Of a stretch of 64,000 nt of DNA, positions 1 to 64,000 are shown piece by piece; the stretch's first letter is position 1, and each line of letters opens with the position of its first letter. Where the stretch lies: assembly GCA_024434115.1 (NCBI GenBank), contig QMIT01000007.1, forward strand, positions 62,001-126,000, read 5' to 3'. The position numbers and the translations under genes are program-made. A model generated the notes under the pieces. It made no database searches, had not been told where the DNA came from, and saw nothing but the letters and a program-made list of their open reading frames with translations. Source of the DNA: Chloroflexota bacterium (lineage in GTDB: Bacteria > Chloroflexota > Anaerolineae > Aggregatilineales > J027).

Positions 1-232
1 TCTGATTGAGTTCACGGAGCAACGATACATCCCCTTCCAACGTATTCAGAATGGTCGTTGTGGCGTCATCAATATCAGCCGATATGGGTGGTTCGTCAGC
101 ATTCGGGATGGGCGTTGGGGTTGAGCCATCTTGGGCGCGAACGGACATATTGGCATGGGGAGTCAATAAAACCATCCCCAGCAATGCCAGTAAAAGTAAG
201 GGTGTGATGAAACGCCAAAAGTTTTTGACCAT
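1..232 (-). CDS. Exported protein, N-terminal part only (cut by window edge)
   Basis: Reading the minus strand from an ATG at 232 gives an open frame of 77 codons that runs off the window. A GAGAGG ribosome binding site lies about 6 nt upstream of this ATG. The protein begins with a basic stretch (MVKNFWRF), a hydrophobic core rich in Leu (ITPLLLLALLGMVLLT) and a plausible signal peptidase I site near SVRAQ, followed by a Thr/Pro-containing linker (DGSTPTPIPNADEPP). It is therefore a secreted or periplasm-like protein. The function cannot be told because the body lies outside the window. It is read away from the DUF1232 gene. Confidence 0.7.
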   Translation of the reverse strand, partial: MVKNFWRFITPLLLLALLGMVLLTPHANMSVRAQDGSTPTPIPNADEPPISADIDDATTTILNTLEGDVSLLRELNQ

Positions 233-417
233 GCAGTCCTCTCAAAATTTCATTTTAGGGGGAAACGAAAGGTAATTGTAGGCTTATTTGCCCACGATTG
301 AATTACGCCTCTCTGACGCGCCATTCCTCACCTTGTCGTGCAACTTATGGCCCGACTGCCTCGTAATTATAATTGAAGAACGTCAAAAAAAGGGGCATGA
401 AGGAGTATGTAGGATCA

Positions 418-696
418 ATGCTAGAAAATCTACGACTGGCGTGGCGATTGTTTTGGGATCGCAACGTGAATGCGTCAACCAAGATTATCCCACTACTGGC
501 GGTACTCTATGTGCTGTCGCCCATTGACCTCTTGCCAGACGTCATCCCCGCGTTAGGCGTTACGGATGATGTGGGGGTATTCATCGTTGCGCTGGACTTC
601 TTTATCCGTTCCGTCCCCGACAGCATAGTACGCCATCACCGCGACATTTTGGAAGGTGTTATCAAGGGCAAATATAGAAGTGATGACCGAGAATAG
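418..696 (+). CDS. DUF1232 (YkvA-like) small membrane-associated protein
   Basis: A 92-aa protein with the hallmark motif YVLSPIDLLPDVIP followed by GVTDDVGV, which is the DUF1232/YkvA signature. The family is widespread in bacteria and its biochemical role is unknown. The hydrophobic stretch around residues 19-60 could be one or two membrane-associated helices. The ATG at 418 was chosen because AAGGAG lies about 12 nt upstream. An ATG at 397 would add seven residues, but its GGGG tract abuts the start codon. The gene converges with the CoA transferase, with only 6 nt between the two stops. Family assignment is firm, function unknown. Confidence 0.8.
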   Translation: MLENLRLAWRLFWDRNVNASTKIIPLLAVLYVLSPIDLLPDVIPALGVTDDVGVFIVALDFFIRSVPDSIVRHHRDILEGVIKGKYRSDDRE

Positions 697-702
697 GCCC
701 AA

Positions 703-1917
703 TCAAATCACCCCACGCCGTTGATAATCGGCGATTTCCGCCGGCTCAAGCCCCAACCAATCCATGAGTACGGCGGCGGTATCCTGCCCCAAAAATGGCG
801 GGGCATGTCGAATCGTTGGCGAGGTCTCCGAAAGTTTGATTGGCGACCCTGCCATCTCCACCGTTGTTCCGTTTTCAAATGTAACGGGTTGCACCAGTTG
901 GCGTGATTGGACATGGGGATCGCCAAAGGCGTCGGCGATTTGATTAATGGGGCCGGAGGGAATCCCCGCGTTGAGCAAAGCTGCTGTCCACGCATCCGCA
1001 GATTGTTGTATAAAAACCGCTTGCAGCAGCGCAATCAACTCTGTCCGATGTTTGACCCTCGCTGAATTGGTGACAAATCGTGCATCACTGGCAAGCTCCG
1101 GTTGACCAATGATTTTGCACAGCGCAGCAAATTGGGAATCATTCCCCACCGCTAAGATAAAAGGCCTGTCGGCGGCCTCGAAGGTTTGATAGGGCACAAT
1201 GTTGGGATGCCCATTGCCATAACGTGGCGGATTTTGGCCCGATACAAAATAATTGCTGGCGACATTGACCAGCGCCGCAAGTTGAGTATCCAGAAGGGCA
1301 ATATCCACGTGCTGCCCTCGTCCAGTTTGATGGCGATAATACAAGGCGGCTTGAATGGCGTTGGCGGCATATAATCCGGCAATGACATCCGAAATGGCAA
1401 CCCCCACTTTATAGGGTGGCCCATCGGTTGGTCCGGTAATTGCCATTAAGCCACTTTGTGCCTGAATAACATAATCGTAGCCGGGGCGGGAGGCATACGG
1501 GCCAGTCTGCCCATAACCTGTGATGCTGCAATAGATGAGACCGGGGTGTTCAGGCTGTAACTGCTCATAAGCGAGGCCGTAAGTTGCCATCTGCCCCACT
1601 TTGAAATTTTCGATCAGCACATCGCATTTCAGGGCCAATTGTTTCGCCAGCGCGATGCCTTCCGGTGTTTTTAGGTTGAGGGAAACACTGCGTTTGTTGC
1701 GATTAACGCTCAAATAATAGGCACTCAGTTGTTCGTCCCCCACCTCCAACCATGGAGGCCCCCATTCACGGGTATCGTCACCGCGTTGGGGATGTTCAAT
1801 TTTGATGACCTCCGCACCAAAATCGGCGAGGAGCATGGTACAGGATGGCCCGGCCAAGACACGGGTGAAATCGAGGATACGCAGGCCAGCAAGGGCGGAG
1901 GGAGTAGGTTGGATCAT
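703..1917 (-). CDS. CaiB/BaiF family (family III) CoA transferase
   Basis: A 404-aa protein, the usual length for family III CoA transferases, which move CoA between carboxylic acids. The N-terminus reads LRILDFTRVLAGPSCTMLLADFGAEVIKIE, given here in parts: the LDFTRVLAGP motif and the ADFGAEVIKIE motif are typical. The GYDYVIQAQSG segment (around residues 142-152) contains the Asp expected to be the catalytic residue. GRGQHVDIALLD and the IPSGPINQ segments near the C-terminal half are also family hallmarks. No dehydrogenase or racemase partner lies next to it, so the substrate cannot be named. The gene stands alone between the DUF1232 gene and the tRNA promoter. Confidence 0.9.
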   Translation of the reverse strand: MIQPTPSALAGLRILDFTRVLAGPSCTMLLADFGAEVIKIEHPQRGDDTREWGPPWLEVGDEQLSAYYLSVNRNKRSVSLNLKTPEGIALAKQLALKCDVLIENFKVGQMATYGLAYEQLQPEHPGLIYCSITGYGQTGPYASRPGYDYVIQAQSGLMAITGPTDGPPYKVGVAISDVIAGLYAANAIQAALYYRHQTGRGQHVDIALLDTQLAALVNVASNYFVSGQNPPRYGNGHPNIVPYQTFEAADRPFILAVGNDSQFAALCKIIGQPELASDARFVTNSARVKHRTELIALLQAVFIQQSADAWTAALLNAGIPSGPINQIADAFGDPHVQSRQLVQPVTFENGTTVEMAGSPIKLSETSPTIRHAPPFLGQDTAAVLMDWLGLEPAEIADYQRRGVI

Positions 1918-1980
1918 CAGGTACTCGACATCATTTTTGCATAAAAATAAAGAAATTGGGGTGGGTTCATTAATTCAACC

Positions 1981-2009
1981 TTGACGCCCCCTATTTTAAC
2001 TGATATTCT
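1981..2009 (+). promoter_or_regulatory. Predicted sigma-70-type promoter of the initiator tRNA gene
   Basis: TTGACG at 1981-1986 and TATTCT at 2004-2009 are separated by 17 nt. The mature tRNA would start 14 nt further on. This is a good match to a housekeeping promoter for a stable RNA. Confidence 0.6.
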
Positions 2010-2023
2010 CCTATCACCAACGA

Positions 2024-2397
2024 TGCGGGGTAGAGCAGTGGTAGCTCGTCGGGCTTAAGTTACAGGTTTGGGCAAGTCAGCAAATATGCTGGCAGATTTC
2101 AAAATTATCCGCACGCTATTTTGAAGTCTTTGAGCCTAACACTGTATGGGCTGCACATTGGGAAACTGATGTGTGAACTCCTATCAAATTCGGGGAAGCC
2201 GCTTGCGGGGTAATCCCGAGCCAAGCCTCAAAGCAAAAAACTTTGGGGAAGGTGTAGAGACTAAATGGTAGGCACCTAAACAGCCATCAAAAGCTGAATG
2301 GTGAAGAGATAGTCCAGACCACAAACTATCATGGGCAGTGAAAACTGTAGTGGTAAGCATAACCCGGAGGTCGCAGGTTCGAGTCCTGCCCCCGCTA
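2024..2397 (+). tRNA. Initiator tRNA-fMet (CAU), interrupted by a group I intron
   Basis: Exons are 2024-2055 and 2358-2397. Joined, they fold as a tRNA with anticodon stem TCGGG/CCCGG, anticodon CAU, and T arm GCAGG-TTCGAGT-CCTGC. Three features mark it as the initiator: the first acceptor pair is mismatched (T1 x T72), the anticodon stem has three stacked G-C pairs (GGG/CCC), and the D stem has a purine-11:pyrimidine-24 pair (A-T). The intron lies between U33 and C34, just 5' of the anticodon. The discriminator base is A and CCA is not encoded. This tRNA delivers formyl-Met to start codons, so splicing would be essential unless another copy exists elsewhere. Confidence 0.9.
2056..2357 (+). 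ncRNA. Group I self-splicing intron (302 nt) in the tRNA-fMet anticodon loop
   Basis: The 5' exon ends in U and the intron ends in G, as group I introns require. An internal guide sequence GGTTTGG at 2065-2071 pairs with the exon end UCGGGCU, placing a U-G wobble at the splice site (P1). The core contains TAATCCCGAGCCAAGCC (2211-2227), matching the P4/P5 region of tRNA-type group I introns. TCGGG upstream pairs with CCCGA in the core. GACTA (2259-2263) can pair with TAGTC (2310-2314) as P7, in the typical contexts AGAGACTAAATGG and GAAGAGATAGTCC. The pattern resembles subgroup IC3, as in cyanobacterial and plastid tRNA introns. No homing endonuclease ORF fits in it. Confidence 0.9.
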
Positions 2398-2408
2398 CTT
2401 AAAATTAG

Positions 2409-2434
2409 CCGCCATTTTTTGTGGCGGTTTTTTT
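2409..2434 (+). terminator. Rho-independent terminator after tRNA-fMet
   Basis: CCGCCA (2409-2414) pairs with TGGCGG (2422-2427) and is followed by seven T residues. The hairpin lies 11 nt after the tRNA 3' end. Confidence 0.85.
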
Positions 2435-2522
2435 ATTTCTACGAACCTGCTACAATGTCCCCGATTTTAACATTCTTATGAATACTCTAGCATTAATAGG
2501 AAGATTTAGAGGAGTCGTTGTT

Positions 2523-4052
2523 TTGTCGCGTACAACCTATCTTCGTTCGGTCACTTTGCTTGCATTTTTGGGAATTTTGCTTGGAGGCATCTGGCAGGTT
2601 AATCCCCCCTCCCGTCCCATCGCCCATGCCGCCAATCGCACCGCCAGCCAAGTTTGTTTTGCAGAGGTGAAATGGAATGGTGCCGCCAATTTGCGCATTG
2701 GCCCCAGCACGAATTATGGCATCGAGAAAGTTGCCGTGTCAGGCTTTAAGATGCGTGTTTTGGGTCAAGATGATGACGGTGAATGGCTTCAAGTTGAGGC
2801 AGGCGACCCGATAAATCTTATTGGTTGGGTGTGGTGGGAAAATGTGAATCTGTATGGGAACTGCACCCATCTACCTGACACAGGTGAGAATCTAAATATT
2901 GAATCTGCCCCCGCCGCGCCGGAAGATGTCGAACTGCCCGAATTCGCACAGGACATTGATTTCACTGACGAAGATCAAATATTTAAGTTGAATGACGGAA
3001 TGCTGTATGTGCGTTATGAGCATGAGGTGGACGAAAAAAACACCTTACAAGCGCACGTCTTGATTGCCGATCTGAATAATCCACATGTGGATGTGGGGGT
3101 ACACCTCGGTGCAGTGCCAGATTCAACAGCGACACTCGTTTCGGATATGGTTCAGGAGGCGGGGGCTTTTGTTGCCATCAATGGCGATTTTTATGGTGGA
3201 AACTATATGCCACAAGGCCTGACGGTGATTGACGGGGAACTGGTCATTGCCCCCAAACATCGGGCTACCTTCGCCATCACCGAAAACCACAATGTCTATA
3301 TCGGCTACTTCACTGAATCGTGGACATGGCCTGCGACGGTGATTGCCGAGACAGGCAGCGTTATCCCGCTGCAACTCGCCAATCTACCCTGCGACCCGGC
3401 GTGGCTGTGCATCTACACCGACCACATGCGTCGGCTGCTTGTCAAATGGGGATATGATGGCACCCGTGTGCTGCTCAGTCCCGAATTTGAAGTATTGGAT
3501 ATTGTGGTTGACCGCTTTATGGAAATCCCCGAAGGCCATTATGTGTTGCGGGCTGGGACATTCACTGACGCGGGCAAATGGCTGAAAGAAAATGTCGAAA
3601 TCGGGGACACGCTCCAAGTCAATTTGGAAACCCACCCCGATTGGCGTAATTATGAAAATGCCATCAGTGGTGGGCCGATTTTTGTGAATAATGGACGCTT
3701 CCGGCAAGATTGTGACCCCAATGTCTCCGAGGCACGACGGGTCTGTGAAGAATTTGATGACCGATTCCGCGAGGCACATTATTTTGACGTGCATATTCCA
3801 CGCTCGGCAGTGGGTTATAACCGCGATACCAAAACCTTGATTCTAGTGATGGTTGAAGGGTATGAACTCGGCGCAGGGATTACCCAAGAGGAATTGGCCG
3901 ATTTGATGATTCGTTATGGCGCACAATCCGCAATGGAATTTGACGGCGGTGGCTCATCTAGTTTGTGGGTTGATCGCGGCTTCGTGAATGATTTTGGCTA
4001 TGATGGCGAACGACGGGTATCGAACGCCTTGATGCTCTATTGGAACGAATAA
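2523..4052 (+). CDS. Exported phosphodiester glycosidase (NAGPA domain) with N-terminal SH3b domain
   Basis: With a TTG start at 2523 the protein is 509 aa. An AGAGGAG ribosome site lies 8 nt upstream and the product starts with a classical signal peptide (MSRTTYLRSVTLLAFLG). An ATG at 2478 is the main alternative. A GTG at 2421 lies inside the tRNA terminator and is unlikely. Residues about 40-115 look like a bacterial SH3 domain (NLRIGPSTNYG, GWVWWENVNL). The rest is a phosphodiester glycosidase domain: AINGDFYGG, NAISGGPIFVNNG, PRSAVGYNRDTKTLILV and MEFDGGGSSSLWV are its conserved blocks. Family members cleave sugar phosphodiester caps or act on exopolysaccharide. The natural substrate cannot be told here. 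The gene converges with the metalloprotease gene. Confidence 0.88.
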   Translation: MSRTTYLRSVTLLAFLGILLGGIWQVNPPSRPIAHAANRTASQVCFAEVKWNGAANLRIGPSTNYGIEKVAVSGFKMRVLGQDDDGEWLQVEAGDPINLIGWVWWENVNLYGNCTHLPDTGENLNIESAPAAPEDVELPEFAQDIDFTDEDQIFKLNDGMLYVRYEHEVDEKNTLQAHVLIADLNNPHVDVGVHLGAVPDSTATLVSDMVQEAGAFVAINGDFYGGNYMPQGLTVIDGELVIAPKHRATFAITENHNVYIGYFTESWTWPATVIAETGSVIPLQLANLPCDPAWLCIYTDHMRRLLVKWGYDGTRVLLSPEFEVLDIVVDRFMEIPEGHYVLRAGTFTDAGKWLKENVEIGDTLQVNLETHPDWRNYENAISGGPIFVNNGRFRQDCDPNVSEARRVCEEFDDRFREAHYFDVHIPRSAVGYNRDTKTLILVMVEGYELGAGITQEELADLMIRYGAQSAMEFDGGGSSSLWVDRGFVNDFGYDGERRVSNALMLYWNE

Positions 4053-4081
4053 GCCACAGCGCAGAAACTATGGAATTTGGG

Positions 4082-4107
4082 AGAGGGGTAATGAGTGCCC
4101 CTCTTTT
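4082..4107 (+). terminator. Terminator between convergent genes
   Basis: AGAGGGG (4082-4088) pairs with CCCCTCT (4098-4104) and is followed by T residues. It lies between the stops of the glycosidase gene and the opposing protease gene, and serves mainly the plus-strand gene. Confidence 0.75.
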
Positions 4108-4110
4108 CAT

Positions 4111-5331
4111 TTAATCGCCAAATGAGGGGGAGCCATATAAACGCCGCAAGGTATTGATGTCACGAATGGAAAGTGATGTATTGGGGGTTTCCTGAAAATA
4201 CATAATGTCGTCGGGGTCAGGGCTGTGGACGACGACCCCTAGCGCATGGACAAGCTCATGAAGAGTCGCCGCAACCGGATAAAAGGCGGCGGTGGAGACA
4301 AAGGCGAACCCCCTAAAATCGGGCCGGGCACTGCCACCCCATGTACGGAAGGTGGCACACCCCGCCACGACAAAAATATCACTGACTTCACACTCTTTGG
4401 CTAGCTGAATCGCATCAACAATTTTTAGTACAATATCGGCCTGCCGCTCGTCGTCGGTTCGCTCAATCTCAATGACCTGATTGAGTTCGGCAATCGCATT
4501 TTTCACCGCATAGTCCCATATCAGATCAGTGCCTTCGCTTTCAAAATAAATCGTGACCGGGAATTCATAGAACCGCCAGTAACGGCCATTAGCATAGTAC
4601 AATTCCATTGTCGTGCCGTCGCCATTGCCGAGCCAATAGGTATCGCCAAAATTCACCGGGTCTATCGTCATGATGGGGCGCGACGTGGAGAACGGCGTAT
4701 CGGTTGGGCGGGGGGTGCTGGTGTAATAGGGCGGCAAGGTGGCAGTTGGAATGGTGGGATTCGGCGTCCATGTTGGCGGGAGTTCGTCACGACCCTCGAC
4801 ACTTGGTCGGGTTGGAACTGCCCCTGAATTATCTACCGACGCATTAGGTGTTGGATTGGCGTTAAAAGCGGACTGGGTAGGCGAAGCCGGTTTATCATCC
4901 TTGCCCAACACAATAATGACCGCTGCAATGACGCCCATCAAGAGGCCTACCGCAACCACAACCAAGACCCCCGTCAGCCAATGCGATGATTGAGTTTGCT
5001 TGACCGCGGGGGACTGCGACGGCATCCAGTTTGTCGTTTTAGGAGGTTCAAGAACCGGCGCGGCAAAAGGCGGTGGAACAGGGGCAACCTCGAAAATCAA
5101 TTCGGCGAGTTTGGCTTTGGCCCCACCGTGATTGGGGTTAATACGCAGCACCTGATTCAGAGCGTATTCAACATGGCGGGGGTTGGTGACGGTATTGGCG
5201 GCTAACCACCATGCCATTTCATTATCTGGTTCGCTTTTAAGCAGGGGGTCTATCAGTTTCAGCGCCTCGGCCCGATTTCCCGCCTTAATTAAAGCATAGG
5301 CCCGCTGTAATTGTGATTTGGTTTGCTCATC
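4111..5331 (-). CDS. Membrane-anchored protein with TPR-like N-terminus and metzincin-like protease domain
   Basis: From the ATG at 5331 the product is 406 aa. Residues about 1-70 form TPR-like helices (AYALIKAGNRAEALKLIDPLL). One transmembrane segment lies near residues 130-155 (LTGVLVVVAVGLLMGVIAAV). It is followed by a Thr/Pro-rich linker and a C-terminal domain of about 160 residues with HELVHALGVVVH and, 10 residues later, DIMYF. This matches a zinc-metzincin site plus Met-turn, except that the third His is one residue later than in the usual HExxHxxGxxH. The protease domain should face outside. An upstream TTG at 5379 could extend the N-terminus by 16 residues. The gene is divergent from the CDGSH gene. 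The target is unknown. Confidence 0.78.
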   Translation of the reverse strand, partial: DEQTKSQLQRAYALIKAGNRAEALKLIDPLLKSEPDNEMAWWLAANTVTNPRHVEYALNQVLRINPNHGGAKAKLAELIFEVAPVPPPFAAPVLEPPKTTNWMPSQSPAVKQTQSSHWLTGVLVVVAVGLLMGVIAAVIIVLGKDDKPASPTQSAFNANPTPNASVDNSGAVPTRPSVEGRDELPPTWTPNPTIPTATLPPYYTSTPRPTDTPFSTSRPIMTIDPVNFGDTYWLGNGDGTTMELYYANGRYWRFYEFPVTIYFESEGTDLIWDYAVKNAIAELNQVIEIERTDDERQADIVLKIVDAIQLAKECEVSDIFVVAGCATFRTWGGSARPDFRGFAFVSTAAFYPVAATLHELVHALGVVVHSPDPDDIMYFQETPNTSLSIRDINTLRRLYGSPSFGD

Positions 5332-5419
5332 CATCCCGATTTTGGCAACCTGTAAGATATACTTTTTCCCGTGCGTCAACTCTGCAATAAACGATAGTAA
5401 TTTATGGCGAGGAAATCAA

Positions 5420-6070
5420 GTGGCTAAAATTCATGAATATCAGGGACAAGGCATTACCGTACAATATGAGCTAAAGCGCTGTATCCATGCCGAAAAATGT
5501 GTACATGGCCTTCCAACAGTTTTTAATCGAGAAAGCCGACCTTGGATTCAGCCTCAACACGCGACTGCCGACGAGCTTGCAGTGGTGATTGAGCAATGCC
5601 CAACCGGAGCACTTCATTATCAACGGACGGATGGCGGCACACCCGAAGCCATTCCCCAAGAACATACCATCACGATTGAACCGAATGGGCCTCTGCATGT
5701 GCGGGGCAATATCGAAGTAGTCAGCAGTAATGGTAGCCTCATTCTGAATGAGACACGGGTGGCATTATGTCGGTGTGGGGCATCCCAATTTAAGCCATTT
5801 TGTGATAACAGCCATATTGCGGCTGGGTTCACTGATCCCGGCCTGCCCGAAACTACCACGATTAAAGATTTATCGGATGGTGAAACCCGAATGGTCATTA
5901 CACTCAACCAGAATGGGCCGATTGGCATTGCGGGAAATTTTCGCATCTTAAACGCGAATGGCGAAGTGATTTTTCAGGGAACCGAGGCATGGCTATGTCG
6001 CTGCGGGGGGTCTAAAAATAAGCCGTTTTGTGATAAAACGCATCGAACCAACGGATTTCAAGCGGACTAG
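5420..6070 (+). CDS. Iron-sulfur protein: Fer4_19-type domain plus two CDGSH domains
   Basis: A 216-aa cytoplasmic protein starting at GTG 5420, with GAGGAAA as ribosome site. The N-terminal 75 residues have a divergent ferredoxin-like pattern (CIHAEKCVHG and EQCPTGAL), as in the mono-cluster Fer4_19 family. Two CDGSH-type 2Fe-2S motifs follow, CRCGASQFKPFCDNSH near residue 115 and CRCGGSKNKPFCDKTH near residue 195. Both keep the C-x-C...C...H ligands, but the CDG glycine is replaced by Asn and Lys. Such proteins bind redox-active clusters. Their partners are poorly known. It is followed after 12 nt by a methyltransferase gene and the two may be co-transcribed. Confidence 0.88.
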   Translation: MAKIHEYQGQGITVQYELKRCIHAEKCVHGLPTVFNRESRPWIQPQHATADELAVVIEQCPTGALHYQRTDGGTPEAIPQEHTITIEPNGPLHVRGNIEVVSSNGSLILNETRVALCRCGASQFKPFCDNSHIAAGFTDPGLPETTTIKDLSDGETRMVITLNQNGPIGIAGNFRILNANGEVIFQGTEAWLCRCGGSKNKPFCDKTHRTNGFQAD

Positions 6071-6082
6071 GGTCATCCAAAA

Positions 6083-6613
6083 ATGAACCATCAAAATCAT
6101 ATTGATTTGCTGCGACATGGCATTCCACAAGTCGGCGGCGTATGGGCCGATTTGGGGTCGGGGACAGGGGCATTTACCCTTGCTTTGGCAGAGTTGATCG
6201 GGCCAACGGGCGAGATTTATTCGGTAGATAAAGATCGGGGGTCGCTCCAAGAGCAATCCAAAACGATGCAGGCGCATTTTCCCAAAAACACGGTGCATTA
6301 CCTTAAGGGCGATTTCACTGAAGGGTTGGAATTGCCGCCGCTGGATGGGGTGGTCATGGCGAATTCACTGCATTTTGTCGCTGACCGTCACAAAGAGGCC
6401 GTCTTGCAGCAAATCAAAGGGTATCTGAAACCAGAGGGGCGTATCCTGATTGTGGAATACAACACTGATTCCGGTAACACATGGGTGCCGCATCCTTTTT
6501 CATATCCGACATGGGAAAAGATGGCAAAACAGATGGGTTTTGAGCATACCCGACTGCTGGCGACCTATCCGAGCCGATTTTTGCACGAAATCTATGCAGC
6601 GGCAAGCTGGTGA
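6083..6613 (+). CDS. Class I SAM-dependent methyltransferase
   Basis: A 176-aa Rossmann-fold methyltransferase. The SAM-binding motif I reads WADLGSGTGAFTLAL near residue 21. An acidic motif II (IYSVDKDRGSL) and a post-motif segment (LDGVVMANSLHFV, then GRILIVEYN) follow in the usual order. The protein is short and lacks a recognisable substrate domain, so the substrate (small molecule, lipid or quinone-like) is open. It lies 12 nt behind the CDGSH protein gene. The ATG at 6083 is the only sensible start. Confidence 0.82.
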   Translation: MNHQNHIDLLRHGIPQVGGVWADLGSGTGAFTLALAELIGPTGEIYSVDKDRGSLQEQSKTMQAHFPKNTVHYLKGDFTEGLELPPLDGVVMANSLHFVADRHKEAVLQQIKGYLKPEGRILIVEYNTDSGNTWVPHPFSYPTWEKMAKQMGFEHTRLLATYPSRFLHEIYAAASW

Positions 6614-6657
6614 GACTTTAACTTGAAATGCAGGTTAGCCGACATAAAACCGTTGTG

Positions 6658-6716
6658 GGGTAAATGATAAAACTTGACCCTCTTACGGCGGAAAGTTAGA
6701 ATACCATCATTTACCC
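6658..6716. promoter_or_regulatory. asnS promoter framed by a perfect 11-bp inverted repeat
   Basis: TTGACC (6674-6679) and TAGAAT (6697-6702) are separated by exactly 17 nt, a strong promoter candidate for asnS. GGGTAAATGAT (6658-6668) and ATCATTTACCC (6706-6716) are exact inverted copies that enclose it. The downstream copy would lie around the transcription start. This could be a pair of operator sites or an RNA/DNA hairpin. No T-box features were found. Confidence 0.6.
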
Positions 6717-6738
6717 AGTCTACAAAGGATTTTTTGAC

Positions 6739-8070
6739 GTGACTGTTCTAATCGAAAACATTGCTGGCTATGAAGGGCAGGAAGTGACCCTTAAAGGCTG
6801 GCTGTATAACAAAACAGGCAAAGGCAAGCTCTTATTCTTGAAAGTACGCGATGGCAGCGGCTTGATTCAATGTGTGGCCTTCCAAGCCGATTTATCGGAA
6901 GAAGTCTTTGACATCGCCAAACGTATCCCCCAAGAATCTTCGCTGATCGTGACCGGGATCGTCCGCAAGGATGAACGCGCCCCCGGTTTCCCCGGCGGAT
7001 ACGAAATCGGTATCAAAAATCTTGAAATCGTGCAGATGGCTGAGGACTATCCGATCACGCCGAAGGAACACGGTGTTGAATTTTTGATGGACAATCGCCA
7101 TTTGTGGGTACGCTCCTCCCGCCAATGGGCCATTTTGCGAATCCGCGCCACCGTCATCAAGGCAATCCGGGATTGGCTGGATAATCATGGGTATACGTTG
7201 ATAGATACCCCCATTTTGTCCAGCAATGCCGGGGAAAATTCAACCGACCTGTTTGAATTGGACTATTTTGGGACGCCTGCCTATCTCGCCCAAACGGGTC
7301 AACTTTATAACGAAGCTAATATGATGTCGTTTGGCAAGGTGTATGCATTTGGGCCAACCTTCCGCGCCGAGAAATCCAAGACCCGCCGCCATTTGATTGA
7401 ATTTTGGATGGTCGAGCCGGAAATGGCCTATTTCTCGCTGGAAGATTTAATGGCGATGGAGGAGGAATTTGTCAGCTATATCGTGCAGACCGTCCTCGAA
7501 ACCCGCAAATTGGAACTGGCCCTGATCGAACGCGACACGACCAAACTGCAAAATGTCAAAGCGCCCTTCCCACGCATCGCCTATGATGACGCGGTGGAGA
7601 TGCTGAAGCAATTAGAGGCTGAAGCCACTGACCCCGAACAAAAACAACTGCTGCATATGGAGTGGGGCACGGATTTCGGCAGTCCGCATGAAACTGCTGT
7701 TGCGGAACGTTTTGACCGTCCGGTGTTTGTGTATCACTACCCCACCGCTGTCAAAGCCTTTTATATGCAGCCCGTCGCGGGGCGTAAGGAAGTGTGCCGC
7801 AGCGTTGACCTGCTTGCACCGGAAGGGTATGGCGAAATTACGGGTGGTAGTGAACGCATTTACGATGGAGCATTATTGGCAGAACGGGTCAAAGAAATCG
7901 GCATCAACCCCGAAAATTATCGGTGGTATCTGGATTTGCGGCGTTATGGGAGTGTGCCACACGCCGGGTTTGGCTTGGGTGTCGAACGCACCGTCGCATG
8001 GATTTGTGGTCTGCCGCATATCCGCGAAACGATTCCGTATGCGCGTATGCTGCACCGCTTGAATCCATAA
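6739..8070 (+). CDS. asnS: Asparaginyl-tRNA synthetase
   Basis: A 443-aa class IIb aminoacyl-tRNA synthetase that charges tRNA-Asn with asparagine. The N-terminal 110 residues form an OB-fold anticodon-binding domain ([20 protein letters not shown]). The catalytic core has [12 protein letters not shown], the motif 2 region [20 protein letters not shown], and motif 3 [15 protein letters not shown] near the C-terminus. The overall layout fits AsnRS rather than AspRS, since the long AspRS insertion is missing. The start is GTG 6739 behind AAAGGA. Its own strong promoter lies just upstream. Presence of this gene suggests direct Asn-tRNA charging in this organism. Confidence 0.93.
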
Positions 8071-8119
8071 TCTTGAAAACACGATCAATGTAATCTGGGG
8101 TTTGGGATAGCGTCTGCTC

Positions 8120-9115
8120 ATGGGCAATCAGACTGGACTTCATGCGATAATGGCAGGTAGTGGTAAACCTTATGCCGCTATGACCGCCCGTAGCCAGCAA
8201 CTGCTCATGAAGCTCCATCAGGGAGTTTCCTATGATCACATTCCAGCGCAACTAGGATTGAGTGATGGCGAGTTTTTGGCAACATTAAATTGCTTGCTGG
8301 ACTACCGTTTGATTGAATCGCATGGAAATGGCTATAGACCGACCTTTTTCATCTCCAATGCAGATGAAGTTCAGTGGGTTGTCCTACATGCACAAAAAAT
8401 TGGGCAACTCTTAGCCCATCAACTTGTACAGAACTGGAATCGGCTGGAAACTCTTTTTAATCAGCTTGCTCTCAGCAAGATTAGCATTTTTGCGGATTAT
8501 GCGTTTATTCTCGTCGGTGACCGCCTGCTGGATATTGGCTTGCTTTATGCGCTGATGGATCATCATGATTTGATGCCACCCGCACCTAAGCGCCCTTCGC
8601 CAGATGCGCCGGATGCTCATTATTACTTCTGGATGATTGAAGGTACGGAAGATCAGCTTGGGAAGTATGGTCAAAATCAGATGACTTTACGGTGGTCAAA
8701 TTGGTTTTTGATCACTTTTGGGCAATATCATATTCAGGGAGAACCCAATCATAAGCGTACTCTTCTGCATCAACGAGCCATAGTAATGTTGGAGCAGGCT
8801 GACTCACCAGAATCGCTCTCTCAGTTGACTGGCATTCAATTGATTGAACCTAATGATTCAGTCCTGTGGACAACAGGAATAAATCCCTACATTGACACAA
8901 TTATTCAGATTTACAGACAGCAGGAGACCTCGATACGCGATTTGTATAGTAGCCTACACGCCAGTTACTATGCACGCTATGGGTTCGCCGAGTTCTTTTG
9001 CTGGTATGACCATCTGGCATACTCGGCAGCGATTGATAAGCTGATTGAAACTAAGCATATCAGCTTGCCTGAGCAGTGTTTTGCCAGTGCGATCTGGCAT
9101 GAGCCTAACAACTAG
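8120..9115 (+). CDS. Uncharacterised protein with possible N-terminal winged helix
   Basis: A 331-aa protein that I do not recognise. Residues about 25-75 (QQLLMKLHQGVSYDHIPAQ then GEFLATLNCLLDYRLIE) look like a helix-turn-helix or winged-helix module. The remainder is mostly alpha-helical, rich in aromatic residues, with no catalytic motif, signal peptide or membrane segment. ATGs at 8150 and 8180 are alternative starts, and the ribosome site is weak for all three. It lies 11 nt upstream of the GNAT gene, in the same direction, so the two are likely co-transcribed. It could be a sensor or regulator, but this is a guess from the wHTH alone. Confidence 0.65.
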   Translation: MGNQTGLHAIMAGSGKPYAAMTARSQQLLMKLHQGVSYDHIPAQLGLSDGEFLATLNCLLDYRLIESHGNGYRPTFFISNADEVQWVVLHAQKIGQLLAHQLVQNWNRLETLFNQLALSKISIFADYAFILVGDRLLDIGLLYALMDHHDLMPPAPKRPSPDAPDAHYYFWMIEGTEDQLGKYGQNQMTLRWSNWFLITFGQYHIQGEPNHKRTLLHQRAIVMLEQADSPESLSQLTGIQLIEPNDSVLWTTGINPYIDTIIQIYRQQETSIRDLYSSLHASYYARYGFAEFFCWYDHLAYSAAIDKLIETKHISLPEQCFASAIWHEPNN

Positions 9116-9126
9116 AATGGGCAAAA

Positions 9127-9834
9127 ATGTCCTTAAGCATTCAACGTCAGCACGTCCGACAATTGTTAGATGACGCCAACCCAGCCGATGCGCCAACGGC
9201 TTATTATGCGCTGTTTCATGACCCAGCACGCTCAACACTTTTCACTTCGGTGAATGGCTCCGGGGCAGTACAGGGTTTTGTGGGGCGATTTCAAACTGGG
9301 CAGGATTTGTTTCGCCCCCTTGTCACGATACGCTGCAAGGCCACCGAAGTCGCACGCGAATTATTACAACAGGCGCTTGTGCCGGGTCGCCCCTACATTT
9401 TTTTCGCCAGCATGAGTCAGATTCCCATTGTGGGGGATAGTCTAACCCTCGAAAATCAGAAAATATTTAGCATTTATCGTTTGGATGTGACGCGCTTTAA
9501 TCCAGTCATGAACGTGCTTGTCCAGCGAAAAAAGGCCGCGAATGGCACACCGCGCATGGAAATTGTGGCGGGGAATGGACAAGTCGTTTCGGTGGCGGGG
9601 GTCAATTGGCAGAGTCCCGGTTTCGCCGAAGTTTATGTCAATACCGACCCGGCGGTACGTGAACGGGGTTATGGAAAGAGTGTTGTGGCGGCGCTGGTTG
9701 AGCAAATTTTGCGAGAAGGCCGTGTCCCTTTGTACTTAGTGGAAACACGCAATGACCCCTCGCGTGAATTGGCCGAAAGCTTGGGTTTTGTAGATACGGG
9801 ATCGCGCCAAGTGTATGCCGATGCCACTTTTTGA
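9127..9834 (+). CDS. GNAT family N-acetyltransferase
   Basis: A 235-aa protein with a C-terminal GNAT domain. The acetyl-CoA binding motif A reads VRERGYGKSVVAALVEQIL (about residues 178-196), preceded by the strand FAEVYVNTDPA and followed by LYLVETRNDPSRELAESLGF, the family's usual closing strand and helix. The N-terminal half (about 130 residues) is poorly conserved and may be a degenerate GNAT or substrate domain. The acceptor substrate is unknown. The gene follows the unknown 331-aa gene by 11 nt and is followed by lipA. Confidence 0.82.
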   Translation: MSLSIQRQHVRQLLDDANPADAPTAYYALFHDPARSTLFTSVNGSGAVQGFVGRFQTGQDLFRPLVTIRCKATEVARELLQQALVPGRPYIFFASMSQIPIVGDSLTLENQKIFSIYRLDVTRFNPVMNVLVQRKKAANGTPRMEIVAGNGQVVSVAGVNWQSPGFAEVYVNTDPAVRERGYGKSVVAALVEQILREGRVPLYLVETRNDPSRELAESLGFVDTGSRQVYADATF

Positions 9835-9879
9835 CAGGGTATAATATTTTATCGTCAAGGCTAACGAAGGAAGTGCAAC

Positions 9880-10875
9880 GTGGCGGAAGTGATTAACCCC
9901 CAAGATATACCCGTTCTAAGCGATTCATCAACCGAGAACCCGCGTCATGGGGTGCGGGGCAGCAAACGGCATAATCCCGAGGGGGTCGTGGCGGGCCGGC
10001 GCCCTGCATGGATTAAGGTGCGTGCCCCCGGCGGCGAAACCTATGAATTTGTCAAATCGCAGATGCGGAGCAAAACACTGCATACCGTCTGTGAAGAAGC
10101 CATGTGCCCAAATTTGGGTGAATGTTGGGGCAGCGGCACGGCGACCTTTTTGATGCTCGGCGATACCTGTACCCGTTCATGCGGATTCTGTGATATTAAG
10201 ACCGGGATGCCTGAGGACATGGACTGGATGGAGCCGATGCGGGTGGCCCAAGCTGTGAAACAAATGAATCTGCGGCATGTGGTGATTACGAGCGTCAACC
10301 GTGATGAACGGCCCGATGGGGGTGCGCCGATTTTTGCGATGGTCATCCGCCGCATCCGTCAATTACAGCCGGGGTGCAGTATTGAAGTGCTGATTCCGGA
10401 TTTTAAGGGCAACAAAGACGCTCTGAGTATTGTGATGGAAGCTCAACCGGAAATTTTGAACCACAATGTTGAGACCGTGCCACGCCTGTTTAAGAAGGTG
10501 CAGCCACAGGATAAATATGAATGGGCATTGACCACGCTGCGAAATGCAAAGGCGATGGATTCATTGGTGCTAACCAAAACAGGCATTATGTTGGGACTAG
10601 GCGAGACCTTTGATGAAGTGGTCGAGGTCATGCGTGATTTGGCTGAATTGAAGGTAGATATTTTGACACTGGGTCAATATTTGCAGCCAAGCCGATTGCA
10701 CCTGCCGATTGACCGCTATTATGAGCCTGCCGAATTTGATGAATTGAAGCGTATCGGCCTTGAACTGGGCTTCAAATGGGTCGAATCTGGCCCATTGGTA
10801 CGCAGCAGTTATCATGCTGATCGGCAAGCACGGGAGTTGTCGAAGCTGAATTTTGTGCATGTTCGCGGTGCCTGA
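9880..10875 (+). CDS. lipA: Lipoyl synthase
   Basis: A 331-aa radical-SAM enzyme that inserts two sulfurs into protein-bound octanoyl groups to make lipoate for 2-oxoacid dehydrogenases and the glycine cleavage system. Both cluster motifs are present: [12 protein letters not shown] (auxiliary cluster) near residue 69 and [10 protein letters not shown] (radical-SAM CxxxCxxC) near residue 97. GLGETFDEV and LGQYLQPS are further family blocks. The start is GTG 9880 with AAGGAAG upstream. A TATAAT hexamer at 9840-9845 could serve a promoter for it. It is followed by homoserine dehydrogenase after 11 nt. No lipB is nearby. Confidence 0.95.
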
Positions 10876-10886
10876 TAGGATAAACG

Positions 10887-11918
10887 ATGGAACATAAAAT
10901 TGCCCTACTCGGCTTTGGAAATGTATTAAAAGCCTTTGCGGAGCTACTCCTTCGCAAGCAGGATTATCTGAAGCAGACTCTCGATACCGAACTCAAGGTC
11001 GTCGGGATTGCCACCAACAGCAAGGGGATGGCGATTAATCCGGCAGGCATTGATTTAGCGGCGGCATTGCAATTGGTCAAATCAGGTCAGCCACTCAATG
11101 CCCTACATGTCGGGCAGCCTGTAAGCGACACATTTGCGTTTATCCAGCAAGTGCCCGCTGACATCATCCTCGAAGCGACGGTACTTGATCCACGCACCGG
11201 ACAACCCGCGCTGGATTATGTACGGGCTGCGTTGAATGCGGGCAAACATGTCGTCACCGCCAACAAAGGGCCTGTCGCGTTTGGCTATCGGGAACTAAAA
11301 GCATTGGCCCAGTCCAGAGGGCTAGGGTTCTTTTTCGAAAGTACGGTCATGGATGGGATGCCCCTCCATTCGATTGCGCGGGAAGGCATGTTGGGATTGC
11401 AAACCAATCGGATACGCGGCATCCTGAACAGCACCACCAATTCGGTGTTGACCCGTCTGGAAGAGGGCACATCCTTTGAAGAAGCAGTCGCTGAAATGCA
11501 GCGTGCGGGACTTGCCGAAACCGACCCTAGCAACGATATTGACGGTTGGGATGCGTCGGTCAAAATTAGCATCTTGGCAAATGTGGTGATGGGGGCGGAT
11601 TTGCGGCCCGGTGATGTAGACCGTACAGGTATTCGTAACGTCACCGTGCAGGATGCACAGGTAGCAGTGAAAACGGGCAAACGCATCAAATTGGTGTGTG
11701 AAGCGGTGCGCGAGGGCGATAAAGTCAAAACTTCAGTGCGGCCAATCCCACTGCCTTTAACTGACCCGCTGGCAAATATTACGCAGACAGCCTCAGCGGT
11801 GATGTTTGAAACCGATGTCCTGCCGAATATTACCCTGATTGAAGGAAACAGCAGCCCCACAACCACCGCCTATGGGATGTTGGTGGATGCCCTCAATATT
11901 GGGCGGGGGCGGCGTTAA
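10887..11918 (+). CDS. hom: Homoserine dehydrogenase
   Basis: A 343-aa NAD(P)-dependent enzyme that reduces aspartate semialdehyde to homoserine, in the route to threonine and methionine. The N-terminus has a Rossmann motif (LLGFGNVLKAFAELL). The catalytic domain shows GILNSTTNSVLTRLEEG, AGLAETDPSNDIDGWD and VKISILANVVMG, all strongly conserved in the family. The length of about 340 residues means the C-terminal ACT domain of longer enzymes is absent, so threonine feedback through that domain is not expected. It lies 11 nt after lipA and ends facing the opposing dehydrogenase-like gene. Confidence 0.92.
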   Translation: MEHKIALLGFGNVLKAFAELLLRKQDYLKQTLDTELKVVGIATNSKGMAINPAGIDLAAALQLVKSGQPLNALHVGQPVSDTFAFIQQVPADIILEATVLDPRTGQPALDYVRAALNAGKHVVTANKGPVAFGYRELKALAQSRGLGFFFESTVMDGMPLHSIAREGMLGLQTNRIRGILNSTTNSVLTRLEEGTSFEEAVAEMQRAGLAETDPSNDIDGWDASVKISILANVVMGADLRPGDVDRTGIRNVTVQDAQVAVKTGKRIKLVCEAVREGDKVKTSVRPIPLPLTDPLANITQTASAVMFETDVLPNITLIEGNSSPTTTAYGMLVDALNIGRGRR

Positions 11919-11934
11919 CCTTGTTTCTCGATTC

Positions 11935-13032
11935 CTAGCCCATTGACGGAGGCGCTAAGGGAGTTGTATCGGAAGTTGGGGCGGCAGGTTCAACAATAGT
12001 GGGGGCAGCTTGCCACGCTGCGGGGGTCTGCTCCACCAAACCCGCCTTGTCCAATGCCTTTGCCACCTGCTCGGCGAATGGGTCAATTTCATGCCCGATG
12101 CCAAACGGCAGGTTATTGTTGTTGCAGAAATTGGGCAGGTCATTAATCGCCAACCGCACATCCCCAAAGCGCAGTTGGTCAAGGCGCACCCCGCTCATGA
12201 CCAGCGCGTCACGCAGCGCAGACGGGTCTTGTCCGTGTAGCGCCGATGCAAACAAAATCCCCGGCCCGACGGCTTCGGCATGATCGAATTTCGCGCCCTG
12301 ATTGCCCATCGAAAAGGCAAGATAATGCTCGGTGCCCTCCTCATGACGATCATGGCCGAGTTGATTAGCCAACTGCACCGACATCATGAGTAAATCTACG
12401 AGGGTGCGGAGCGCCTCGATCTTGCCCTCACCGATTTCTTTGGCACTCTTGATCGCTTGGGTAGCGAGTCCGGCAGCAACCCCTGCACCCCATTGGGAAA
12501 ACTGCTGTTCGGGTGTGTTGCGGTTGAGTTTGGCAGCATAACGCCAATCCAGCAGGGCCGTCACAATTGCCACTACATCCACAATTCCAGAAGCGCGTTC
12601 ATAGGATGGGGCGGCTTCGATCACACTCCAATCAATAATCACTTCTGAGGCAGGGCCAACTTCTAGGCGGTGCATCAAGCCCTCGGCGGGGAGGGTTACA
12701 TGCGGCTCAAAAATTTCATCACTGCTGATAGCGGTAGGAACGACCACCAATGGCAGTCTATTTTTGTTCGCTACAATCTTGCCAGCGGTCAAGGGTATAC
12801 CCTGTCCCAAAACATAAATCACCCCCGTTTGTGAGGGAAGATGATCGGCGAGATAGTCCAACAAATCACGGTCATTGCTCGTTGGTTCAGCCTGTACCAC
12901 AAGGGGCAGATTCAAAAGGCTGCCAAAATTTGTCCATGCCGTTTCGGAAGTTAATAGAGCCACTGGACGGGTTTCAGTGGTCATATTGAGGGGGGTATAG
13001 GTCACTTTGGGTAAGGGCCAAACGGTGGACAT
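11935..13032 (-). CDS. Iron-type alcohol dehydrogenase / glycerol-1-phosphate dehydrogenase-like protein
   Basis: From the ATG at 13032 (GGAGAG about 8 nt upstream) the product is 365 aa. The fold matches the dehydroquinate synthase / glycerol-1-phosphate dehydrogenase group: VVVPTAISSDEIFEP carries the first metal-ligand Asp, GTEHYLAFSM and FDHAEAVGPG carry two candidate ligand His residues, and ASGIVDVVAIVTALLDWR matches the helix between them. The nucleotide-binding loop is degenerate (LGQGIPLTAGK), so cofactor use is uncertain. A Pro/Ala-rich tail ends the protein. Members make sn-glycerol-1-phosphate or oxidise glycerol. Which applies here is not clear. The longer frame starting at 13167 has no support. 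Confidence 0.7.
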   Translation of the reverse strand: MSTVWPLPKVTYTPLNMTTETRPVALLTSETAWTNFGSLLNLPLVVQAEPTSNDRDLLDYLADHLPSQTGVIYVLGQGIPLTAGKIVANKNRLPLVVVPTAISSDEIFEPHVTLPAEGLMHRLEVGPASEVIIDWSVIEAAPSYERASGIVDVVAIVTALLDWRYAAKLNRNTPEQQFSQWGAGVAAGLATQAIKSAKEIGEGKIEALRTLVDLLMMSVQLANQLGHDRHEEGTEHYLAFSMGNQGAKFDHAEAVGPGILFASALHGQDPSALRDALVMSGVRLDQLRFGDVRLAINDLPNFCNNNNLPFGIGHEIDPFAEQVAKALDKAGLVEQTPAAWQAAPTIVEPAAPTSDTTPLAPPSMG

Positions 13033-13173
13033 GGGGCGGCTCTCCAAATAAGTTCTACAAATAAACATTATCAGCACTTCTAAGTTTAAAACTGATTCAA
13101 CCTTTTTGCCAACCACAATCTCGAATTCACCCCCTAAATTTAGGGAGAATAAATAAGAATTCGGCAAGAATTT

Positions 13174-13203
13174 TTGACAAATCGGCGACCATCTGGATAA
13201 TAA
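13174..13203 (+). promoter_or_regulatory. Predicted promoter of the Liv-type ABC operon
   Basis: TTGACA (13174-13179) and TAATAA (13198-13203) are separated by 18 nt, about 100 nt upstream of the binding-protein gene. TGGCGA (13217-13222) and TCGCCA (13234-13239) form an inverted repeat just downstream in the leader, a possible operator or hairpin. Confidence 0.55.
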
Positions 13204-13299
13204 TTACCCCATGCTCTGGCGAGTTTACATTTTTCGCCAAAGCGCCGTATCCGGTCAAGATAAACCTTAAACGTTCCATGCGTGGAGGTAATTTAAATT

Positions 13300-15030
13300 A
13301 TGTTTTCTTCAAAGCGTTTCCGTTTTGTGGCGGTACTGCTGGCTTTACTAGTAATGGTAACGCCCGCGTATGCCAACATCAGCAATACCAGCAAGTCTGT
13401 TCAGTTCCAGTCAGATGCCACTCAGGTGGTTGTACCGGCAGGTGAGCCTATCAAGATTGGTTTGGCAACCGACCTTTCCAACTTGCTTCCCCAACCCGGT
13501 CAAGACATCGCCAATGGTGCTCGCATTGCCGTTTTGGAGCGGAATGAAGCGGATGGTATTCAAGGCTTCCAAGTTGAGCTAGACGTACAAGATGACCGCT
13601 GCGTGGGTGAAGATGCGACCAATGTTGCCAATCTCTTCGCCTCCGACCCGCAGGTTGTGGCCGTCGTCGGTCACGTTTGTTCTGGTGCAACCAGCGCCGC
13701 GATTGACGTCTATGTTCAGGCCCGTATCCCCAGTGTGTCTCCTTCCTCCACTGCCGCTTTCCTGCCTGAAAAAGGCTATGACACCTTCAACCGCGTTGCA
13801 TTCTCTGACGCCGCGCAAGGTACCGTTGACGCCCGTTACATCTACACTGTTTTGGGTGCGACCACATTGGCTGTTGTTCACGACAACAGTGACTATGGCA
13901 AGGGGCTATCCGAAATCGTTGCCGCTGAATTCACCGCCCTCGGTGGTACTGTTGCCAATGGTGGGGAACTGCTTGTCATCAATCCCGATGAACAAGATTA
14001 CCGCGCTGTGTTGACTCCACTGGCTGCGGAACCGCCCGCTGCACTGTTCTTCGGCGGTTATGAATCACAGGCTGCGCTACTGATTACCCAGATGAAGGAA
14101 GTTGGTCTGGCAGACACTATCTTCTTCTCCGATGACGGTACCTATACCCAAGGTTATATTGACGCCGCTGGTGAAGCCGCCAATGGCAGCTATGCCAGTT
14201 TTGTTGATACCTCCAGCTTTGCCAATGCCGAGGCTTTGGAAGCCTTCAAGACTCGCTATGAAACCGAATTAGGCGTTGCCCCTGATGACCTTGGACCCTT
14301 CCATGCCCATGCCTATGATGCTGCCAACATCATCATGAACGCGATTGACTCTGTTGCAACTGTTGACGCTGATGGCAATCTCGTCATCAATCGTGAAGAA
14401 CTAATCTTGGCGATCCGCAATACCGCTGACTACGCTGGCTTGACAGGTACCCTGTCTTGCAATCCTGAAAACGGTGAATGCGGGGCTGGTACGATCGGCG
14501 TTAATCTGGTTGAAGATGGCGCGTGGGTGGCTGTTGACGTGCCCGCCGAACTCCAATATGGTGGTGCCGCTGAAGAGGACGGTGGTGAAGCCTCCATGGG
14601 CGACTATGCTACTGTGGTAGACGCCGTTGCGGGTCAACCCAACCTGACGACTTTGGCGAGTGTGTTACCGATGGCAGGTGCCGATGCTGTAGCCGCATTG
14701 ACCGGTGAAGGCCCCTTCACCATCTTCGCACCCAGCGATGAAGCGTTTAATACCTTCATGGCCGCCAATGCGGAATTGGTCAATCAGGCACTGGCCGACC
14801 CAACCATATTGTCTGGCCTTCTGCTTTATCATGTCGTGCCGGGTAACATAACATCTGCCGATCTCGCGGCTGGTGAACTCACCACCGTGAATGGTGCCCC
14901 ATTGACGATTGCGGTTGATGGCGATACTGTCACGATTAATGGCATGTACACCGTTACCACCGCCGACATTTTGGCTGGCAATGGCGTCGTTCACATCATT
15001 GATGGTGTGCTGGTGCCACCGACTGAATAG
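13300..15030 (+). CDS. Branched-chain amino acid-type binding protein fused to a fasciclin (FAS1) domain
   Basis: A 576-aa exported protein with a signal peptide (RFRFVAVLLALLVMVTPAYA) and no lipobox. Residues about 50-410 form a type I periplasmic binding protein of the LivJ/LivK family (KIGLATDLSNLLPQPGQDIANGA, VVGHVCSGATSAA, VVHDNSDYGKGLSE, seen as separate blocks). After an acidic linker (AAEEDGGEASMGDY), residues about 440-576 form a FAS1 domain with GPFTIFAPSDEAF, LLYHVVPG and NGVVHIIDGVL. The binding part should deliver substrate to the permeases encoded next. The FAS1 domain is usually adhesive, so it may tether the binder to the cell surface or envelope. The fusion is unusual. Confidence 0.92.
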   Translation: MFSSKRFRFVAVLLALLVMVTPAYANISNTSKSVQFQSDATQVVVPAGEPIKIGLATDLSNLLPQPGQDIANGARIAVLERNEADGIQGFQVELDVQDDRCVGEDATNVANLFASDPQVVAVVGHVCSGATSAAIDVYVQARIPSVSPSSTAAFLPEKGYDTFNRVAFSDAAQGTVDARYIYTVLGATTLAVVHDNSDYGKGLSEIVAAEFTALGGTVANGGELLVINPDEQDYRAVLTPLAAEPPAALFFGGYESQAALLITQMKEVGLADTIFFSDDGTYTQGYIDAAGEAANGSYASFVDTSSFANAEALEAFKTRYETELGVAPDDLGPFHAHAYDAANIIMNAIDSVATVDADGNLVINREELILAIRNTADYAGLTGTLSCNPENGECGAGTIGVNLVEDGAWVAVDVPAELQYGGAAEEDGGEASMGDYATVVDAVAGQPNLTTLASVLPMAGADAVAALTGEGPFTIFAPSDEAFNTFMAANAELVNQALADPTILSGLLLYHVVPGNITSADLAAGELTTVNGAPLTIAVDGDTVTINGMYTVTTADILAGNGVVHIIDGVLVPPTE

Positions 15031-15061
15031 ATAGGTACATCTGTCCATTTAAACTAAACCT

Positions 15062-15095
15062 ACAGGGGCGGGGTTTGCAATCTCGCCCCTGTTTT
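15062..15095 (+). terminator. Hairpin between binding-protein and permease genes (partial terminator)
   Basis: ACAGGGGCG (15062-15070) pairs perfectly with CGCCCCTGT (15084-15092) and is followed by a short T run. It may end part of the transcripts, or protect the upstream mRNA, so that the binding protein is made in excess. Confidence 0.7.
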
Positions 15096-15157
15096 GGTCT
15101 AATTATTCGGATTAACCAACTTAATTTACGCTTGACTTATTGCGGAGAATATTGTTT

Positions 15158-16735
15158 ATGGCACAACCGAATCAGGGGCAGCGCCTCTCGTCGCCATTGA
15201 TGCAATTTCGACAGATGGGGGCTGCTGACGTGGACGCCTTTGCAGGGCGCTACTTCCGTTTTGCCGCCATTTTTTCCATCCTACGTATTCTCTGGGTTAT
15301 TGCTCAAACTTCAACACTTTTGGGTGATCCGCCAAACCAATGGGTGGTAGACATTGAGAAAATTATGGGTGTTGCGCTCACGGTATATGCGATTACCGGG
15401 GCGGTCATTTTTGCCCTCGCTCTCTATTTTCGTACCCAATCCGAAAGCAATGAGCCAATTAGCAAACTCATTACCAATTATGCTGGGGCGGTCTTATTTA
15501 TCATCGTTGCCAGCCGGGTGTCCAATGTAGTACGCAGTGAACCCCTACCGGTCAACATCTGGCTAGGATTACTCCAAACAGGCATTATACGCGGCGGCAT
15601 TTATGCACTAATTGCCTTAGGCTATACACTGGTTTACGGCATTCTGTTCATGATTAACTTCGCGCACGGCGAAATCATGATGCTAGGGGCTTATGGAGGT
15701 TGGCTGGGTTTGATGGTTATGGTCAACGGGGGTGAGCGCTCATTTGAAGCGGGCGCAGCGTCCGTTGCGGCGGTACTTGTCCCATTGGGCGTGGTGCTGC
15801 TGTTCCTGCCACTGGAAGATATTGCGGGCCGTTTTCGCAAGCGCTCATCGGCAGAAGATGTGGTGGCGGCTCCCCGTTGGCGTGTGACCGTACTTAGTTT
15901 ACCCATTCGTATCTTGTTAGGGGCGGCAGTCGGCTACGGCGCTCTGTTGGGCTTGGGCTTGACGGCACCTCATATTTACGAACTGGTGATTACGATTGTC
16001 GGGTTACTCTTTGTGTTGGCTATTGGAATGCTCACATCGGTACTGGCAGTGATTGTCCTAGAACGTATTGCATATCGCCCACTACGCCATGCCCCACGTT
16101 TGACACCCCTCATTAGCGCGATTGGGGCTTCGATTTTCTTGCAGCAGGTAGCCTTACGAATCTTCGGGCCAATTCCCCGTGTTTATCGTGCCCCCCGCCT
16201 GCTGAGTGACCCTGTTACCATTGATCTTGATCTAGGCCGATTTGGAATCGTGCCGATTAGTAAGGTTGGTCTGGTAATGACCCTGCTCGCATTTGGCCTA
16301 ATGGCACTGCTGATTTTTATTGTCCGTCGTACCAAATTTGGTCGGGCGATGCGGGCAGTGGCGGAAGACAAAAATACTGCCGCTTTGATGGGTGCAAACG
16401 TTGACCGTGTGATTGTGATTACGTTTATCCTCGGCGCGGCACTGGCTGGCGCAACCGGGGTCATGCTTGGTTTTCGCGGTGAACAAGTCAAACCTCTCTT
16501 TGGATTTAGCTACGGTCTAAAGGCTTTTACTTCGGCTGTTCTGGGCGGGATTGGCAATATCCCCGGCGCGGTGGTCGGCGGATTCTTTTTGGGTCTAGCC
16601 GAAGCTCTTGGCCCAACCGCATTAGGCTTTAACACCTCTTGGCAAAACGTCATTGCCTTTGGGCTACTGGTCTTGGTCATCATCTTCCGCCCCACCGGGC
16701 TATTGGGTGAGATTGTAGCGGAGAAGAAGGTGTAA
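15158..16735 (+). CDS. livH: Branched-chain amino acid-type ABC permease, LivH family (enlarged)
   Basis: From ATG 15158 (GGAG 10 nt upstream) the product is 525 aa, against about 300 for typical LivH. The family core is clear: GIIRGGIYALIALGYTLVYG, FAHGEIMMLGAYGG, ERIAYRPLRHAPRLTPLISAIG (given in parts), FGRAMRAVAEDKNTAALMG and GAVVGGFFLGLAEALGP. About 130 extra residues precede the core and hold two or three hydrophobic segments. A second insertion of about 100 residues after the first core helices has a charged stretch (GRFRKRSSAEDVVAAPRWR). It forms one half of the membrane channel, with LivM as the partner. The next gene begins 2 nt after its stop. Confidence 0.9.
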   Translation: MAQPNQGQRLSSPLMQFRQMGAADVDAFAGRYFRFAAIFSILRILWVIAQTSTLLGDPPNQWVVDIEKIMGVALTVYAITGAVIFALALYFRTQSESNEPISKLITNYAGAVLFIIVASRVSNVVRSEPLPVNIWLGLLQTGIIRGGIYALIALGYTLVYGILFMINFAHGEIMMLGAYGGWLGLMVMVNGGERSFEAGAASVAAVLVPLGVVLLFLPLEDIAGRFRKRSSAEDVVAAPRWRVTVLSLPIRILLGAAVGYGALLGLGLTAPHIYELVITIVGLLFVLAIGMLTSVLAVIVLERIAYRPLRHAPRLTPLISAIGASIFLQQVALRIFGPIPRVYRAPRLLSDPVTIDLDLGRFGIVPISKVGLVMTLLAFGLMALLIFIVRRTKFGRAMRAVAEDKNTAALMGANVDRVIVITFILGAALAGATGVMLGFRGEQVKPLFGFSYGLKAFTSAVLGGIGNIPGAVVGGFFLGLAEALGPTALGFNTSWQNVIAFGLLVLVIIFRPTGLLGEIVAEKKV

Positions 16736-16737
16736 CT

Positions 16738-19173
16738 ATGCTGCGAAGACTCATTCACCAATATCCCTATGTCCAAGAGGGTTTTACACGTGGGTTGATC
16801 AATGGGGGAGTAATCCTTTTTTTCATCCTCATTGGCCTGCCCGCCGGGATGCCGGGGCGTGAAGATTTAGCGCCGCTTGCTATTCCACTGTTTGTACTGA
16901 CGACGATCACCTTTGCAGTTGTGACCGTGCGTCGCTTGGAAGGTAGGGCGGGGTGGAAACAACTCTTGATAAACGGGGTGGCACTCGGCATCGGGACAGC
17001 CATCCCCTTCTTGCTGTTTATGAGCTTGATTAATCGCTGGCAGGCCAATGGAACCAATGTTAATGACTACTTCTTTGAGATCAAGCTCCGCACGACGGCT
17101 GAGTTATCGGGTGTGCCCATAGAGGAATTATTTGCCAACCCAGAGATTGACCCTGTAACGCAAGAATTTCCAGCAGATGCCCCTTTGCGCACCAATCCTA
17201 TGACGCTTAAAATTAATGATGACAAAATCCACGTTTTCAATTTTGGAATTTTGAAGCTCGGTGGTTTATATGGCGCGGCGTTGGGTTTAGGCATCATTGG
17301 CTTGGTAACAACATTGATTTACCATGCGCTGTCCCTAGTACATTGGCAGGACATTCGCGCCAATCTAAATCGGAATCTTGGCAAAAACGCGGGTGGTAAA
17401 TGGGTGCAGTCTATCATACCCGAAATCCTACACTGGATTCGCCTTATCCTGCCAATTCTGTTTTTCCTGTTTTTGTTCGTCAGCGTCAGCATGAGTTATG
17501 ACACTTCATTTTGGCATGAGGTGCGTGGTAAAAATATTGAAAATGGCCCGATATTGGAATTGACCGATCTAGGATTTGGCCCGCGTGCCGCCCAGAATTT
17601 CCAACTCATCGCGGGCTTCTTGGTCATTATCGCGCTGATGTTAGCCATGCGGAACACGCGCTATAAAGCCTATCGCTTGCCCTATCTGGTGCAGTTGCTT
17701 ATCATCCTCATCCCGATCTGGCTGGTATTCTTGTTGGCGATGTGGCGCATCCAAGCCAATGAGGTGTATTTTATTGAACCCACCATCCATCTTGGCATTT
17801 TTGAAAGCGAAGAAAGTGCCAGTCTGGGAGCAGCATTTTTCCTAGCTGCGATGCTGACCTTTAATGCCTTGCGCGGGAGTCTGACCGCCGAGCGATTTGA
17901 ATCCACCTTTGTGATTAACACGGGTCTTGCAATGGTGATGGCAACCCCACTGTTTATGGATCAATATCAAACAGGCGTGATGCTGCAAGTCGCCATTTAT
18001 GCCATGTTGGGCTTGGGCCTCAATATCGTCGTCGGTTATGCGGGTCTGCTTGACCTCGGCTATGTGGCGTTTTTTGCGATGGGGGCCTATGTCTATGCGC
18101 TGGTTGAATCCAACCGTCAGCGCCTAACCGTTGACCACGCCAACGACCTCGCGTTTACACTAGCTACTGCAATTATTGTTGTGCCGTTGGTGATTTTCTT
18201 GCTGGCAAATGTCTGGTTGCGCTCCAAACAAAATGCGCAAGTCAAGGAATCGGCTACCCAGACCCACCGGATGGCCCGCCTTTGGCAAGACCAACCCCCA
18301 CCGTTGATCTCGCTGGCATTGGTGGTTATCGCCGTGATTGTGGCCTTCGGCTCAACCTATCTCCTTAAACGGCAAGGTTGGTTTGACCCTATTGAACGGG
18401 CCTCACCATTTTTCATCGGATTAATTCTGGCGGTCTTTGCCTCGGCCATGACGGGGGTCATCCTCGGTTTTCCAGTGTTGCGGCTGCGGAGTGATTATCT
18501 CGCTATCGTGACCCTCGGTTTTGGGGAAATTATCAGCATCAGCCTCGAAAATCTGGAGAATATCACAGGCGGGCCGTTCGGTGCGAACAACATTCACGAC
18601 CCGGTAGCAGGTAATCCGACCACCGCCGAACAAAATATGATTTTGCTCTACTTGGCGCTGGTGGGTGCGGGGTTAATCGCCGTCTTTTCGACCCGCCTAC
18701 GCTCCTCACGGTTGGGACGTACATGGACAGCCATCCGCAGTGATGAAGACATCGCCCAAGCGCAGGGAATCAACTTGGTCAATTCCAAGCTGTTGGCCTT
18801 TGCGATTGGTGCGAGTTTTGCGGGCGTTTCGGGGTTATTGTTCGCCGCTCGCCAAAATAACATCTTCCCGGCTGACTTTTCGTTGGGGATTTCGATTAAC
18901 GTGCTGTCGTTAGTAATTATCGGCGGGGTTGGCAGCATCCCCGGTGTGATTGTTGGGACGATTGTGCTGGTTGGCTTGCCACAAATGCTCCGCGCCCTAG
19001 AGGAATATCGTTATCTGACATTCGGGGCGCTATTGGTAGTCATGATGCTGGTACGTCCGGCGGGGCTGATGCCTGCGCCACTGGCCTCATTGGAAGAACG
19101 CGCACGCAAACTGCGAGCTACGATCAAACCCAAGCGCGAAGAAATCCAACTTGAGGAGGTGGCAGGTGACTAA
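16738..19173 (+). CDS. livM: Branched-chain amino acid-type ABC permease, LivM family (greatly enlarged)
   Basis: An 811-aa membrane protein, about twice the usual LivM size. The LivM core occupies the C-terminal half, from about residue 415: GLGLNIVVGYAGLLDLGYVAFFAMGAY (in parts), LRLRSDYLAIVTLGFGEI, AQAQGINLVNSKLLAFAIGASFAG and GGVGSIPGVIVGT. The first 400 residues hold several extra hydrophobic helices and a soluble loop (about residues 105-165) not found in standard LivM. The role of the extra part is unknown. It might be a second membrane module or an anchor. Its stop overlaps the start of livG by 8 nt, so translation is probably coupled. Confidence 0.9.
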   Translation: MLRRLIHQYPYVQEGFTRGLINGGVILFFILIGLPAGMPGREDLAPLAIPLFVLTTITFAVVTVRRLEGRAGWKQLLINGVALGIGTAIPFLLFMSLINRWQANGTNVNDYFFEIKLRTTAELSGVPIEELFANPEIDPVTQEFPADAPLRTNPMTLKINDDKIHVFNFGILKLGGLYGAALGLGIIGLVTTLIYHALSLVHWQDIRANLNRNLGKNAGGKWVQSIIPEILHWIRLILPILFFLFLFVSVSMSYDTSFWHEVRGKNIENGPILELTDLGFGPRAAQNFQLIAGFLVIIALMLAMRNTRYKAYRLPYLVQLLIILIPIWLVFLLAMWRIQANEVYFIEPTIHLGIFESEESASLGAAFFLAAMLTFNALRGSLTAERFESTFVINTGLAMVMATPLFMDQYQTGVMLQVAIYAMLGLGLNIVVGYAGLLDLGYVAFFAMGAYVYALVESNRQRLTVDHANDLAFTLATAIIVVPLVIFLLANVWLRSKQNAQVKESATQTHRMARLWQDQPPPLISLALVVIAVIVAFGSTYLLKRQGWFDPIERASPFFIGLILAVFASAMTGVILGFPVLRLRSDYLAIVTLGFGEIISISLENLENITGGPFGANNIHDPVAGNPTTAEQNMILLYLALVGAGLIAVFSTRLRSSRLGRTWTAIRSDEDIAQAQGINLVNSKLLAFAIGASFAGVSGLLFAARQNNIFPADFSLGISINVLSLVIIGGVGSIPGVIVGTIVLVGLPQMLRALEEYRYLTFGALLVVMMLVRPAGLMPAPLASLEERARKLRATIKPKREEIQLEEVAGD

Positions 19174-19969
19174 AAAATCCTACAGCGACGACTTAATATT
19201 GGATGTGCGTGATGTCACCAAACGCTTCGGTGGATTGACGGCAGTCAATAATGTCAGCCTGCAAATTAAAAAGGGTATGATTGCCAGCCTGATTGGGCCA
19301 AATGGAGCAGGTAAAACCACCTTCTTTAATATTGTGACGGGTTTCTATACACCGGATGCTGGGGCGATTTATTTCATGGGGCACAATATCGCAGGCCTGC
19401 GTACTGATGAAATTATCGCGCTTGGGATCGCCCGTACCTATCAAAATATCCATCTCTTTCACGGCATGACGGCCCTCGAAAATATCTTGGCGGGGATGCA
19501 CACCCGACTTGGCGCTGGCCCGGTTGGGGGTGCCTTGCGGCATGGCAAAAATCGCTATGAAGAAGATATGGCACTGGTCAAGGCATTTGATTTACTTGAA
19601 TTCATTGACCTCGGCGGCATGGGGGACTTTGCGGCAACCAATCTGTCCTATGGTGCTCAACGACGGCTGGAAATTGCACGGGCGCTTGCCAGTGACCCAA
19701 TTTTGCTCTTGCTCGACGAACCCGCCGCTGGGATGAACCCTCAAGAGACCGAAGATATGATGCACTTCATTCGTCGTTTGCGGGATGAACGCGGGTTGAC
19801 CATTTTCCTCATCGAGCACGATATGAGTTTGGTCATGGATATTTCGGATCAGGTGTCGGTTTTGGATTATGGGCGCAAGATTTCGGAAGGGTCTCCCGCC
19901 GAGGTACAGCGTGACCCGTTGGTGATTGAAGCCTATTTGGGCAAGCCGCCAGAAGAATTAGAAAACTAA
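19166..19969 (+). CDS. livG: ABC transporter ATP-binding protein, LivG family
   Basis: A 267-aa ATPase with Walker A GPNGAGKTTFFN, a LivG-type signature LSYGAQRRLEIARAL (Tyr in place of the second Gly, normal for this subfamily), Walker B LLLLDEPAAGMNP and an H-loop (FLIEHDMSLVMD). The GTG at 19166 is preceded by GAGGAGG with 6 nt spacing and overlaps the end of livM. It should pair with LivF to power amino acid (or urea/amide-type) uptake by this transporter. Sequence alone does not settle the substrate. Confidence 0.93.
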   Translation: MTKKSYSDDLILDVRDVTKRFGGLTAVNNVSLQIKKGMIASLIGPNGAGKTTFFNIVTGFYTPDAGAIYFMGHNIAGLRTDEIIALGIARTYQNIHLFHGMTALENILAGMHTRLGAGPVGGALRHGKNRYEEDMALVKAFDLLEFIDLGGMGDFAATNLSYGAQRRLEIARALASDPILLLLDEPAAGMNPQETEDMMHFIRRLRDERGLTIFLIEHDMSLVMDISDQVSVLDYGRKISEGSPAEVQRDPLVIEAYLGKPPEELEN

Positions 19970-20010
19970 ATGGCCGGGAAAAGAAAAAGAATAAAGAGAA
20001 TTGATGAATC

Positions 20011-20724
20011 ATGGCACTCTTAGAAGTCAAAGACCTGCATACCTATTATGGCAAAATCCATGCGCTCAAAGGTATTTCGCTGACTGTTGAAGAAGGCGAA
20101 ATCGTGACATTGATTGGTGGGAACGGTGCAGGCAAAACTACGACCCTGAACACCATTTGCGGGATTGTGCCCGCTGCTTCTGGCAAAGTGATTTTAGATG
20201 ACCGGGACATTACTCGCCTGCGTCCGCACGAAATTGTGGCGATGGGGGTGGGCCAGTCTCCTGAAGGCCGCAAAATCTTTAAGCGGCTGTCGGTGCGTGA
20301 GAATTTGGATATGGGTTCATTTACACGCGGCGACCACGATGGGATTGCCCAAGACCTAGAATTTGTCTTTGCTACCTTCCCACGCCTTAAAGAACGCGAA
20401 CGCCAATTGGGTGGGACGCTTTCCGGTGGGGAGCAGCAAATGTTGGCGATGGGCCGCGCTATGATGGGCCGTCCGCGTATTTTGCTGCTAGATGAGCCTT
20501 CAATGGGTCTTGCTCCGCTGTTGGTGCGCGACATCTTCCGCATCATCGCCTATCTGAATGAGCAGGGCACGACCATTTTGCTGGTCGAGCAGAACGCATT
20601 AATGGCGCTCGATGTGGCTAATCGTGGCTATGTGATGCAGACGGGTATTATTACCCTAGCGGACGACGCCAAATCGCTGCAACAAAATGAGACGGTACGT
20701 AAGGCGTACTTAGGCGAAGTTTAA
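20011..20724 (+). CDS. livF: ABC transporter ATP-binding protein, LivF family
   Basis: A 237-aa ATPase with Walker A GGNGAGKTTTLNT, Q-loop region VGQSPEGRKIF, signature LSGGEQQMLAMGRAM, Walker B ILLLDEPSMGLAP and H-loop region LLVEQNALMALD. The PEGRKIFKRLSVRENL block is diagnostic of LivF. It is the last gene of the operon and lies 41 nt after livG. No clear terminator follows before the opposing DUF5682-type gene. Confidence 0.93.
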   Translation: MALLEVKDLHTYYGKIHALKGISLTVEEGEIVTLIGGNGAGKTTTLNTICGIVPAASGKVILDDRDITRLRPHEIVAMGVGQSPEGRKIFKRLSVRENLDMGSFTRGDHDGIAQDLEFVFATFPRLKERERQLGGTLSGGEQQMLAMGRAMMGRPRILLLDEPSMGLAPLLVRDIFRIIAYLNEQGTTILLVEQNALMALDVANRGYVMQTGIITLADDAKSLQQNETVRKAYLGEV

Positions 20725-20820
20725 TTTATCTCTCAACGGGATTTTGCCCACAGACCCTGTACCCCGTCTTTGAGCGAAATCCCTTGTGTTTCTCCTCTGG
20801 CTCCCCAAGCTCCATAATCT

Positions 20821-23598
20821 CTAGGAATCAATGAAAGCGGCTAGTGCGTTCGTAGACTCAGGATAGGCCTGCAAAAGCCCGTTGATCGTTTTATCGGGAA
20901 GGCTATGCAACGATGTGGCAACGTCGAGGCCCAACCATGTGGCGACAGCATGGGTCGCGGCGGGAGCGGCCAACAGATGATCGCGCACTTTGGCAAGTTG
21001 GGGGGAGATGCTGGTTTGAAGGCTTGGAACGGGAGTATGCGTTTCTGCCCAAGGGGGCTGCCAATTCATGAAACCTTGCAGTGAGGCCGGAAAAACAACC
21101 GACGCTTCTTTAATCAGCGGTTGCAAAATCGTCTGATGCTGGCGGAGTTGAAGGATGAGGCCCGGCAACCACATGAGTAGGGTGCTATCTGTGACAGAGC
21201 CGAAAATATGACTTAACAACTCGACCACGAACCGCGCAATCCCCGGTGCAAAATTCAGGGCTAACACAAACCCATTAAGGTATTGGGGCAGGGTTGGTAA
21301 GCGTAAGGCATCGCTGAGGATTTGGGTGAGGAATTCCCGCATACTCGCAATATCCCGCAACCCCAACAGCCATTCACTTGTCCATAATAAGCCCAATTTG
21401 TCGGGGGGGATTTCATTTTGGGCCGCACCCTGTAGGCCAAGCATCAGTTGATTACGTTGACAACCAAGCGCCAAAGCCAAACTCTCTAGGGTAAAAATAA
21501 ACCCCAACATCCCGGCAATTTGTTCAGGGCGCGTCCCCATATCGGCAAATGCTTGGGGGAGCATCGCGGCATAATGGGCATAGCCAGTGGTGATGAGTGA
21601 TTCTAACCAATCGGGGAGACCGCCCGGTTGGGTACGATAATAATGCACCAGACGGCGGGCACGTTGGAAAATATCGGGGGCATCGGTGGCACTGGTTTCC
21701 TGTTTTAGTAACGTAATGGCGTGCAGGCCCAATTCACGCACGAGGCGCTGGCTTATCTTGTAGAGCAAGGCATCTTCAGCCGTTTTCAGCGCGATGGCTG
21801 CTGTCGCATTTTCGGCAAAAGCCAGTGCTTTCATACGCTGTTCGAGGACTTGTTCGAGTGTGACTCCCTCATAGCCCAACTGGATAATTTCGCGCTGGTG
21901 CTTGCCAATCAAGACATCCCATGATTCCTGAATTGGAACATGGCCCAGTTTTCGTTCCCCAACAATCGGCCTCACCACAAGATTGCCAAATAGATAGTGG
22001 AGTTTCCATAGAATTTCAGAGCAGGCTCGGCGGTCAGGGCGGGTTTTGAAATCCATCAATGCCCGCTGATTGGTCTTGGCAAAAAGGTCAACTTCTAGGG
22101 GAGCAAGGCGATCATAAATATCTTGGGCCAACGGCGGCAGGGAGGCATAACCAACCGTACCCACGCGATCCCCACCAAGTAAAATTTGGCATAGATGGGC
22201 GATGGTTCGTTTTTTAGGAGTGCGGTCTTTTTCCAAGCAAGTAATGGCTGCATCTTGAAAATCGTAGGGTGTTGGGTGCTGGCGATTACGCATTTGGGCC
22301 AACAAAATCGCGGTTTCGTAAATGGCAATCGAATCGGCGGTGCTGGCGAGGTAGCCATTTTTGCGGGCAAGCGCCACAATCTGCACACACCATTGCAGCA
22401 ATTGTTCTTTATCCGCAGCAGCATAGGCCGGGGGTTGGGTTAAAAATTCAGCCAACACATGCGGGTTGCGGGTCATTTCGCGCAGGGTGGGCTTGCGGGG
22501 AGAGGCATCAGGCTTTTTTAAATCGAATGGCTTGATTTTTTCGGCTTTGAGGCTTTTATCCCATGTCCCCTCGGCTAATGAAACCGTGCCTGCCGGGTGG
22601 CTAAATTGGCGTTCGATGGCGGCAAAACTGGAAGGGATTAGGCCATATAACCAGCGTGTATCGGTGTGGGGTGGCAACTCCCAAATCAAGGTACTGAATG
22701 TCCCAAATTCTTCGACTTCGCTACCGACATGGGCTGCTCCACAGATGTACATGGCTTCGTGCGGCTGAACGTCGTGTTGGTGCATATGTTGTTTGATGCG
22801 AGTCCACATGTAACGTTCCCGCAAAAGGTCAACCCGCACATCTTCGGCGCGTCGGCCCAAATGCCGCAGAAGACTGCCTACCAGCACCATCACTTGTTTA
22901 TAGGTGGCATAATCCGCGTTGATGATGGTACGTTCCACATATTGATCCCACCATTCAGCAAAATAGCGCGTGTTGGAGTTTCGCAGCAAAAAATGGAGAA
23001 ACTCATCAAAGGTAGGTATCAATTCACCCACCGTTATCCCAACCGCTGTGCCGTGCAGTCCGGCATTTTCCCGTTCGACGGTTTCATCCTCGGCCTCTAA
23101 CTGCTCAAGGTCGCGTTTCCAGTCTTCATCCCATTGAAAAATGTAATCTACCGCGCGGTCTACAAAAACCAATTCGGTTTCGGGATGAGTCAGACAGTAG
23201 GCAATGGCTTGATATTCAGCCGAGGCCTCCGTCAATGGGGCAACGGCCATTACCGGGAGAGCATCAGGTGGGAGAGTGCTGCTTTCGGCGGCGAATGCCT
23301 GTAACGCTACAGGTAATTTACAATCACGCAGGTTTTCTATGAGGGGCAGCATATCCTCGCAGAGTTCCATATAAATCACTTTGGGGGGCTGTGTCTGCAA
23401 ACGGCGTACCATATGCAACGCCGAAGCCGGTGAGTGATGGCAGACCGGGAAAATATCCAACGGTTCACGCATAGCCCGCTCGACATCCTGCACAAGACGG
23501 GTCAATAAATCGGATACACCGCTGGCGTCTTCGGCAAAGGCTTGGGCAGCCGATAAAAGCTGCTCATTGAGTAGCGATAGAGTCTCGGTATCCGTCAT
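20821..23598 (-). CDS. DUF5682-type large protein of a MoxR/VWA cassette
   Basis: A 925-aa cytoplasmic protein with no signal peptide or clear membrane helix. The N-terminal part has FPVCHHSPASALHMVRRLQ, VIYMELCEDMLP and CGAAHVGSEVEEFG, which I associate with the DUF5682 family, commonly found beside MoxR-type AAA+ and VWA genes (the E. coli yehLMPQ region is a comparable set). The His-rich motif CHHS and the glutamates nearby could be a catalytic or metal site, but this is inference. The C-terminal half is helical. It starts 3 nt after the stop of the AAA+ gene, so the two are surely co-transcribed. Molecular function is unknown. Confidence 0.75.
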   Translation of the reverse strand: MTDTETLSLLNEQLLSAAQAFAEDASGVSDLLTRLVQDVERAMREPLDIFPVCHHSPASALHMVRRLQTQPPKVIYMELCEDMLPLIENLRDCKLPVALQAFAAESSTLPPDALPVMAVAPLTEASAEYQAIAYCLTHPETELVFVDRAVDYIFQWDEDWKRDLEQLEAEDETVERENAGLHGTAVGITVGELIPTFDEFLHFLLRNSNTRYFAEWWDQYVERTIINADYATYKQVMVLVGSLLRHLGRRAEDVRVDLLRERYMWTRIKQHMHQHDVQPHEAMYICGAAHVGSEVEEFGTFSTLIWELPPHTDTRWLYGLIPSSFAAIERQFSHPAGTVSLAEGTWDKSLKAEKIKPFDLKKPDASPRKPTLREMTRNPHVLAEFLTQPPAYAAADKEQLLQWCVQIVALARKNGYLASTADSIAIYETAILLAQMRNRQHPTPYDFQDAAITCLEKDRTPKKRTIAHLCQILLGGDRVGTVGYASLPPLAQDIYDRLAPLEVDLFAKTNQRALMDFKTRPDRRACSEILWKLHYLFGNLVVRPIVGERKLGHVPIQESWDVLIGKHQREIIQLGYEGVTLEQVLEQRMKALAFAENATAAIALKTAEDALLYKISQRLVRELGLHAITLLKQETSATDAPDIFQRARRLVHYYRTQPGGLPDWLESLITTGYAHYAAMLPQAFADMGTRPEQIAGMLGFIFTLESLALALGCQRNQLMLGLQGAAQNEIPPDKLGLLWTSEWLLGLRDIASMREFLTQILSDALRLPTLPQYLNGFVLALNFAPGIARFVVELLSHIFGSVTDSTLLMWLPGLILQLRQHQTILQPLIKEASVVFPASLQGFMNWQPPWAETHTPVPSLQTSISPQLAKVRDHLLAAPAATHAVATWLGLDVATSLHSLPDKTINGLLQAYPESTNALAAFIDS

Positions 23599-23601
23599 AA
23601 G

Positions 23602-24720
23602 TCACTTTTGAATGGTTTGCATAGCTTCTTGACCGCCAACGAGAAAATCTTGCCAATCCCCGCGCTGCTCTTCGCTACGTTTAGCAATCACGCTATTCCA
23701 AAATTTGCTCATAACAGCAATATCTTCGGGCAGGCGGCGCACCAACGTCCCGACCAATGAACGGGCCACCAGCCGCGCTGTCAACTGACTTTCGCCGAAA
23801 TAATTGGAATAGAGGACGGCGTCTTCCAAAACGCCAATTTGCTCGGCAGTCGAAAGCGAGGATTCGAGACGGGTGTCTTCGGAAGTAGCGGCGTTGCTGA
23901 CTTCGCGTAGATCAGCAAAGGTTTGCAGCAGGACATCTAGCAGAGTCGGGGGGACATTGACACTAAAACTTTGACGTTGGAGCAGTTCCTGAGTACGGAA
24001 CAGGATAATCTCGCGTTCCTGCTTTTTGTTGGTCACGATGGGGATATGGACAAAATTGAAGCGGCGCTTGAGGGCCGATGACAAATCATTCACCCCGCGA
24101 TCTCGGCTGTTGGCAGTCGCAATCAGGTTAAAGCCGGAACGGGCAAATACAGTGTTATCGTCTTTTAGTTCAGGGATGGCGATGTATTTTTCGCTCATGA
24201 TTGAGATAAGCGCATCTTGGACATCACTGGTACAGCGGGTGAGTTCTTCAAACCGCCCCATCGCGCCCTGCTGCATAGCCGTCATAACGGGTGATGGGAT
24301 AAGCGAGTTGAGCGATTGTCCAGCCGCGATCACAAGGGCCACATTCCATGAATATTTGATTTGATCTTCCGTCGTTCCAGCCGTGCCCTGCACCACGAAG
24401 GTAGAATTGCCACAAATCGCGGCGGCAAGGAGTTCGGCCAGCCAACTTTTGCCTGTGCCGGGGTCGCCAATCAGCAGCAACCCACGATCTGAAGCGAGGG
24501 TGACGATGGCCCGTTCAACAATAGCCGGGTCACCGAACCATTTTTGGGCAATAGGATATTCAAGTTTGTCGGCGGGAGTGCTACCGAGAACAAAAATCCG
24601 TACCATGCGCGGCGTCAGCCGCCAATTGGCAGGCCGCTGTCCACGATCAGCCGAGGCTAAGAAATCCAGTTCATCGGCATATTTAGCTTCGGCAGGCAAA
24701 CGCAAAATGGTGTCACTCAT
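23602..24720 (-). CDS. MoxR-type AAA+ ATPase
   Basis: A 372-aa ATPase. Walker A is GDPGTGKSWLAELLAAA near residue 83. The MoxR/YehL-like Walker B region reads GAMGRFEELTRCTSDVQDAL, sensor 1 lies in IATANSRDRGV, and the arginine-rich block ALKRRFNFVHIP follows. Such ATPases work with VWA proteins, often to remodel or insert metals into partner proteins. The start is preceded by GAGGAGAG with 6 nt spacing. It is gene four of a five-gene minus-strand operon, between the VWA gene (11 nt away) and the DUF5682-type gene (3 nt away). Confidence 0.88.
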   Translation of the reverse strand: MSDTILRLPAEAKYADELDFLASADRGQRPANWRLTPRMVRIFVLGSTPADKLEYPIAQKWFGDPAIVERAIVTLASDRGLLLIGDPGTGKSWLAELLAAAICGNSTFVVQGTAGTTEDQIKYSWNVALVIAAGQSLNSLIPSPVMTAMQQGAMGRFEELTRCTSDVQDALISIMSEKYIAIPELKDDNTVFARSGFNLIATANSRDRGVNDLSSALKRRFNFVHIPIVTNKKQEREIILFRTQELLQRQSFSVNVPPTLLDVLLQTFADLREVSNAATSEDTRLESSLSTAEQIGVLEDAVLYSNYFGESQLTARLVARSLVGTLVRRLPEDIAVMSKFWNSVIAKRSEEQRGDWQDFLVGGQEAMQTIQK

Positions 24721-24731
24721 GAAACTCTCCT

Positions 24732-26153
24732 CTAGGCCACAATGAGTTTTTTCAACTCGGCAATCAATTTTTTGGGGCTACCCGTCAGAACAGGCAAGCC
24801 CATATCTTTTAGGCGTGTGCGAAACCAATCGTTCACACTAGCATAGCCGGAACTATTGACCGACCCAACTGGAATAAAATGAACCTTGCTTTCTTTGAGA
24901 GCACGAATGGTATCGAGCAATTCCTGATTGCTGCCACCTTCATAAAAGTCGGTGATGAGGACGAGGGCGGTTCGGCGGGGGTCTTGGATTTTTTCGGTGG
25001 CTTGCTGAAGGGCATATCGAATATGCGTGCCACCGCCTAGCTGGGTGCGCATCAAGACCTCAAATGGATCACCGACCCAAGGGGTAAGGTCAAGCACCCG
25101 CGTATCAAAGGCAAGGAGATGCACATCTACATCTGGTAAGCCAGCAAATATCGAAGCAAGGATGGTACACTGCACCATTGCATCCACCATTGAACCGGAT
25201 TGATCTACCACCACAATAAGGCGCGTGGGAAGCCTCTTGCGTCCGGTATGTTTGTAATACAGGCGATCTACATAGAGCCGTTTATCTTCTTCATTCCAGT
25301 TGGTCAGGTTTTTCCAGATGGTGCGTTTAAGATCGAGATTGCGGAAAACCCGTTTGGGAGGGACAGACCGATCAATCTTGCCAGATGGGGTTTGTTTGAC
25401 CTGTAGGCGCAGCACCTCGGCCAGTTCATCCACATATTGACGAATGAGGCGTTTCGCATTTTTTAGCGCATTGCCAGAAAGATTGGCTTTATCACGCAAA
25501 AGCTGCTCCACAAGTGCCATTGAAGGCTGCATTTGAGCGGCAAGGCGGTTATCTTGCAGCAGTTCGCGCAGGGCCATGCGTTTGATGAGATCATTTTCGA
25601 GGCCTTTGATGGCACGCTGGATTTCTTCTAAGGGGATATTGAACCCACTCCCAATACCCATGCCTGCCCCCCCGCCACCCCCATCGGGCGTAGTGGAGTC
25701 ACCTCCTGCGCCATTACCCTGTCCTTTCCCTGTACCGGGCAAAGGGGCATTCCCACGCAGCGACCCACGTGGACAATTTAAAGCCCGTTCGAGGTGTTCG
25801 ACATCTTTTAACCACTGGGCATACTGATTGGCGGTGCAAGGATTAGTTTGGGTATTAGGGCCAAAGGCGTTCAATAACAGCTTAGAAAAAATCAGCCCCC
25901 TCCTAAGTGTGGCCGTTTCGGGTTCATTCGGGGGAATTTCGAGGGTAAATTCTATTTCCAGTTCGGGATAATGATGTAACAGGGCATCAATGCTGATACG
26001 AGGATCAAGAATGTACTCTGGCAAATCTACTTCACGGGTAATCTCAAGGGCCATCGTCTCAAAATTCCCTGCTTGTTCGGTATAACCAAACATGGCCGAC
26101 AGCAAACGCCAGTAGACCACTTGGCGGCGGTGGACAATGGGCGATGACAGCAT
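24732..26153 (-). CDS. VWA domain protein partnered with the MoxR ATPase
   Basis: From the ATG at 26153 the product is 473 aa. The C-terminal 180 residues form a von Willebrand A domain with a complete MIDAS: VVDQSGSMVDA (DxSxS), GGGTHIRYAL (Thr) and LITDFYEGG (Asp). A Gly-rich hinge (GKGQGNGAGGDST, GGGGGAGMGIG) lies near residues 145-170 and separates a helical N-terminal part from a helical middle part. CoxE/YehP-like proteins of this type bind metal ions and recruit the AAA+ ring to a target. A start at 26189 would overlap the preceding gene by 26 nt and has no better ribosome site. Confidence 0.85.
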   Translation of the reverse strand: MLSSPIVHRRQVVYWRLLSAMFGYTEQAGNFETMALEITREVDLPEYILDPRISIDALLHHYPELEIEFTLEIPPNEPETATLRRGLIFSKLLLNAFGPNTQTNPCTANQYAQWLKDVEHLERALNCPRGSLRGNAPLPGTGKGQGNGAGGDSTTPDGGGGGAGMGIGSGFNIPLEEIQRAIKGLENDLIKRMALRELLQDNRLAAQMQPSMALVEQLLRDKANLSGNALKNAKRLIRQYVDELAEVLRLQVKQTPSGKIDRSVPPKRVFRNLDLKRTIWKNLTNWNEEDKRLYVDRLYYKHTGRKRLPTRLIVVVDQSGSMVDAMVQCTILASIFAGLPDVDVHLLAFDTRVLDLTPWVGDPFEVLMRTQLGGGTHIRYALQQATEKIQDPRRTALVLITDFYEGGSNQELLDTIRALKESKVHFIPVGSVNSSGYASVNDWFRTRLKDMGLPVLTGSPKKLIAELKKLIVA

Positions 26154-26163
26154 CAGGACTGGC

Positions 26164-27495
26164 TCACTTTCGCAACAAGCGGCTGGCACGCTCTTGTAAA
26201 ATGGATACGGTGCTGGCCTTAGGCGGCTTCTTCAATAGTTCTACCCCTGCCCGACCCGCGAATTCAAATTTCCCAGCAGGGCTATTGGTCAAGAGCAGTT
26301 GAATTGACCACTCACCCGCATCGTAGTGCAGTAATCCCAAAAGAGCCGTTGTTTCGGCAAGCGCTTCGGCGGTCAATCCAGAGCGGCGTGCATCTAGGGC
26401 TAATACGAGGCCCTCCTTGAGATGCAATTGGTTGCCTTGAATGGCATAATCGGTTAGGGCTATTGGTTCGGCCAGTTGGATGGGATGGCGTTCTAGGGGA
26501 GGCATCGGCGAGACAACCAGAGATTGTCCAATACCACAGTATGCTAAGGCAATATCGAGTGGCTTAAACTTTTTGCCCGATTCAGCAGCATGGGCGTCCC
26601 ATAATAAATCGCCAGAGGGCAGCATCGGCATATCCCGCAAACTCATGGCTTTGCCCTGCAAAAGATGTTCAAGCAGCGGTTGTGCTTGGGGGAACAATAG
26701 CCAAACTTCGTTGCCCTGTATAGCGGTGGCTTTAAAAGTTGACCATGTTTGGCGCACCCATTGAGCACTATCGCCTTGTTTTAAAACCCCATAGATGACA
26801 AGGCTGGCAAAACGCGAATATTGGCGTAGCTCAACACCGAGAGGATAGAGGGTTCCACTCGCTGGGGTAGGTGTCGGAGGGTCAGCCAGACCAACCGCAT
26901 CTAACATGGCACGACTCCACAAATCCACCCAGCGCAGGAGGGGGACATCGTTGGTGGATTTGACCGGGAGGGCATTGATAAGCTCATGGAAAAAACCTGT
27001 CAACAAGGCGGCATGAGAAACGGTTGCGGGATTGGCACGCAATTGGGTCAGGGTTGAATAAAATGATGTGACGGCCTCGCGCTCAAGGCGTGCAAAACCA
27101 GCAATCGCCAACTCCATCAACCATTCACGGGTGCTGTCGAGCAGGGGGTCGGTTCGAGCGGGTGTTATTGAGAGGTTATCGGTTGGGGTGGTCACTGATC
27201 GCCCTAAAGCCGTCAGTGCGTAATGACGCAGTAGGTCATAAAGTGTTCCTTGTAATGCGCTGCGGGCCGCTGCGAGGGTGACAAAATGAGCCTCGATAAA
27301 CGTGTTTTGGGCTAATGCCTGTATGCTGGTTTGAAGGCGGGGATAGAGAGGCGTACCGTCGAATAGGGATGGCAAAGCTGCCAATATTTCATGCTGTCCG
27401 CCAACAAACCCGTGCAAAAAACAGGCATCCAAGTCGGCTAGGGTGGTTTGAATTGCTTTCACACCATCCAGTTCAATGTTCAGATTTTCCAGCAT
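26164..27495 (-). CDS. Unknown 443-aa protein of the MoxR/VWA cassette
   Basis: I do not recognise this family. The protein is soluble, predominantly alpha-helical in its N-terminal 200 residues, with a more beta-rich C-terminal part (LYPLGVELRQYSRFASLVIYG onward, given in part). No nucleotide-binding or catalytic motif is visible. It begins 9 nt after the Cys/His-rich small gene and ends 10 nt before the VWA start, so it is an obligate operon member. By position it could be a substrate adaptor or a structural partner of the AAA+/VWA pair. This is inference from context only. Confidence 0.65.
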   Translation of the reverse strand: MLENLNIELDGVKAIQTTLADLDACFLHGFVGGQHEILAALPSLFDGTPLYPRLQTSIQALAQNTFIEAHFVTLAAARSALQGTLYDLLRHYALTALGRSVTTPTDNLSITPARTDPLLDSTREWLMELAIAGFARLEREAVTSFYSTLTQLRANPATVSHAALLTGFFHELINALPVKSTNDVPLLRWVDLWSRAMLDAVGLADPPTPTPASGTLYPLGVELRQYSRFASLVIYGVLKQGDSAQWVRQTWSTFKATAIQGNEVWLLFPQAQPLLEHLLQGKAMSLRDMPMLPSGDLLWDAHAAESGKKFKPLDIALAYCGIGQSLVVSPMPPLERHPIQLAEPIALTDYAIQGNQLHLKEGLVLALDARRSGLTAEALAETTALLGLLHYDAGEWSIQLLLTNSPAGKFEFAGRAGVELLKKPPKASTVSILQERASRLLRK

Positions 27496-27504
27496 ATCGC
27501 CGCC

Positions 27505-27972
27505 CTATCCGTTGAACCACGTCATGGTGGTGAGGGGCATATCGCTGCTTGGAAGTTCTAGTAATTCAAGGTCGCCCAGAAACCGACTGAAAATTTCGCC
27601 CGCATATAGGCCTGTGTTATTTCCAGCGCCAGCCAGAATTTTGCGGATTGAATCTACTTGGGTTGTATCTATGTGTAAAAAACGACCCACCGCATCAAAG
27701 CCAAATTGGATAATGGCCTCGCTCAACAATGCCTCAAGATGGCCGCAAGGTGCGCCACGGAGACCACCACACGGACGGTTATTATTCGTGCTACAACAAT
27801 AATCGAGGCTGCCGACTTCAAAATAGGAGACATAGACACGCTCAATATCGGAACCGCTAGAGACAATCCCTTGTAAGCGGTTTTCAAAGAGTTCAAGAAA
27901 GGGGACTTTTTTTACATCACGTTTTTCAGTGGAGGTGTACACCCGCATGTCTAACAGTGAGGATTGGGGCAT
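27505..27972 (-). CDS. Small Cys/His protein with a SWIM-like zinc motif, first gene of the cassette
   Basis: A 155-aa protein that starts the five-gene minus-strand operon. GAGGAC lies about 8 nt before its ATG. The centre contains YCCSTNNNRPCGG followed by APCGHLEALLSEAI. The C-x-H ending and the following helix resemble the SWIM zinc finger (CxC...CxH), though the first pair is CC rather than CxC. Comparable MoxR/VWA clusters carry a large SWIM protein (YehQ type), and here the motif sits in a far smaller protein. It could bind zinc and nucleic acid or protein. No other domain is visible. Confidence 0.6.
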   Translation of the reverse strand: MPQSSLLDMRVYTSTEKRDVKKVPFLELFENRLQGIVSSGSDIERVYVSYFEVGSLDYCCSTNNNRPCGGLRGAPCGHLEALLSEAIIQFGFDAVGRFLHIDTTQVDSIRKILAGAGNNTGLYAGEIFSRFLGDLELLELPSSDMPLTTMTWFNG

Positions 27973-28124
27973 CTCGTTTTGTCCTCAGAATAGATAGAGC
28001 AAGGGTAATAAAACACTACGTTGAATTTGTTTATTGGAACTGATGTTCTCATTAAATCAGAAATTGGTATTGGGGTCAAGTCACCTCCGCCCTCAGATTA
28101 GCCTCAAAAATTTCTTGACTGTCA

Positions 28125-28907
28125 TTATTTTATGACAGGATTCACAAGTGCTGCTTCACATAGCTTAAACGCCGATTGCAAGGAGTCAAGTGCATTGTGT
28201 TTAGGAAAGAATTCGTGCCCGATATACCCCGTGTGGCCTGTTTCAGCAATGGCGCGGAACACTGCTGGATAATAAATTTCCTGCTCATCATCCAAATCAT
28301 GGCGACCCGGGTTACCCGCCGTGTGATAATGGCCGAAATAGGCATGATGCTCTCGAATAGTACGGATAAGGTCGCCTTCCATGATTTGCATATGGAAGAT
28401 GTCGTACAACAATCGAACATGCGGTGAATTGACCATCTGGCAGACTTTTATGCCCCATGCGGAGTTGTCCGCTTGATAATCGCGCCCCGGCACCTTGCTG
28501 TTGAGTAACTCCATCACCAGCGTAATATCCGTATTTTCGAAATGCGGGGCAAGGCGGCTCAGATTTTGGGCGGCGATTTCCGCAGCCGCCGCTTGGTCAA
28601 TGCCATAACGATTGCCGCTAAAACACAATATATACGGGATGCCCCATTCTATAGCTTTTTCTAACGCCACCAAAATGCTTTTCTCAATAGATGGAAAATG
28701 ACCGGGATGATTGATGCCTTCGGGAGCAAGGGGGTGGCCGTTGGTTGATACAATTCGCAGACCATGGTCACGGATCATCGGCCAATATTGGGAGTCCACC
28801 AGTTCTATTCCCGCAAACCCAATCTCCGCTGCCCCTTTAATTAACGTCTCAGGGTCAATGCCTGTCCGTGCAAATCCGTCCCATGAAAAAGATTGTTGAA
28901 TCGTCAT
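28125..28907 (-). CDS. Hydroxypyruvate isomerase-like TIM-barrel sugar isomerase/epimerase
   Basis: A 260-aa protein of the xylose isomerase-like TIM-barrel superfamily. Metal and substrate residues fall in typical blocks: GFAGIELVD, LVMELLNSK (Glu ligand), VRLLYDIFHMQIMEGD (Asp and His), FGHYHTAGNPGRHDLD (His) and GYIGHEFFPK (Glu). The pattern is closest to hydroxypyruvate isomerase (Hyi) and related epimerases, which interconvert hydroxypyruvate and tartronate semialdehyde or epimerise keto sugars. It lies 7 nt after the 2-hydroxyacid dehydrogenase gene, which suggests a joint pathway for a C3 or sugar-acid intermediate. The exact substrate is open. Confidence 0.82.
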   Translation of the reverse strand: MTIQQSFSWDGFARTGIDPETLIKGAAEIGFAGIELVDSQYWPMIRDHGLRIVSTNGHPLAPEGINHPGHFPSIEKSILVALEKAIEWGIPYILCFSGNRYGIDQAAAAEIAAQNLSRLAPHFENTDITLVMELLNSKVPGRDYQADNSAWGIKVCQMVNSPHVRLLYDIFHMQIMEGDLIRTIREHHAYFGHYHTAGNPGRHDLDDEQEIYYPAVFRAIAETGHTGYIGHEFFPKHNALDSLQSAFKLCEAALVNPVIK

Positions 28908-28914
28908 GGGCTAC

Positions 28915-29949
28915 CTACTTTCGCTGTTTTATTGTATTGGTGGCATAGCGATAAATGAGTTCGGGTTGGGCATTTTGCATCCGTTGGGGAGGTAGGCCCT
29001 GCAAGATGGCTTCGAGGTCATCTACCACCATTTGTCCAATTTCATGACAGCCTTCAATCGTTGGGCCAGCTTTGTGGGGTGATAGAATCGCCGACTCAGC
29101 GCTTCGCAAGGGGTGATTCGCCTCTAGTGGCTCAGTCGGGAACACGTCAATCGCCGCTTTAAAACGCCCTTCGATCACCATCTCTGTCAAAGCGTCAAAA
29201 TCCACCACATGCGCCCGACTCACTAATATCAACACTGCGCCCGGCTGGATCAGGGCTAGTTTCTCCCGCGAGAGCAAAGCCCGGTTTTCATGACTGGGCG
29301 CCGCAAGGACAAAAATTACTTTGGAGGTGGTCAATAATTCATCGAATTCAACAGGTGTCACCCCTCGGTTGCGTAAATAACCCGACCCTAGCCATGGGTC
29401 ATAGACACTGATATTTACCCCGAATGGCATTAGCAGCGGGTGCAGAGCTTGGGCGATACTGCCATAGCCAATAAAACCGACTGGTTTACCATAGAGCATA
29501 AAGGCTTCCGTATTGCCTGCGTGCAACCAGCGTTCATTGCCCCGGCGCATTTCCCGGTCGCCCACCACAATATCGCGCCCCACCGCAAGCGCCATCGCCA
29601 GTGCCATTTCTGCAACGGAACGGGCAAAAGCCGGAGCTGCCGACAATACACGAATACCCCGCCCAAAACACTCCTCATAATCAATTTGGCGGGGAAACCC
29701 TCCTGAAACCGTCAGAACTGCCCGCAGCCTTTCGGCTTTTTTTAGCGCTTCCGGGCCATAGCGCCAATCAGCACAGACCACAGCTTCGGCTTGGGGGATT
29801 GCAGCCGTAAATTCGTCTAACGGCATAGGGGCATCTTTAGCCCATAACACGGTAGCCAGTTGATGTAATCGAGTTAAATCCGTATCCTCAAAAATTTCGT
29901 GCATGGTGCGAAAGTGGGGGTCAATAATTACCACAGGTTTTGTAGCCAT
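28915..29949 (-). CDS. D-2-hydroxyacid dehydrogenase (phosphoglycerate dehydrogenase-like)
   Basis: A 344-aa NAD-dependent oxidoreductase from the ATG at 29949. The cofactor-binding motif VGFIGYGSIAQAL lies near residue 155, followed by the catalytic-domain blocks LILVSRAHVVDFDAL (Arg), AAIDVFPTEPL (Glu) and AILSPHKAG (His). These are the Arg-Glu-His residues of the D-2-hydroxyacid dehydrogenase family. It probably reduces hydroxypyruvate, glyoxylate or a sugar-derived oxoacid. Together with the isomerase gene behind it, it forms a two-gene operon that diverges from a LacI regulator and shares its operator region. Alternative starts at 29958 and 29979 have no clear ribosome site. Confidence 0.85.
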   Translation of the reverse strand: MATKPVVIIDPHFRTMHEIFEDTDLTRLHQLATVLWAKDAPMPLDEFTAAIPQAEAVVCADWRYGPEALKKAERLRAVLTVSGGFPRQIDYEECFGRGIRVLSAAPAFARSVAEMALAMALAVGRDIVVGDREMRRGNERWLHAGNTEAFMLYGKPVGFIGYGSIAQALHPLLMPFGVNISVYDPWLGSGYLRNRGVTPVEFDELLTTSKVIFVLAAPSHENRALLSREKLALIQPGAVLILVSRAHVVDFDALTEMVIEGRFKAAIDVFPTEPLEANHPLRSAESAILSPHKAGPTIEGCHEIGQMVVDDLEAILQGLPPQRMQNAQPELIYRYATNTIKQRK

Positions 29950-29972
29950 TTTTATCATCCCGAATAATTTTC

Positions 29973-30026
29973 TTGACATCCGAAACGTTTCGGGTTAGAT
30001 TTTACACAAAATCCGAAACGTTTTCA
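29973..30026 (+). promoter_or_regulatory. LacI-type operator pair overlapping the lacI promoter
   Basis: TTGACA (29973-29978) and TAGATT (29996-30001) are 17 nt apart and point at the LacI gene. The spacer contains a perfect 14-bp palindrome, CCGAAACGTTTCGG (29980-29993), with the central CG typical of LacI-family operators. A second, imperfect copy, CCGAAACGTTTTCA, lies at 30013-30026. Binding would repress the regulator itself and probably the divergent dehydrogenase/isomerase operon. Confidence 0.8.
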
Positions 30027-30048
30027 CTTATTATTTTAAAGAATTGTT

Positions 30049-31077
30049 ATGGGCGCTACGCTAAAAGATATTGCCGAGAAATCGGGATATTCAGTCACAA
30101 CGGTATCAAGAGCCTTAAGTGGTTACGATGATGTCAATGAACAAACGCGCCAGCACATTATCCATGTAGCGAATTTACTTGGCTACGAACCGAACCTCCC
30201 CGCCCGACACCTACGCGGACTCAGCACCCAGACTATCGGAATGGTCATCCCGGCCAACGATCAAACATTTTCGGCCCATGATTTTTTTAGTCAATTGCTC
30301 ACCGGCGTTGGGGATGCCGCATCCCGTGAACGTTATGACCTGCTCATCAGCACTCAAGTCTCCGGCGAGGAAGAAATGACGGCCTATCGCCGGATGGTGC
30401 GTGGCAATCGGGTAGACGGAATGGTTTTAGCACGTACCCGTCAGCATGACCCACGCATCGCTTATTTACAGGAACAGGGTCATCCCTTTGTCGTGTCAGG
30501 CCGCAGCGCACCGGGCGAACCAAACGACTACCCCTTTATTGACGTGGACAGCCAAGCGGGATTGCGAATGTTGACGGAGTTCTTGATTGGATTAGGACAT
30601 CGGCATATTGGATTGATTTTGCCACCGGAGGATATTGCCTATACCGACTATCGGCACAACGGCTATCGAGAAGGATTGGCGCAGGGTGGGCTTGAATATC
30701 GGGCTGATTACGTCGTGTATGGGGATCTGTTGCGTTCCGGCGGGTACATTGGGGCACAACGCTTATTGGACACCTATCCACTTTTGACTGCCATTATCGC
30801 GTGCAATGATCTTATGGCTCTGGGCACGATGAGCGCAATCCAAGGGCGTGGTTTGCAGGTGGGGCGCGACGTTGCGGTGGCAGGATTTGATGACATCCCG
30901 GCGGCGGAATATGCTCACCCGGCCCTGACGACGATCCAACAACCGATTTATGAAATCGGGCAGCGGCTGGTACGCATGTTATTGGCGATTATTCGCGGGG
31001 AAGACCTCCCCGAATCTCAGATTTTGTTGCAACCCAAATTGGTTGTACGGGCATCAAGTGGCCCTAAGATTACCTAA
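30049..31077 (+). CDS. LacI family transcriptional regulator (first)
   Basis: A 342-aa repressor. The N-terminal DNA-binding part has AEKSGYSVTTVSRAL, followed by a hinge helix (PARHLRG). The rest is a periplasmic-binding-protein-like effector domain with VDGMVLARTR, GHRHIGLILP, TAIIACNDLMALGTM and VAVAGFDDIP. The gene diverges from the 2-hydroxyacid dehydrogenase operon and is followed by a sugar ABC importer, so the likely inducer is a sugar or sugar derivative. Operators in its own promoter suggest autoregulation. No strong ribosome site precedes the ATG. Confidence 0.92.
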   Translation: MGATLKDIAEKSGYSVTTVSRALSGYDDVNEQTRQHIIHVANLLGYEPNLPARHLRGLSTQTIGMVIPANDQTFSAHDFFSQLLTGVGDAASRERYDLLISTQVSGEEEMTAYRRMVRGNRVDGMVLARTRQHDPRIAYLQEQGHPFVVSGRSAPGEPNDYPFIDVDSQAGLRMLTEFLIGLGHRHIGLILPPEDIAYTDYRHNGYREGLAQGGLEYRADYVVYGDLLRSGGYIGAQRLLDTYPLLTAIIACNDLMALGTMSAIQGRGLQVGRDVAVAGFDDIPAAEYAHPALTTIQQPIYEIGQRLVRMLLAIIRGEDLPESQILLQPKLVVRASSGPKIT

Positions 31078-31206
31078 ACAAGAAGGAGGTGCATCATCAG
31101 CCCCCACGCCTTTTACCAGTTTCGAGGCAGGCCAAAAGGGATGAGGGCCAACAGCAAAAAAACAGACTCGTAATCTTAGCAAGAGTTAGAGGAGATAAAT
31201 AGGATC

Positions 31207-32505
31207 ATGTTTAAGACAACCCGTCATCTGATTATTTTGCTCGTGGTGGTGTCGTTTGTTGGTGGGGCAATCGCCACCGCGCAGGACGACAACAAAGTGA
31301 CCTTTATTTCAACTCAATTTAACGTGGTCGAAGAAAGCGACAAAGCCCGAGCCATTTTCGAAGGGTTTGAGGATGGCACAGTTGAGTTTGTCCCCTCCGA
31401 AGAAGGCCCAGCCCTCGATTTATTGAAGGCTGAAGGCGAAGCGGGGGAAGGTGTTAATGATGTGGTGGGAGCACTGCATGGCACGTTCCCAACCCTTGTC
31501 ACCAACGACCTGATGTTTGATCTAACCGATCTATTGGCTGAAATTGAAGCCGAATATGATGTCAATGACGATTTTGTAGCCCTCGGTAAGATGGGCACCG
31601 AGGATTATCAATACTACATTCCTTGGATGCAGGCTACCTATACGATGGCGGCCCACCAAGACGCACTGCAATATCTGCCAGAGGGTGCCGACATCAACGC
31701 CCTGACGTGGGAACAATTGGCGGCTTGGGCCAAAAATATGTACGATGCGACGGGTGAAGCCAAGCTCGGCTTCCCGGTGGCTGGTCTGTTCCACCGCTTC
31801 CTTGAGGGCTATGCGTGGCCTTCGTTTACAGGGGGCATGGTTACACAGTTCAAGAGCCAAGCAGCGATAGATATGTTGGTATTCTTCCGTGACCAGTTGT
31901 GGCCCTATGTAAACCCCGAAAGCATCAACTATGACTTCATGAATGAACCTCTGCTATCGGGTGAAGTGCTGGTCGCGTTCGATCATGTGGCGCGTCTAAA
32001 ACCTGCCTTTGATGCCGAACCCGAGAACTTCGTCGCCTTCCCTGCTCCGGCTGGCCCAGCGGGACGTGGCTACATGCCTGTGGTGGTAGGCTTGGGAATT
32101 CCATTCACCAGCCCCAACCCCGACAGCGCTGAAGAATTCATCCGCTTCTTGCTGTCACCCGAAACCCAAAGTCAGATTTTGGCCGAACTGGGTTTCTACC
32201 CGGTGATTTCCGAAGTGGATATGACCAATCTGCCAGAAGGCGTGGCGATTCAGGCCGCCGCAGTGTTGGCCCAACAGAATTCTGAGGACGCCATTCCTTC
32301 ATTGCTGCCCGTTGGTCTGGGTGATCGCGGGGGTGAGATCAATCAAATCTTCCGGGATGCCTTTACCCGTGTGGTCGTGGATGGCGAAGACGCGGCAACC
32401 GTATTGGACGAGCAAGGTGGCGTATTGCAAACACTGATGACCGAAACAGGTGCAGCGTGCTGGGCACCCGATCCTGTTAGCGAAGGCCCATGCCAAGTCG
32501 AGTAG
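31207..32505 (+). CDS. Sugar ABC transporter substrate-binding protein (first system)
   Basis: A 432-aa exported protein with a signal peptide (HLIILLVVVSFVGGAIATAQ) and no lipobox. The body is a cluster-B type sugar-binding protein (MalE/UgpB-like): DLLKAEGEAGEGVNDVV, LTWEQLAAWAKNMYDATGEAKLGFPV (in parts), SGEVLVAFDHVARLK and SAEEFIRFLLSPETQSQILAELGFYPV (in parts). It captures a carbohydrate outside the cell for the two permeases that follow. TTAGAGGAGATAAATAGGATC precedes the ATG (GAGGAG about 12 nt upstream, with AGGA closer). It lies 130 nt behind the LacI gene. Confidence 0.9.
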   Translation: MFKTTRHLIILLVVVSFVGGAIATAQDDNKVTFISTQFNVVEESDKARAIFEGFEDGTVEFVPSEEGPALDLLKAEGEAGEGVNDVVGALHGTFPTLVTNDLMFDLTDLLAEIEAEYDVNDDFVALGKMGTEDYQYYIPWMQATYTMAAHQDALQYLPEGADINALTWEQLAAWAKNMYDATGEAKLGFPVAGLFHRFLEGYAWPSFTGGMVTQFKSQAAIDMLVFFRDQLWPYVNPESINYDFMNEPLLSGEVLVAFDHVARLKPAFDAEPENFVAFPAPAGPAGRGYMPVVVGLGIPFTSPNPDSAEEFIRFLLSPETQSQILAELGFYPVISEVDMTNLPEGVAIQAAAVLAQQNSEDAIPSLLPVGLGDRGGEINQIFRDAFTRVVVDGEDAATVLDEQGGVLQTLMTETGAACWAPDPVSEGPCQVE

Positions 32506-32523
32506 TTTGAATTACATATCTTT

Positions 32524-32559
32524 ACCCGCCCTTTTGGTCACCAGATCAAAAGGGTGGGT
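32524..32559 (+). terminator. Strong hairpin between binding-protein and permease genes
   Basis: ACCCGCCCTTTTG (32524-32536) pairs with CAAAAGGGTGGGT (32547-32559) through 13 pairs, including one G-T. There is no T run after it, so it is more likely a 3' mRNA-stabilising hairpin than a full terminator. Confidence 0.6.
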
Positions 32560-32603
32560 ATCCCCCATATTTCCTTGTATATACGTTTAGGGGGTTGGAA
32601 TAG

Positions 32604-33734
32604 ATGAAAAAATTTAGATGGACACCTTACTTACTCTTATTGCCCTCGCTGTTGTATCTTGTCATATTTTTTGCCTATCCCATGTATGAGTCGTTTCGTT
32701 TGGCTTTCCAAAAAGACAGCGCAATTTTGAGCCTACGCGATGAGCCGGACGAGAACGCGGAACTTGGCGGACAGATCAAATTGCAGACCATCGTAACAGT
32801 CTTGGATCGGCTGCAGCTCGAAGAAACCCTACCGAATGGTCGCACCCGCCCGATTTTCTGGTTTCAAGTCGAGGGGGAAGACATTGATGGCAATACGGTA
32901 ACGGGGTGGGTCAATCAAAAGAGTGTGTTTATCGAAAACCGCCGCACCTCCGAAACAGCGCGGGTGGTGGCGGGTGAACCCACCAAAGAATGGACAACCG
33001 ACTTTGCCGAGCGTATGTTTAATGATTATCGTTTCAAGCGGGCGCTGATTACCACCCTGATTTTGATTGTGTTGATTCTGCCACTGCAATTTACCCTCGC
33101 CATTATCATGGGACTCATTATTCAAAGTCGAATTCGGGGCAGCAATATTTTTCTCTATATCTATGCCATTCCCCTCGGTATTTCTGACCTCGCATCAGGC
33201 ATTTTATGGTATTCGATTTTTACCCAACGCGGCTTCTTGAATTCGTTTCTGGATACAGTGGGGTTAATTGATAAGCCGTATATCTTTATTCAGGCCAGCA
33301 ACCGTGAATGGATGATTGCAGCAATCGTCTTGGCGGAGGTGTGGCGGGCAACCTCAATTGTGATGGTGATTGTGGTATCAGGTTTACAGGCTATTTCACG
33401 TGATTACATGGAGGCGGGGGAAGTCTTCGGGGCGACGCTGTGGCAGCGCATCCGCTACATTATCTTGCCGCTGTTGAAGCCGAGTTTACAGGTAGCCCTT
33501 ATCCTCCGCACAATTTTGGCGTTTCAGGTTTTCGCGGTGGTCGTGGCGATCACAGGCGGCGATGTGCTGACGGTGCTGGCAAACGAAACCTATCGCTGGT
33601 ATGACCCGGCCCGTTATAACAATGCCAATGTCGCGGCGGTCTATGCCCTGTTTATTATGATACTGTCGTTGGGCATTTCGCTGTTCTATTTGCGGGCTGT
33701 ACGTAGTCAAGAAGAGGCCTCGAAAAGCTTATGA
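32604..33734 (+). CDS. Sugar ABC permease, MalF/UgpA type, with an SH3b domain inserted in its first loop
   Basis: A 376-aa membrane protein, about 80 residues longer than the usual UgpA-type permease. Helix 1 (LLLLPSLLYLVIFFAYPMY) is followed at residues about 38-112 by ILSLRDEPDENAELGG, a variable stretch, FWFQVEGEDIDGN and GWVNQKSVFI. This is the pattern of a bacterial SH3 domain, placed in an external loop. The core then continues with five helices and the EAA loop (MEAGEVFGATLWQRIRYIILP, in parts), which contacts the ATPase. The stop overlaps the next permease gene by 4 nt. Confidence 0.88.
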   Translation: MKKFRWTPYLLLLPSLLYLVIFFAYPMYESFRLAFQKDSAILSLRDEPDENAELGGQIKLQTIVTVLDRLQLEETLPNGRTRPIFWFQVEGEDIDGNTVTGWVNQKSVFIENRRTSETARVVAGEPTKEWTTDFAERMFNDYRFKRALITTLILIVLILPLQFTLAIIMGLIIQSRIRGSNIFLYIYAIPLGISDLASGILWYSIFTQRGFLNSFLDTVGLIDKPYIFIQASNREWMIAAIVLAEVWRATSIVMVIVVSGLQAISRDYMEAGEVFGATLWQRIRYIILPLLKPSLQVALILRTILAFQVFAVVVAITGGDVLTVLANETYRWYDPARYNNANVAAVYALFIMILSLGISLFYLRAVRSQEEASKSL

Positions 33735-34624
33735 CGACCTTAGAAACATCCATGAACACGACTACTTCACGGCCAAGCATGGAAACAACAGCGAAGGATC
33801 GTAGACGGGCCAAACGGCGACATTCGATTCGGCGGGGCAGTATTTATATCCTAGCCTGTATCATCGCGCTATGGATTTTGCTGCCGATCTGGTTGATTGG
33901 CACGATGGCCTTTAGCACCCCCGAAGATGTGCGCAATTACCCTAAGCATTTTGCGCCCGTCCCCGCTTCAACTGAGACAATGGATTTCTTCCTCAATACG
34001 GATGGAATTCAGCGGGCCGCGCGTAATAGCATCGTGGTCGCCATCATCACGCTGATTTTATCAACCCTATTGGCTATTCCAGCGGGTTATGCCATCGCGC
34101 GGTATCTGTTTCCGGGGCGTGATGCCATTCGCTTGGGGATTTTGTCGGTACGTGCTTTCCCGATTGTTGTCCTTGCCGTGCCGTTGGCAATCACCTTTAT
34201 TAAATGGGATATGTACGACAAGGTGTACAGCCTTGCTTTGATGCACACCGCCCTCACCCTGCCCACGACAATTTTGGTGGTGGCGAGTGTCTTTGCTGGT
34301 GTGCCGTATGAATTGGAGGAGGCAGCGCGAATTTTTGGCTGTACCCCTGCCAAAGCATTTTGGAAGGTAGTTTTGCCGCTTGCCATGCCGGGGATTGCGG
34401 CCTCCGCGATATTGACCTTTGTGCTGTCATGGAATGAGGTTTTTGCGGCAATATTGCTGACCTTGACCAATCGTACCCTGCCCGCCCAAATTTTGTATAC
34501 GTTGGATAAATCAGGCGACCCCTTCAAATTCGCGGGTGGGTTTTTTATGCTCATCCCGTCGCTGATCTTCATTTTTTTCATCCGGCGCTATCTGTTTAAT
34601 ATGTATGGGCAGTTGAATAAATAA
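33731..34624 (+). CDS. Sugar ABC permease, MalG/UgpE type (first system)
   Basis: A 297-aa integral membrane protein with six predicted helices. The EAA motif EEAARIFGCTPAKAFWKV followed by LPLAMPGIAA is near residue 195, and FVLSWNEVFAAILL is the typical MalG block. The N-terminal 40 residues are polar and basic (KDRRRAKRRHSIRRG). The ATG overlaps the stop of the MalF-type gene by 4 nt, which suggests coupled translation. It completes the membrane part of the first importer, with the ATPase encoded 23 nt downstream. Confidence 0.9.
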   Translation: MTTLETSMNTTTSRPSMETTAKDRRRAKRRHSIRRGSIYILACIIALWILLPIWLIGTMAFSTPEDVRNYPKHFAPVPASTETMDFFLNTDGIQRAARNSIVVAIITLILSTLLAIPAGYAIARYLFPGRDAIRLGILSVRAFPIVVLAVPLAITFIKWDMYDKVYSLALMHTALTLPTTILVVASVFAGVPYELEEAARIFGCTPAKAFWKVVLPLAMPGIAASAILTFVLSWNEVFAAILLTLTNRTLPAQILYTLDKSGDPFKFAGGFFMLIPSLIFIFFIRRYLFNMYGQLNK

Positions 34625-34647
34625 TCACCGCTTTTAGGAGAACAATT

Positions 34648-35760
34648 ATGGCTGAAATAGTCGTTGAAAAAGCAATTAAGCGGTTTGGCAAATTTGTGGC
34701 GGTGGATGAAGTGGATTTGACCGTGAATGACCGCGAATTTGTGGTACTGCTGGGGCCGTCTGGTTGTGGCAAGACGACCCTACTGCGGGCGATTGCCGGG
34801 TTGGGGATGCTCGACGAAGGCCGGGTCATGATCGGCAACCGGGATGTCACCTATCTACCGCCCAAAGACCGTAATATCTCAATGGTATTCCAAAATTATG
34901 CCATCTTCCCGCACATGAAAGTCTACGATAATATCGCCTTTGGCTTGAAAATGCGGAAATCTCCCAAAGAGGTGGTCGAGGAACGGGTGCAGAACGCGGC
35001 GAAACTGCTGCATATCGAAAACATGTTGGATCGTTACCCCGGCGCGATGAGTGGCGGTCAGCGACAGCGGGTAGCGGTGGCACGGGCTATCGCGGTGGAA
35101 TCCGAGGTGCTGTTGATGGATGAACCGCTCAGTAATTTGGACGCCCTCTTGCGTTTGGAGATGCGAGCCGAATTGAAATCGCTGTTGGGGCGACTGAATG
35201 CCACCACGATTTATGTCACCCACGACCAGATTGAGGCCCTCAGCATGGGAGATCGTATCGCGGTTATGAAACAAGGCCAGATTTTGCAGTTTGATAATCC
35301 GACCCGTGTGTATGATCTCCCTGCCAATCAATTTGTCGGCAGTTTTATCGGCAACCCACCCATGAATTTTTTGCGGGGGCAGGTGCAGCGTGAGAATGGC
35401 GCGGTCAAGGTCAAAATTGGGGACTTCCACTTATCACCATCTGCCGAAATGATTGAATCCCTGCAAGCCTATGATGGCAAATTCATCTTTGTGGGGATCC
35501 GCGCCGAAAATATGGAAACACTGGCCGCACCTGCTCCGGATGCGCTGGCGGTGACAGTAGAAGTGGTTGAGCCGTTGGGATCACAGAATTTGCTGACCAT
35601 CCGCATTAGCGAGGATGTCTTAAAAGTTTCGACACACCCCGATTTTAAAGTTCACGCCCATGAAACCGTTTATATCCGCTTCCCGCCTGCCAAAATCCGC
35701 TGGATGGATCGAGATACTGGACAGGCCATCGCACCAAGTTTGGATAAGATGCTGGCATAG
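34648..35760 (+). CDS. Sugar ABC ATPase, MsmX/UgpC/MalK type
   Basis: A 370-aa ATPase with Walker A GPSGCGKTTLLRAIAG, Q-loop VFQNYAIFPHM, signature MSGGQRQRVAVARA, Walker B VLLMDEPLSNLDA and H-loop VTHDQIEALSMGD. The C-terminal 130 residues form the regulatory OB-like (TOBE) domain (FVGSFIGNPPMNF, FVGIRAENME). TTAGGAG lies close to its ATG. It is the only carbohydrate-type ATPase in the window. The second sugar importer (40149-43567) has none, so this protein may serve both. Confidence 0.92.
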   Translation: MAEIVVEKAIKRFGKFVAVDEVDLTVNDREFVVLLGPSGCGKTTLLRAIAGLGMLDEGRVMIGNRDVTYLPPKDRNISMVFQNYAIFPHMKVYDNIAFGLKMRKSPKEVVEERVQNAAKLLHIENMLDRYPGAMSGGQRQRVAVARAIAVESEVLLMDEPLSNLDALLRLEMRAELKSLLGRLNATTIYVTHDQIEALSMGDRIAVMKQGQILQFDNPTRVYDLPANQFVGSFIGNPPMNFLRGQVQRENGAVKVKIGDFHLSPSAEMIESLQAYDGKFIFVGIRAENMETLAAPAPDALAVTVEVVEPLGSQNLLTIRISEDVLKVSTHPDFKVHAHETVYIRFPPAKIRWMDRDTGQAIAPSLDKMLA

Positions 35761-35806
35761 ATAGGCCATTTTTTAATCACATCAGTGCGACAGGATAATC
35801 CACCAA

Positions 35807-37714
35807 ATGGCACGAGTTTTACTAGATCAACCGCAATCCTTGACCGAACGACCCGAAAATTTCAAACCGCTGGACTTTGGGGCGAATGGGATTAATGGCA
35901 GTCTCGATTGGAATGGGCGGATTATCGCGTTGAATTGGTATCACCCTCAGCATGGCTATATTACCCTAACCTCCGCTGATCCATTCCCCGAAGATCAGCG
36001 ATACAACCCAGAAGCAGTGCGGGCCTATCGCGCAGGATTGGCACAATTGGAGGGGTTTGGGCTTGTCTTTGATGACCCTATTCTCAAGCGAGAGGTCATT
36101 GTCGGGCCGAGTTTTTGGAATACTCTCGTTTTCACATTCGAGGATAAGTCTACGGCTAGAGTCTCGACGTTCGTATATGGAAATTTAGTCGTGCAGGTGT
36201 GGCAGAGTGACAAAAAACATCCACGTTGGGCGGGCAAAATTTCTCTCCAACGATGTGCCTATACTCAATTGACAGAGGGAGGACCAATCCCACAGCCACT
36301 CGTTTCGACGCGAGCTTCAATCAAAGATGGTTTGATAGTTATCAAAAATCCGGTAATTGGGTCAAAGGTTAATATTTGGGGTTTGCCCAAAGAGGTACGT
36401 TTTGAGAGAGAGCAATTTGGTCCCATAAATATTCTGTTTGAAAACAATGTTTTGAAAGATTCGATGGATCTTCTCACCAGTGGGTCATATCTTATTAATG
36501 GGCCATATCTGGGATTTTTTCAAATGTTTGTTTACGACTTCAGTCCAGAGAGCACCGATATCCTGATGGACAGTTATAAATCTCCAAGGGGTCTCACGGT
36601 TGGAGTTATGCTAGAACTTTTGGATAAGTGGCATGATCGCTGGCACGGCATAGAAGATGAGCTAATGTTACGGCGAGGGCTATTCTATGCTGTGCGGATG
36701 GCAGTCCCAGTGAATCATGGCATTTGTATCATCACCGACCATATGCTGCTGCCCCTGTCATGGAATCGGGACGCCTATTACGTGGCACGGGCATTGCTTA
36801 GTTGGACAAACGAAATGCACGATATTGTGCGGCGGCATCTGATTTGGATGTTCGAAATTGCCGAACGACCCGGCGGTGCATGGGGGCGGTGTTATCTCGC
36901 CAATGGCAGGCAAAAAGACCCCGCTTTTCAACTCGATCAGCAATTATGGCCGCTCTTAGAATTTGCCGAATACGTCCGAGAAGCAGGCGACCATACCACG
37001 TTTGAACGTCTGCAATCACAGGTCAGTACCATTTTGGATACCTTGTTGGCCCGTCGAAAAAATCCCGATGCGTGGCTGTTCCCGACGGATGAAACCCCCG
37101 CCGATGACCCCATCGCACTGCCGTATCACCTTTCGAGTCACATTTTGTTCTGGCGTACCCTGATGAAACTCGCCGATGTGTTTTCGGGTGACAGCGAGAA
37201 GCAAAAAACATTCCTCATGTGGGCCGAACATATCCTCGCCGCCATTCAACAATCTTTTGTCGCCGAGCATCCCCAATTTGGCCCAATTTATGCCTATGCT
37301 ACCGACGGGGAGGGACATTTTCATTTTTATCATGACGCCAATGATTTTCCACTGGTGCTGGCGCCGATTTGGGGATTTTGCGGCGCGGATGACCCCATTT
37401 GGCGTGCAACCATCCAGTTTGCATGGTCACCGGAAAACGAAGGCGGGTATTATGCGGGGCGACTTGGGTCAGTGCATACCCGCGCGGCATGGCCTTTAGG
37501 AGATGTGCAAGAGCTGATTGTGGCTCAGACGCTTGATGATGCTGACCGCGAAAGAAAAGTGCGCCAGAATCTTGAGGCAGCGGCGCAATGGGATGGGGCG
37601 CTACCGGAGGCCGTTGACCCCCAAACAAATGTGGTGGTCTCACGCCATTGGTTTGCATGGCCGAATGCAGCACTGGCCTGTGTTGAGTTAGGGGCATTTC
37701 AGTTGCAGCGCTAG
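35807..37714 (+). CDS. Predicted cytoplasmic (alpha/alpha)6-barrel glycosidase
   Basis: A 635-aa protein without a signal peptide. The first 260 residues are beta-rich (GANGINGSLDWNGRIIALNWYHP, in parts), and the remainder looks like a six-hairpin barrel. LPLSWNRDAYYVARALL, PGGAWGRCYLANG, FQLDQQLWPLLEFAEY and the C-terminal VVSRHWFAWPNAALACVELG are candidate active-site segments. The Asp in SWNRD is a plausible catalytic acid by analogy with GH15/GH125-like enzymes, but I could not fix the family. It is the last gene of the first sugar operon, 46 nt behind the ATPase, so it probably acts on the imported sugar. Confidence 0.7.
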   Translation: MARVLLDQPQSLTERPENFKPLDFGANGINGSLDWNGRIIALNWYHPQHGYITLTSADPFPEDQRYNPEAVRAYRAGLAQLEGFGLVFDDPILKREVIVGPSFWNTLVFTFEDKSTARVSTFVYGNLVVQVWQSDKKHPRWAGKISLQRCAYTQLTEGGPIPQPLVSTRASIKDGLIVIKNPVIGSKVNIWGLPKEVRFEREQFGPINILFENNVLKDSMDLLTSGSYLINGPYLGFFQMFVYDFSPESTDILMDSYKSPRGLTVGVMLELLDKWHDRWHGIEDELMLRRGLFYAVRMAVPVNHGICIITDHMLLPLSWNRDAYYVARALLSWTNEMHDIVRRHLIWMFEIAERPGGAWGRCYLANGRQKDPAFQLDQQLWPLLEFAEYVREAGDHTTFERLQSQVSTILDTLLARRKNPDAWLFPTDETPADDPIALPYHLSSHILFWRTLMKLADVFSGDSEKQKTFLMWAEHILAAIQQSFVAEHPQFGPIYAYATDGEGHFHFYHDANDFPLVLAPIWGFCGADDPIWRATIQFAWSPENEGGYYAGRLGSVHTRAAWPLGDVQELIVAQTLDDADRERKVRQNLEAAAQWDGALPEAVDPQTNVVVSRHWFAWPNAALACVELGAFQLQR

Positions 37715-37733
37715 ATTGTTGCTGGTTAGACAC

Positions 37734-37812
37734 TTATCGGTCACATCGCCGCCCCCTAGCTGGCTATTACACACTAGGCGTGCCAGAACTAGATTAACGA
37801 TATGACCGATAA
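37734..37812. repeat. Nested inverted repeat between convergent genes
   Basis: TTATCGGTCA (37734-37743) and TGACCGATAA (37803-37812) are perfect 10-bp inverted copies. Inside them, CTAGCTGGC (37756-37764) is matched by GCCAG (37782-37786) and CTAG (37789-37792), separated by AA. The whole 79-nt unit can form one long cruciform or RNA hairpin. It may act as a two-way terminator or be a small mobile-like element. Confidence 0.6.
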
Positions 37813-37868
37813 ACCCAGACTGGGGTGGAGTCAGCTTTTTGTCGAATGGTGTATCCCCCTTTTGGCTT

Positions 37869-38876
37869 CTAGACTTCCGAATTTGCCTTGATAAAAGCTA
37901 TAAGTTCATCCACCTGTGTAAATGCCAAGCCTGTGACCGTATCGGCAGCACCATAATAAATCGCAATACGGCCCGTATCTGGCTCATGCAGGGCGGCACA
38001 TGGGAATACCACGTTTGGCACATCCCCTACACATTCGTACAACATCTGGGGAGACATTAAATAGGGCGCGGCGCGATACATCACCTTCCACGGCTCATCA
38101 AGATCAAGCAAGGCCGCCCCCATACTGTAGACAAAGCCATTGCATGAGGTCAACACGCCATGATAGATCAGTAACCAACCTTCACTGGTTTCAATTGGAA
38201 TTGGCCCGGCCCCGATTTTGGTACTTTCCCAGCGCCAGCCTTTGGGTTTCATGACAAAACGATGCCGACCCCAATGCACCATATCCGGGCTTTCGCTGTA
38301 GAAAATATCACCAAAGGGAGTGTGTCCGGTGTCGCTGGGGCGGCTCAACATTGCATATTTACCATTAATTTTGCGGGGGAATAACACACCATTGCGGTTA
38401 TAAGGCAAAAATGCGTTTTCTAAAAAATGAAATTCCTCAAAATCATAGGTATAACCAATTCCAATGGTTGGGCCATGATAGCCATTGCACCATGTCACGT
38501 AATAACGATCTTCGAGCCACACCACACGAGGATCATAGCGATGCACAAACTCACTGAGTTCTTGATCCTCGAACTTCCATTCAATCGGCTCTGGCTGAAT
38601 ATGCCAATGAATACCATCGGAACTGTGCCCAGTGTGCAAGGTCATAATTCTTCGAGTATCGTCTACTCGAAAAACCCCTGCATAACCACCATTAAATGGC
38701 ACCGCCGCACTGTTGAAAATACTGTTAGATGTTGGCGTAGCGTGCCGAGGAATAATTGGATTATTGCTATAGCGCCAAACCACCGCATTTGAATCCAAAG
38801 GGCGATCTTCCCAAGGAATATTGGGCAGCGGATTGCCAAGCATCGACACTTTGGGTAAAGCAGCATCTGTAACCAT
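37869..38876 (-). CDS. GH130 family beta-mannoside phosphorylase or glycosidase
   Basis: A 335-aa protein from the ATG at 38876, which has GGAGAG about 8 nt upstream. A longer frame starting at 38924 adds 16 residues without support. It is a five-bladed beta-propeller of family GH130: [77 protein letters not shown] (in parts) and [13 protein letters not shown] are the blade hallmarks. Family members phosphorolyse or hydrolyse beta-mannosides such as mannobiose, mannosyl-glucose or mannosyl-GlcNAc. The protein has no signal peptide, so it acts in the cytoplasm. It diverges from the second LacI regulator. Confidence 0.9.
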
Positions 38877-38954
38877 TTGGGAATCTCTCCAATACCTTTT
38901 CACCTGAACAATTTGACACAACATTAAAAGTAGATTAACATATAAAAAGTTTTA

Positions 38955-38972
38955 GAACAAGTTCGATTTGTT
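38955..38972 (+). promoter_or_regulatory. Putative operator in front of the second LacI gene
   Basis: GAACAAGTTC (38955-38964) is a short palindrome and overlaps a wider AACAA-7-TTGTT repeat (38956-38972). It sits between the GH130 gene and the LacI gene, and is a candidate binding site for that regulator. Confidence 0.4.
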
Positions 38973-38984
38973 TTATGGACACTT

Positions 38985-40019
38985 ATGACAAAAAATCCGA
39001 CCATGCGAGAAATCGCTAAAATAGCCGGGGTATCGCTAAGTAGTGTGTCGCTTGTGCTAAATAACAAGCCGAACGTTACCCCTGAGATGCGTGAACGAGT
39101 CCTCGACGCAGCGTCCACGCTCGGTTATCGCCCTAGAATTGCCGGTAGTTCCCCCCTTGCCACCTCCCTCTCGACAGTTGGTTTGTTGACCAAACGACGC
39201 CAAGACGATCAGTTAATTGTGAATCCCTTCTATTCACATATCATCGTCGGGGTTGAGCGGGAATGTCAGCGCCACAATATCAACCTCATGTATGCCAATG
39301 TGGAGGTGGATGAACGAAACCATACCTTAAGCTGGCCTGCTATGCTGCTTAACGATCTGGTAGATGGGGTCATCATTGTGGGGGCATTCCTTGAACAGGC
39401 GATCTCGGACATCAGTATGCGTCTAGGCAGAAGTATCGTTCTGGTAGACGCTTACACCTCAGTCAACACGATGTTCGATAGTGTGGTGATTGATAATCTA
39501 GGTGGGGCAATCAAGGCCGTTTCGCATCTTATTGAAAACAATCATCGTCATATTGGCTTGATCGGCAGTAATCCCGAATCCTATCCCAGTGTCCTCGAAC
39601 GACGGCAAGGTTATTTGGTGGCTTTGGCCCAAGCGGGCATTCATGATACTTATATCGAAGATGGATATTTGACTCGGCAAGGAGCCTTTGAAGCGACCAT
39701 TCGGCTTCTTCACAAATCTCCACAGATTACAGCCATTTTTGCATGTAATGATGAGACAGCAATTGGTGTGATCAGTGCCATACGACACATCGGATTGCGT
39801 GTACCGGAGGATGTCTCAATCGTTGGATTTGATGATATTGATTTGGCACAGGAAGTCATTCCCCCGTTGACCACCATCCATGTGGATAAAGTTTTGATGG
39901 GGACGATGGCCCTGCGCCTGCTGCGAGATCGCATTGATGATGCAGATAAAGCAGCTATCAAGACCGTCGTTTCAACCCAACTCATTACCCGCAGCAGCGT
40001 TCGCTATCTTGAGGATTAG
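38985..40019 (+). CDS. LacI family transcriptional regulator (second)
   Basis: A 344-aa repressor with the DNA-binding motif IAKIAGVSLSSVSLVL at its N-terminus, a hinge around residue 50 and an effector domain with DGVIIVGAFLEQ, NHRHIGLIGSNPE, ITAIFACNDETAIGVI and VSIVGFDDIDLAQ. It lies between the divergent GH130 gene and the second sugar importer, so it probably controls both in response to a manno-oligosaccharide. It differs from the first LacI in the hinge and effector domain, so a different inducer is likely. Confidence 0.92.
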   Translation: MTKNPTMREIAKIAGVSLSSVSLVLNNKPNVTPEMRERVLDAASTLGYRPRIAGSSPLATSLSTVGLLTKRRQDDQLIVNPFYSHIIVGVERECQRHNINLMYANVEVDERNHTLSWPAMLLNDLVDGVIIVGAFLEQAISDISMRLGRSIVLVDAYTSVNTMFDSVVIDNLGGAIKAVSHLIENNHRHIGLIGSNPESYPSVLERRQGYLVALAQAGIHDTYIEDGYLTRQGAFEATIRLLHKSPQITAIFACNDETAIGVISAIRHIGLRVPEDVSIVGFDDIDLAQEVIPPLTTIHVDKVLMGTMALRLLRDRIDDADKAAIKTVVSTQLITRSSVRYLED

Positions 40020-40148
40020 CACCACGCCCGGTGATTTTCCAAACGCATGAGAGAGCTAGAGTGAAAGGAAGGAGCGGACTGATCTGATAGCTGTATATCT
40101 ATAGGTTAACTTCATTTCGTAAATTGTTCAATATGCAGGAGAACTATT

Positions 40149-41393
40149 ATGAAAATGCGTCTTTCGATTCTCGTAGTCGCAGCAGTATTACTATCCTTTG
40201 TTCCCGCCCCCAAGACGCCCGTTGTACACGGACAAGATGGCATTACGTTCTGGCTGACAGGTGATGACACGGGTGCGGCGATTCTTCAGGAAGTTGCCGA
40301 TAAATGGACGGAGACCTCTGGCGTTCCAGTGACAGTAACCGCAGTTGGCTGGGGTGATGCGTATGCCCAATCCCTCGCCGCTGTTGCCGATGGCTCCGGC
40401 CCAGACATCATCGCTGGGGGTATGAGTTGGGGTATTTCGTTGGGTTCGCTCGGTGGTATGGTTGATCTCGGCGAACGCTATCCTGAAGAAATCGCCCAGA
40501 TTGCTGAAATCAGCAACCCCGCCTTCTATAACGCGATTTTGACGACGGAAGGTAATGTCTATTACATCCCCTACAACCTCGACATCATGCTGATGTACTA
40601 TCGCACAACCACTTTCGAAGAAGCGGGCCTTGCTGCTCCGGCGACTTGGGAAGATGTTGCTGCCGCTGCCGACGCAGGTCTGATGGGTGGCTGGAGTTGG
40701 GGCAATACCTCATGGATCGGCTTCCAAGGGATTTTGAAAGAGGCGGGTGCGGATTGGTATACCGAAGACTGCTCGGCTGCCGCGATTGACAGCGATGAGG
40801 GCCTCGCTGCGTTGGAATTCTACACCGCCCTATATGAAGACTATGGTTTCCCGGCGGAACAGGTCAATATCGCGGACGGCTTCGAGGCTGGTACGCTCGA
40901 CTATGCCTTTAGTGGCGAATGGGAAGCAACCGGTATCAATGTTGCTCACCCCGATTTGGAAGGCACTTGGTCAGCTGCCCCAGTACCCGCTGGCCCGACT
41001 GGTAGCTTCAACGCTTTCATCGGTGGCAAGGGTATGGGTATCTTCTCCTATTCTGAAAATGTGGACGCCGCGTTCGAATTCATGATGTACCTCAGCACCC
41101 GTGAAGCCCAAGAAATGCTGACCGAACTGTCCATTTCCAATGCAAATTCGATTCACGTTCCGCCCCAAGTTGAAAACTACGACCTGATCAAGGGTGGCGA
41201 TGATGTTCAGGCCGCTATAGCAACCCAATTGACCGACGCCGCTGGCCCGCCCATTTGCCCCGGTTGGGAAGAAAGCAATGCCGACGTTGACTTGGTACTG
41301 CAATCGGTTCTGTTTGAAGAAAAAGATTTCGAAGATGCCCTAGCCGAGATTTCGGACATTCTCAATGCTGGCATCGAGGAATATGGTGGCTAG
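40149..41393 (+). CDS. Sugar ABC transporter substrate-binding protein (second system)
   Basis: A 414-aa exported protein. The signal peptide (MRLSILVVAAVLLSFVPAP) has no lipobox Cys, so the protein must be held at the surface in another way. The fold is MalE/UgpB-like: TFWLTGDDTGAAILQEVADKW (in parts), YIPYNLDIMLMYYRTTTFEEAG (in parts), TWEDVAAAADAGLMGG and FSGEWEATGINVAHP. It probably binds mannan-derived oligosaccharides, given the glycosidases downstream. AGGAGAA precedes the ATG. Cys pairs near the C-terminal part may form a disulfide. Confidence 0.9.
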   Translation: MKMRLSILVVAAVLLSFVPAPKTPVVHGQDGITFWLTGDDTGAAILQEVADKWTETSGVPVTVTAVGWGDAYAQSLAAVADGSGPDIIAGGMSWGISLGSLGGMVDLGERYPEEIAQIAEISNPAFYNAILTTEGNVYYIPYNLDIMLMYYRTTTFEEAGLAAPATWEDVAAAADAGLMGGWSWGNTSWIGFQGILKEAGADWYTEDCSAAAIDSDEGLAALEFYTALYEDYGFPAEQVNIADGFEAGTLDYAFSGEWEATGINVAHPDLEGTWSAAPVPAGPTGSFNAFIGGKGMGIFSYSENVDAAFEFMMYLSTREAQEMLTELSISNANSIHVPPQVENYDLIKGGDDVQAAIATQLTDAAGPPICPGWEESNADVDLVLQSVLFEEKDFEDALAEISDILNAGIEEYGG

Positions 41394-41418
41394 TTAACAA
41401 TTCATCAGAATTTTTAGG

Positions 41419-41448
41419 CAGAAGGTCAGGGGATTCTCTGACCTTCTG
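41419..41448 (+). terminator. Strong hairpin between binding-protein and permease genes (second system)
   Basis: CAGAAGGTCAG (41419-41429) and CTGACCTTCTG (41438-41448) form a perfect 11-bp stem with an 8-nt loop, 25 nt after the binding-protein stop. Only a short T run follows, so partial termination or 3'-end protection is likely. Confidence 0.65.
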
Positions 41449-41477
41449 TTCTAAGCAATACCGATTGGAGAGAAACC

Positions 41478-42671
41478 ATGAGTACAAAAGCGGTCTCCGT
41501 CACCGCCCCGCCTAAGGCTCTAAAAAAAACTTCGGCGTCATCGGTATGGATACGGGCATGGCGGTCACGAGTTTCCTATATGATGTTATTGCCGATGTTC
41601 ATTCCCTTTTTTGTTTTTATCATCGTGCCTGTTTTTCAATCCGCCAACGTCAGTTTTAAAGATTACAGCGCAGTTTCGACGGACGAATCGAAGTATATTG
41701 GCTTTGATAACTATACCGAATTACTGAGTCTGCAAATCCGCGAACAGACCCCGTTGTATGATGAAGAAAGTGGCGAGCGTATGTATCAATGTGGTCGCCG
41801 CAAACGCCCCGAAAGTGAAGTCGCCGCATATGAGGCCGAAGAGGGCAAACAGTGTACAGTAGCTTTTGTCTCCTCCCGCGATCTCCTCGGCGAAGGCTAT
41901 CGGGAATGGAAAACCTACGACCTTTTTGGCAATAACTATGTCATCGGTGCCCGTGACCCACGTTTTTGGACGGCGATTGTCAATACCCTCTACTTTGTGG
42001 TCTATACAGTAGTGGGCAAGCTCATTTTGGGCCTGCTAGTAGCGTTAATCTTACGGAAACAGTCACGATTAAACTATTTCCTACGCATGGTTTTTTTCCT
42101 GCCATCTGTTACTGCCAGTATCGCGGTCACGGTTATTTGGGGTTGGATATTTAGAGGACAATCCTATGGCCTGCTCAATAATATGCTGATTGAAAATGGG
42201 ATTGTGAGTCAGCCCATCTCATTTCTCAATGACCCCGGATGGACAATGCCTATTTTGGTAATTATGGCGATCTGGGGGGGCTTCGGTTATAACATGATCC
42301 TCTTCCTCGCTGGCCTGCAAAATATTAATCAAGAACTCTACGAGGTGGCCGCGATTGACGGGGCTGGCCCTTGGGCTTCGTTCCGCCGAATTACGTGGCC
42401 TCTCTTGCGCCCCACCACACTCTATGTGGTGATTACCAGCATCATCGGGGGTTTCCAAGTTTTCGATTCGATTTACATCCTGTATGCGAATTCGGAAGGC
42501 ATCGGTGGGCCGTTGGACTCCGGCTTAACAGTCGTCCCCTATCTCTATGACAAAGGTTTCCGCCTGTTCCAAATGGGTTATGCCTCCGCCATTGCGTGGG
42601 TCCTCTTCATCGTCATTTTCTTCTTTACGCTAATCAACCTACGGGTTGGACGAGTGAATGAGGCGTACTAA
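41478..42671 (+). CDS. Sugar ABC permease, MalF/UgpA type, with an enlarged first external loop (second system)
   Basis: A 397-aa membrane protein, about 100 residues longer than usual. After helix 1 (MMLLPMFIPFFVFIIVPVF) and the conserved YIGFDNYTELLS segment, about 70 extra residues contain two Cys (RMYQCGRRKRPE and EEGKQCTVAFV), which may form a disulfide outside the membrane. The usual core resumes at DPRFWTAIVNTLYFVV and includes the EAA-type loop EVAAIDGAGPWASFRRITWP. It is followed 2 nt later by the MalG-type gene. The role of the insertion is unknown. Confidence 0.9.
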   Translation: MSTKAVSVTAPPKALKKTSASSVWIRAWRSRVSYMMLLPMFIPFFVFIIVPVFQSANVSFKDYSAVSTDESKYIGFDNYTELLSLQIREQTPLYDEESGERMYQCGRRKRPESEVAAYEAEEGKQCTVAFVSSRDLLGEGYREWKTYDLFGNNYVIGARDPRFWTAIVNTLYFVVYTVVGKLILGLLVALILRKQSRLNYFLRMVFFLPSVTASIAVTVIWGWIFRGQSYGLLNNMLIENGIVSQPISFLNDPGWTMPILVIMAIWGGFGYNMILFLAGLQNINQELYEVAAIDGAGPWASFRRITWPLLRPTTLYVVITSIIGGFQVFDSIYILYANSEGIGGPLDSGLTVVPYLYDKGFRLFQMGYASAIAWVLFIVIFFFTLINLRVGRVNEAY

Positions 42672-42673
42672 TC

Positions 42674-43567
42674 ATGATTAACCGAAGCCGTAACACAATT
42701 TTATTGGAGCGAGCAGGCCTCACATTCGCCCTGTTTGTCGCTGTGTTTACCCTCATTCCCTACTATTGGATGCTGCTGGGCGCGTTCAAAACCGTCCCCG
42801 AACTCAATCGCATCCCACCGACGTTTATCGTAGAAAAACCCACCCTCAATAGTTTCTATGATGCCAAAGGGGAACTTCCACCAGACCATACACGCGGGTT
42901 GTTCCAGATATACCCCGGTACAAAGTTCGGATTTTTCCGCTACCTCTTTAACAGCATGTTCATTTCCGGGTCTATCACCTTTGCCTCACTCATGATCGCT
43001 GCGTTGGCAGCATTTGTGCTTGCCAAACATAAATTCCCCGGACGCGATTTCTTCTTTCTGATGTTTATCGCCTCCATGATGATCCCTTGGCAAGTGACCA
43101 TCATCCCGAACTTCCTCAATGTGAGTGATTTTGGGTGGATAGATTCCTATTGGGCCTTGCTGATTCCTGCCTTACCCAAAGCCTTCGCGCTTTTTTTCCT
43201 GCGACAATACATGCTGTCTTTGCCGGACGAAATGTTGGAAGCAGGACGATTGGATGGGGCAAGTGAATTTCGCATTTTCCGAAGTCTGGTACTACCACTG
43301 GTCGGGCCAGCCCTCGTTTCGATGGGTCTGTTTATCTGGCTCAATGAATGGAACAATCTTGTATGGCCGCTCATCGTGATTCGCTCCGAAGAACTGCGTA
43401 CTCTGCCATTGATTATGACCACGATGGTAGACCCATTCTCTGGTGCTTCTAAGCAAGGCGTGGCGATGGCTGCCGCGTTGTTGACCTCGATTCCAACCCT
43501 GATTCTCTTCATCGCGTTCCAAAAGCAATTTATCCAAGGGATCGCCGTCACCAGCGTTAAGGGATAG
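42674..43567 (+). CDS. Sugar ABC permease, MalG/UgpE type (second system)
   Basis: A 297-aa membrane protein with six helices. KFPGRDFFFLMFIASMMIPWQV (in parts), the EAA loop EAGRLDGASEFRIFRSLVLP and FIWLNEWNNLVWPLIVI match MalG/UgpE permeases. It starts 2 nt after the MalF-type gene. No ATPase gene follows. Instead there is a terminator and the glycosidase genes, so the ATP-binding subunit must come from elsewhere, most simply from the gene at 34648. Confidence 0.92.
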   Translation: MINRSRNTILLERAGLTFALFVAVFTLIPYYWMLLGAFKTVPELNRIPPTFIVEKPTLNSFYDAKGELPPDHTRGLFQIYPGTKFGFFRYLFNSMFISGSITFASLMIAALAAFVLAKHKFPGRDFFFLMFIASMMIPWQVTIIPNFLNVSDFGWIDSYWALLIPALPKAFALFFLRQYMLSLPDEMLEAGRLDGASEFRIFRSLVLPLVGPALVSMGLFIWLNEWNNLVWPLIVIRSEELRTLPLIMTTMVDPFSGASKQGVAMAAALLTSIPTLILFIAFQKQFIQGIAVTSVKG

Positions 43568-43576
43568 GCGAATAGA

Positions 43577-43608
43577 TAAGCCCCTGCCTGCAACGGGGGC
43601 TTTTATTT
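43577..43608 (+). terminator. Rho-independent terminator after the second sugar importer
   Basis: AAGCCCC (43577-43583) pairs with GGGGCTT (43595-43601), followed by TTATTTCT. It separates the importer from the glycosidase genes, though some read-through is possible. Confidence 0.75.
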
Positions 43609-43632
43609 CTATTAGAAGAAATGGAATACATC

Positions 43633-45939
43633 ATGCGAAAAAAGCATTGGCTATTTTTGTTGGGATTTTTGCTGCTCTTTTCATTGGGAAAATCAACCAA
43701 ACTACCATCAACAGTGCGGGCACAAGACCCCACTCAGGAAAATATCGCGCTTGGCAAACAAGCCATCTCCTCCACCATCGAAAACAGTGGCTATCTGGCC
43801 GAATATGCGGTAGATGGCCTCGACAATACCCGCTGGTCAACTGAATATGCCGACGAACAGTGGTTGGCGGTTGACTTGGCAGGTGTGTTTGAAATCACCC
43901 AATTTATTCTCACATGGGAAGCCGCCTATGGGGGAGAGTACGAATTGCAGGTTTGGGATGGGGCAGTATGGCAGACTGTGTTTAGCGAAACCGCTGGTGA
44001 TGGCGGGACAGATGACATCACGCTTTCAGAGGCAGTTAGGGCACGTTTTGTGCGTATGAATGGGATCAGGCGGGCAACGGGTTGGGGATATTCACTTTGG
44101 GAATTTGAGGTCTATGGAACACCCGCCGAAAATCCTGACTCCGCCCTCGAAAATGCGCCGGATATTTTTACTGCACCAGATACCCCAATTGAATCCACGC
44201 CTATGCCAACGGAGGAAGCACCTGTCGTTTCAGATGGGACATCCGAAGTTCGCGTCATCCAAAGCGTCACCCCACTCGTATCTGAGGTTGGCTTGTATGA
44301 AAAATTTGAACTCGAAGTGACCCTCGACGCGACGTTTGCCAACCCCTACGATCCGACTGATATTCGAGTCGAAGTCCAATTTGAAGCGCCATCAGGTCGG
44401 CAAATCAGCGTTCCGGCGTTCTACTACCGTGATTTCAGCGAAGGCACAGGTCGGCCTGTCGCTACCAATAATTTTGCGTGGCGGGTGCGCTTCACTCCAC
44501 AGGAAATCGGCGAGTATCACTATCAAGTGACGGCCTCCACCGCCACCAGCAGCGTACAAAGCGAAACAGGTACTTTTGTAGCGAGTCAATCCAGCCTACC
44601 GGGGTTCGTTCGGGTGGATAGTCGAAATCCACGTTATTTTGCCTTTGATGATGGTTCACCCTATTTCCCGGTTGGTCTCGATGTGGCATGGAGCAATGGC
44701 GACACCATTTCCGACTACACCACTTGGTTGGACTCCCTACAAGCCAGCGGGGGCAATTTCATTCGTTTGTGGATGGCCCCGTGGAATATGACCATCGAGT
44801 GGACAGATACGGGCTTGGGAAATTACGACAAACGCCAATTCCGCGCCTATGAGCTAGACCGGGTGATTGAACTAGCCGAGGAACGTGGTATCTATATTAT
44901 GTTGACACTATTGAATCACGGCCAGTTCAATACCACCGTCAATCCAGAGTGGGATCTAAATCCCTATAATGTGGAAAATGGCGGCCCGTGTGAGACCCCT
45001 GAATGTTTTGCTACTAATCCCGAAGCCATTCGTTTTTGGGAACAGCGGTTGCGTTACATCGTGGCGCGGTGGGGCTATTCACCCAATATCATGGCATGGG
45101 AATGGTGGAACGAAATCAACTGGACACCCCTTTCCAGCGAAGAAATTCTTGCCCCATGGATTGAGCGTAACACGGCACTATTAGATAAAATAGACCCCTA
45201 CCATCATCTAGTCACGCATTCCGGTTCACCTGTCGCGCTGGAAGGGGTCTGGTCGCCGCTCGATTTTGCCCAAGATCATTTTTATGACCGGGACGACTTC
45301 CCGCGAACCTTTGGCAATGCAATTGAAGAATGGTCGGCTGCGTATCCAGATAAACCGTTCTTGGTTGGTGAGTTTGGTCGTAACAGCGGGGCATTAATCT
45401 ATGATCTTCAAGGGGTAGAAATGCACCTCGGCATTTGGGGAGCGCCGATGACAGGAGCAGCAGGCACGGGCATGAGTTGGTGGTGGGACACTTACATTCA
45501 TCCCAATAATTTGTGGAATCAACTCTATATGGGTATATCGGCCTTTTTTAAAGATGAAGACCTTGCCGCTTATCAGTGGTCTAAACCAAACGCCGATTTT
45601 GCTGAACGCACCAAAGCACGGGTGTTGGGTCTACAAGCCACAGATACTGCCTTGTTATGGGTAGTCAACCGCGATTATTCAGCCCAATATCTCGAAAAAG
45701 CCTATCTCAAAAATCTGCGGGATAAGGCAGAAGACCCCTACGCGATCACTTTCCCGGAAATTGAGGGGGTGGTTTTGCTGGTGAGCGACATACCAGTCGG
45801 GGCGTATCAAGTGGAGATATGGGACACCCTTGCCGGAACCGTTCTGCAATCCGAAGTTATTGAGAGTGCCGATGGTGTGCTGACCATCCCGCTCCCCACT
45901 TTTAGCCGCGATTTAGCGATCAAGGTCAAACCTGCATGA
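43633..45939 (+). CDS. Exported GH5-like glycosidase with discoidin-like and DUF5060-like domains
   Basis: A 768-aa secreted enzyme with a signal peptide (KHWLFLLGFLLLFSLG). Residues about 30-160 form an F5/8 type C (discoidin-like) sugar-binding domain (WSTEYADEQWLAVDLAG, RFVRMNGIRRATGWGYSLWEFEVYG, in parts). A Pro/Thr-rich linker and an Ig-like DUF5060-type domain (TPQEIGEYHYQV) follow. The C-terminal (beta/alpha)8 barrel has GGNFIRLWMAPWNM, the acid/base Glu in AWEWWNEINW near residue 495 and a nucleophile Glu in FLVGEFGRNS near 579. It is a clan GH-A endo-acting candidate for mannan. ATG 43621 is an alternative start. Confidence 0.82.
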   Translation: MRKKHWLFLLGFLLLFSLGKSTKLPSTVRAQDPTQENIALGKQAISSTIENSGYLAEYAVDGLDNTRWSTEYADEQWLAVDLAGVFEITQFILTWEAAYGGEYELQVWDGAVWQTVFSETAGDGGTDDITLSEAVRARFVRMNGIRRATGWGYSLWEFEVYGTPAENPDSALENAPDIFTAPDTPIESTPMPTEEAPVVSDGTSEVRVIQSVTPLVSEVGLYEKFELEVTLDATFANPYDPTDIRVEVQFEAPSGRQISVPAFYYRDFSEGTGRPVATNNFAWRVRFTPQEIGEYHYQVTASTATSSVQSETGTFVASQSSLPGFVRVDSRNPRYFAFDDGSPYFPVGLDVAWSNGDTISDYTTWLDSLQASGGNFIRLWMAPWNMTIEWTDTGLGNYDKRQFRAYELDRVIELAEERGIYIMLTLLNHGQFNTTVNPEWDLNPYNVENGGPCETPECFATNPEAIRFWEQRLRYIVARWGYSPNIMAWEWWNEINWTPLSSEEILAPWIERNTALLDKIDPYHHLVTHSGSPVALEGVWSPLDFAQDHFYDRDDFPRTFGNAIEEWSAAYPDKPFLVGEFGRNSGALIYDLQGVEMHLGIWGAPMTGAAGTGMSWWWDTYIHPNNLWNQLYMGISAFFKDEDLAAYQWSKPNADFAERTKARVLGLQATDTALLWVVNRDYSAQYLEKAYLKNLRDKAEDPYAITFPEIEGVVLLVSDIPVGAYQVEIWDTLAGTVLQSEVIESADGVLTIPLPTFSRDLAIKVKPA

Positions 45940-47990
45940 ACTATACCTATAGCAATCCGATTCTCGGGGTTTACTACTACCCACGCGCCGACTGGACACC
46001 TCAACAAATCGAGCGCGACTTGGATGTATTTAAGGCATGTGGGTTGGCCTGTATCTGGCTGTTTTTCGACCCGTTTTATGATGTCAAAAACTCGGCGGGA
46101 TTGACCGCTCTGCTCGACCATGCGCATCAAATTGGCCTATCGGTTGTCCCTGCACTGGGTCAGTTTTTGCAATTGAAAGATCACCCCGAAGTTAAAATCG
46201 TCAATGCTGACGGCACAACCTCGGATGACCCGCGCTACTGGAATATGGGGTGTTTTCGGCACCCCACCCTGCTTGAATTAGCCACTAATCGGGCTGTTGG
46301 GTTTTTCCGCGATTTTGGCGACCACCCGGCCTTATATCGCATTGAGGGCCAGCCCTTGATGAATTTTGTCCACGAGGCTTACTACCGCAACAGTGTGCCA
46401 GAGTTCGGCGGGGGACATATGAAACCCAACTGCTATTGCGATTATTGCCAAGCGGCGTGGAAAGAATATCTATCCGCACATCAGCTAAATCCCGATACGC
46501 CTCCACCAGTAGATGACCGCGATCCAGTCGTCTGGCAGCAATGGTGGGACTGCCACGCTAATGCCATTCCCCAATTTCTGCATCAGGTCATCCAAGCGAC
46601 CAAAACAGTGCATCCCGTCTGGGCAACCCATGAATGCAACGACTTTTATCCCGCATCATGGCAGTCGGTTTATACAGGCAATGATTGGTGGCGCATGGGC
46701 GCGGTCTTGGATTTTGGGCATGAAGATATGTATCCACTGGAATTCGATACGCGCTATGTCTGCTACGTATACGACTATGCCAAAGATGTCATGCGGAGTG
46801 CAATGGGTTTTCAGGGCTTAATTACCGCCAACGGACAGGCGTTTAATAGCTGGCTCGGCTATCAATTGCCCGAAAACAGCATGAGCGAACAAATCTATTC
46901 GGCCTTAGCGCATGGGGCATTAGGGTTGGTGTGGTGGACAGAGCTACCGGGGATTGCTGGAAACACCGATTACCACATGAAACGCCCGCCTGAACAAGCC
47001 GACCTTGACCAAATCCGCTATCGCATGATTCGTAAGACGACTCAATCGAATGCTGAATATGCCGCCCTTGTCAAACTTTTGGAAGAGTATCGTCTTAGCC
47101 AAGCCAAAATCGCCCTACTGTATTCATGGACGACGATGGGAGCAGAACTCGAAGACAATCATACGTATGACACCCTGCTGATGTATCAATTACTCGTGCA
47201 GCTAGGCTATCCGGTGGATATTCTCTCGGAGACACAGGTCAGCAGTGGTATTTTGGCGGAACGGGGTTATCAGGCCCTGTTTGCATTAGGATGTGCCGCA
47301 TTACCCCAACCTGTCCATGATGCGCTACTTGACTTTGCGGAGAGTGGAGGTCTGTTAATCGCCGATTATGCCCCTCATCTGAATGATGCCTATCCACCCC
47401 TATTGGGGCAATGGCGCACGAATCATCCGCAGCCGCGTATCTATACCCTGCCGGATGGTGTGCCAGTACCTGTTTATTTGCGGGCCGCGCCGCTGCATGT
47501 ACCCGAAGATACGGAGGTCTTGGCCCATTTTGAACACGGCACCCCCGCTATCTGCCGTATTCCACAAGGCAAAGGCACGATTATCTTGGCAGGCACATAT
47601 CTCGGTTGGGATTACACCACCTACCCCGGCTATTACGATCTCGGCAAAATGTTCCCGTTCCATGTTCGGCAAGATGCGGCCCTACGCCAATTTATCAGCG
47701 GTTTGTTGATTGAAGCGAATATTCACCCTCCCCTAACTTCGTCAAACCCCGATGTTGAAGTGGCCGTATGGTCGAAATCTGATGACAGCGCCTATATCGT
47801 GCTGGTTATCAATCATCTGCAATCTACCGAAGAAACTACTGTCACCCTACCTGTAAACGGCTCCAGTTGGCAGGGGCTAACGGCTCTCGATAATCAACCT
47901 GTGCCAACCGCACAAACGGAGCAAAGCATCACTTGGAATGTCAGTCTCGAACGACTTCAGGGCTGTGCGTTTTTGGTTCAGCGCCCATAA
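45936..47990 (+). CDS. GH42-like clan GH-A glycosidase
   Basis: A 684-aa cytoplasmic protein whose ATG overlaps the preceding stop by 4 nt. The N-terminal barrel begins with LGVYYYPRADWTPQQIERDL, and NCYCDYCQAAWKEYL is the Cys cluster typical of GH42-type proteins. The residues after about 390 (KIALLYSWTTMG, ALFALGCAALPQPVHDALLDF, GGLLIADYAPHLND) resemble the class I amidotransferase-like trimerisation domain of GH42. A small beta-sandwich ends the chain. Exact specificity is unclear. beta-Galactosidase or beta-mannosidase activity on side chains is plausible. Catalytic glutamates could not be fixed with certainty. Confidence 0.72.
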   Translation: MNYTYSNPILGVYYYPRADWTPQQIERDLDVFKACGLACIWLFFDPFYDVKNSAGLTALLDHAHQIGLSVVPALGQFLQLKDHPEVKIVNADGTTSDDPRYWNMGCFRHPTLLELATNRAVGFFRDFGDHPALYRIEGQPLMNFVHEAYYRNSVPEFGGGHMKPNCYCDYCQAAWKEYLSAHQLNPDTPPPVDDRDPVVWQQWWDCHANAIPQFLHQVIQATKTVHPVWATHECNDFYPASWQSVYTGNDWWRMGAVLDFGHEDMYPLEFDTRYVCYVYDYAKDVMRSAMGFQGLITANGQAFNSWLGYQLPENSMSEQIYSALAHGALGLVWWTELPGIAGNTDYHMKRPPEQADLDQIRYRMIRKTTQSNAEYAALVKLLEEYRLSQAKIALLYSWTTMGAELEDNHTYDTLLMYQLLVQLGYPVDILSETQVSSGILAERGYQALFALGCAALPQPVHDALLDFAESGGLLIADYAPHLNDAYPPLLGQWRTNHPQPRIYTLPDGVPVPVYLRAAPLHVPEDTEVLAHFEHGTPAICRIPQGKGTIILAGTYLGWDYTTYPGYYDLGKMFPFHVRQDAALRQFISGLLIEANIHPPLTSSNPDVEVAVWSKSDDSAYIVLVINHLQSTEETTVTLPVNGSSWQGLTALDNQPVPTAQTEQSITWNVSLERLQGCAFLVQRP

Positions 47991-48000
47991 GGATAAAAAT

Positions 48001-49428
48001 ATGCGCCTTTTACGACAACAAACCGAAATTTTGACCCTGATTCTTCTGTTGGTGGTCGGCATCGCCCCCGCGAAAGCCACCGACCCCGGCAGTTACAGCA
48101 CCTACGATCAATCGCTGTTCTTGGACGTAGATTGGTATCACGAAAACCTGATTATCACCGCCGATCTCTGGAATGGGGGACTAGATGGGGAATCTGGCAT
48201 GGGGGTCTCTCAAGACGACTTCAACGGTTGCTTTCATGTGCAACTCGATCAGCGATGGCGTCAGGAGCGCCTTCAGGCCAGTACTAGCATCGCCCAAAGT
48301 CGTGCCATTTACATGAATGTTGAGGCCTATCGCGCCGCTGGGTCGGAAGAAGGAGAACGTTTTCTGCAAGCGGTCAATTTAGGAGTAGATTTTCTGCTGA
48401 CCAATTTTTGGGATGATACCTATGGCGGTTTTTATTGGATGGTGAATGCAAAAGGCGACACCGTTGACCCTATGAAACAGGGTTATGGCAATGTGCATCC
48501 GATTTTTGCGCTGGCCCAAGCCTACAGCGTTACCCAAAATCCCGATCATCTCACCGCTGCACTGGAACAACTTGATGTATTTACCACCGAATTTCTTGAC
48601 CCCGATTATGCCTGTGCTATCGCTCCCGGTTTTTCACGCGATTTCAGTGCGGTAATTGGGGTTAACAACGTGGACGTGTTTACCCACTTTTTTGAAGCCC
48701 TGCTCAGTCTGCATGATGTTACGACAGGCGATGTTCAAGACGAAATTGATGGTTGGATTAACCAATGCGGCGATTTTTTGGTTGACACACTGTATCATGA
48801 CCAAGAGGGTTTTACCGATCGAGGGTATGTCGCTTATAACTATGATGAAAATTGGCAACCGGCCCAAGCTCCCTACAGCCGCGAAACACAGTGGTCAGGC
48901 ACCCGCCACGCCACCACTGGGCATAACATCGAACTGGCCTATTTACTAAGTCGGGCTATTGAACGCGGTTTTAACCCAGAATGGTTGGATACGGCCTATA
49001 AGCTACTGGCGTTCTGCGAAGCCTATGCCATTGACCCGACGACAGGCGGGATGCTGTATGAAATCACCGATTATGATGGGCAACCACTTGAAGGCAACCC
49101 CGATAACCCGCTCTATATTTGGTGGGCACAGGCCGAAACCGCCCGTGCGCTGCTGCATTTCCTCGTTGTGCGCGGTGAAGATCGGTATGCCGAGATGTTC
49201 AAAAAAGTCGAGTATCTGTTTAATGCCTTGTTGACCGATCAGGAATATGGTGGTTTGTTCGATTCGCTCGACAGCCGCGACGATTTAGCCCCGGTTGGCA
49301 CTTGGAAAGCCAATATCTGGAAGGTGAATTATCACTACAGCATGTTTTTTGCCGAGGTGCTGCGCCTGCAAGAAGTCTATCCCGAACGCATCGCTGAACT
49401 CAATGCTGAATGTATGACGTGCAGTTAG
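48001..49428 (+). CDS. Exported AGE-type sugar epimerase-like protein
   Basis: From ATG 48001 (AAGGATA 7 nt upstream) the product is 475 aa with a clear signal peptide (EILTLILLLVVGIAPAKA). The body is an (alpha/alpha)6 barrel related to N-acylglucosamine 2-epimerase and cellobiose/mannobiose 2-epimerase: RAIYMNVEAYRA, FWDDTYGGFYWMV, TGHNIELAYLLSRAI (His), WWAQAETARALLHF and KVNYHYSMFFAEVLRL (His). Mannobiose epimerases usually act in the cytoplasm, so the export signal is odd. It lies 10 nt after the GH42-like gene. It could instead be a related glycosidase, since the fold is shared with GH76/GH105-like enzymes. Confidence 0.75.
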   Translation: MRLLRQQTEILTLILLLVVGIAPAKATDPGSYSTYDQSLFLDVDWYHENLIITADLWNGGLDGESGMGVSQDDFNGCFHVQLDQRWRQERLQASTSIAQSRAIYMNVEAYRAAGSEEGERFLQAVNLGVDFLLTNFWDDTYGGFYWMVNAKGDTVDPMKQGYGNVHPIFALAQAYSVTQNPDHLTAALEQLDVFTTEFLDPDYACAIAPGFSRDFSAVIGVNNVDVFTHFFEALLSLHDVTTGDVQDEIDGWINQCGDFLVDTLYHDQEGFTDRGYVAYNYDENWQPAQAPYSRETQWSGTRHATTGHNIELAYLLSRAIERGFNPEWLDTAYKLLAFCEAYAIDPTTGGMLYEITDYDGQPLEGNPDNPLYIWWAQAETARALLHFLVVRGEDRYAEMFKKVEYLFNALLTDQEYGGLFDSLDSRDDLAPVGTWKANIWKVNYHYSMFFAEVLRLQEVYPERIAELNAECMTCS

Positions 49429-49482
49429 TTGAGATTATGGGCATAATTTATTGGAACGCAGAATCTTTCAAAGGCTTATCGT

Positions 49483-51954
49483 ATGCACAAGATCACTCTC
49501 AACAAAACATGGTCATTATACAGAAAAGGGGATGACACCCCGATTCCTGCAACGGTGCCGGGGTGTGTCCATACCGACTTATTGGCAAATGGATTGTTGG
49601 AAGACCCGTTTTATCGTACCAACGAACTCCAACAAATGTGGATTGGGGAAACGGATTGGCGATATACGCGATCTTTCGTCGCCTCGGCGGATGTACTGGC
49701 ACATGACCGCGTATTGCTGCGCTTTCATGGCCTAGATACGCTGGCAACCGTGCGCGTAAATGGCATCAAAGTCGGTCACGCCGAGAATATGTTCCGCTCA
49801 TGGGAGTTCGACATCAAATCGGTTTTGCGGGTAGGTGAAAACTCGCTAGAAGTTGACCTCGCTGCGCCGATGCCGTATATGCGCCGCATGGACGCCGAAA
49901 AAGGGGCAATGGCAGGTTGGGTAGAGCCGATGCGAATCAGCACGGGGGCATGGCTTCGCAAAGAACCCTGCAATTTTGGCTGGGATTGGGGGCCAAAAAT
50001 GGTCACGAGCGGCATCTGGCGGGATGTCGAAATCGTCGCCTATAACACCGCCCGCCTGCAAGATTTATCTATCCTGCAAGACCATGCCCCAAATCAGGTC
50101 ACGTTAAATCTTCAAGCCAGCGTCGAGGCGGTAGATGAAAAACCGCTTTCAATTAAGGCGACGCTTTCATTGCGGGGGAAATTGGTGGCACAGCCGGAAG
50201 GGGTAATACACGATAATGCCGTACAACTGACCCTGCCTATCGCCGAACCAGAATTATGGTTTCCCAACAATATGGGCGCACAACCCCTGTATGATCTCGA
50301 AGTGACCCTCTGTGATCCACAAGGCCATGTGCTGGATACCCAAACACGCCGAATTGGGCTACGGACACTCACCCTCGAACGTCACCATGACACTTGGGGC
50401 GAATCGTTCTATTTTGCCTGCAATGGGGTGCCGTTTTTTGCGAAAGGGGCGAATTGGATTCCAGCCAGTCCCTATCCCGGCCAAACCAGTCCCGCTGAAT
50501 ATGAACGCTTGATTCGCGCTGCCGCAGACGCCAATATGAATATGCTGCGCGTATGGGGGGGTGGGTTTTATGAAAGCGATTTTTTCTACGACCTGTGTGA
50601 CCAATATGGCATTACCGTCTGGCAAGATTTTATGTTTGCGTGCGGTACGTACCCCAGTCGAGATGAGGCGTTTGTCGCTAATGTGATTGCCGAGGCACAA
50701 GAAAACGTTCGCCGTATCCGACACCATGCGTGCATCGCCTTGTGGTGTGGCAATAACGAGATTGAACAAGGGCTATCCAGTCCGGCTTGGCTGGCTACGA
50801 TGAGTTGGGAAGAATACAGCCATCTCTTTGATACTCTAATTGGCGACCAAGTACGGGAACTTGCCCCACAGACCGCCTATTGGCCGGGGAGTCCACACAG
50901 CCCCTATGGAGATCGCAGCGACCATATGAATCCCGCATGGGGAGATACGCATTTGTGGAGTGTATGGCACGGGAAAGAACCGTTTGAATGGTACCGCACC
51001 CGCTTAGATCGGTTTTGCAGCGAATTTGGTTTCCAATCTTTTCCCGAACCCAGTACGGTTTATGAATTCACTTTGCCGGAAGATCGCAATATCACCAGTT
51101 ATGTGATGGAGCATCATCAGCGCAGTGGCATCGGCAACAGTACCATTATTCATTATCTATTGGATTGGTTTCGTCTCACGACCTCCTTTGATAAAACGCT
51201 GTGGTTAAGCCAGATATTACAGGGTATGGCGATGAAATACGCCGTCGAACATTGGCGACGCAATATGCCACGCACGATGGGAACGCTCTATTGGCAGTTG
51301 AATGATATGTGGGGTGCGCCTAGCTGGTCATCATTGGATTGGAAGGGCAATTGGAAAGCCCTGCATTATATGGCACGGAACTTCTATGCCCCCCTCTTGA
51401 TTTCCGGCCTAGAAAATAACAAAACCCAGACGGTGGAAATTCACGTCACCAGTGATTTAGGCAAGACAACACAAGGCACGGCACGTTATCAGGTGACGAC
51501 TGCGGCAGGACGATTACTTCAGCAACGGGAAATAGCAGTCACCATCAATCCCCGCTCGGCCCAGTGTATCGAAGTAATTGACCTAAGCCCCTATGTAGCC
51601 GAGTATTCGCCGCGTAATCTGCTGGTATGGCTGGAATTGTGGGCGGGTGATAAAAAGGTCTCGGAAAATCTGGTGATGATTAGCCGCCCCAAGCACCTTG
51701 ACCTAACAACACCGCACATTCAACAAGAGATACATCTGAATTCTGCCGCACAGGGGCAAGTGACACTGCAATCCGACGCCGTTGCCCTTTATGTCTGGCT
51801 GGAACTACCCGAAGCAAGGTTCTCAGATAACTTCTTCCATTTGCTACCCAATCAATCACGCACGGTGCATTTCACCCTCAATATGCCTATGCAAGAAGCG
51901 GACTTGCGGCAAAATCTGAGAATTTATTCGCTAGTGGATACGTATACAAGCTAA
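49483..51954 (+). CDS. Beta-mannosidase, glycoside hydrolase family 2
   Basis: An 823-aa cytoplasmic enzyme of normal length for GH2 beta-mannosidases. The sugar-binding and Ig-like domains come first (TVPGCVHTDLLANGLLEDPF, GLDTLATVRVNG, PCNFGWDWGPKMVTSGIW). The catalytic barrel has FAKGANWIPASP, MLRVWGGGFYESDFFYDLCD, the acid/base Glu in LWCGNNEIEQG near residue 425 and the nucleophile Glu in CSEFGFQSFPE near residue 512. It removes terminal beta-mannosyl residues from manno-oligosaccharides that enter by the ABC importers. AAAGG lies upstream of its ATG. It ends the sugar locus. Confidence 0.95.
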   Translation: MHKITLNKTWSLYRKGDDTPIPATVPGCVHTDLLANGLLEDPFYRTNELQQMWIGETDWRYTRSFVASADVLAHDRVLLRFHGLDTLATVRVNGIKVGHAENMFRSWEFDIKSVLRVGENSLEVDLAAPMPYMRRMDAEKGAMAGWVEPMRISTGAWLRKEPCNFGWDWGPKMVTSGIWRDVEIVAYNTARLQDLSILQDHAPNQVTLNLQASVEAVDEKPLSIKATLSLRGKLVAQPEGVIHDNAVQLTLPIAEPELWFPNNMGAQPLYDLEVTLCDPQGHVLDTQTRRIGLRTLTLERHHDTWGESFYFACNGVPFFAKGANWIPASPYPGQTSPAEYERLIRAAADANMNMLRVWGGGFYESDFFYDLCDQYGITVWQDFMFACGTYPSRDEAFVANVIAEAQENVRRIRHHACIALWCGNNEIEQGLSSPAWLATMSWEEYSHLFDTLIGDQVRELAPQTAYWPGSPHSPYGDRSDHMNPAWGDTHLWSVWHGKEPFEWYRTRLDRFCSEFGFQSFPEPSTVYEFTLPEDRNITSYVMEHHQRSGIGNSTIIHYLLDWFRLTTSFDKTLWLSQILQGMAMKYAVEHWRRNMPRTMGTLYWQLNDMWGAPSWSSLDWKGNWKALHYMARNFYAPLLISGLENNKTQTVEIHVTSDLGKTTQGTARYQVTTAAGRLLQQREIAVTINPRSAQCIEVIDLSPYVAEYSPRNLLVWLELWAGDKKVSENLVMISRPKHLDLTTPHIQQEIHLNSAAQGQVTLQSDAVALYVWLELPEARFSDNFFHLLPNQSRTVHFTLNMPMQEADLRQNLRIYSLVDTYTS

Positions 51955-52255
51955 ATCTGAAATCCCACCCCGATGTGGTGGCTCAGAAAGGCCACCCTTA
52001 TCCCCCATCTGCGTCATTACCCCACATGGCTTAGTCACGGTCTATGAGGCTATCGCGCTTGAAGCCATGTAACGAAGATTTAAGGCACATTCGAGTCATC
52101 CCTCGGAGAATTCCTTATCCTAATGACATGCGGAGTGGCTTAAAGGAAATCTGAAGGGATTTAGATTTATAAGCCCATCATTGGGTTGGGCCTGAATCTA
52201 ACGACCTCAAACTCCATCTAGCCAGCAAATTTATCTACCTTCGCTATAATCTGTA
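51955..52255. other. Intergenic stretch with two hairpins and a promoter-like element
   Basis: GGTGGC (51977-51982) and GCCACC (51991-51996) form a hairpin just after the mannosidase stop, without a T run. A second element at 52137-52175 pairs GGCTTA with TAAGCC and, inside, AAATCT (52147-52152) with AGATTT (52163-52168). A TATAAT at 52245-52250 lies immediately before the next gene. No convincing ORF is present. Confidence 0.5.
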
Positions 52256-54697
52256 ATGAAGGATCACCAATCCCTATGGAGCCGCCAAAATTTCATGGAC
52301 TTACAGGCCACTTTTGCCCAAGCCTCAATCAAAACGAGCCAAAATTTAAAAACGATTGCGCGTGAATCGGCTGTCCGTGAACTCTCTCATCTATCCCTAC
52401 CAGAAATTGATGCGGTGGCGGAATTAGTGGCACAGGTTGTACCAGCAGGCAATGTACCGGGCGTGATTTTGAATGGCCTTGCCCGTCTACCCACCCGCCG
52501 CTTACCCTTACAAAACGTCCAGCGCGACATCAATTTGCTATTTAAAGGGGTGGAGCAAACTTTAGATAAAGTTGTATATGGGGCTTTTTTTGCGGGGCCA
52601 GCCGCCGTCATTTGGGGGTATCAAAATCTGCTGAAGTTGGCTGGAAAAGACCCGGAAGAATCTTTTCCAGAAGGGACATGGCAGTTTTATCTGGATTATG
52701 CCTTGCGTGAAGACACCGCCCGTCATGCCAATGAGACGCACGGTTTTGATACCGCGCTTAAGCAGCATAAGATTGATCTATCTTTGGTAGATCGGGCAAC
52801 GGCGTGGGCCATGACCGCGATTTATACCCTCCATCAATATCCTCGATTGTTGGAAAATGAATGGCGTGAGCGCGTCTATACGTCCATCCTGCAAAACCTG
52901 ACCACCGATCTGCCGGATGCCGCCCGCTACAGACGGGTATATGGTGAATGGGAAAAGCAACGGCCCTATGGGAGAGGGCGGGATGCTACCTCAGTTGAAG
53001 ACTACCCCCAATATCGCCGCCACAAATTTGACCAATTTTGGGCCAAGATAATCGAGCCTTTGGATGGCACACTAAAGCATGAACTCGAACAGCGTATCAA
53101 AGTTGCCGAGGATGAATTGCTGACTGATTACCAGCGGCAACTCTCCATATTGGCCTATTTGGAACCGACGGCATATGGCGAAAAGCGGATTCCGATTCGA
53201 CTTGAAGAGGCTGGGATTGGGATAATTCATCGTGGTTTTTACTACTTACTGCCAGTTTGCCAAGCAGGAACGGCACACGTTGCTGATGCCCATCATGTTC
53301 GGAGGCAGATGGCGACGATACTATCACAGCCAACGAATGGCGCATCAGATGGCTTATTGTACCTAGCAGGCATCAAGCGTGCGGTTTTGGGCGGCCTCCG
53401 TTCCAAATTAAGTAAGGAATTCCAACAAGCACTCGAAACACTGCGTTTTGCACCCATACTTATTAACCTTGATCGCCGTCCTCGAAATCTTCCTCTAAGT
53501 CAAATCCGACAAGCTGAACGCGGAGTTGGGGATCATGCTCTCACTATTTTTGATACAGGTGAAACGATGGTGTTTGACCAATCACACATCTTTTTTGATG
53601 GCGCATGGGGATCGGCGTTGGCGGAAATAATGACGAATGAAGCGTTGTCATGGGCAGTCTATTTGTTGAATTTGCCTCCTGCACAACCCAAGCCAACACA
53701 GCCAATGTCCTTGCCAATTCACCTCACCAGTGCCGACCAAAAGCTGATTGAGAATCAGCCGCGTGTAATGCCAGAGTCCAGTGCGGAGACGGATAGCATC
53801 AAATTGAGACCCATCCTGTCGCTGCGAAATTTATTTAAACAACGTAGTGATCTCATTCAACTAACTGTCAATGATCTGCTGATTTTGTACCGCGCCTTAC
53901 ATAGCATGAGTTACGAACCGTCGCCTACCCTAATCGGCCAATTAGAGGAGCTAAGTCCTCGTATTAGGGACATGAAAAAGGTTTTGGAGGTCATCCATGC
54001 GAGGCAAAATCCGGTTATTCTCGTTCCAATTGATGCCAGCCCACGATCCCCACGTGATCGCCTTCACCCGATGACATTTGAAGTGCCGCTTGCAGAATTG
54101 GATTTTGTTAGGCGGCATGATGAAGTGCTTGATGCATTGAACGCCTATGAAAGCGCCACTGGAGACCGTGCCTCTTATTATCAGCGATTTGATGATTTGC
54201 AGCGGCAATATTTGGCGATGCTGGCGGGGTTTGGTGAGATTTTGAGCCGTGCCAAAAAAATTGCCATTGAAGGCGAAAGTATGAGTGTGGGCACCATCAA
54301 ACTCCTCGCCCATATTCCGACCCCCTTACAACGGTTGTTAGATGAAATTCCGGGGCGGTTTGATATGCTGAATGATCTCATCAAAGGGCGGGAGGTATTT
54401 TCAAATGTCGGGGCAGTTGCAAAGTCCAGCACCCTTACGCGGTTTATCAGTGCGAAAGATGACAATGACAAAAAGCTCTTGGTTTGGGGGGTGATTACGG
54501 ATGCCAATGGCGTCATGCGTATATCGTTGCGTGACTTTCGGGCGCATGTTGGAATATTGCAAGCAGCAGGATACCACGAACTTGCTCAACATATCACGCA
54601 GGATTATCTTGAGAGTTATGCAATGGGTCTGAATCACTACGTTGACGATTTACGCCGAATCACCCTCACCAGCCGCGAAACTCGTATTCAAAGATAG
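52256..54697 (+). CDS. Unknown 813-aa protein encoded ahead of two Ser/Thr kinases
   Basis: I do not recognise this family with confidence. The protein has no signal peptide. Residues about 100-120 (VYGAFFAGPAAVIWGYQNLL) are hydrophobic and could touch a membrane. FPEGTWQFYLDYALREDTARHANETHGFD (residues about 139-167, in parts) looks like a conserved, possibly metal-binding block with His and Asp/Glu. The C-terminal half is helical. It is separated by 12 nt from the first kinase gene, so it may be a kinase substrate or partner. The ATG lies only 5 nt after a perfect TATAAT, so it may be translated without a leader. A start at 52295 is the alternative. Confidence 0.7.
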   Translation: MKDHQSLWSRQNFMDLQATFAQASIKTSQNLKTIARESAVRELSHLSLPEIDAVAELVAQVVPAGNVPGVILNGLARLPTRRLPLQNVQRDINLLFKGVEQTLDKVVYGAFFAGPAAVIWGYQNLLKLAGKDPEESFPEGTWQFYLDYALREDTARHANETHGFDTALKQHKIDLSLVDRATAWAMTAIYTLHQYPRLLENEWRERVYTSILQNLTTDLPDAARYRRVYGEWEKQRPYGRGRDATSVEDYPQYRRHKFDQFWAKIIEPLDGTLKHELEQRIKVAEDELLTDYQRQLSILAYLEPTAYGEKRIPIRLEEAGIGIIHRGFYYLLPVCQAGTAHVADAHHVRRQMATILSQPTNGASDGLLYLAGIKRAVLGGLRSKLSKEFQQALETLRFAPILINLDRRPRNLPLSQIRQAERGVGDHALTIFDTGETMVFDQSHIFFDGAWGSALAEIMTNEALSWAVYLLNLPPAQPKPTQPMSLPIHLTSADQKLIENQPRVMPESSAETDSIKLRPILSLRNLFKQRSDLIQLTVNDLLILYRALHSMSYEPSPTLIGQLEELSPRIRDMKKVLEVIHARQNPVILVPIDASPRSPRDRLHPMTFEVPLAELDFVRRHDEVLDALNAYESATGDRASYYQRFDDLQRQYLAMLAGFGEILSRAKKIAIEGESMSVGTIKLLAHIPTPLQRLLDEIPGRFDMLNDLIKGREVFSNVGAVAKSSTLTRFISAKDDNDKKLLVWGVITDANGVMRISLRDFRAHVGILQAAGYHELAQHITQDYLESYAMGLNHYVDDLRRITLTSRETRIQR

Positions 54698-54709
54698 GAT
54701 CAGTTTACG

Positions 54710-56539
54710 TTGAACGACCCTTTAATTGGTAGGCAGGTAGCGAATTTTCGTATTGAGCGAGTGCTTGGGCGGGGCGGCATGGCACAAGTGTATTATGGAC
54801 GAGATGTTAAACTACAGCGCCCTGTCGCCGTTAAAGTCATTGATGCGAGTTTTCGCGGCAATCCTGTTTATGCCCGCCGCTTCGTCCAAGAAGCCAGAAC
54901 CATTGCCACATGGCGACATGAAAACATCGTGCAAATCTATTACGCCGATAACGAAGGCGATTTCTATTACTTTGTGATGGAATATATTGATGGCCTCGAT
55001 TTGGCGGGGTTGCTTGCACGATATTTGCGTAATGGCGAGTTAATGCCCCTAGAGGATGTCATACGGATTGGTCGAGCCATCGCCAGCGCATTAGATTATG
55101 CCCATCAAAAGGGTGTAGTTCACCGCGACGTTAAACCATCGAACGTAATGGTGGCGACAGATGACCGTATTGTATTGATGGATTTTGGCCTCGCCTTAGA
55201 CTCGCATCAAGGCACGATGGGCGAAGTATTTGGCACACCTCACTACATCGCTCCTGAACAAGCCCGCAATTCCAGCAATGCCGTTCCTCAGTCCGACCTT
55301 TATTCGTTAGGCATTATCTTGTATGAAATGTTGACAGGCACTGTTCCGTATGATGATCCTTCGCCGACTGCTGTTGCCTTACAACATCTAACTCTGCCGC
55401 TTCCACCGCCGCGTGAACGCAATCCTGCATTAAATGTAGAGACAGAAGCAGTGTTGATTAAGGCCCTGAGCAAATCACCCGCCGAACGTTATCAAAAAGG
55501 GTACGAACTGATGGATGCTCTGGAAAAGGCCCTTAGTGCCCAGTCCTTTGCATCCCCCATCGAACTCCCTCCGCTCCCGGCTGGAATGGAATTCCGTCCT
55601 CAAACATCCCTATCAAAGGTCAGTGTTGCAGATTGGCTGGCTCGCCATACCCAAGAAACCCAAACCTCGACTGCTTACCCAATCCCCGGCCTTCCTCCTA
55701 CCCGCCGCAGCCTTCAAACATCAGAAGTGAGCCGACAAGCCCCACTTCCGAATATGGCCTCATCTGGCAAAAAATGGGGATGGTTGATTGGTGCGGGTTT
55801 AGCATTTGTTTTAATTGTCGGGCTAGTCATCGCAGGATTCGTTTTGTTGAGCGGTGATGGAGATGAGAACAAACAGACTGTCGCCACAACAGCAACCCAT
55901 TCACCAACCACTGCCACAGAAGTCTCAGCTATAGTGACCTCCGTACCAACGTTTACCGCAAGTCCAACAGAGGCCATAAGCGTAGCTGGGATACCAACAG
56001 TTGTTACTCTTTTTCCGTCTGCCACACCCACAGCCACCCTCACGGAAACGGCCACATCAACCAGTTCACCTACATCAACGGAGACCACGAGTTTTACCCC
56101 AACGGTTGACCAAGTCGTAGTTCCTGCCATCCCTACTGTTAAATATCCTAATGGGCGGCGTGTGGTACTACTCTACAATGCGGACAGTTTTTATATTCTA
56201 AATGTCTCAGATGGTAGCCTTCAGACCACTTCTTTCGGGTTCGAGCGTGTCCTCAATGAGGGTAACTTTTCGAATCGCTTTTACGGTAATCAATTGGCAC
56301 GTTTCTATCCAACGATTGACACGAGTTATTGTGCCCGGATGGAAATTTTGCAGCGAACAGGATATCTCCGACCAAGCGAGTGCCGGGGTTACAACAGCAG
56401 CATTACCCCACAGGCACAGGACAGTTTTGTATTTTGGACGGCTGACCCAAGTAGTATGCAATTTCGTGTCTTATGGAATGAGGAAGAAATCGCTCGATGC
56501 GAAATTAGCACAGAGTTTTGCGAGGTGTATTTGCCATGA
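54710..56539 (+). CDS. Transmembrane Ser/Thr protein kinase, PknB type (first)
   Basis: A 609-aa kinase. The N-terminal 270 residues hold a complete Hanks-type domain: GRGGMAQVYYGRD (P-loop), VAVKVID (Lys), HRDVKPSNVMV (catalytic loop), MDFGLA (DFG) and GTPHYIAPEQA. One transmembrane helix lies near residues 355-380 (GWLIGAGLAFVLIVGLVIAG). It is followed by a Thr/Ser/Pro-rich stalk and a C-terminal outer domain ending in VLWNEEEIARCEISTEFCEVYLP (in parts). The outer part would sense a signal and the inner kinase would phosphorylate partners. The start is TTG 54710 behind AGGATCAG. The stop overlaps the next kinase gene by 4 nt. Confidence 0.92.
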   Translation: MNDPLIGRQVANFRIERVLGRGGMAQVYYGRDVKLQRPVAVKVIDASFRGNPVYARRFVQEARTIATWRHENIVQIYYADNEGDFYYFVMEYIDGLDLAGLLARYLRNGELMPLEDVIRIGRAIASALDYAHQKGVVHRDVKPSNVMVATDDRIVLMDFGLALDSHQGTMGEVFGTPHYIAPEQARNSSNAVPQSDLYSLGIILYEMLTGTVPYDDPSPTAVALQHLTLPLPPPRERNPALNVETEAVLIKALSKSPAERYQKGYELMDALEKALSAQSFASPIELPPLPAGMEFRPQTSLSKVSVADWLARHTQETQTSTAYPIPGLPPTRRSLQTSEVSRQAPLPNMASSGKKWGWLIGAGLAFVLIVGLVIAGFVLLSGDGDENKQTVATTATHSPTTATEVSAIVTSVPTFTASPTEAISVAGIPTVVTLFPSATPTATLTETATSTSSPTSTETTSFTPTVDQVVVPAIPTVKYPNGRRVVLLYNADSFYILNVSDGSLQTTSFGFERVLNEGNFSNRFYGNQLARFYPTIDTSYCARMEILQRTGYLRPSECRGYNSSITPQAQDSFVFWTADPSSMQFRVLWNEEEIARCEISTEFCEVYLP

Positions 56540-58956
56540 CAATGCCGAATATCCCAGACTCACTGCCGGGGCAAATGCTAGACGATTATCTCATCGAGAC
56601 ATTGTTAGGGCATGGAGGGATGGCACGAGTTTATCGTGCTTGGGACACCAAAGTACGTCGTTATGTGGCGATTAAAGTTATTGACAAATCATTCCGAGGT
56701 GAAGCGGATTACATTGAACGATTTGAGCGTGAGGCACAGGCCATCGGGCAGTTACAGCATCCCAATATTGTTATACTCTATCGCTATGGTGAAGCAGAAG
56801 GGGTGCTTTACATGGCGATGCAATACATTGAGGGGGCTGATCTTGCAACACTGTTGGAACAATTTCACCATAAAGATGAATTCATTCCACCAGAAGATGC
56901 CAGCCGTATTATGCGTGAAATATGCGCCGCTCTAGATTATGCTCACAGCCGAGGGGTAATCCATCGGGATGTTAAGCCGAACAATATCCTTATCAGCAAA
57001 GAAGGACGGGCTTTTCTGACGGATTTTGGACTGGCCCTACTCACCGAGGTGGGAACACAGGGCGAAATCTTTGGTTCGCCGCATTATATTTCACCTGAAC
57101 AAGCGATTTCCTCGTCCGGGGCTATTCCTCAAAGTGATTTCTATTCATTGGGGGTTGTTTTATACGAAATGTTTACGGGGCAAGTTCCCTTTAACGCCGT
57201 CAACCCGCTAGACATTTCGATGCTGCACATGACAGAACCGCCACCCCCTCCTCGGCAATTGCGTTCAGAAATCGCACCGGAGATTGAAGCGGTTATTCTA
57301 AAAACACTGGAAAAAGAACCCCTTAATCGCTATCCAAGTGGAGCAGCATTATCGGCTGCGCTTGATCATGCCATCCAATCTACCATCTCATCCCAGTTGG
57401 CTGCACATCAAAGTATTCTTGAGGCGGTCACATTAGAAGTTAGACGCAATCCACTCCCTCCTGCGCCAGTCATAGCAAATACGCCATTCCCAACAAGTCC
57501 GGTTCCACCCAAATTGCCAACCGTTCCAGCCACGTCTGCTGCTCCCACAATGCCACACCGTCAGCCAAATCAGCAGTGGATATGGGTGGCAGTCGGTGGG
57601 GTGATAGTTTTGTTACTTCTGATAATTGGTGGACTACTTCTATTGCTGGCGAGCGATGATGAAAAAGAACCTGCCAAATCTCAAGGTCAAAATCTTGAAA
57701 CCTCATCCTTAGCGCCAAGTGAGGCTGTTATTGGATCAATTGCTCCCACTGTAACACTGGCCGTTGAGCAGCCTTCTGTTTTACCTGCTTCAACTATCAC
57801 ACCATTCCCAACTTTAACAGCCTTCGCAGCCGACACGATTCCAAATCCCACACTGGCTCCAACGCTTACTCTGCCTGTAACACTGAGTTCTGGGGTCTCC
57901 ATTTCCACACAGATCATACCTGATGGAAATTACGCCATGACGATAACACGGGGGAAAAAAGACAGTCTAATCATTGCCAATGCCAGCCAGACACTGCTGA
58001 ACCCCGCTTTATTGGCATTTCGAAGTAGCAAGAATAATCTTGAGATTACATTTCAAGGCATTTCACCATTATTTAGTGGGCAGTGCTTCGGGATAGTAAA
58101 ACGCGCCTCCGATTCGATCAACCAACAAGACGTTAACTGCACTTTGGCTGCCGACCCGGTGGTGATAGAAGGCAAGGAATTTTGGAAAGAGCCGTTTGCC
58201 GTTTATTACGATACTGTATTGGTCGGATTTTGCGAATCTGACCCCTGTTCACTCGAGTTTGCCCCGCAACAGCCCATCAATGAACCACAAGTCGGTTATG
58301 CGGTGATGATTGGTTGGGATAAAGACAGCCTTGCCGTATTCAACCTGACAGTAACAGGTCTACCGTTAGCACATTTGAGCCTTATCAATCAAAATGGGCA
58401 ATTGAATGGTACACAATGGCAAATCACTGCGCTAAATAATGGGCAGTGTGCCGTAGTTCGTACCAGAGACGGGGCGCATTTGCCACCGGGTTTGTGTAAT
58501 GACCCCAGTGAAGTGGTAAGTGCCTTTACGCAAACGGGGAATTTTTGGGAACAACCTTTTGCAGTCTACTATGCTAATCGCATGATTGGCTTCTGTGGTG
58601 AGAAGACCTGCACGATAGACTTTGCAGTCCCCCTATCTTTTCTGATCCCGTCAGACCGAATGAATGTACCACCGGGAAGCATACTGTTGACAGGTGGCAT
58701 CGGACTCTCGACTGGCGCACAGTTGCCACCCGGCGATATACAAATTGAAGGATATTGTACTGGCTTAGGCTACACTGCCGACCACACCGAGACCGATTGG
58801 TTCTGTAAGGACGCGGCGAATAATGCGGTTTTACCGATCGGCGTAAACGAACTAGATGCAATTTGCAGGGCGACCTACAATCGGCAAACTGCCTTTGCTA
58901 TGCTTCAAGGTAGTAGTCCAACTACCGCCTTCAATTGGCGATGTTATGGCTACTAA
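56536..58956 (+). CDS. Transmembrane Ser/Thr protein kinase, PknB type (second)
   Basis: An 806-aa kinase from the ATG at 56536, which overlaps the previous stop and has GAGGTG about 9 nt upstream. The kinase domain is complete: GHGGMARVYRAWD, YVAIKVID, HRDVKPNNILI, TDFGLAL and GSPHYISPEQA. A transmembrane helix (WIWVAVGGVIVLLLLIIGGLLL, in parts) lies near residue 355, followed by a Pro/Thr stalk. The outer part has two related modules with the shared pattern FWxxPFAVYY...GFCxxxxC (residues about 540-575 and 660-695) and a third Cys-rich end segment (YCTGLGYTADHTETDWFC). It probably works with the first kinase. Confidence 0.92.
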   Translation: MTMPNIPDSLPGQMLDDYLIETLLGHGGMARVYRAWDTKVRRYVAIKVIDKSFRGEADYIERFEREAQAIGQLQHPNIVILYRYGEAEGVLYMAMQYIEGADLATLLEQFHHKDEFIPPEDASRIMREICAALDYAHSRGVIHRDVKPNNILISKEGRAFLTDFGLALLTEVGTQGEIFGSPHYISPEQAISSSGAIPQSDFYSLGVVLYEMFTGQVPFNAVNPLDISMLHMTEPPPPPRQLRSEIAPEIEAVILKTLEKEPLNRYPSGAALSAALDHAIQSTISSQLAAHQSILEAVTLEVRRNPLPPAPVIANTPFPTSPVPPKLPTVPATSAAPTMPHRQPNQQWIWVAVGGVIVLLLLIIGGLLLLLASDDEKEPAKSQGQNLETSSLAPSEAVIGSIAPTVTLAVEQPSVLPASTITPFPTLTAFAADTIPNPTLAPTLTLPVTLSSGVSISTQIIPDGNYAMTITRGKKDSLIIANASQTLLNPALLAFRSSKNNLEITFQGISPLFSGQCFGIVKRASDSINQQDVNCTLAADPVVIEGKEFWKEPFAVYYDTVLVGFCESDPCSLEFAPQQPINEPQVGYAVMIGWDKDSLAVFNLTVTGLPLAHLSLINQNGQLNGTQWQITALNNGQCAVVRTRDGAHLPPGLCNDPSEVVSAFTQTGNFWEQPFAVYYANRMIGFCGEKTCTIDFAVPLSFLIPSDRMNVPPGSILLTGGIGLSTGAQLPPGDIQIEGYCTGLGYTADHTETDWFCKDAANNAVLPIGVNELDAICRATYNRQTAFAMLQGSSPTTAFNWRCYGY

Positions 58957-59084
58957 CCATTCTAAATCTTAGGGCTATTCTCAAGTTCTCAATCTACAGT
59001 GACAGGGTGTTGATCTGCCCCCACAGCCACCGCCGAAGTGAATCAATAGGCGAATAGTAACGACCTACTTTGGAGCGAAACCTC

Positions 59085-59168
59085 ATGACCGATTCACTTG
59101 ATCCCCGACCTGAAAACCTGAAGCAGCGTGTTTGGGATGCTGGCATTCTTGCCCTATCAACCTTTTGA
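59085..59168 (+). CDS. Possible 27-aa ORF ending at the tRNA-Sec-like sequence
   Basis: ATG 59085 has TTGGAG about 10 nt upstream and encodes MTDSLDPRPENLKQRVWDA followed by GILALSTF, ending at TGA 59166-59168. The sequence looks protein-like, with an amphipathic helix, as if it were the start of a longer gene now interrupted by the tRNA-Sec sequence. It may equally be chance. No homologue can be named. Confidence 0.3.
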   Translation: MTDSLDPRPENLKQRVWDAGILALSTF

Positions 59169-59257
59169 TATGAGCGCCGAGGTGGGCTTCCCGGTCTTCA
59201 AAACCGGTGACGGGCAGCGTGCCTGTCCGTGGTGGGTTCGACTCCCATGTATTCCCG
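59164..59257 (+). tRNA. Selenocysteine tRNA (UCA)-like sequence with imperfect 5' acceptor strand
   Basis: The anticodon arm is CCGGT-CTTCAAA-ACCGG with anticodon UCA. A long variable arm (GACGGGC/GCCTGTC, seven pairs), a T arm (GTGGG-TTCGACT-CCCAT) and discriminator G follow, all as in bacterial tRNA-Sec. The 3' acceptor strand is GTATTCCC (59249-59256). The 5' strand expected from the layout is TTTGATAT (59164-59171): five of eight positions pair, but the three outermost are T x C mismatches, and the D stem is also imperfect. It may be a pseudogene, an integration remnant or a divergent functional tRNA. No selenoprotein machinery is in the window. Confidence 0.6.
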
Positions 59258-59550
59258 TACCTCTTATATGGCTCAAAACCAGACTGTTCCTTGTTATTCT
59301 TCCAGATGGGGAAAGTATCTCTTCACTTTCCTCACTTTATGTCTCACATGCTTTGAGTCTCTACAGCGAATTCCCATCTGCTCTTTTTTATCGCTGGTGT
59401 TATGGACGTGCCGCTCGATACAGGATTTTTGACAGCCCTCTATCATGAAGTCACGTATGACTCGACTTCGGCAATGGCAATTAACCCCTCCAATAATGTT
59501 CATTATCAAATACCTCAGGCGAATTGTGCTGCCTTTGCCAGTAGCATAAG

Positions 59551-60123
59551 TTAAAACTCGATATTCAATGTACTTTGAATGCTCGGAGTAACCAGTTGGC
59601 GAAAATAAGCATCCATTTTCTCCGGCGTGACGGGCATATTGTTATCCAACCACCATTTCAGCAAAGTCAGGAAAGCTCCCGTAATGTAATGGGTCACAAT
59701 CGGTAGGGGAATTGGGGATGAACGTTCCCCTAGTTTATGTTTAAGCTCGGCCTCGAGATGGGCATTTAAATGGGCCTCAAATGCCTTGAAAATCACTTCA
59801 ATCCCTTTGCCCCAGACCAGCGCCTTATAAAGATGATGGTTTTCTTGGGTGTGTTGGAACACTCTCAAGGTGGGGAACAGGGTATATTCGTCTTGGTAGG
59901 CTGCTTCTCCCAAATGTCGCCCCACTTCCTCAAACTGGCTGGTCAGCAGATCTTCTTTGTCCAAATAATGCGCGTAAAACGTAGAACGCCCCACATTTGC
60001 ACGGTCAATGATGTCTTGCACCGTAATGGCGTCATAGTTTTTTTCCAACATCAGTTCGAGCAGGGCCGTCGTAAGCAACTGACGAGTACGCTGAGAGCGG
60101 CGGTCATTTTTGGTATTTTTCAT
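59551..60123 (-). CDS. TetR/AcrR family transcriptional regulator
   Basis: From the ATG at 60123 the product is 190 aa, typical for TetR regulators. The DNA-binding domain reads RTRQLLTTALLELMLEKNYDAITVQDIIDRANVGRSTFYAHYLDKEDLL (in parts), with the helix-turn-helix at TVQDIIDRANVGRSTFYAHY. The C-terminal part is a helical ligand or dimer domain with AcrR_C-like features. A start at 60198 would overlap a TATAAT-like -10 element on the minus strand and is less likely. The gene diverges from the ABC exporter, which it probably represses, and a palindrome lies between them. Confidence 0.9.
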   Translation of the reverse strand: MKNTKNDRRSQRTRQLLTTALLELMLEKNYDAITVQDIIDRANVGRSTFYAHYLDKEDLLTSQFEEVGRHLGEAAYQDEYTLFPTLRVFQHTQENHHLYKALVWGKGIEVIFKAFEAHLNAHLEAELKHKLGERSSPIPLPIVTHYITGAFLTLLKWWLDNNMPVTPEKMDAYFRQLVTPSIQSTLNIEF

Positions 60124-60129
60124 AGACAC

Positions 60130-60172
60130 TTTGCGCTTTCTGTTCAATAGCGGATATTTTGCGCTTTTTGTT
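60130..60172. repeat. Direct repeat near the TetR start
   Basis: TTTGCGCTTTCTGTT (60130-60144) recurs as TTTGCGCTTTTTGTT (60158-60172), 14 of 15 positions identical with a 28-nt period. It lies in the leader of tetR and just upstream of the exporter promoter. Confidence 0.5.
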
Positions 60173-60174
60173 GA

Positions 60175-60235
60175 TTGAATCCCGTTCCTGAATCCCATTA
60201 TACTGCAAATCGAACAATATGTTCATTATCGAATA
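60175..60235. promoter_or_regulatory. Divergent promoter/operator region of tetR and the ABC exporter
   Basis: For the exporter, TTGAAT (60175-60180) and TATACT (60199-60204) are 18 nt apart. On the minus strand, TATAAT near 60198-60203 with TGAACA about 17 nt upstream can serve tetR. The palindrome GAACA-ATA-TGTTC (60212-60224) falls between the minus-strand -35 and -10 and just after the plus-strand -10, so a bound TetR would block both. Confidence 0.6.
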
Positions 60236-60254
60236 GAGTGTAAGGAATTCACAG

Positions 60255-61010
60255 ATGGGGAATCATCGTAATAATGGCAGAAGTGTGCCAGCAACCGACG
60301 TGGTGCGGCTCAAACAAGTCTCCAAAACCTATGAAACCAGTGCGGGAAGTTTTGACGCCCTTAAAACCATTGATCTGAGTATTCAGTCAGGTGAATTTGT
60401 GGCAGTGGTGGGCAAGTCGGGGAGCGGAAAATCAACCCTCCTCAATGTCATTACAGGAATTGATCGTGTTACATCAGGCGAGGTCTGGGTCAATAATGCA
60501 GCCTTACATACCCTCAATGAAAATCAGCTTGCTATTTGGCGGGGACGCACTATAGGGATTGTCTTTCAATTCTTCCAGTTACTGCCCACGCTGACCGTCA
60601 TTGAAAATGTGATGCTCCCAATGGATTTTGGTGGTTATCTCGCTGGTAAACAACGCAAAGCCCGTGCGATGGAACTCCTAACCCTAGTCGGGATTGAATC
60701 ACAAGCCTATAAATTACCGAATGCGCTCTCTGGTGGGCAACAGCAGCGGGCAGCTATTGCACGTGCCTTAGCCAATGATCCACCCATTATTGTCGCCGAT
60801 GAACCCACTGGAAACTTGGATAGCCACACCTCCGAAGTCATCCTTCAGTTGTTTGCTTCCCTGATACAAGAGGGCAAAACGATTTTGATGGTCACGCACG
60901 AACCCGCCATCTCGCAGTATACCAATCGAACTATTACGTTGGCGGACGGGGCCATCCTCAGTGACATGATGCCCGAAAGGAGCGACTATGCTCAACCCAC
61001 GCTGGCGTAA
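60255..61010 (+). CDS. ABC exporter ATP-binding protein, MacB/LolD type
   Basis: A 251-aa ATPase with Walker [20 protein letters not shown]-loop region [13 protein letters not shown], signature [15 protein letters not shown], Walker [14 protein letters not shown] and H-loop VTHEP. The STLLN...[10 protein letters not shown] block is typical of the MacB/LolD/FtsE group. AAGGAA lies 8 nt before its ATG. It overlaps the permease gene that follows by 23 nt. The pair probably expels a toxic compound or moves a lipid/lipoprotein, under control of the divergent TetR. Confidence 0.92.
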
Positions 61011-63363
61011 GGTATTGCGCGACATTCAACAAAATAGGGGGCGTACCGGGTTAACCATAGGCGCTATCGTGGTGGGAATCTTTAGCATCGTGTGGGTTTC
61101 CAGCGTCTACAGCATTCTCTCCCGCGAACTGCATGATAACTATCTTGATACAAATCCCGCATCCGCCATTTTATACACTGATGCGACTAGCCCGGAACTG
61201 ATGCAGGCCCTTGAAGCTCTGCCTAATATTGCCGAAACCGAGGCAATGGAAAGCATCTCAGGTCGTGTTTGGATCGAAGGGGAATGGAAAACCCTAGAAC
61301 TCTTTGTCCGTCAGAACTTTGAGGACATCCGTATCAACCAACTTGCACCCGAAGATGGGGCCTATCCGCCTCCCAATGGCGAAATAGTGTTGGAACGCAT
61401 GGCTTTGTCAGTGGCGGATGCGGAAATAGGCGACAATCTTCTCATCCAAATTCCCGGTCAGCCCCAAGCGTCACTCCGAATCGCGGGAACCCTCCATGAC
61501 ATCAACCTTGCCCCTGCTTGGCAAGAGGAGATGATCTATGGCTATATTACTATCGAAACGCTCACCAAACTTGGTGTTACACCACGCCTAAATGAAATTC
61601 GGATTGTGATGACTGGCGATACTTCCAACGAGCAGCATATCCGCGAAGTCACCCAGCAGGCCGCCGATTGGATGGAAACTCAGGGCCATCCGGTCTATCG
61701 TGTGCAAATCCCAACACCCAACGAACACCCACTTCAATCTCAAATGGATTCGGCATTGTTGTTATTGGCTGCTCTCGGTGCGATGGCGCTTTTGCTGAGT
61801 ACTGTGCTGATTGGCAACACTATCAGCGCTCTCCTTGCCCAACAAGTTCGCCAAATCGCCGTAATGAAGGCCATTGGTGCCCGCCACCAGCAAATCACTA
61901 CCCTATATTTCGGCATGGTATTGCTCCTAAGCAGTACAGCAGCCATTATCGCCTTGCCTTTGGGACTATTGGTGGGGCGCGGCATTGCCGATTTTATGGC
62001 CTTTATGTTGAATTTCAATATCCAGAGCTATCGCATTCCGCATCCGGTGATTCTGCTGCAACTGGCAGTGGGTTTGGGGATTCCACTATTGGCCGCAGCC
62101 TATCCGATTTACCGAGGGACACGCCTCACGGTTCGTGAAGCCCTCAGCGACTATGGGATTGCTCAAAGCCAATTTGGAGAAAGTTGGTTTGACCGCCTGT
62201 TGGCAGGGTTGCGGGGTTTAGCCCGACCTTTGATGTTGTCTATCCGCAATACATTTCGCCGTCGCGCACGCCTTGTCCTCACTTTCAGCACCTTAGCGAT
62301 AGGGGGTGCGGTTTTCATGGCAGCCCTCAATGTACGGGCTTCTTTGTTCAAGACGATTGATCTACGCTATGAAGGTCTCCACTATGACCTCAATCTCGCT
62401 TTCGACAGGCCCTATCCAATGGATGAACTCGAAACCACTGCTGCCAATGTGCCGGGGGTAGCCTCGGCTGAAAGCTGGGGGCGTAGTTCGGCAGTTATCA
62501 TTAACAACGATGGCACGGCAGGCAATGCCTTTGTTCTGCTGGCCCCTCCGGTGGAAACTAAGTTGATTGTCCCCATGTTGATTGAAGGACAGTGGCTATC
62601 ACAAGAAAATGGGATCGTCCTAAATCACAACCTGTTGGTCGAATACCCTGATATACACATCGGTGATGAAATTACCCTCAGCCTCAATAACCAACCCAGT
62701 ACGTGGCAGGTAGTTGGCTTTGTACGTGAGCCGATTGCCCCACCTCTCGCGTATGTCACCTATACCGATTTCGCACGTGTGACAGGTGAAACAGGCTATG
62801 CCCAAAGCCTATATCTTGTCACCGAACAACATGATGAGGCCAGCCTTCAAAAGCTTAAGCAGCAGCTTGAAGACGCCTTTGCGACTCAAGACCTCTCGAT
62901 TACGACCAATCAAAACAGCTTTGAGCGTCGCCAGATTATGGAAAACCATGCCATGTTGATCACGAGTTTTCTGTTATTGGCAACGGTGATGAGCACGATT
63001 GTCGGTGGATTAGGCTTGATGACCACCATGAGTATCAATGTTTTAGAGCGCACCCGCGAAATTGGCGTCATGCGAGCCATCGGTGCATCCAACGTGGCCC
63101 TACTCAAAATCATCCTCATCGAAGCCATACTCACGGGGATTCTGAGTTGGATACTGGCAGCAGTGATCGCCACCCCCATTAGCTATATCCTGTCCCAGTC
63201 GTTGGGCAAAACCATGCTGAACACCTCGCTGGATTTTGCCATCAGCCCGCTGGGTTTTGTGCTTTGGTTCGGGGTAGTTGTGCTTTTTTCAATTGCGGCA
63301 AGCCTGCCACCTGCTCGGAGCGCCGCCCGTTTAACTGTCCGTGACGTTTTAGCCTACGAATAA
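60988..63363 (+). CDS. ABC transporter permease with two FtsX-like domains
   Basis: A 791-aa membrane protein. One helix lies near residues 25-50, then a large external domain, then a first FtsX-type helix set near residues 255-375 ([37 protein letters not shown], in parts). A second external domain and helix set follow, near residues 650-780 ([37 protein letters not shown], in parts). The repeated block [11 protein letters not shown] / [11 protein letters not shown] confirms two FtsX modules in one chain. It works with the ATPase encoded just upstream. The substrate is unknown; drug or lipid export fits the TetR control. Confidence 0.92.
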
Positions 63364-63376
63364 TCTGGAGAATATC

Positions 63377-63499
63377 ATGACTCACACAAAAGCCGTTCGT
63401 ATTGGATTTATCCTCATTGCGGTTGTGCTCATCCTCTTGACGCTACATTTTGGCGGAGGTTGGTTGTTCGAAACTTTCAAAGAGATGCACGGTATGTAG
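63377..63499 (+). CDS. Small single-pass membrane peptide (40 aa) behind the ABC exporter
   Basis: ATG 63377 has CTGGAG 6 nt upstream and lies 13 nt after the permease stop. It encodes 40 residues: a short basic start (MTHTKAVR), a hydrophobic helix (IGFILIAVVLILLTLHFGGG) and a short amphipathic tail (WLFETFKEMHGM). The good ribosome site and close spacing support translation. It may be a small accessory subunit of the exporter. No family is recognised. Confidence 0.6.
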   Translation: MTHTKAVRIGFILIAVVLILLTLHFGGGWLFETFKEMHGM

Positions 63500-63508
63500 T
63501 AACCCCAA

Positions 63509-63536
63509 GCACCACAGTTGGCAGCAATTGTGGTGC
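63509..63536 (+). terminator. Hairpin at the end of the exporter operon
   Basis: GCACCACA (63509-63516) pairs perfectly with TGTGGTGC (63529-63536), about 10 nt after the small ORF. It is not followed by a T run, so it may be a weak terminator or an mRNA-end hairpin. Confidence 0.5.
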
Positions 63537-63628
63537 CTACCCCCTCTTGTATCTCACATACGCATGTGTGTAGCGAGTTACATGCGAGTTTCGACGGAAG
63601 GATAGATGGAATATCGGGACATTTTTGA

Positions 63629-63655
63629 CTGTCAGGTTTCGTCAGGTTTCTGTCA
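63629..63655 (+). promoter_or_regulatory. Direct repeats resembling a PhoB/OmpR-type box
   Basis: GTCAGGTTTC is repeated exactly in tandem (63631-63650), and the core GTCA occurs three times at 63631, 63641 and 63652, with CTGTCA at the first and last. The 10-11 nt period matches binding sites of winged-helix response regulators. It lies about 120 nt upstream of the next gene. Confidence 0.4.
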
Positions 63656-63773
63656 ATTCCTTATGAACTAGGCGTAGGCATAGTAGGGCAACCCTCTGAT
63701 TCGCGTTGATTGATTCCACATTTGAGCCATCCTAAAATTGAAATAGCAGCAATGATATTTAGGAAGGCCTCAG

Positions 63774-64000
63774 ATGCGAAAAATCATTAGCTTGTCAATT
63801 TTGGTGGCCCTTTTTTCAGTCTCTACTTTTTTTATTTTTACAGAGGGCACAACCGCCCAAAGTAATGATGCGTGGTCGCAGATTGTACCGCGTGCCAGTT
63901 TTGGATACGGCGGGTTGCTCTCGGTCTATTGGTCGCCGCTGAGTGGTCAATTGGCGGCAGCGAGTGAAACAGGCTTTCAATTTTGGAACGAAAACCTTGA
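63774..64000 (+). CDS. Exported protein, start only, possibly a WD40-like beta-propeller
   Basis: ATG 63774 has AGGAAGG upstream. The 75 codons seen encode a signal peptide (ISLSILVALFSVSTFFIFTEG) with likely cleavage after TTA, then SNDAWSQIVPRASFGYGG and LLSVYWSPLSGQLAAASETG followed by FQFWNE. The last part, with W-S-P...G..LA.A.., is the repeat style of WD40-type propellers. The gene runs off the window, so its length and role are unknown. A PhoB-like repeat lies upstream. Confidence 0.6.
   Translation, partial: MRKIISLSILVALFSVSTFFIFTEGTTAQSNDAWSQIVPRASFGYGGLLSVYWSPLSGQLAAASETGFQFWNENL

Follow-up and report, generated by a model that had tools for sequence, protein, structure and literature searches.

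A group I intron in the only initiator tRNA gene found in a Chloroflexota bacterium, a probable recent horizontal gain

In cyanobacteria, the gene for the initiator tRNA (tRNA-fMet) may be interrupted by a group I intron, as in Synechocystis PCC 6803 and Gloeobacter (Biniszkiewicz 1994 and Paquin 1997, as cited in PMC3610870 and PMC8450103). The Synechocystis intron is 655 nt long and encodes the 150-residue I-Ssp6803I (PMC1995217). In the description of tRNAscan-SE 2.0, where cyanobacterial cases are cited, a group I intron hides the fMet or Ile2 tRNA in 36 genomes, and group I introns are also noted in tRNA-Ile(CAU) genes of Acidovorax and Burkholderia (PMC8450103). For a further group I intron found in the anticodon loop of a tRNA gene, an ancient origin was suggested (PMC3610870). 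Chloroflexi are unmentioned in PMC3984707, where group I introns of bacteria are reviewed, and the one paper of the searchable literature in which both Anaerolineae and group I intron occur is on tmRNA, to judge from its title and abstract.

Here, we describe such an intron in a member of the Anaerolineae, i.e., in the phylum Chloroflexota, as the earlier note had presumed. Our reading, to which we assign a probability of roughly 94% on the basis of sequence comparison, is that a group I ribozyme of the fMet family, 302 nt long, interrupts a single-copy tRNA-fMet gene, was gained recently by horizontal transfer and is spliced to give the CAU anticodon loop. Elements of this kind are already known, while a Chloroflexota member and the breadth of the family across phyla appear to be unreported in the searchable literature.

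The window, i.e., the whole stretch of 64,000 nucleotides that was analyzed, contains the initiator tRNA(CAU) as two exons on the forward strand, 2024-2055 and 2358-2397, separated by a 302-nt insert (2056-2357) between U33 and C34. The 5′ exon comprises tRNA positions 1-33 and ends with CGGGCU, while the 3′ exon extends from C34 to A73, with the CAU anticodon first, and encodes no CCA at its end. These boundaries are set by a BLASTN comparison with the intronless orthologous loci of four congeners, in which the alignment breaks exactly at 2055/2358. Since the intron begins with U and finishes with G (omega-G) and the exons meet as U/C, where the slash marks the splice site, no other placement of the junction fits. 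The joined exons, which are identical to those of the congeners, are identified by ARAGORN as tRNA-Met(cat); the split gene was not seen when the same program was run on the window. The initiator hallmarks are found in the joined exons, i.e., U1 and U72 are unpaired, A11 pairs with U24, and G29-G31 pair with C39-C41. On all these points, from the coordinates and the intron length to the splice site and the initiator hallmarks, the BLASTN break and the ARAGORN result bear out the earlier note to the base. Upstream, a pattern search identified a promoter-like site on the forward strand (1981-2009; TTGACG and TATTCT spaced by 17 nt) that is retained in the intronless congeners; with one such site observed and 1.0 expected from shuffled sequences, this signal is weak alone. 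Downstream, a hairpin resembling an intrinsic terminator (2407-2429, forward strand) is also retained in sequence in the congeners. Together, the two frame the tRNA as a putative single-gene unit.

The claim that the insert is a group I intron was confirmed with the covariance model. RF00028 matches 2128-2335 on the forward strand with 63.5 bits (E 9.1e-14; full model, 1-253), where the gathering score, i.e., the curated cut-off, is 50, and this is the sole match to the model in the whole genome, a draft of 5.28 Mb in 22 contigs that is 97.4% complete. The placement of P1 by Rfam, where the alignment starts at 2128, was rejected; the model misplaces this helix because its loop is long. P1 was instead redefined from the minimum-energy fold and from a GGGC in the guide sequence that is invariant in an alignment of 69 initiator-tRNA introns, which spans the region between this guide and the 3′ splice site. 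The 5′ strand of P1 (GGCU/UA, 2052-2057) places the splice-site U-1 in a U·G pair, its 3′ strand is the internal guide sequence UGGGCU (2147-2152), and the intron ends with a G at 2357, all as in group I introns.

The structure drawn on the 302-nt intron, composed of P2-P9 and P10, is paired at 91% across the 69 introns, and changes on both sides of a pair occur in 650 cells, compared with 186 after shuffling and 59-143 with slid partners. This strong covariation supports the pseudoknotted P3/P7 core of a group I intron together with P4-P6 and P8-P9. Pairing is 100% in P3, P4 and P7, with both-side changes in five of six pairs of P3 (2180-2185 with 2267-2272) and in three of five pairs of P7, the guanosine-binding helix (2259-2263 with 2310-2314). 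The P4/P5 domain is found at 2190-2219 and a P9b hairpin with a GAAA tetraloop at 2336-2347, both also placed with the help of covariation (for P9b together with the alignment). In P10, UAUG (2145-2148) can pair with the CAUA that opens the 3′ exon; here, 67% of the cells are paired while the exons are invariant, and conservation is weak except for the last G. All these elements are on the forward strand. Similarity to other tRNA introns suggests subgroup IC3, and the host gene, the U33/C34 site and the homology of the core place the intron in the bacterial tRNA-fMet intron family.

From this architecture we infer self-splicing. The precursor would be transcribed as one unit, and the guide UGGGCU (2147-2152) would pair with the GGCU at the end of the 5′ exon, forming the U·G pair at the splice site. 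A guanosine bound in P7 would then attack after U33, and the freed U33 would attack behind the G that ends the intron, whereby the two exons are ligated and the CAU anticodon loop is completed. The spliced exon junction at this locus would read GGGCTCATAACCC.

In the host genome, two of the 45 matches to the tRNA model carry a CAU anticodon, neither of them with the GGG/CCC anticodon stem; from a comparison with Escherichia coli sequences, we take these two to be the elongator tRNA-Met and Ile2. The genome contains a single 5′ half and a single 3′ half of an initiator, and no intact initiator was detected with exact patterns or with the tRNA model in the 97.4%-complete genome, although variant copies could escape the exact patterns. 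This search upholds the earlier claim that there is no second initiator copy. A missed intact copy in the draft genome is unlikely. It would make room for a reading in which the split gene is a nonfunctional pseudogene, with the intact initiator residing in the unassembled part of the 22-contig draft. We consider this reading exceedingly improbable, given the lack of an intact initiator by either search, the sequence identity of the exons to those of the congeners, the intact core helices, and the distribution of the two forms of the gene. Among 154 genomes of the order, exact patterns identified a split initiator in seven, an intact one in 100 and both forms in none, and an intact copy was also absent, by the same patterns, from 48 of 50 split-gene genomes elsewhere, drawn from a named genome collection. 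This mutual exclusion is strong evidence that split genes work, i.e., that splicing happens, and since no intact initiator was found, splicing of the initiator is almost certainly essential to this host, as judged from the gene inventory.

The same locus is intronless in all four congeners, of which three have a flank identity of about 90% and the fourth of about 78% (range ~78-92%); in the bins that lie up to 50 nt from the junction, identity to the congeners is 98-100%. Given the four empty sites, the simplest reading is a gain in the host lineage, and the intron is most likely a recent lateral gain in this species. The earlier note left open both inheritance by descent and reverse splicing; reverse splicing is still among the routes of entry, but old descent does not fit. 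That the intron is old and was precisely lost in every congener could be argued from the related introns that other families of the order carry in their initiator tRNAs; this history would, however, demand several independent exact losses to account for the four empty sites, and it has to accommodate the intact initiators in 100 of the order's 154 genomes, which makes it very unlikely. A probable kind of donor for the recent gain is indicated by the intron tree, where the host intron groups with the initiator-tRNA introns of G059 (99/81) and the host, G059, G043 and G056 are found together (93/90 for the four), the families of these relatives differing from that of the host. Because the nearest relatives are initiator-tRNA introns of other families in the order, the source is most likely another Anaerolineae initiator-tRNA intron, i.e., horizontal spread within the Anaerolineae. 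A tRNA-Ile(CAU) gene is a very doubtful donor in comparison. In ten of the 154 genomes of the order, such genes match the split pattern at the equivalent bond, with the same adjoining exon bases (GGCU/CAUAACC), so that one guide sequence could serve both the initiator and tRNA-Ile(CAU). Yet initiator tRNAs are the hosts of all the closest introns, those of tRNA-Ile occupy other branches of the tree, and the Ile2 gene of the host is intact. Entry may have occurred by homing with an endonuclease acting in trans, by homing followed by loss of the endonuclease, or by reverse splicing; no foreign co-conversion tract was seen beyond the tRNA around the insertion site, an absence that does not distinguish reverse splicing from homing.

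Other group I introns and tRNA genes were observed in these genomes. RF00028 matches in three congeners (G002-G004) were rejected as orthologous introns, being located in a protein gene that we take, from a reading frame recognized by eye, to be thyX-like (L002, L006 and L008, in G004, G003 and G002, respectively); in the host genome no thyX-like-gene intron was found with RF00028. Within the order, tRNA-Ile(CAU) genes carry a group I intron just before the CAU (L004, L007, L009-L013, L015 and L194-L204), and in two tRNA-Arg-like genes (L005 and L014) the anticodon loop is interrupted by a group I intron. The window also contains a tRNA-Sec gene (59167-59253; RF01852, 48 bits, cut-off 47; anticodon tca), with a protein kinase gene on one side and a TetR-type regulator on the other. 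A further tRNA gene, L057 (G000:C1:383562-383673), has a CUA anticodon and is labeled tRNA-Pyl by ARAGORN; no match to PylS above the family cut-off was found in the same genome, and the gene is possibly an amber-reading tRNA or an odd tRNA. L056 (G000:C20:1024-1148) is a tRNA-Leu with a seemingly eight-base anticodon loop (ARAGORN: tcag, SeC or Leu).

The family was searched in one-per-species bacterial and archaeal genomes using an initiator 3′ half with a G before CAU. At least 114 records match this pattern and, among the matches listed, about 100 are preceded by a proper 5′ exon of an initiator with GGGCT at its end. The earlier note was right about a U33/C34 intron in an initiator tRNA, but the setting is not special, as the same bond is split in these approximately 100 initiators under some 17 phylum labels among the matches listed, many of them from metagenome bins in which single assignments may be wrong; the cyanobacterial cases were described long ago (PMC1995217, PMC3610870, PMC8450103). 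The labels include Cyanobacteriota, Bacteroidota, Nitrospirota, Omnitrophota, Chloroflexota, Rhodothermota and Planctomycetota; none of the viral contigs match the split-gene pattern. G-preceded initiator 3′ halves without a 5′ half within 1500 nt were found in Bifidobacterium (L068 and L130) and in Acidobacteria (L074, L098, L100 and L112), and are possibly attachment-site copies from integrated elements, or mark longer inserts.

Among the matches listed, the introns fall mainly into two size classes, of about 190-345 nt and of about 645-660 nt. A PD-(D/E)XK protein of ~150 residues is encoded by most introns of the larger class, and the one such protein that was searched matches I-Ssp6803I (PDB 2OST, E 4.9e-63; Pfam PF11645). 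An initiator-tRNA intron of 952 nt in a Desulfatirhabdium bin (L160) has an ORF of 225 residues that does not resemble the usual PD-(D/E)XK endonuclease. With an HMM built from 23 endonucleases, clear remnants were identified in six short introns, which indicates that the endonuclease was lost repeatedly. The host intron has no ORF and no remnant detected by this HMM, in agreement with the earlier statement that it lacks an endonuclease gene, so this copy is probably unable to home on its own. A suspected remnant of an endonuclease C-terminus in the host intron (WAAH.ET.V before a stop, seen by eye) gave no HMM match and was rejected.

More broadly, the U33/C34 bond is a recurrent home of one mobile intron/endonuclease family, found under some 17 phylum labels among the matches listed and, with few exceptions, in genomes where no other initiator gene was detected. 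The clean recent gain, with the intron in one species and nearly identical flanks at the empty sites of four congeners, makes intron entry accessible to study near the event. Standard tRNA finders overlook split genes, and a "missing" initiator in a draft genome can be one that is split by an intron. As the cell would depend on splicing for its sole initiator tRNA, the ribozyme might also act as a condition-sensitive gate on translation initiation (responding to, e.g., Mg2+, GTP or temperature), kept in many phyla for this reason and not merely tolerated; we regard this idea as highly improbable.

Among the closest known systems is the cyanobacterial tRNA-fMet intron; with the cyanobacterial members recovered here, the host intron shares the host gene, the U33/C34 bond and a homologous core (about 70-77% BLASTN identity). 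The cyanobacterial introns are about 244 nt without an ORF and 655 nt with one (PMC1995217), whereas the host copy, in another phylum, is 302 nt with a longer P1 loop and no ORF. The intron of I-Ssp6803I (PD-(D/E)XK, PDB 2OST, PF11645) belongs to the same family, of which the 645-660 nt members carry the endonuclease, including two from Anaerolineae (L082 and L080); in contrast, the host copy has neither an endonuclease gene nor a detectable remnant. The tRNA-Ile(CAU) introns of Azoarcus, Acidovorax, Burkholderia and Anaerolineae have a similar core, and those of Anaerolineae also reside before the CAU anticodon, but they interrupt another tRNA and occupy another part of the intron tree. In Azoarcus, the tRNA-Ile(CAU) intron sits after the anticodon. 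The further known anticodon-loop intron resembles the host intron in its position in the anticodon loop of a tRNA gene, where it is found inside the anticodon of another tRNA.

Follow-up and report, generated by a model that had tools for sequence, protein, structure and literature searches.

A conserved MoxR-VWA-DUF5682 cassette of Chloroflexota and actinomycetes: an apparently unreported branch of the family that includes yehLMPQ

One question raised by positions 20821 to 27972 of the window (the whole 64,000-nucleotide stretch of the Chloroflexota contig QMIT01000007.1 analysed here) is whether the five genes found there encode an undescribed system, as a preliminary description had proposed, or a form of a known one. 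All five ORFs were present on the minus strand where that description had placed them, tightly packed in the order p155-p443-VWA-MoxR-DUF5682 and separated by intergenic gaps of 9, 10, 11 and 3 nt (with the VWA start at ATG 26153). The VWA ORF as listed begins at GTG 26189, and its start was placed at ATG 26153 because the relatives of this protein begin at the matching position. The features are the following.

27505..27972, minus strand: p155, a 155-aa small Cys/His protein with a putative SWIM-like finger; ORF, no Pfam match.
26164..27495, minus strand: p443 (443 aa), which may be homologous to the C-terminal domain found in SWIM proteins; ORF.
24732..26153, minus strand: VWA (CoxE-type) protein with MIDAS; PF05762, 126.5 bits; start shifted to ATG 26153.
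23602..24720, minus strand: MoxR AAA+ ATPase, YehL-like; PF07728, 128 bits.
20821..23598, minus strand: DUF5682 protein of a divergent subfamily; PF18934, 92.9 bits.

The Pfam cut-offs were 26.4 bits for VWA_CoxE, 22 for AAA_5 (PF07728) and 26 for DUF5682; these scores, together with the motifs given below, bear out the three family assignments made earlier.

The five genes form a genuine, conserved cassette. They were found in identical order and strand in 17 loci of two phyla (the window plus 16 others), 12 of them in Chloroflexota, with the window counted, and the rest in five of five actinomycete replicons. Co-occurrence of the five genes had been named beforehand as a point on which the preliminary description could be refuted, and it held in these loci. 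In the phylum sample of 400 genomes, alignment searches with p443 and with this DUF5682 subfamily matched one and the same set of 8 genomes and none besides, and p155 was present in 6 of 396 genomes of the class. Single-sequence searches (5 of 61 relatives; 4 loci) had made p443 appear genus-specific, a view overturned by the class and phylum alignment searches and by tblastn on plasmids. The genes flanking the cassette differ between genera and are identical in six genomes of one genus; most of the cassette is deleted in one genus member (G001), and in G002, which belongs to the genus of the window, it lies at a different site. The fastest-diverging component is p443, of which G086 holds a partial copy that was left out of the p443 alignments. 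Because the same genes recur in the same order and strand in 17 loci of two phyla, with flanks that differ by genus, the cassette is more than a chance arrangement; its genes would constitute one operon.

Comparison with known cassettes was made using three types: type A (SWIM-DUF5691-MoxR-DUF5682-VWA), type B (DUF4132-MoxR-DUF5682-VWA-SWIM) and the present one, for which the label type W was coined here. The MoxR, VWA and DUF5682 proteins of the window are diverged homologs of YehL, YehP and YehM from E. coli, as indicated by profile matches to YehL (hhalign 100%, E 7e-59), YehP (E 1.2e-41) and YehM (E 1.1e-11), in agreement with the cassette of the YehL/YehM/YehP/YehQ kind and unsettled role that had been recognised earlier. 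The Walker A motif of MoxR is GDPGTGKS and EE occupies the Walker B position, a feature common to the MoxR proteins of W, A and B cassettes but not to RavA. The MIDAS of the VWA protein is complete (DQSGSM, GGGTHI and ITDF), and the catalytic motifs of both MoxR and VWA are kept across the W members. In the MoxR tree the W proteins formed a clade of their own beside the two other cassette types, with 100/100 support; L112, entered by its longest and evidently wrong frame, and RavA had branches of length 10, and with both included, support stayed at 100/100 for W and for the other A rows. Seven MoxR subfamilies have been named, YehL among them (PMC3893208). No paper in the literature searched names either DUF5682 or DUF5691, and to our knowledge the gene set around YehL has no settled function. 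We regard the cassette as a distinct, apparently unreported branch of a known, functionally unsolved family that includes yehLMPQ. The proposal of an undescribed system is too strong, the lineage being a divergent one of a known, uncharacterised kind: YehL, YehM and YehP each have a clear homolog among the five proteins, and p155 and p443 weakly resemble halves of the SWIM protein from other DUF5682-MoxR-VWA cassettes.

This last resemblance concerns the two proteins for which Pfam gave no family: the search of the p443 of the window yielded nothing above cut-off, as the earlier description of an unrecognised 443-aa partner had anticipated, and p155 was without a match in ten out of ten members. 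Against the C-terminal domain of SWIM_A, p443 reached a z of 5.1, with none of 40 shuffles as good, and scored 15.2 bits, the best of 549 controls reaching 6.6 bits. This match was the best of 594 ORFs (E 2.2e-4) and collinear in two segments; the ORF set contained 13 copies of p443, none of them from the genus of the window. Six p443 copies headed the SWIM_B ranking, all from one genus and so amounting to one observation. The DUF5682 protein of type W nearly equalled p443 on the SWIM_A C-terminal domain (25.6 vs 28.1), and the p443 of the window alone gave no signal. The z of p443 against DUF4132 was 0.1, and its role as a DUF5691 counterpart was ruled out (z -0.3). A match of p443 to CD4 among PDB sequences (E 0.001) was attributed to chance, as one borderline immunoglobulin-fold match among several searches.

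For p155, residues Cys60, Cys68, Cys76 and His78 (encoded at about 27739-27795) are conserved in all 15 aligned rows, which come from two phyla; the p155 alignment A5 comprised 10 rows, with the copies of G551, G543, G610 and G001 left out. Compared with SWIM_A proteins, p155 gave a z of 4.5, which none of 40 shuffles equalled, and in the SWIM-profile hmmsearch of the 594 ORFs its copies appeared at ranks 4 and 9-12 only. The AF2 models of p155 and p443 (pLDDT 41.2 and 43.5) were too poor for use; a strand-strand-helix arrangement around the Cys/His residues in the low-confidence p155 model fits a SWIM finger and is given little weight. A match of p155 to cresol dehydrogenase (E 0.066) was taken as chance.

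These comparisons suggest, weakly but specifically, that p155 and p443 are a split SWIM protein, the former carrying a SWIM-like finger and the latter its C-terminal domain. A competing explanation, to which we assign somewhat less than an even chance, is that both proteins are unrelated to SWIM and represent W-specific inventions replacing SWIM, DUF5691 and DUF4132, with a recognition that would differ from that of the YehL relatives. It is favoured by the missing family matches, by hhalign probabilities below 8% for both proteins, by a reverse hmmsearch with p443 that was not significant, and by the ligand spacing of p155 (C-x7-C-x7/8-C-x-H), which is unlike that of SWIM and is without the CxC half of its motif (PF04434, pattern CxC...CxH). 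Against it stand the collinear two-segment match of p443 and the fact that p155 and p443 exceeded all shuffles when compared with SWIM proteins but not with the other cassette families.

The DUF5682 protein accompanies MoxR in every cassette type examined. Its residues His54, His55, Glu78, Arg260, Met264 and His290 are conserved in 14 or more of the 15 proteins compared, which cover all cassette types, with His54/His55, Glu78, Arg260 and His290 encoded between about 22729 and 23439; His54/55, Glu78 and His290 are present in the W members, in which the first His lies in PVCH or PVAH (against GIRH or PVRH outside type W). The His-His, Glu, Arg and GxxH residues follow one another as they do in YbaP and the erythromycin esterases of the TIKI/TraB/Ere superfamily. 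By inspection, YbaP has in common with DUF5682 a His, a Glu 24-29 residues further on, an Arg-containing helix motif and GxxH, whereas Ere has only the first three; the Glu that, in the 2His/2Glu set of the superfamily, precedes the first His by two residues was not seen in DUF5682. Profile similarity to TIKI/TraB was not significant (z 1.6 and 2.4, values matched by 3 and 2 of 40 shuffles), no TIKI/TraB Pfam match was found and a PDB sequence search gave no match. Judging from this likeness at the motif level, the DUF5682 protein is probably a TIKI/TraB-like hydrolase.

In other MoxR/VWA pairs MoxR is the ATPase ring and VWA its adaptor. By analogy, we consider that the cassette stands about an even chance of being an ATP-driven remodelling operon, a third lineage of the Yeh kind, in which MoxR-VWA would act on DUF5682 as a dedicated client or effector that it opens, activates or loads with metal. 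In this operon p155 and p443 would replace the SWIM protein by a Cys3-His finger and a C-terminal domain encoded in two genes, for which the evidence is moderate, and might act as a sensor or recruiting module. A more specific proposal, speculative and rather unlikely, is that the machine is dedicated to activating, or loading with metal, TIKI/TraB-like hydrolases of a new branch, MoxR-VWA opening the DUF5682 enzyme as directed by a split Cys3-His finger/p443 sensor; if true, some Chloroflexota and actinomycetes would possess a switchable hydrolase without a described counterpart.

Two further alternatives to a Yeh-kind remodelling operon were weighed. It is improbable that the cassette is a conflict or defence system in which p443 and p155 sense an invader and MoxR-VWA switches on a DUF5682 effector. 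Its patchy spread, the fast divergence of p443, the deletion in G001 and the different site in G002 fit such a role, and conflict systems with a MoxR-vWA core have been proposed (PMC7159879); however, PADLOC returned weak matches only, mostly to generic ATPase families (best mad8, 21.9 bits), no third component of the ternary systems exceeded its cut-off (bpMoxR 16.6 of 27; VMAP-M0 13.3 of 25.9), the flanks are the same in six genomes of one genus and no known toxic domain was found. Equally doubtful is a maturation machine for an enzyme encoded elsewhere, as in CoxD/CoxE or NorQ/NorD, with DUF5682 as helper and not client: the VWA protein is of the CoxE type and MoxR/VWA pairs remodel or metallate targets and insert metal into enzymes (PMC3893208 and PMC13036017), but by inspection no enzyme gene is common to the different neighbourhoods and DUF5682 goes with MoxR in all cassette types examined.

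Among known systems, the ternary conflict systems share with type W a MoxR, a VWA and further proteins; their third component is VMAP, iSTAND, FtsH or a beta-propeller (PMC7159879), whereas type W has DUF5682. Type A, annotated in Rhizobium etli, has MoxR, DUF5682 and VWA in common with type W, and its SWIM-type gene comes first, as does the candidate one of type W; type W is without DUF5691, its MoxR clade is distinct and its VWA gene precedes MoxR. The E. coli yehI-yehK-yehL-yehM-yehP-yehQ cluster and the Chloroflexota type B loci L044, L046 and L047 have homologous MoxR, DUF5682 and VWA proteins and the EE Walker B. They also contain a SWIM-type protein, for which type W has only a candidate, and a DUF4132 (YehI-like) protein, while none of the five window proteins matches DUF4132 in Pfam; the SWIM gene is last in the type B order, whereas in type W it is apparently split and lies ahead of VWA. 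The three cassette types thus share MoxR, VWA and DUF5682, plus a SWIM-type module if the weak evidence holds, DUF5691 and DUF4132 being type-specific. Their comparison defines a testable core, in which DUF5682, with its His/Glu signature, is the part to assay first.

The five open reading frames of the minus-strand cassette (window 20821-27972) were found in the ORF listing exactly where the preliminary description had placed them. They encode, in order, a 155-aa Cys/His protein (p155), a 443-aa protein (p443), a CoxE-type VWA protein, a MoxR ATPase and a DUF5682 protein. If VWA begins at the ATG at 26153, the start favoured by its relatives, the gaps are 9, 10, 11 and 3 nt. Between p155 and the end (28125) of the next upstream gene, on the same strand, there are 152 bp, and a convergent gene, LivF-like by inspection, ends at 20724 beyond DUF5682. 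The short gaps, this spacing and the convergent neighbour indicate a compact gene unit. Pfam matches were obtained for DUF5682 (92.9 bits), AAA_5 (128 bits) and VWA_CoxE (126.5 bits); p443 and p155 had no family match in Pfam, NCBIfam or PADLOC. Further features of the window are:

16738-20724, plus strand: branched-chain amino-acid ABC transporter genes (named by inspection) adjoining the cassette; one permease, of 811 aa, appears longer than usual
2128-2335, plus strand: match to the Group I intron family RF00028 (63.5 bits), between a minus-strand CoA-transferase-like gene and a 543-aa ORF starting at 2421
59171-59256, plus strand: tRNA-Sec gene, called by ARAGORN and also matched with Rfam

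No sign of an interrupted host gene was seen around the intron match. The tRNA-Sec gene suggests that this Chloroflexota lineage may use selenocysteine.

Co-occurrence of the five genes in other genomes, the lack of which would have refuted the proposal of an undescribed system, was borne out by 12 complete cassettes (the window's included) among the Chloroflexota loci read and by all five actinomycete plasmid records. Loci with the same gene order come from four of the five window-genus genomes, six genomes of a second genus, G472 and G783. In single-sequence searches, p443 matches were limited to the genus of the window, in 5 of the 61 genomes covered and on 4 contigs in the contig-level search. 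Alignment searches extended beyond it, detecting p155 in 6 of 396 genomes of the class (two outside the genus, G086 and G472) and the DUF5682 subfamily in 8 of 400 genomes of the phylum, the identical eight that carry p443. G086 has pieces of the cassette at two contig ends. The fastest-diverging component in Chloroflexota is p443, with 37-49% identity outside the genus vs 73-81% for MoxR.

Flanking sequence is common to 6/6 genomes of the other genus. Within the genus of the window, both flanks match in G003 and G001 and one does in G004; G002 (locus L007) carries the same cassette with no matching flank, the other members having at least one. In G001 (L040, G001:C4:74000-92000) the stretch equivalent to window 22489-27026 is absent, which removes all of MoxR and VWA and parts of DUF5682 and p443 and leaves p155 intact. 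This loss, the different placement in G002 and the patchy distribution make a role in conflict possible, but PADLOC matches were weak only and no toxic domain was seen.

Outside Chloroflexota, tblastn with the window DUF5682 against 72,556 plasmid records gave five matching records, all from actinomycetes (Nonomuraea gerenzanensis, two Streptomyces and two Embleya), each with all five genes arranged as in the window. The S. fungicidicus record, which is annotated, labels the two leading cassette genes 'hypothetical protein'. Identity to the window proteins is 69-71% for MoxR, 53-56% for VWA, 46-50% for DUF5682, 43-47% for p155 and 30-33% for p443. Among 50,697 phage records a single partial match (25% identity) was obtained.

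The domain PF18934 was found in 26 of the 154 genomes of the order, 25 of them above the cut-off. The other cassettes read, several of them broken by contig ends or without neighbours, fall into type A (SWIM-DUF5691-MoxR-DUF5682-VWA) or type B (DUF4132-MoxR-DUF5682-VWA-SWIM); their SWIM-family proteins are termed SWIM_A and SWIM_B. Plasmid I of N. gerenzanensis (L096, L108) carries genes of the window-type cassette (type W), SWIM_A and SWIM_B at separate places of one replicon, and therefore the types are not mutually exclusive.

In p155, Cys60, Cys68, Cys76 and His78 are kept in 15/15 aligned rows from two phyla, a pattern that differs from the SWIM signature CxC...CxH; p155 gave no match to the SWIM family of Pfam. 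When p155 was compared with five families, only SWIM_A beat all 40 column shuffles (z 4.5), in an alignment spanning a Gly/Ser-rich stretch, the strand preceding the cysteines and PC-x-H; hmmsearch did not confirm this link (p155 copies at ranks 4 and 9-12 of 594). Likewise, p443 scored z 5.1 against the SWIM_A C-terminal domain and z 3.5 against the SWIM_B profile, better than all 40 shuffles in both cases, and z ≤0.9 against DUF5691, DUF4132, DUF5682, VWA, MoxR and Ere. With the SWIM_A C-terminal profile, the G783 copy of p443 came top among 594 ORFs with E 2.2e-4; its strongest segment scored 15.2 bits and a second, weak one was in the correct order, the maximum of 549 shuffled or reversed controls being 6.6 bits. 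With the SWIM_B profile, the top six of 594 were all p443, from one genus only (E 0.023 to 0.17). Counting against a SWIM link, all hhalign probabilities for p155 and p443 vs SWIM were <8%, DUF5682 of type W nearly equalled p443 on the SWIM_A C-terminal domain (25.6 vs 28.1), the window's own p443 gave no SWIM signal as a single sequence, and reverse hmmsearch with p443 as query was not significant. Two type A loci have the SWIM C-terminal domain without the finger (protein X354, E 6.8e-53); therefore finger and domain can separate. From these comparisons we lean towards p155 and p443 being a SWIM protein split between two genes, as finger and C-terminal domain respectively.

Among 15 DUF5682 proteins of all types, one of them a fragment, at least 14 keep His54, His55, Glu78, Glu128, Asp147, Arg260, Met264, Gly287 and His290. 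Viewed side by side, the succession of His, a Glu 23-24 residues later, R-E-x-x-M and G-x-x-H is like that of YbaP (TraB family) and partially like that of erythromycin-esterase proteins. The TIKI/TraB/erythromycin-esterase superfamily is described as employing 2His/2Glu residues (PMC6254334), of which the first Glu had no visible equivalent in DUF5682. Profile comparison with the superfamily was not significant (z 1.6 and 2.4), and a Pfam search of DUF5682 gave no superfamily match. Judged by its motifs, DUF5682 may be TIKI/TraB-like.

MoxR ATPases with VWA partners are described as remodelling or metallating specific targets (PMC3893208, PMC13036017). Because DUF5682 is, besides these two, the sole partner clearly common to all cassette types, MoxR and VWA may act on it as client or effector, and p155/p443 would serve as a recognition module. 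Of the 17 complete type W cassettes, all retain MIDAS motifs one and three and 16 retain the Thr motif, the Nonomuraea copy having Asn instead.

In the MoxR tree, type W forms a single clade (100/100), as do the type A rows (100/100) excepting one row entered wrongly; G783 has two more MoxR genes (44-46% identity). On a Hymenobacter sp. HDW8 plasmid (L103), SWIM and DUF5691 are apparently fused in one annotated protein, which links these two components of type A cassettes.

The terms 'DUF5682' and 'DUF5691' were absent from the 5.39 million papers searched (few subscription journals and no preprints covered), and the matches listed for MoxR, SWIM, VWA and yeh literature included no description of this cassette. 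Rhizobium etli annotation labels the type A gene set as such. All members of types W, A and B have EE at the Walker-B position, vs DE in RavA. The E. coli order is yehI (DUF4132)-yehK-yehL-yehM-yehP-yehQ, and the window-type proteins gave profile matches between MoxR and YehL (E 7e-59), VWA and YehP (1.2e-41) and DUF5682 and YehM (1.1e-11). Hence, of the preliminary claim of an undescribed system, what stands is that the cassette is real, conserved and divergent; given the YehL, YehP and YehM matches, it is a divergent form of a kind already known though uncharacterised.
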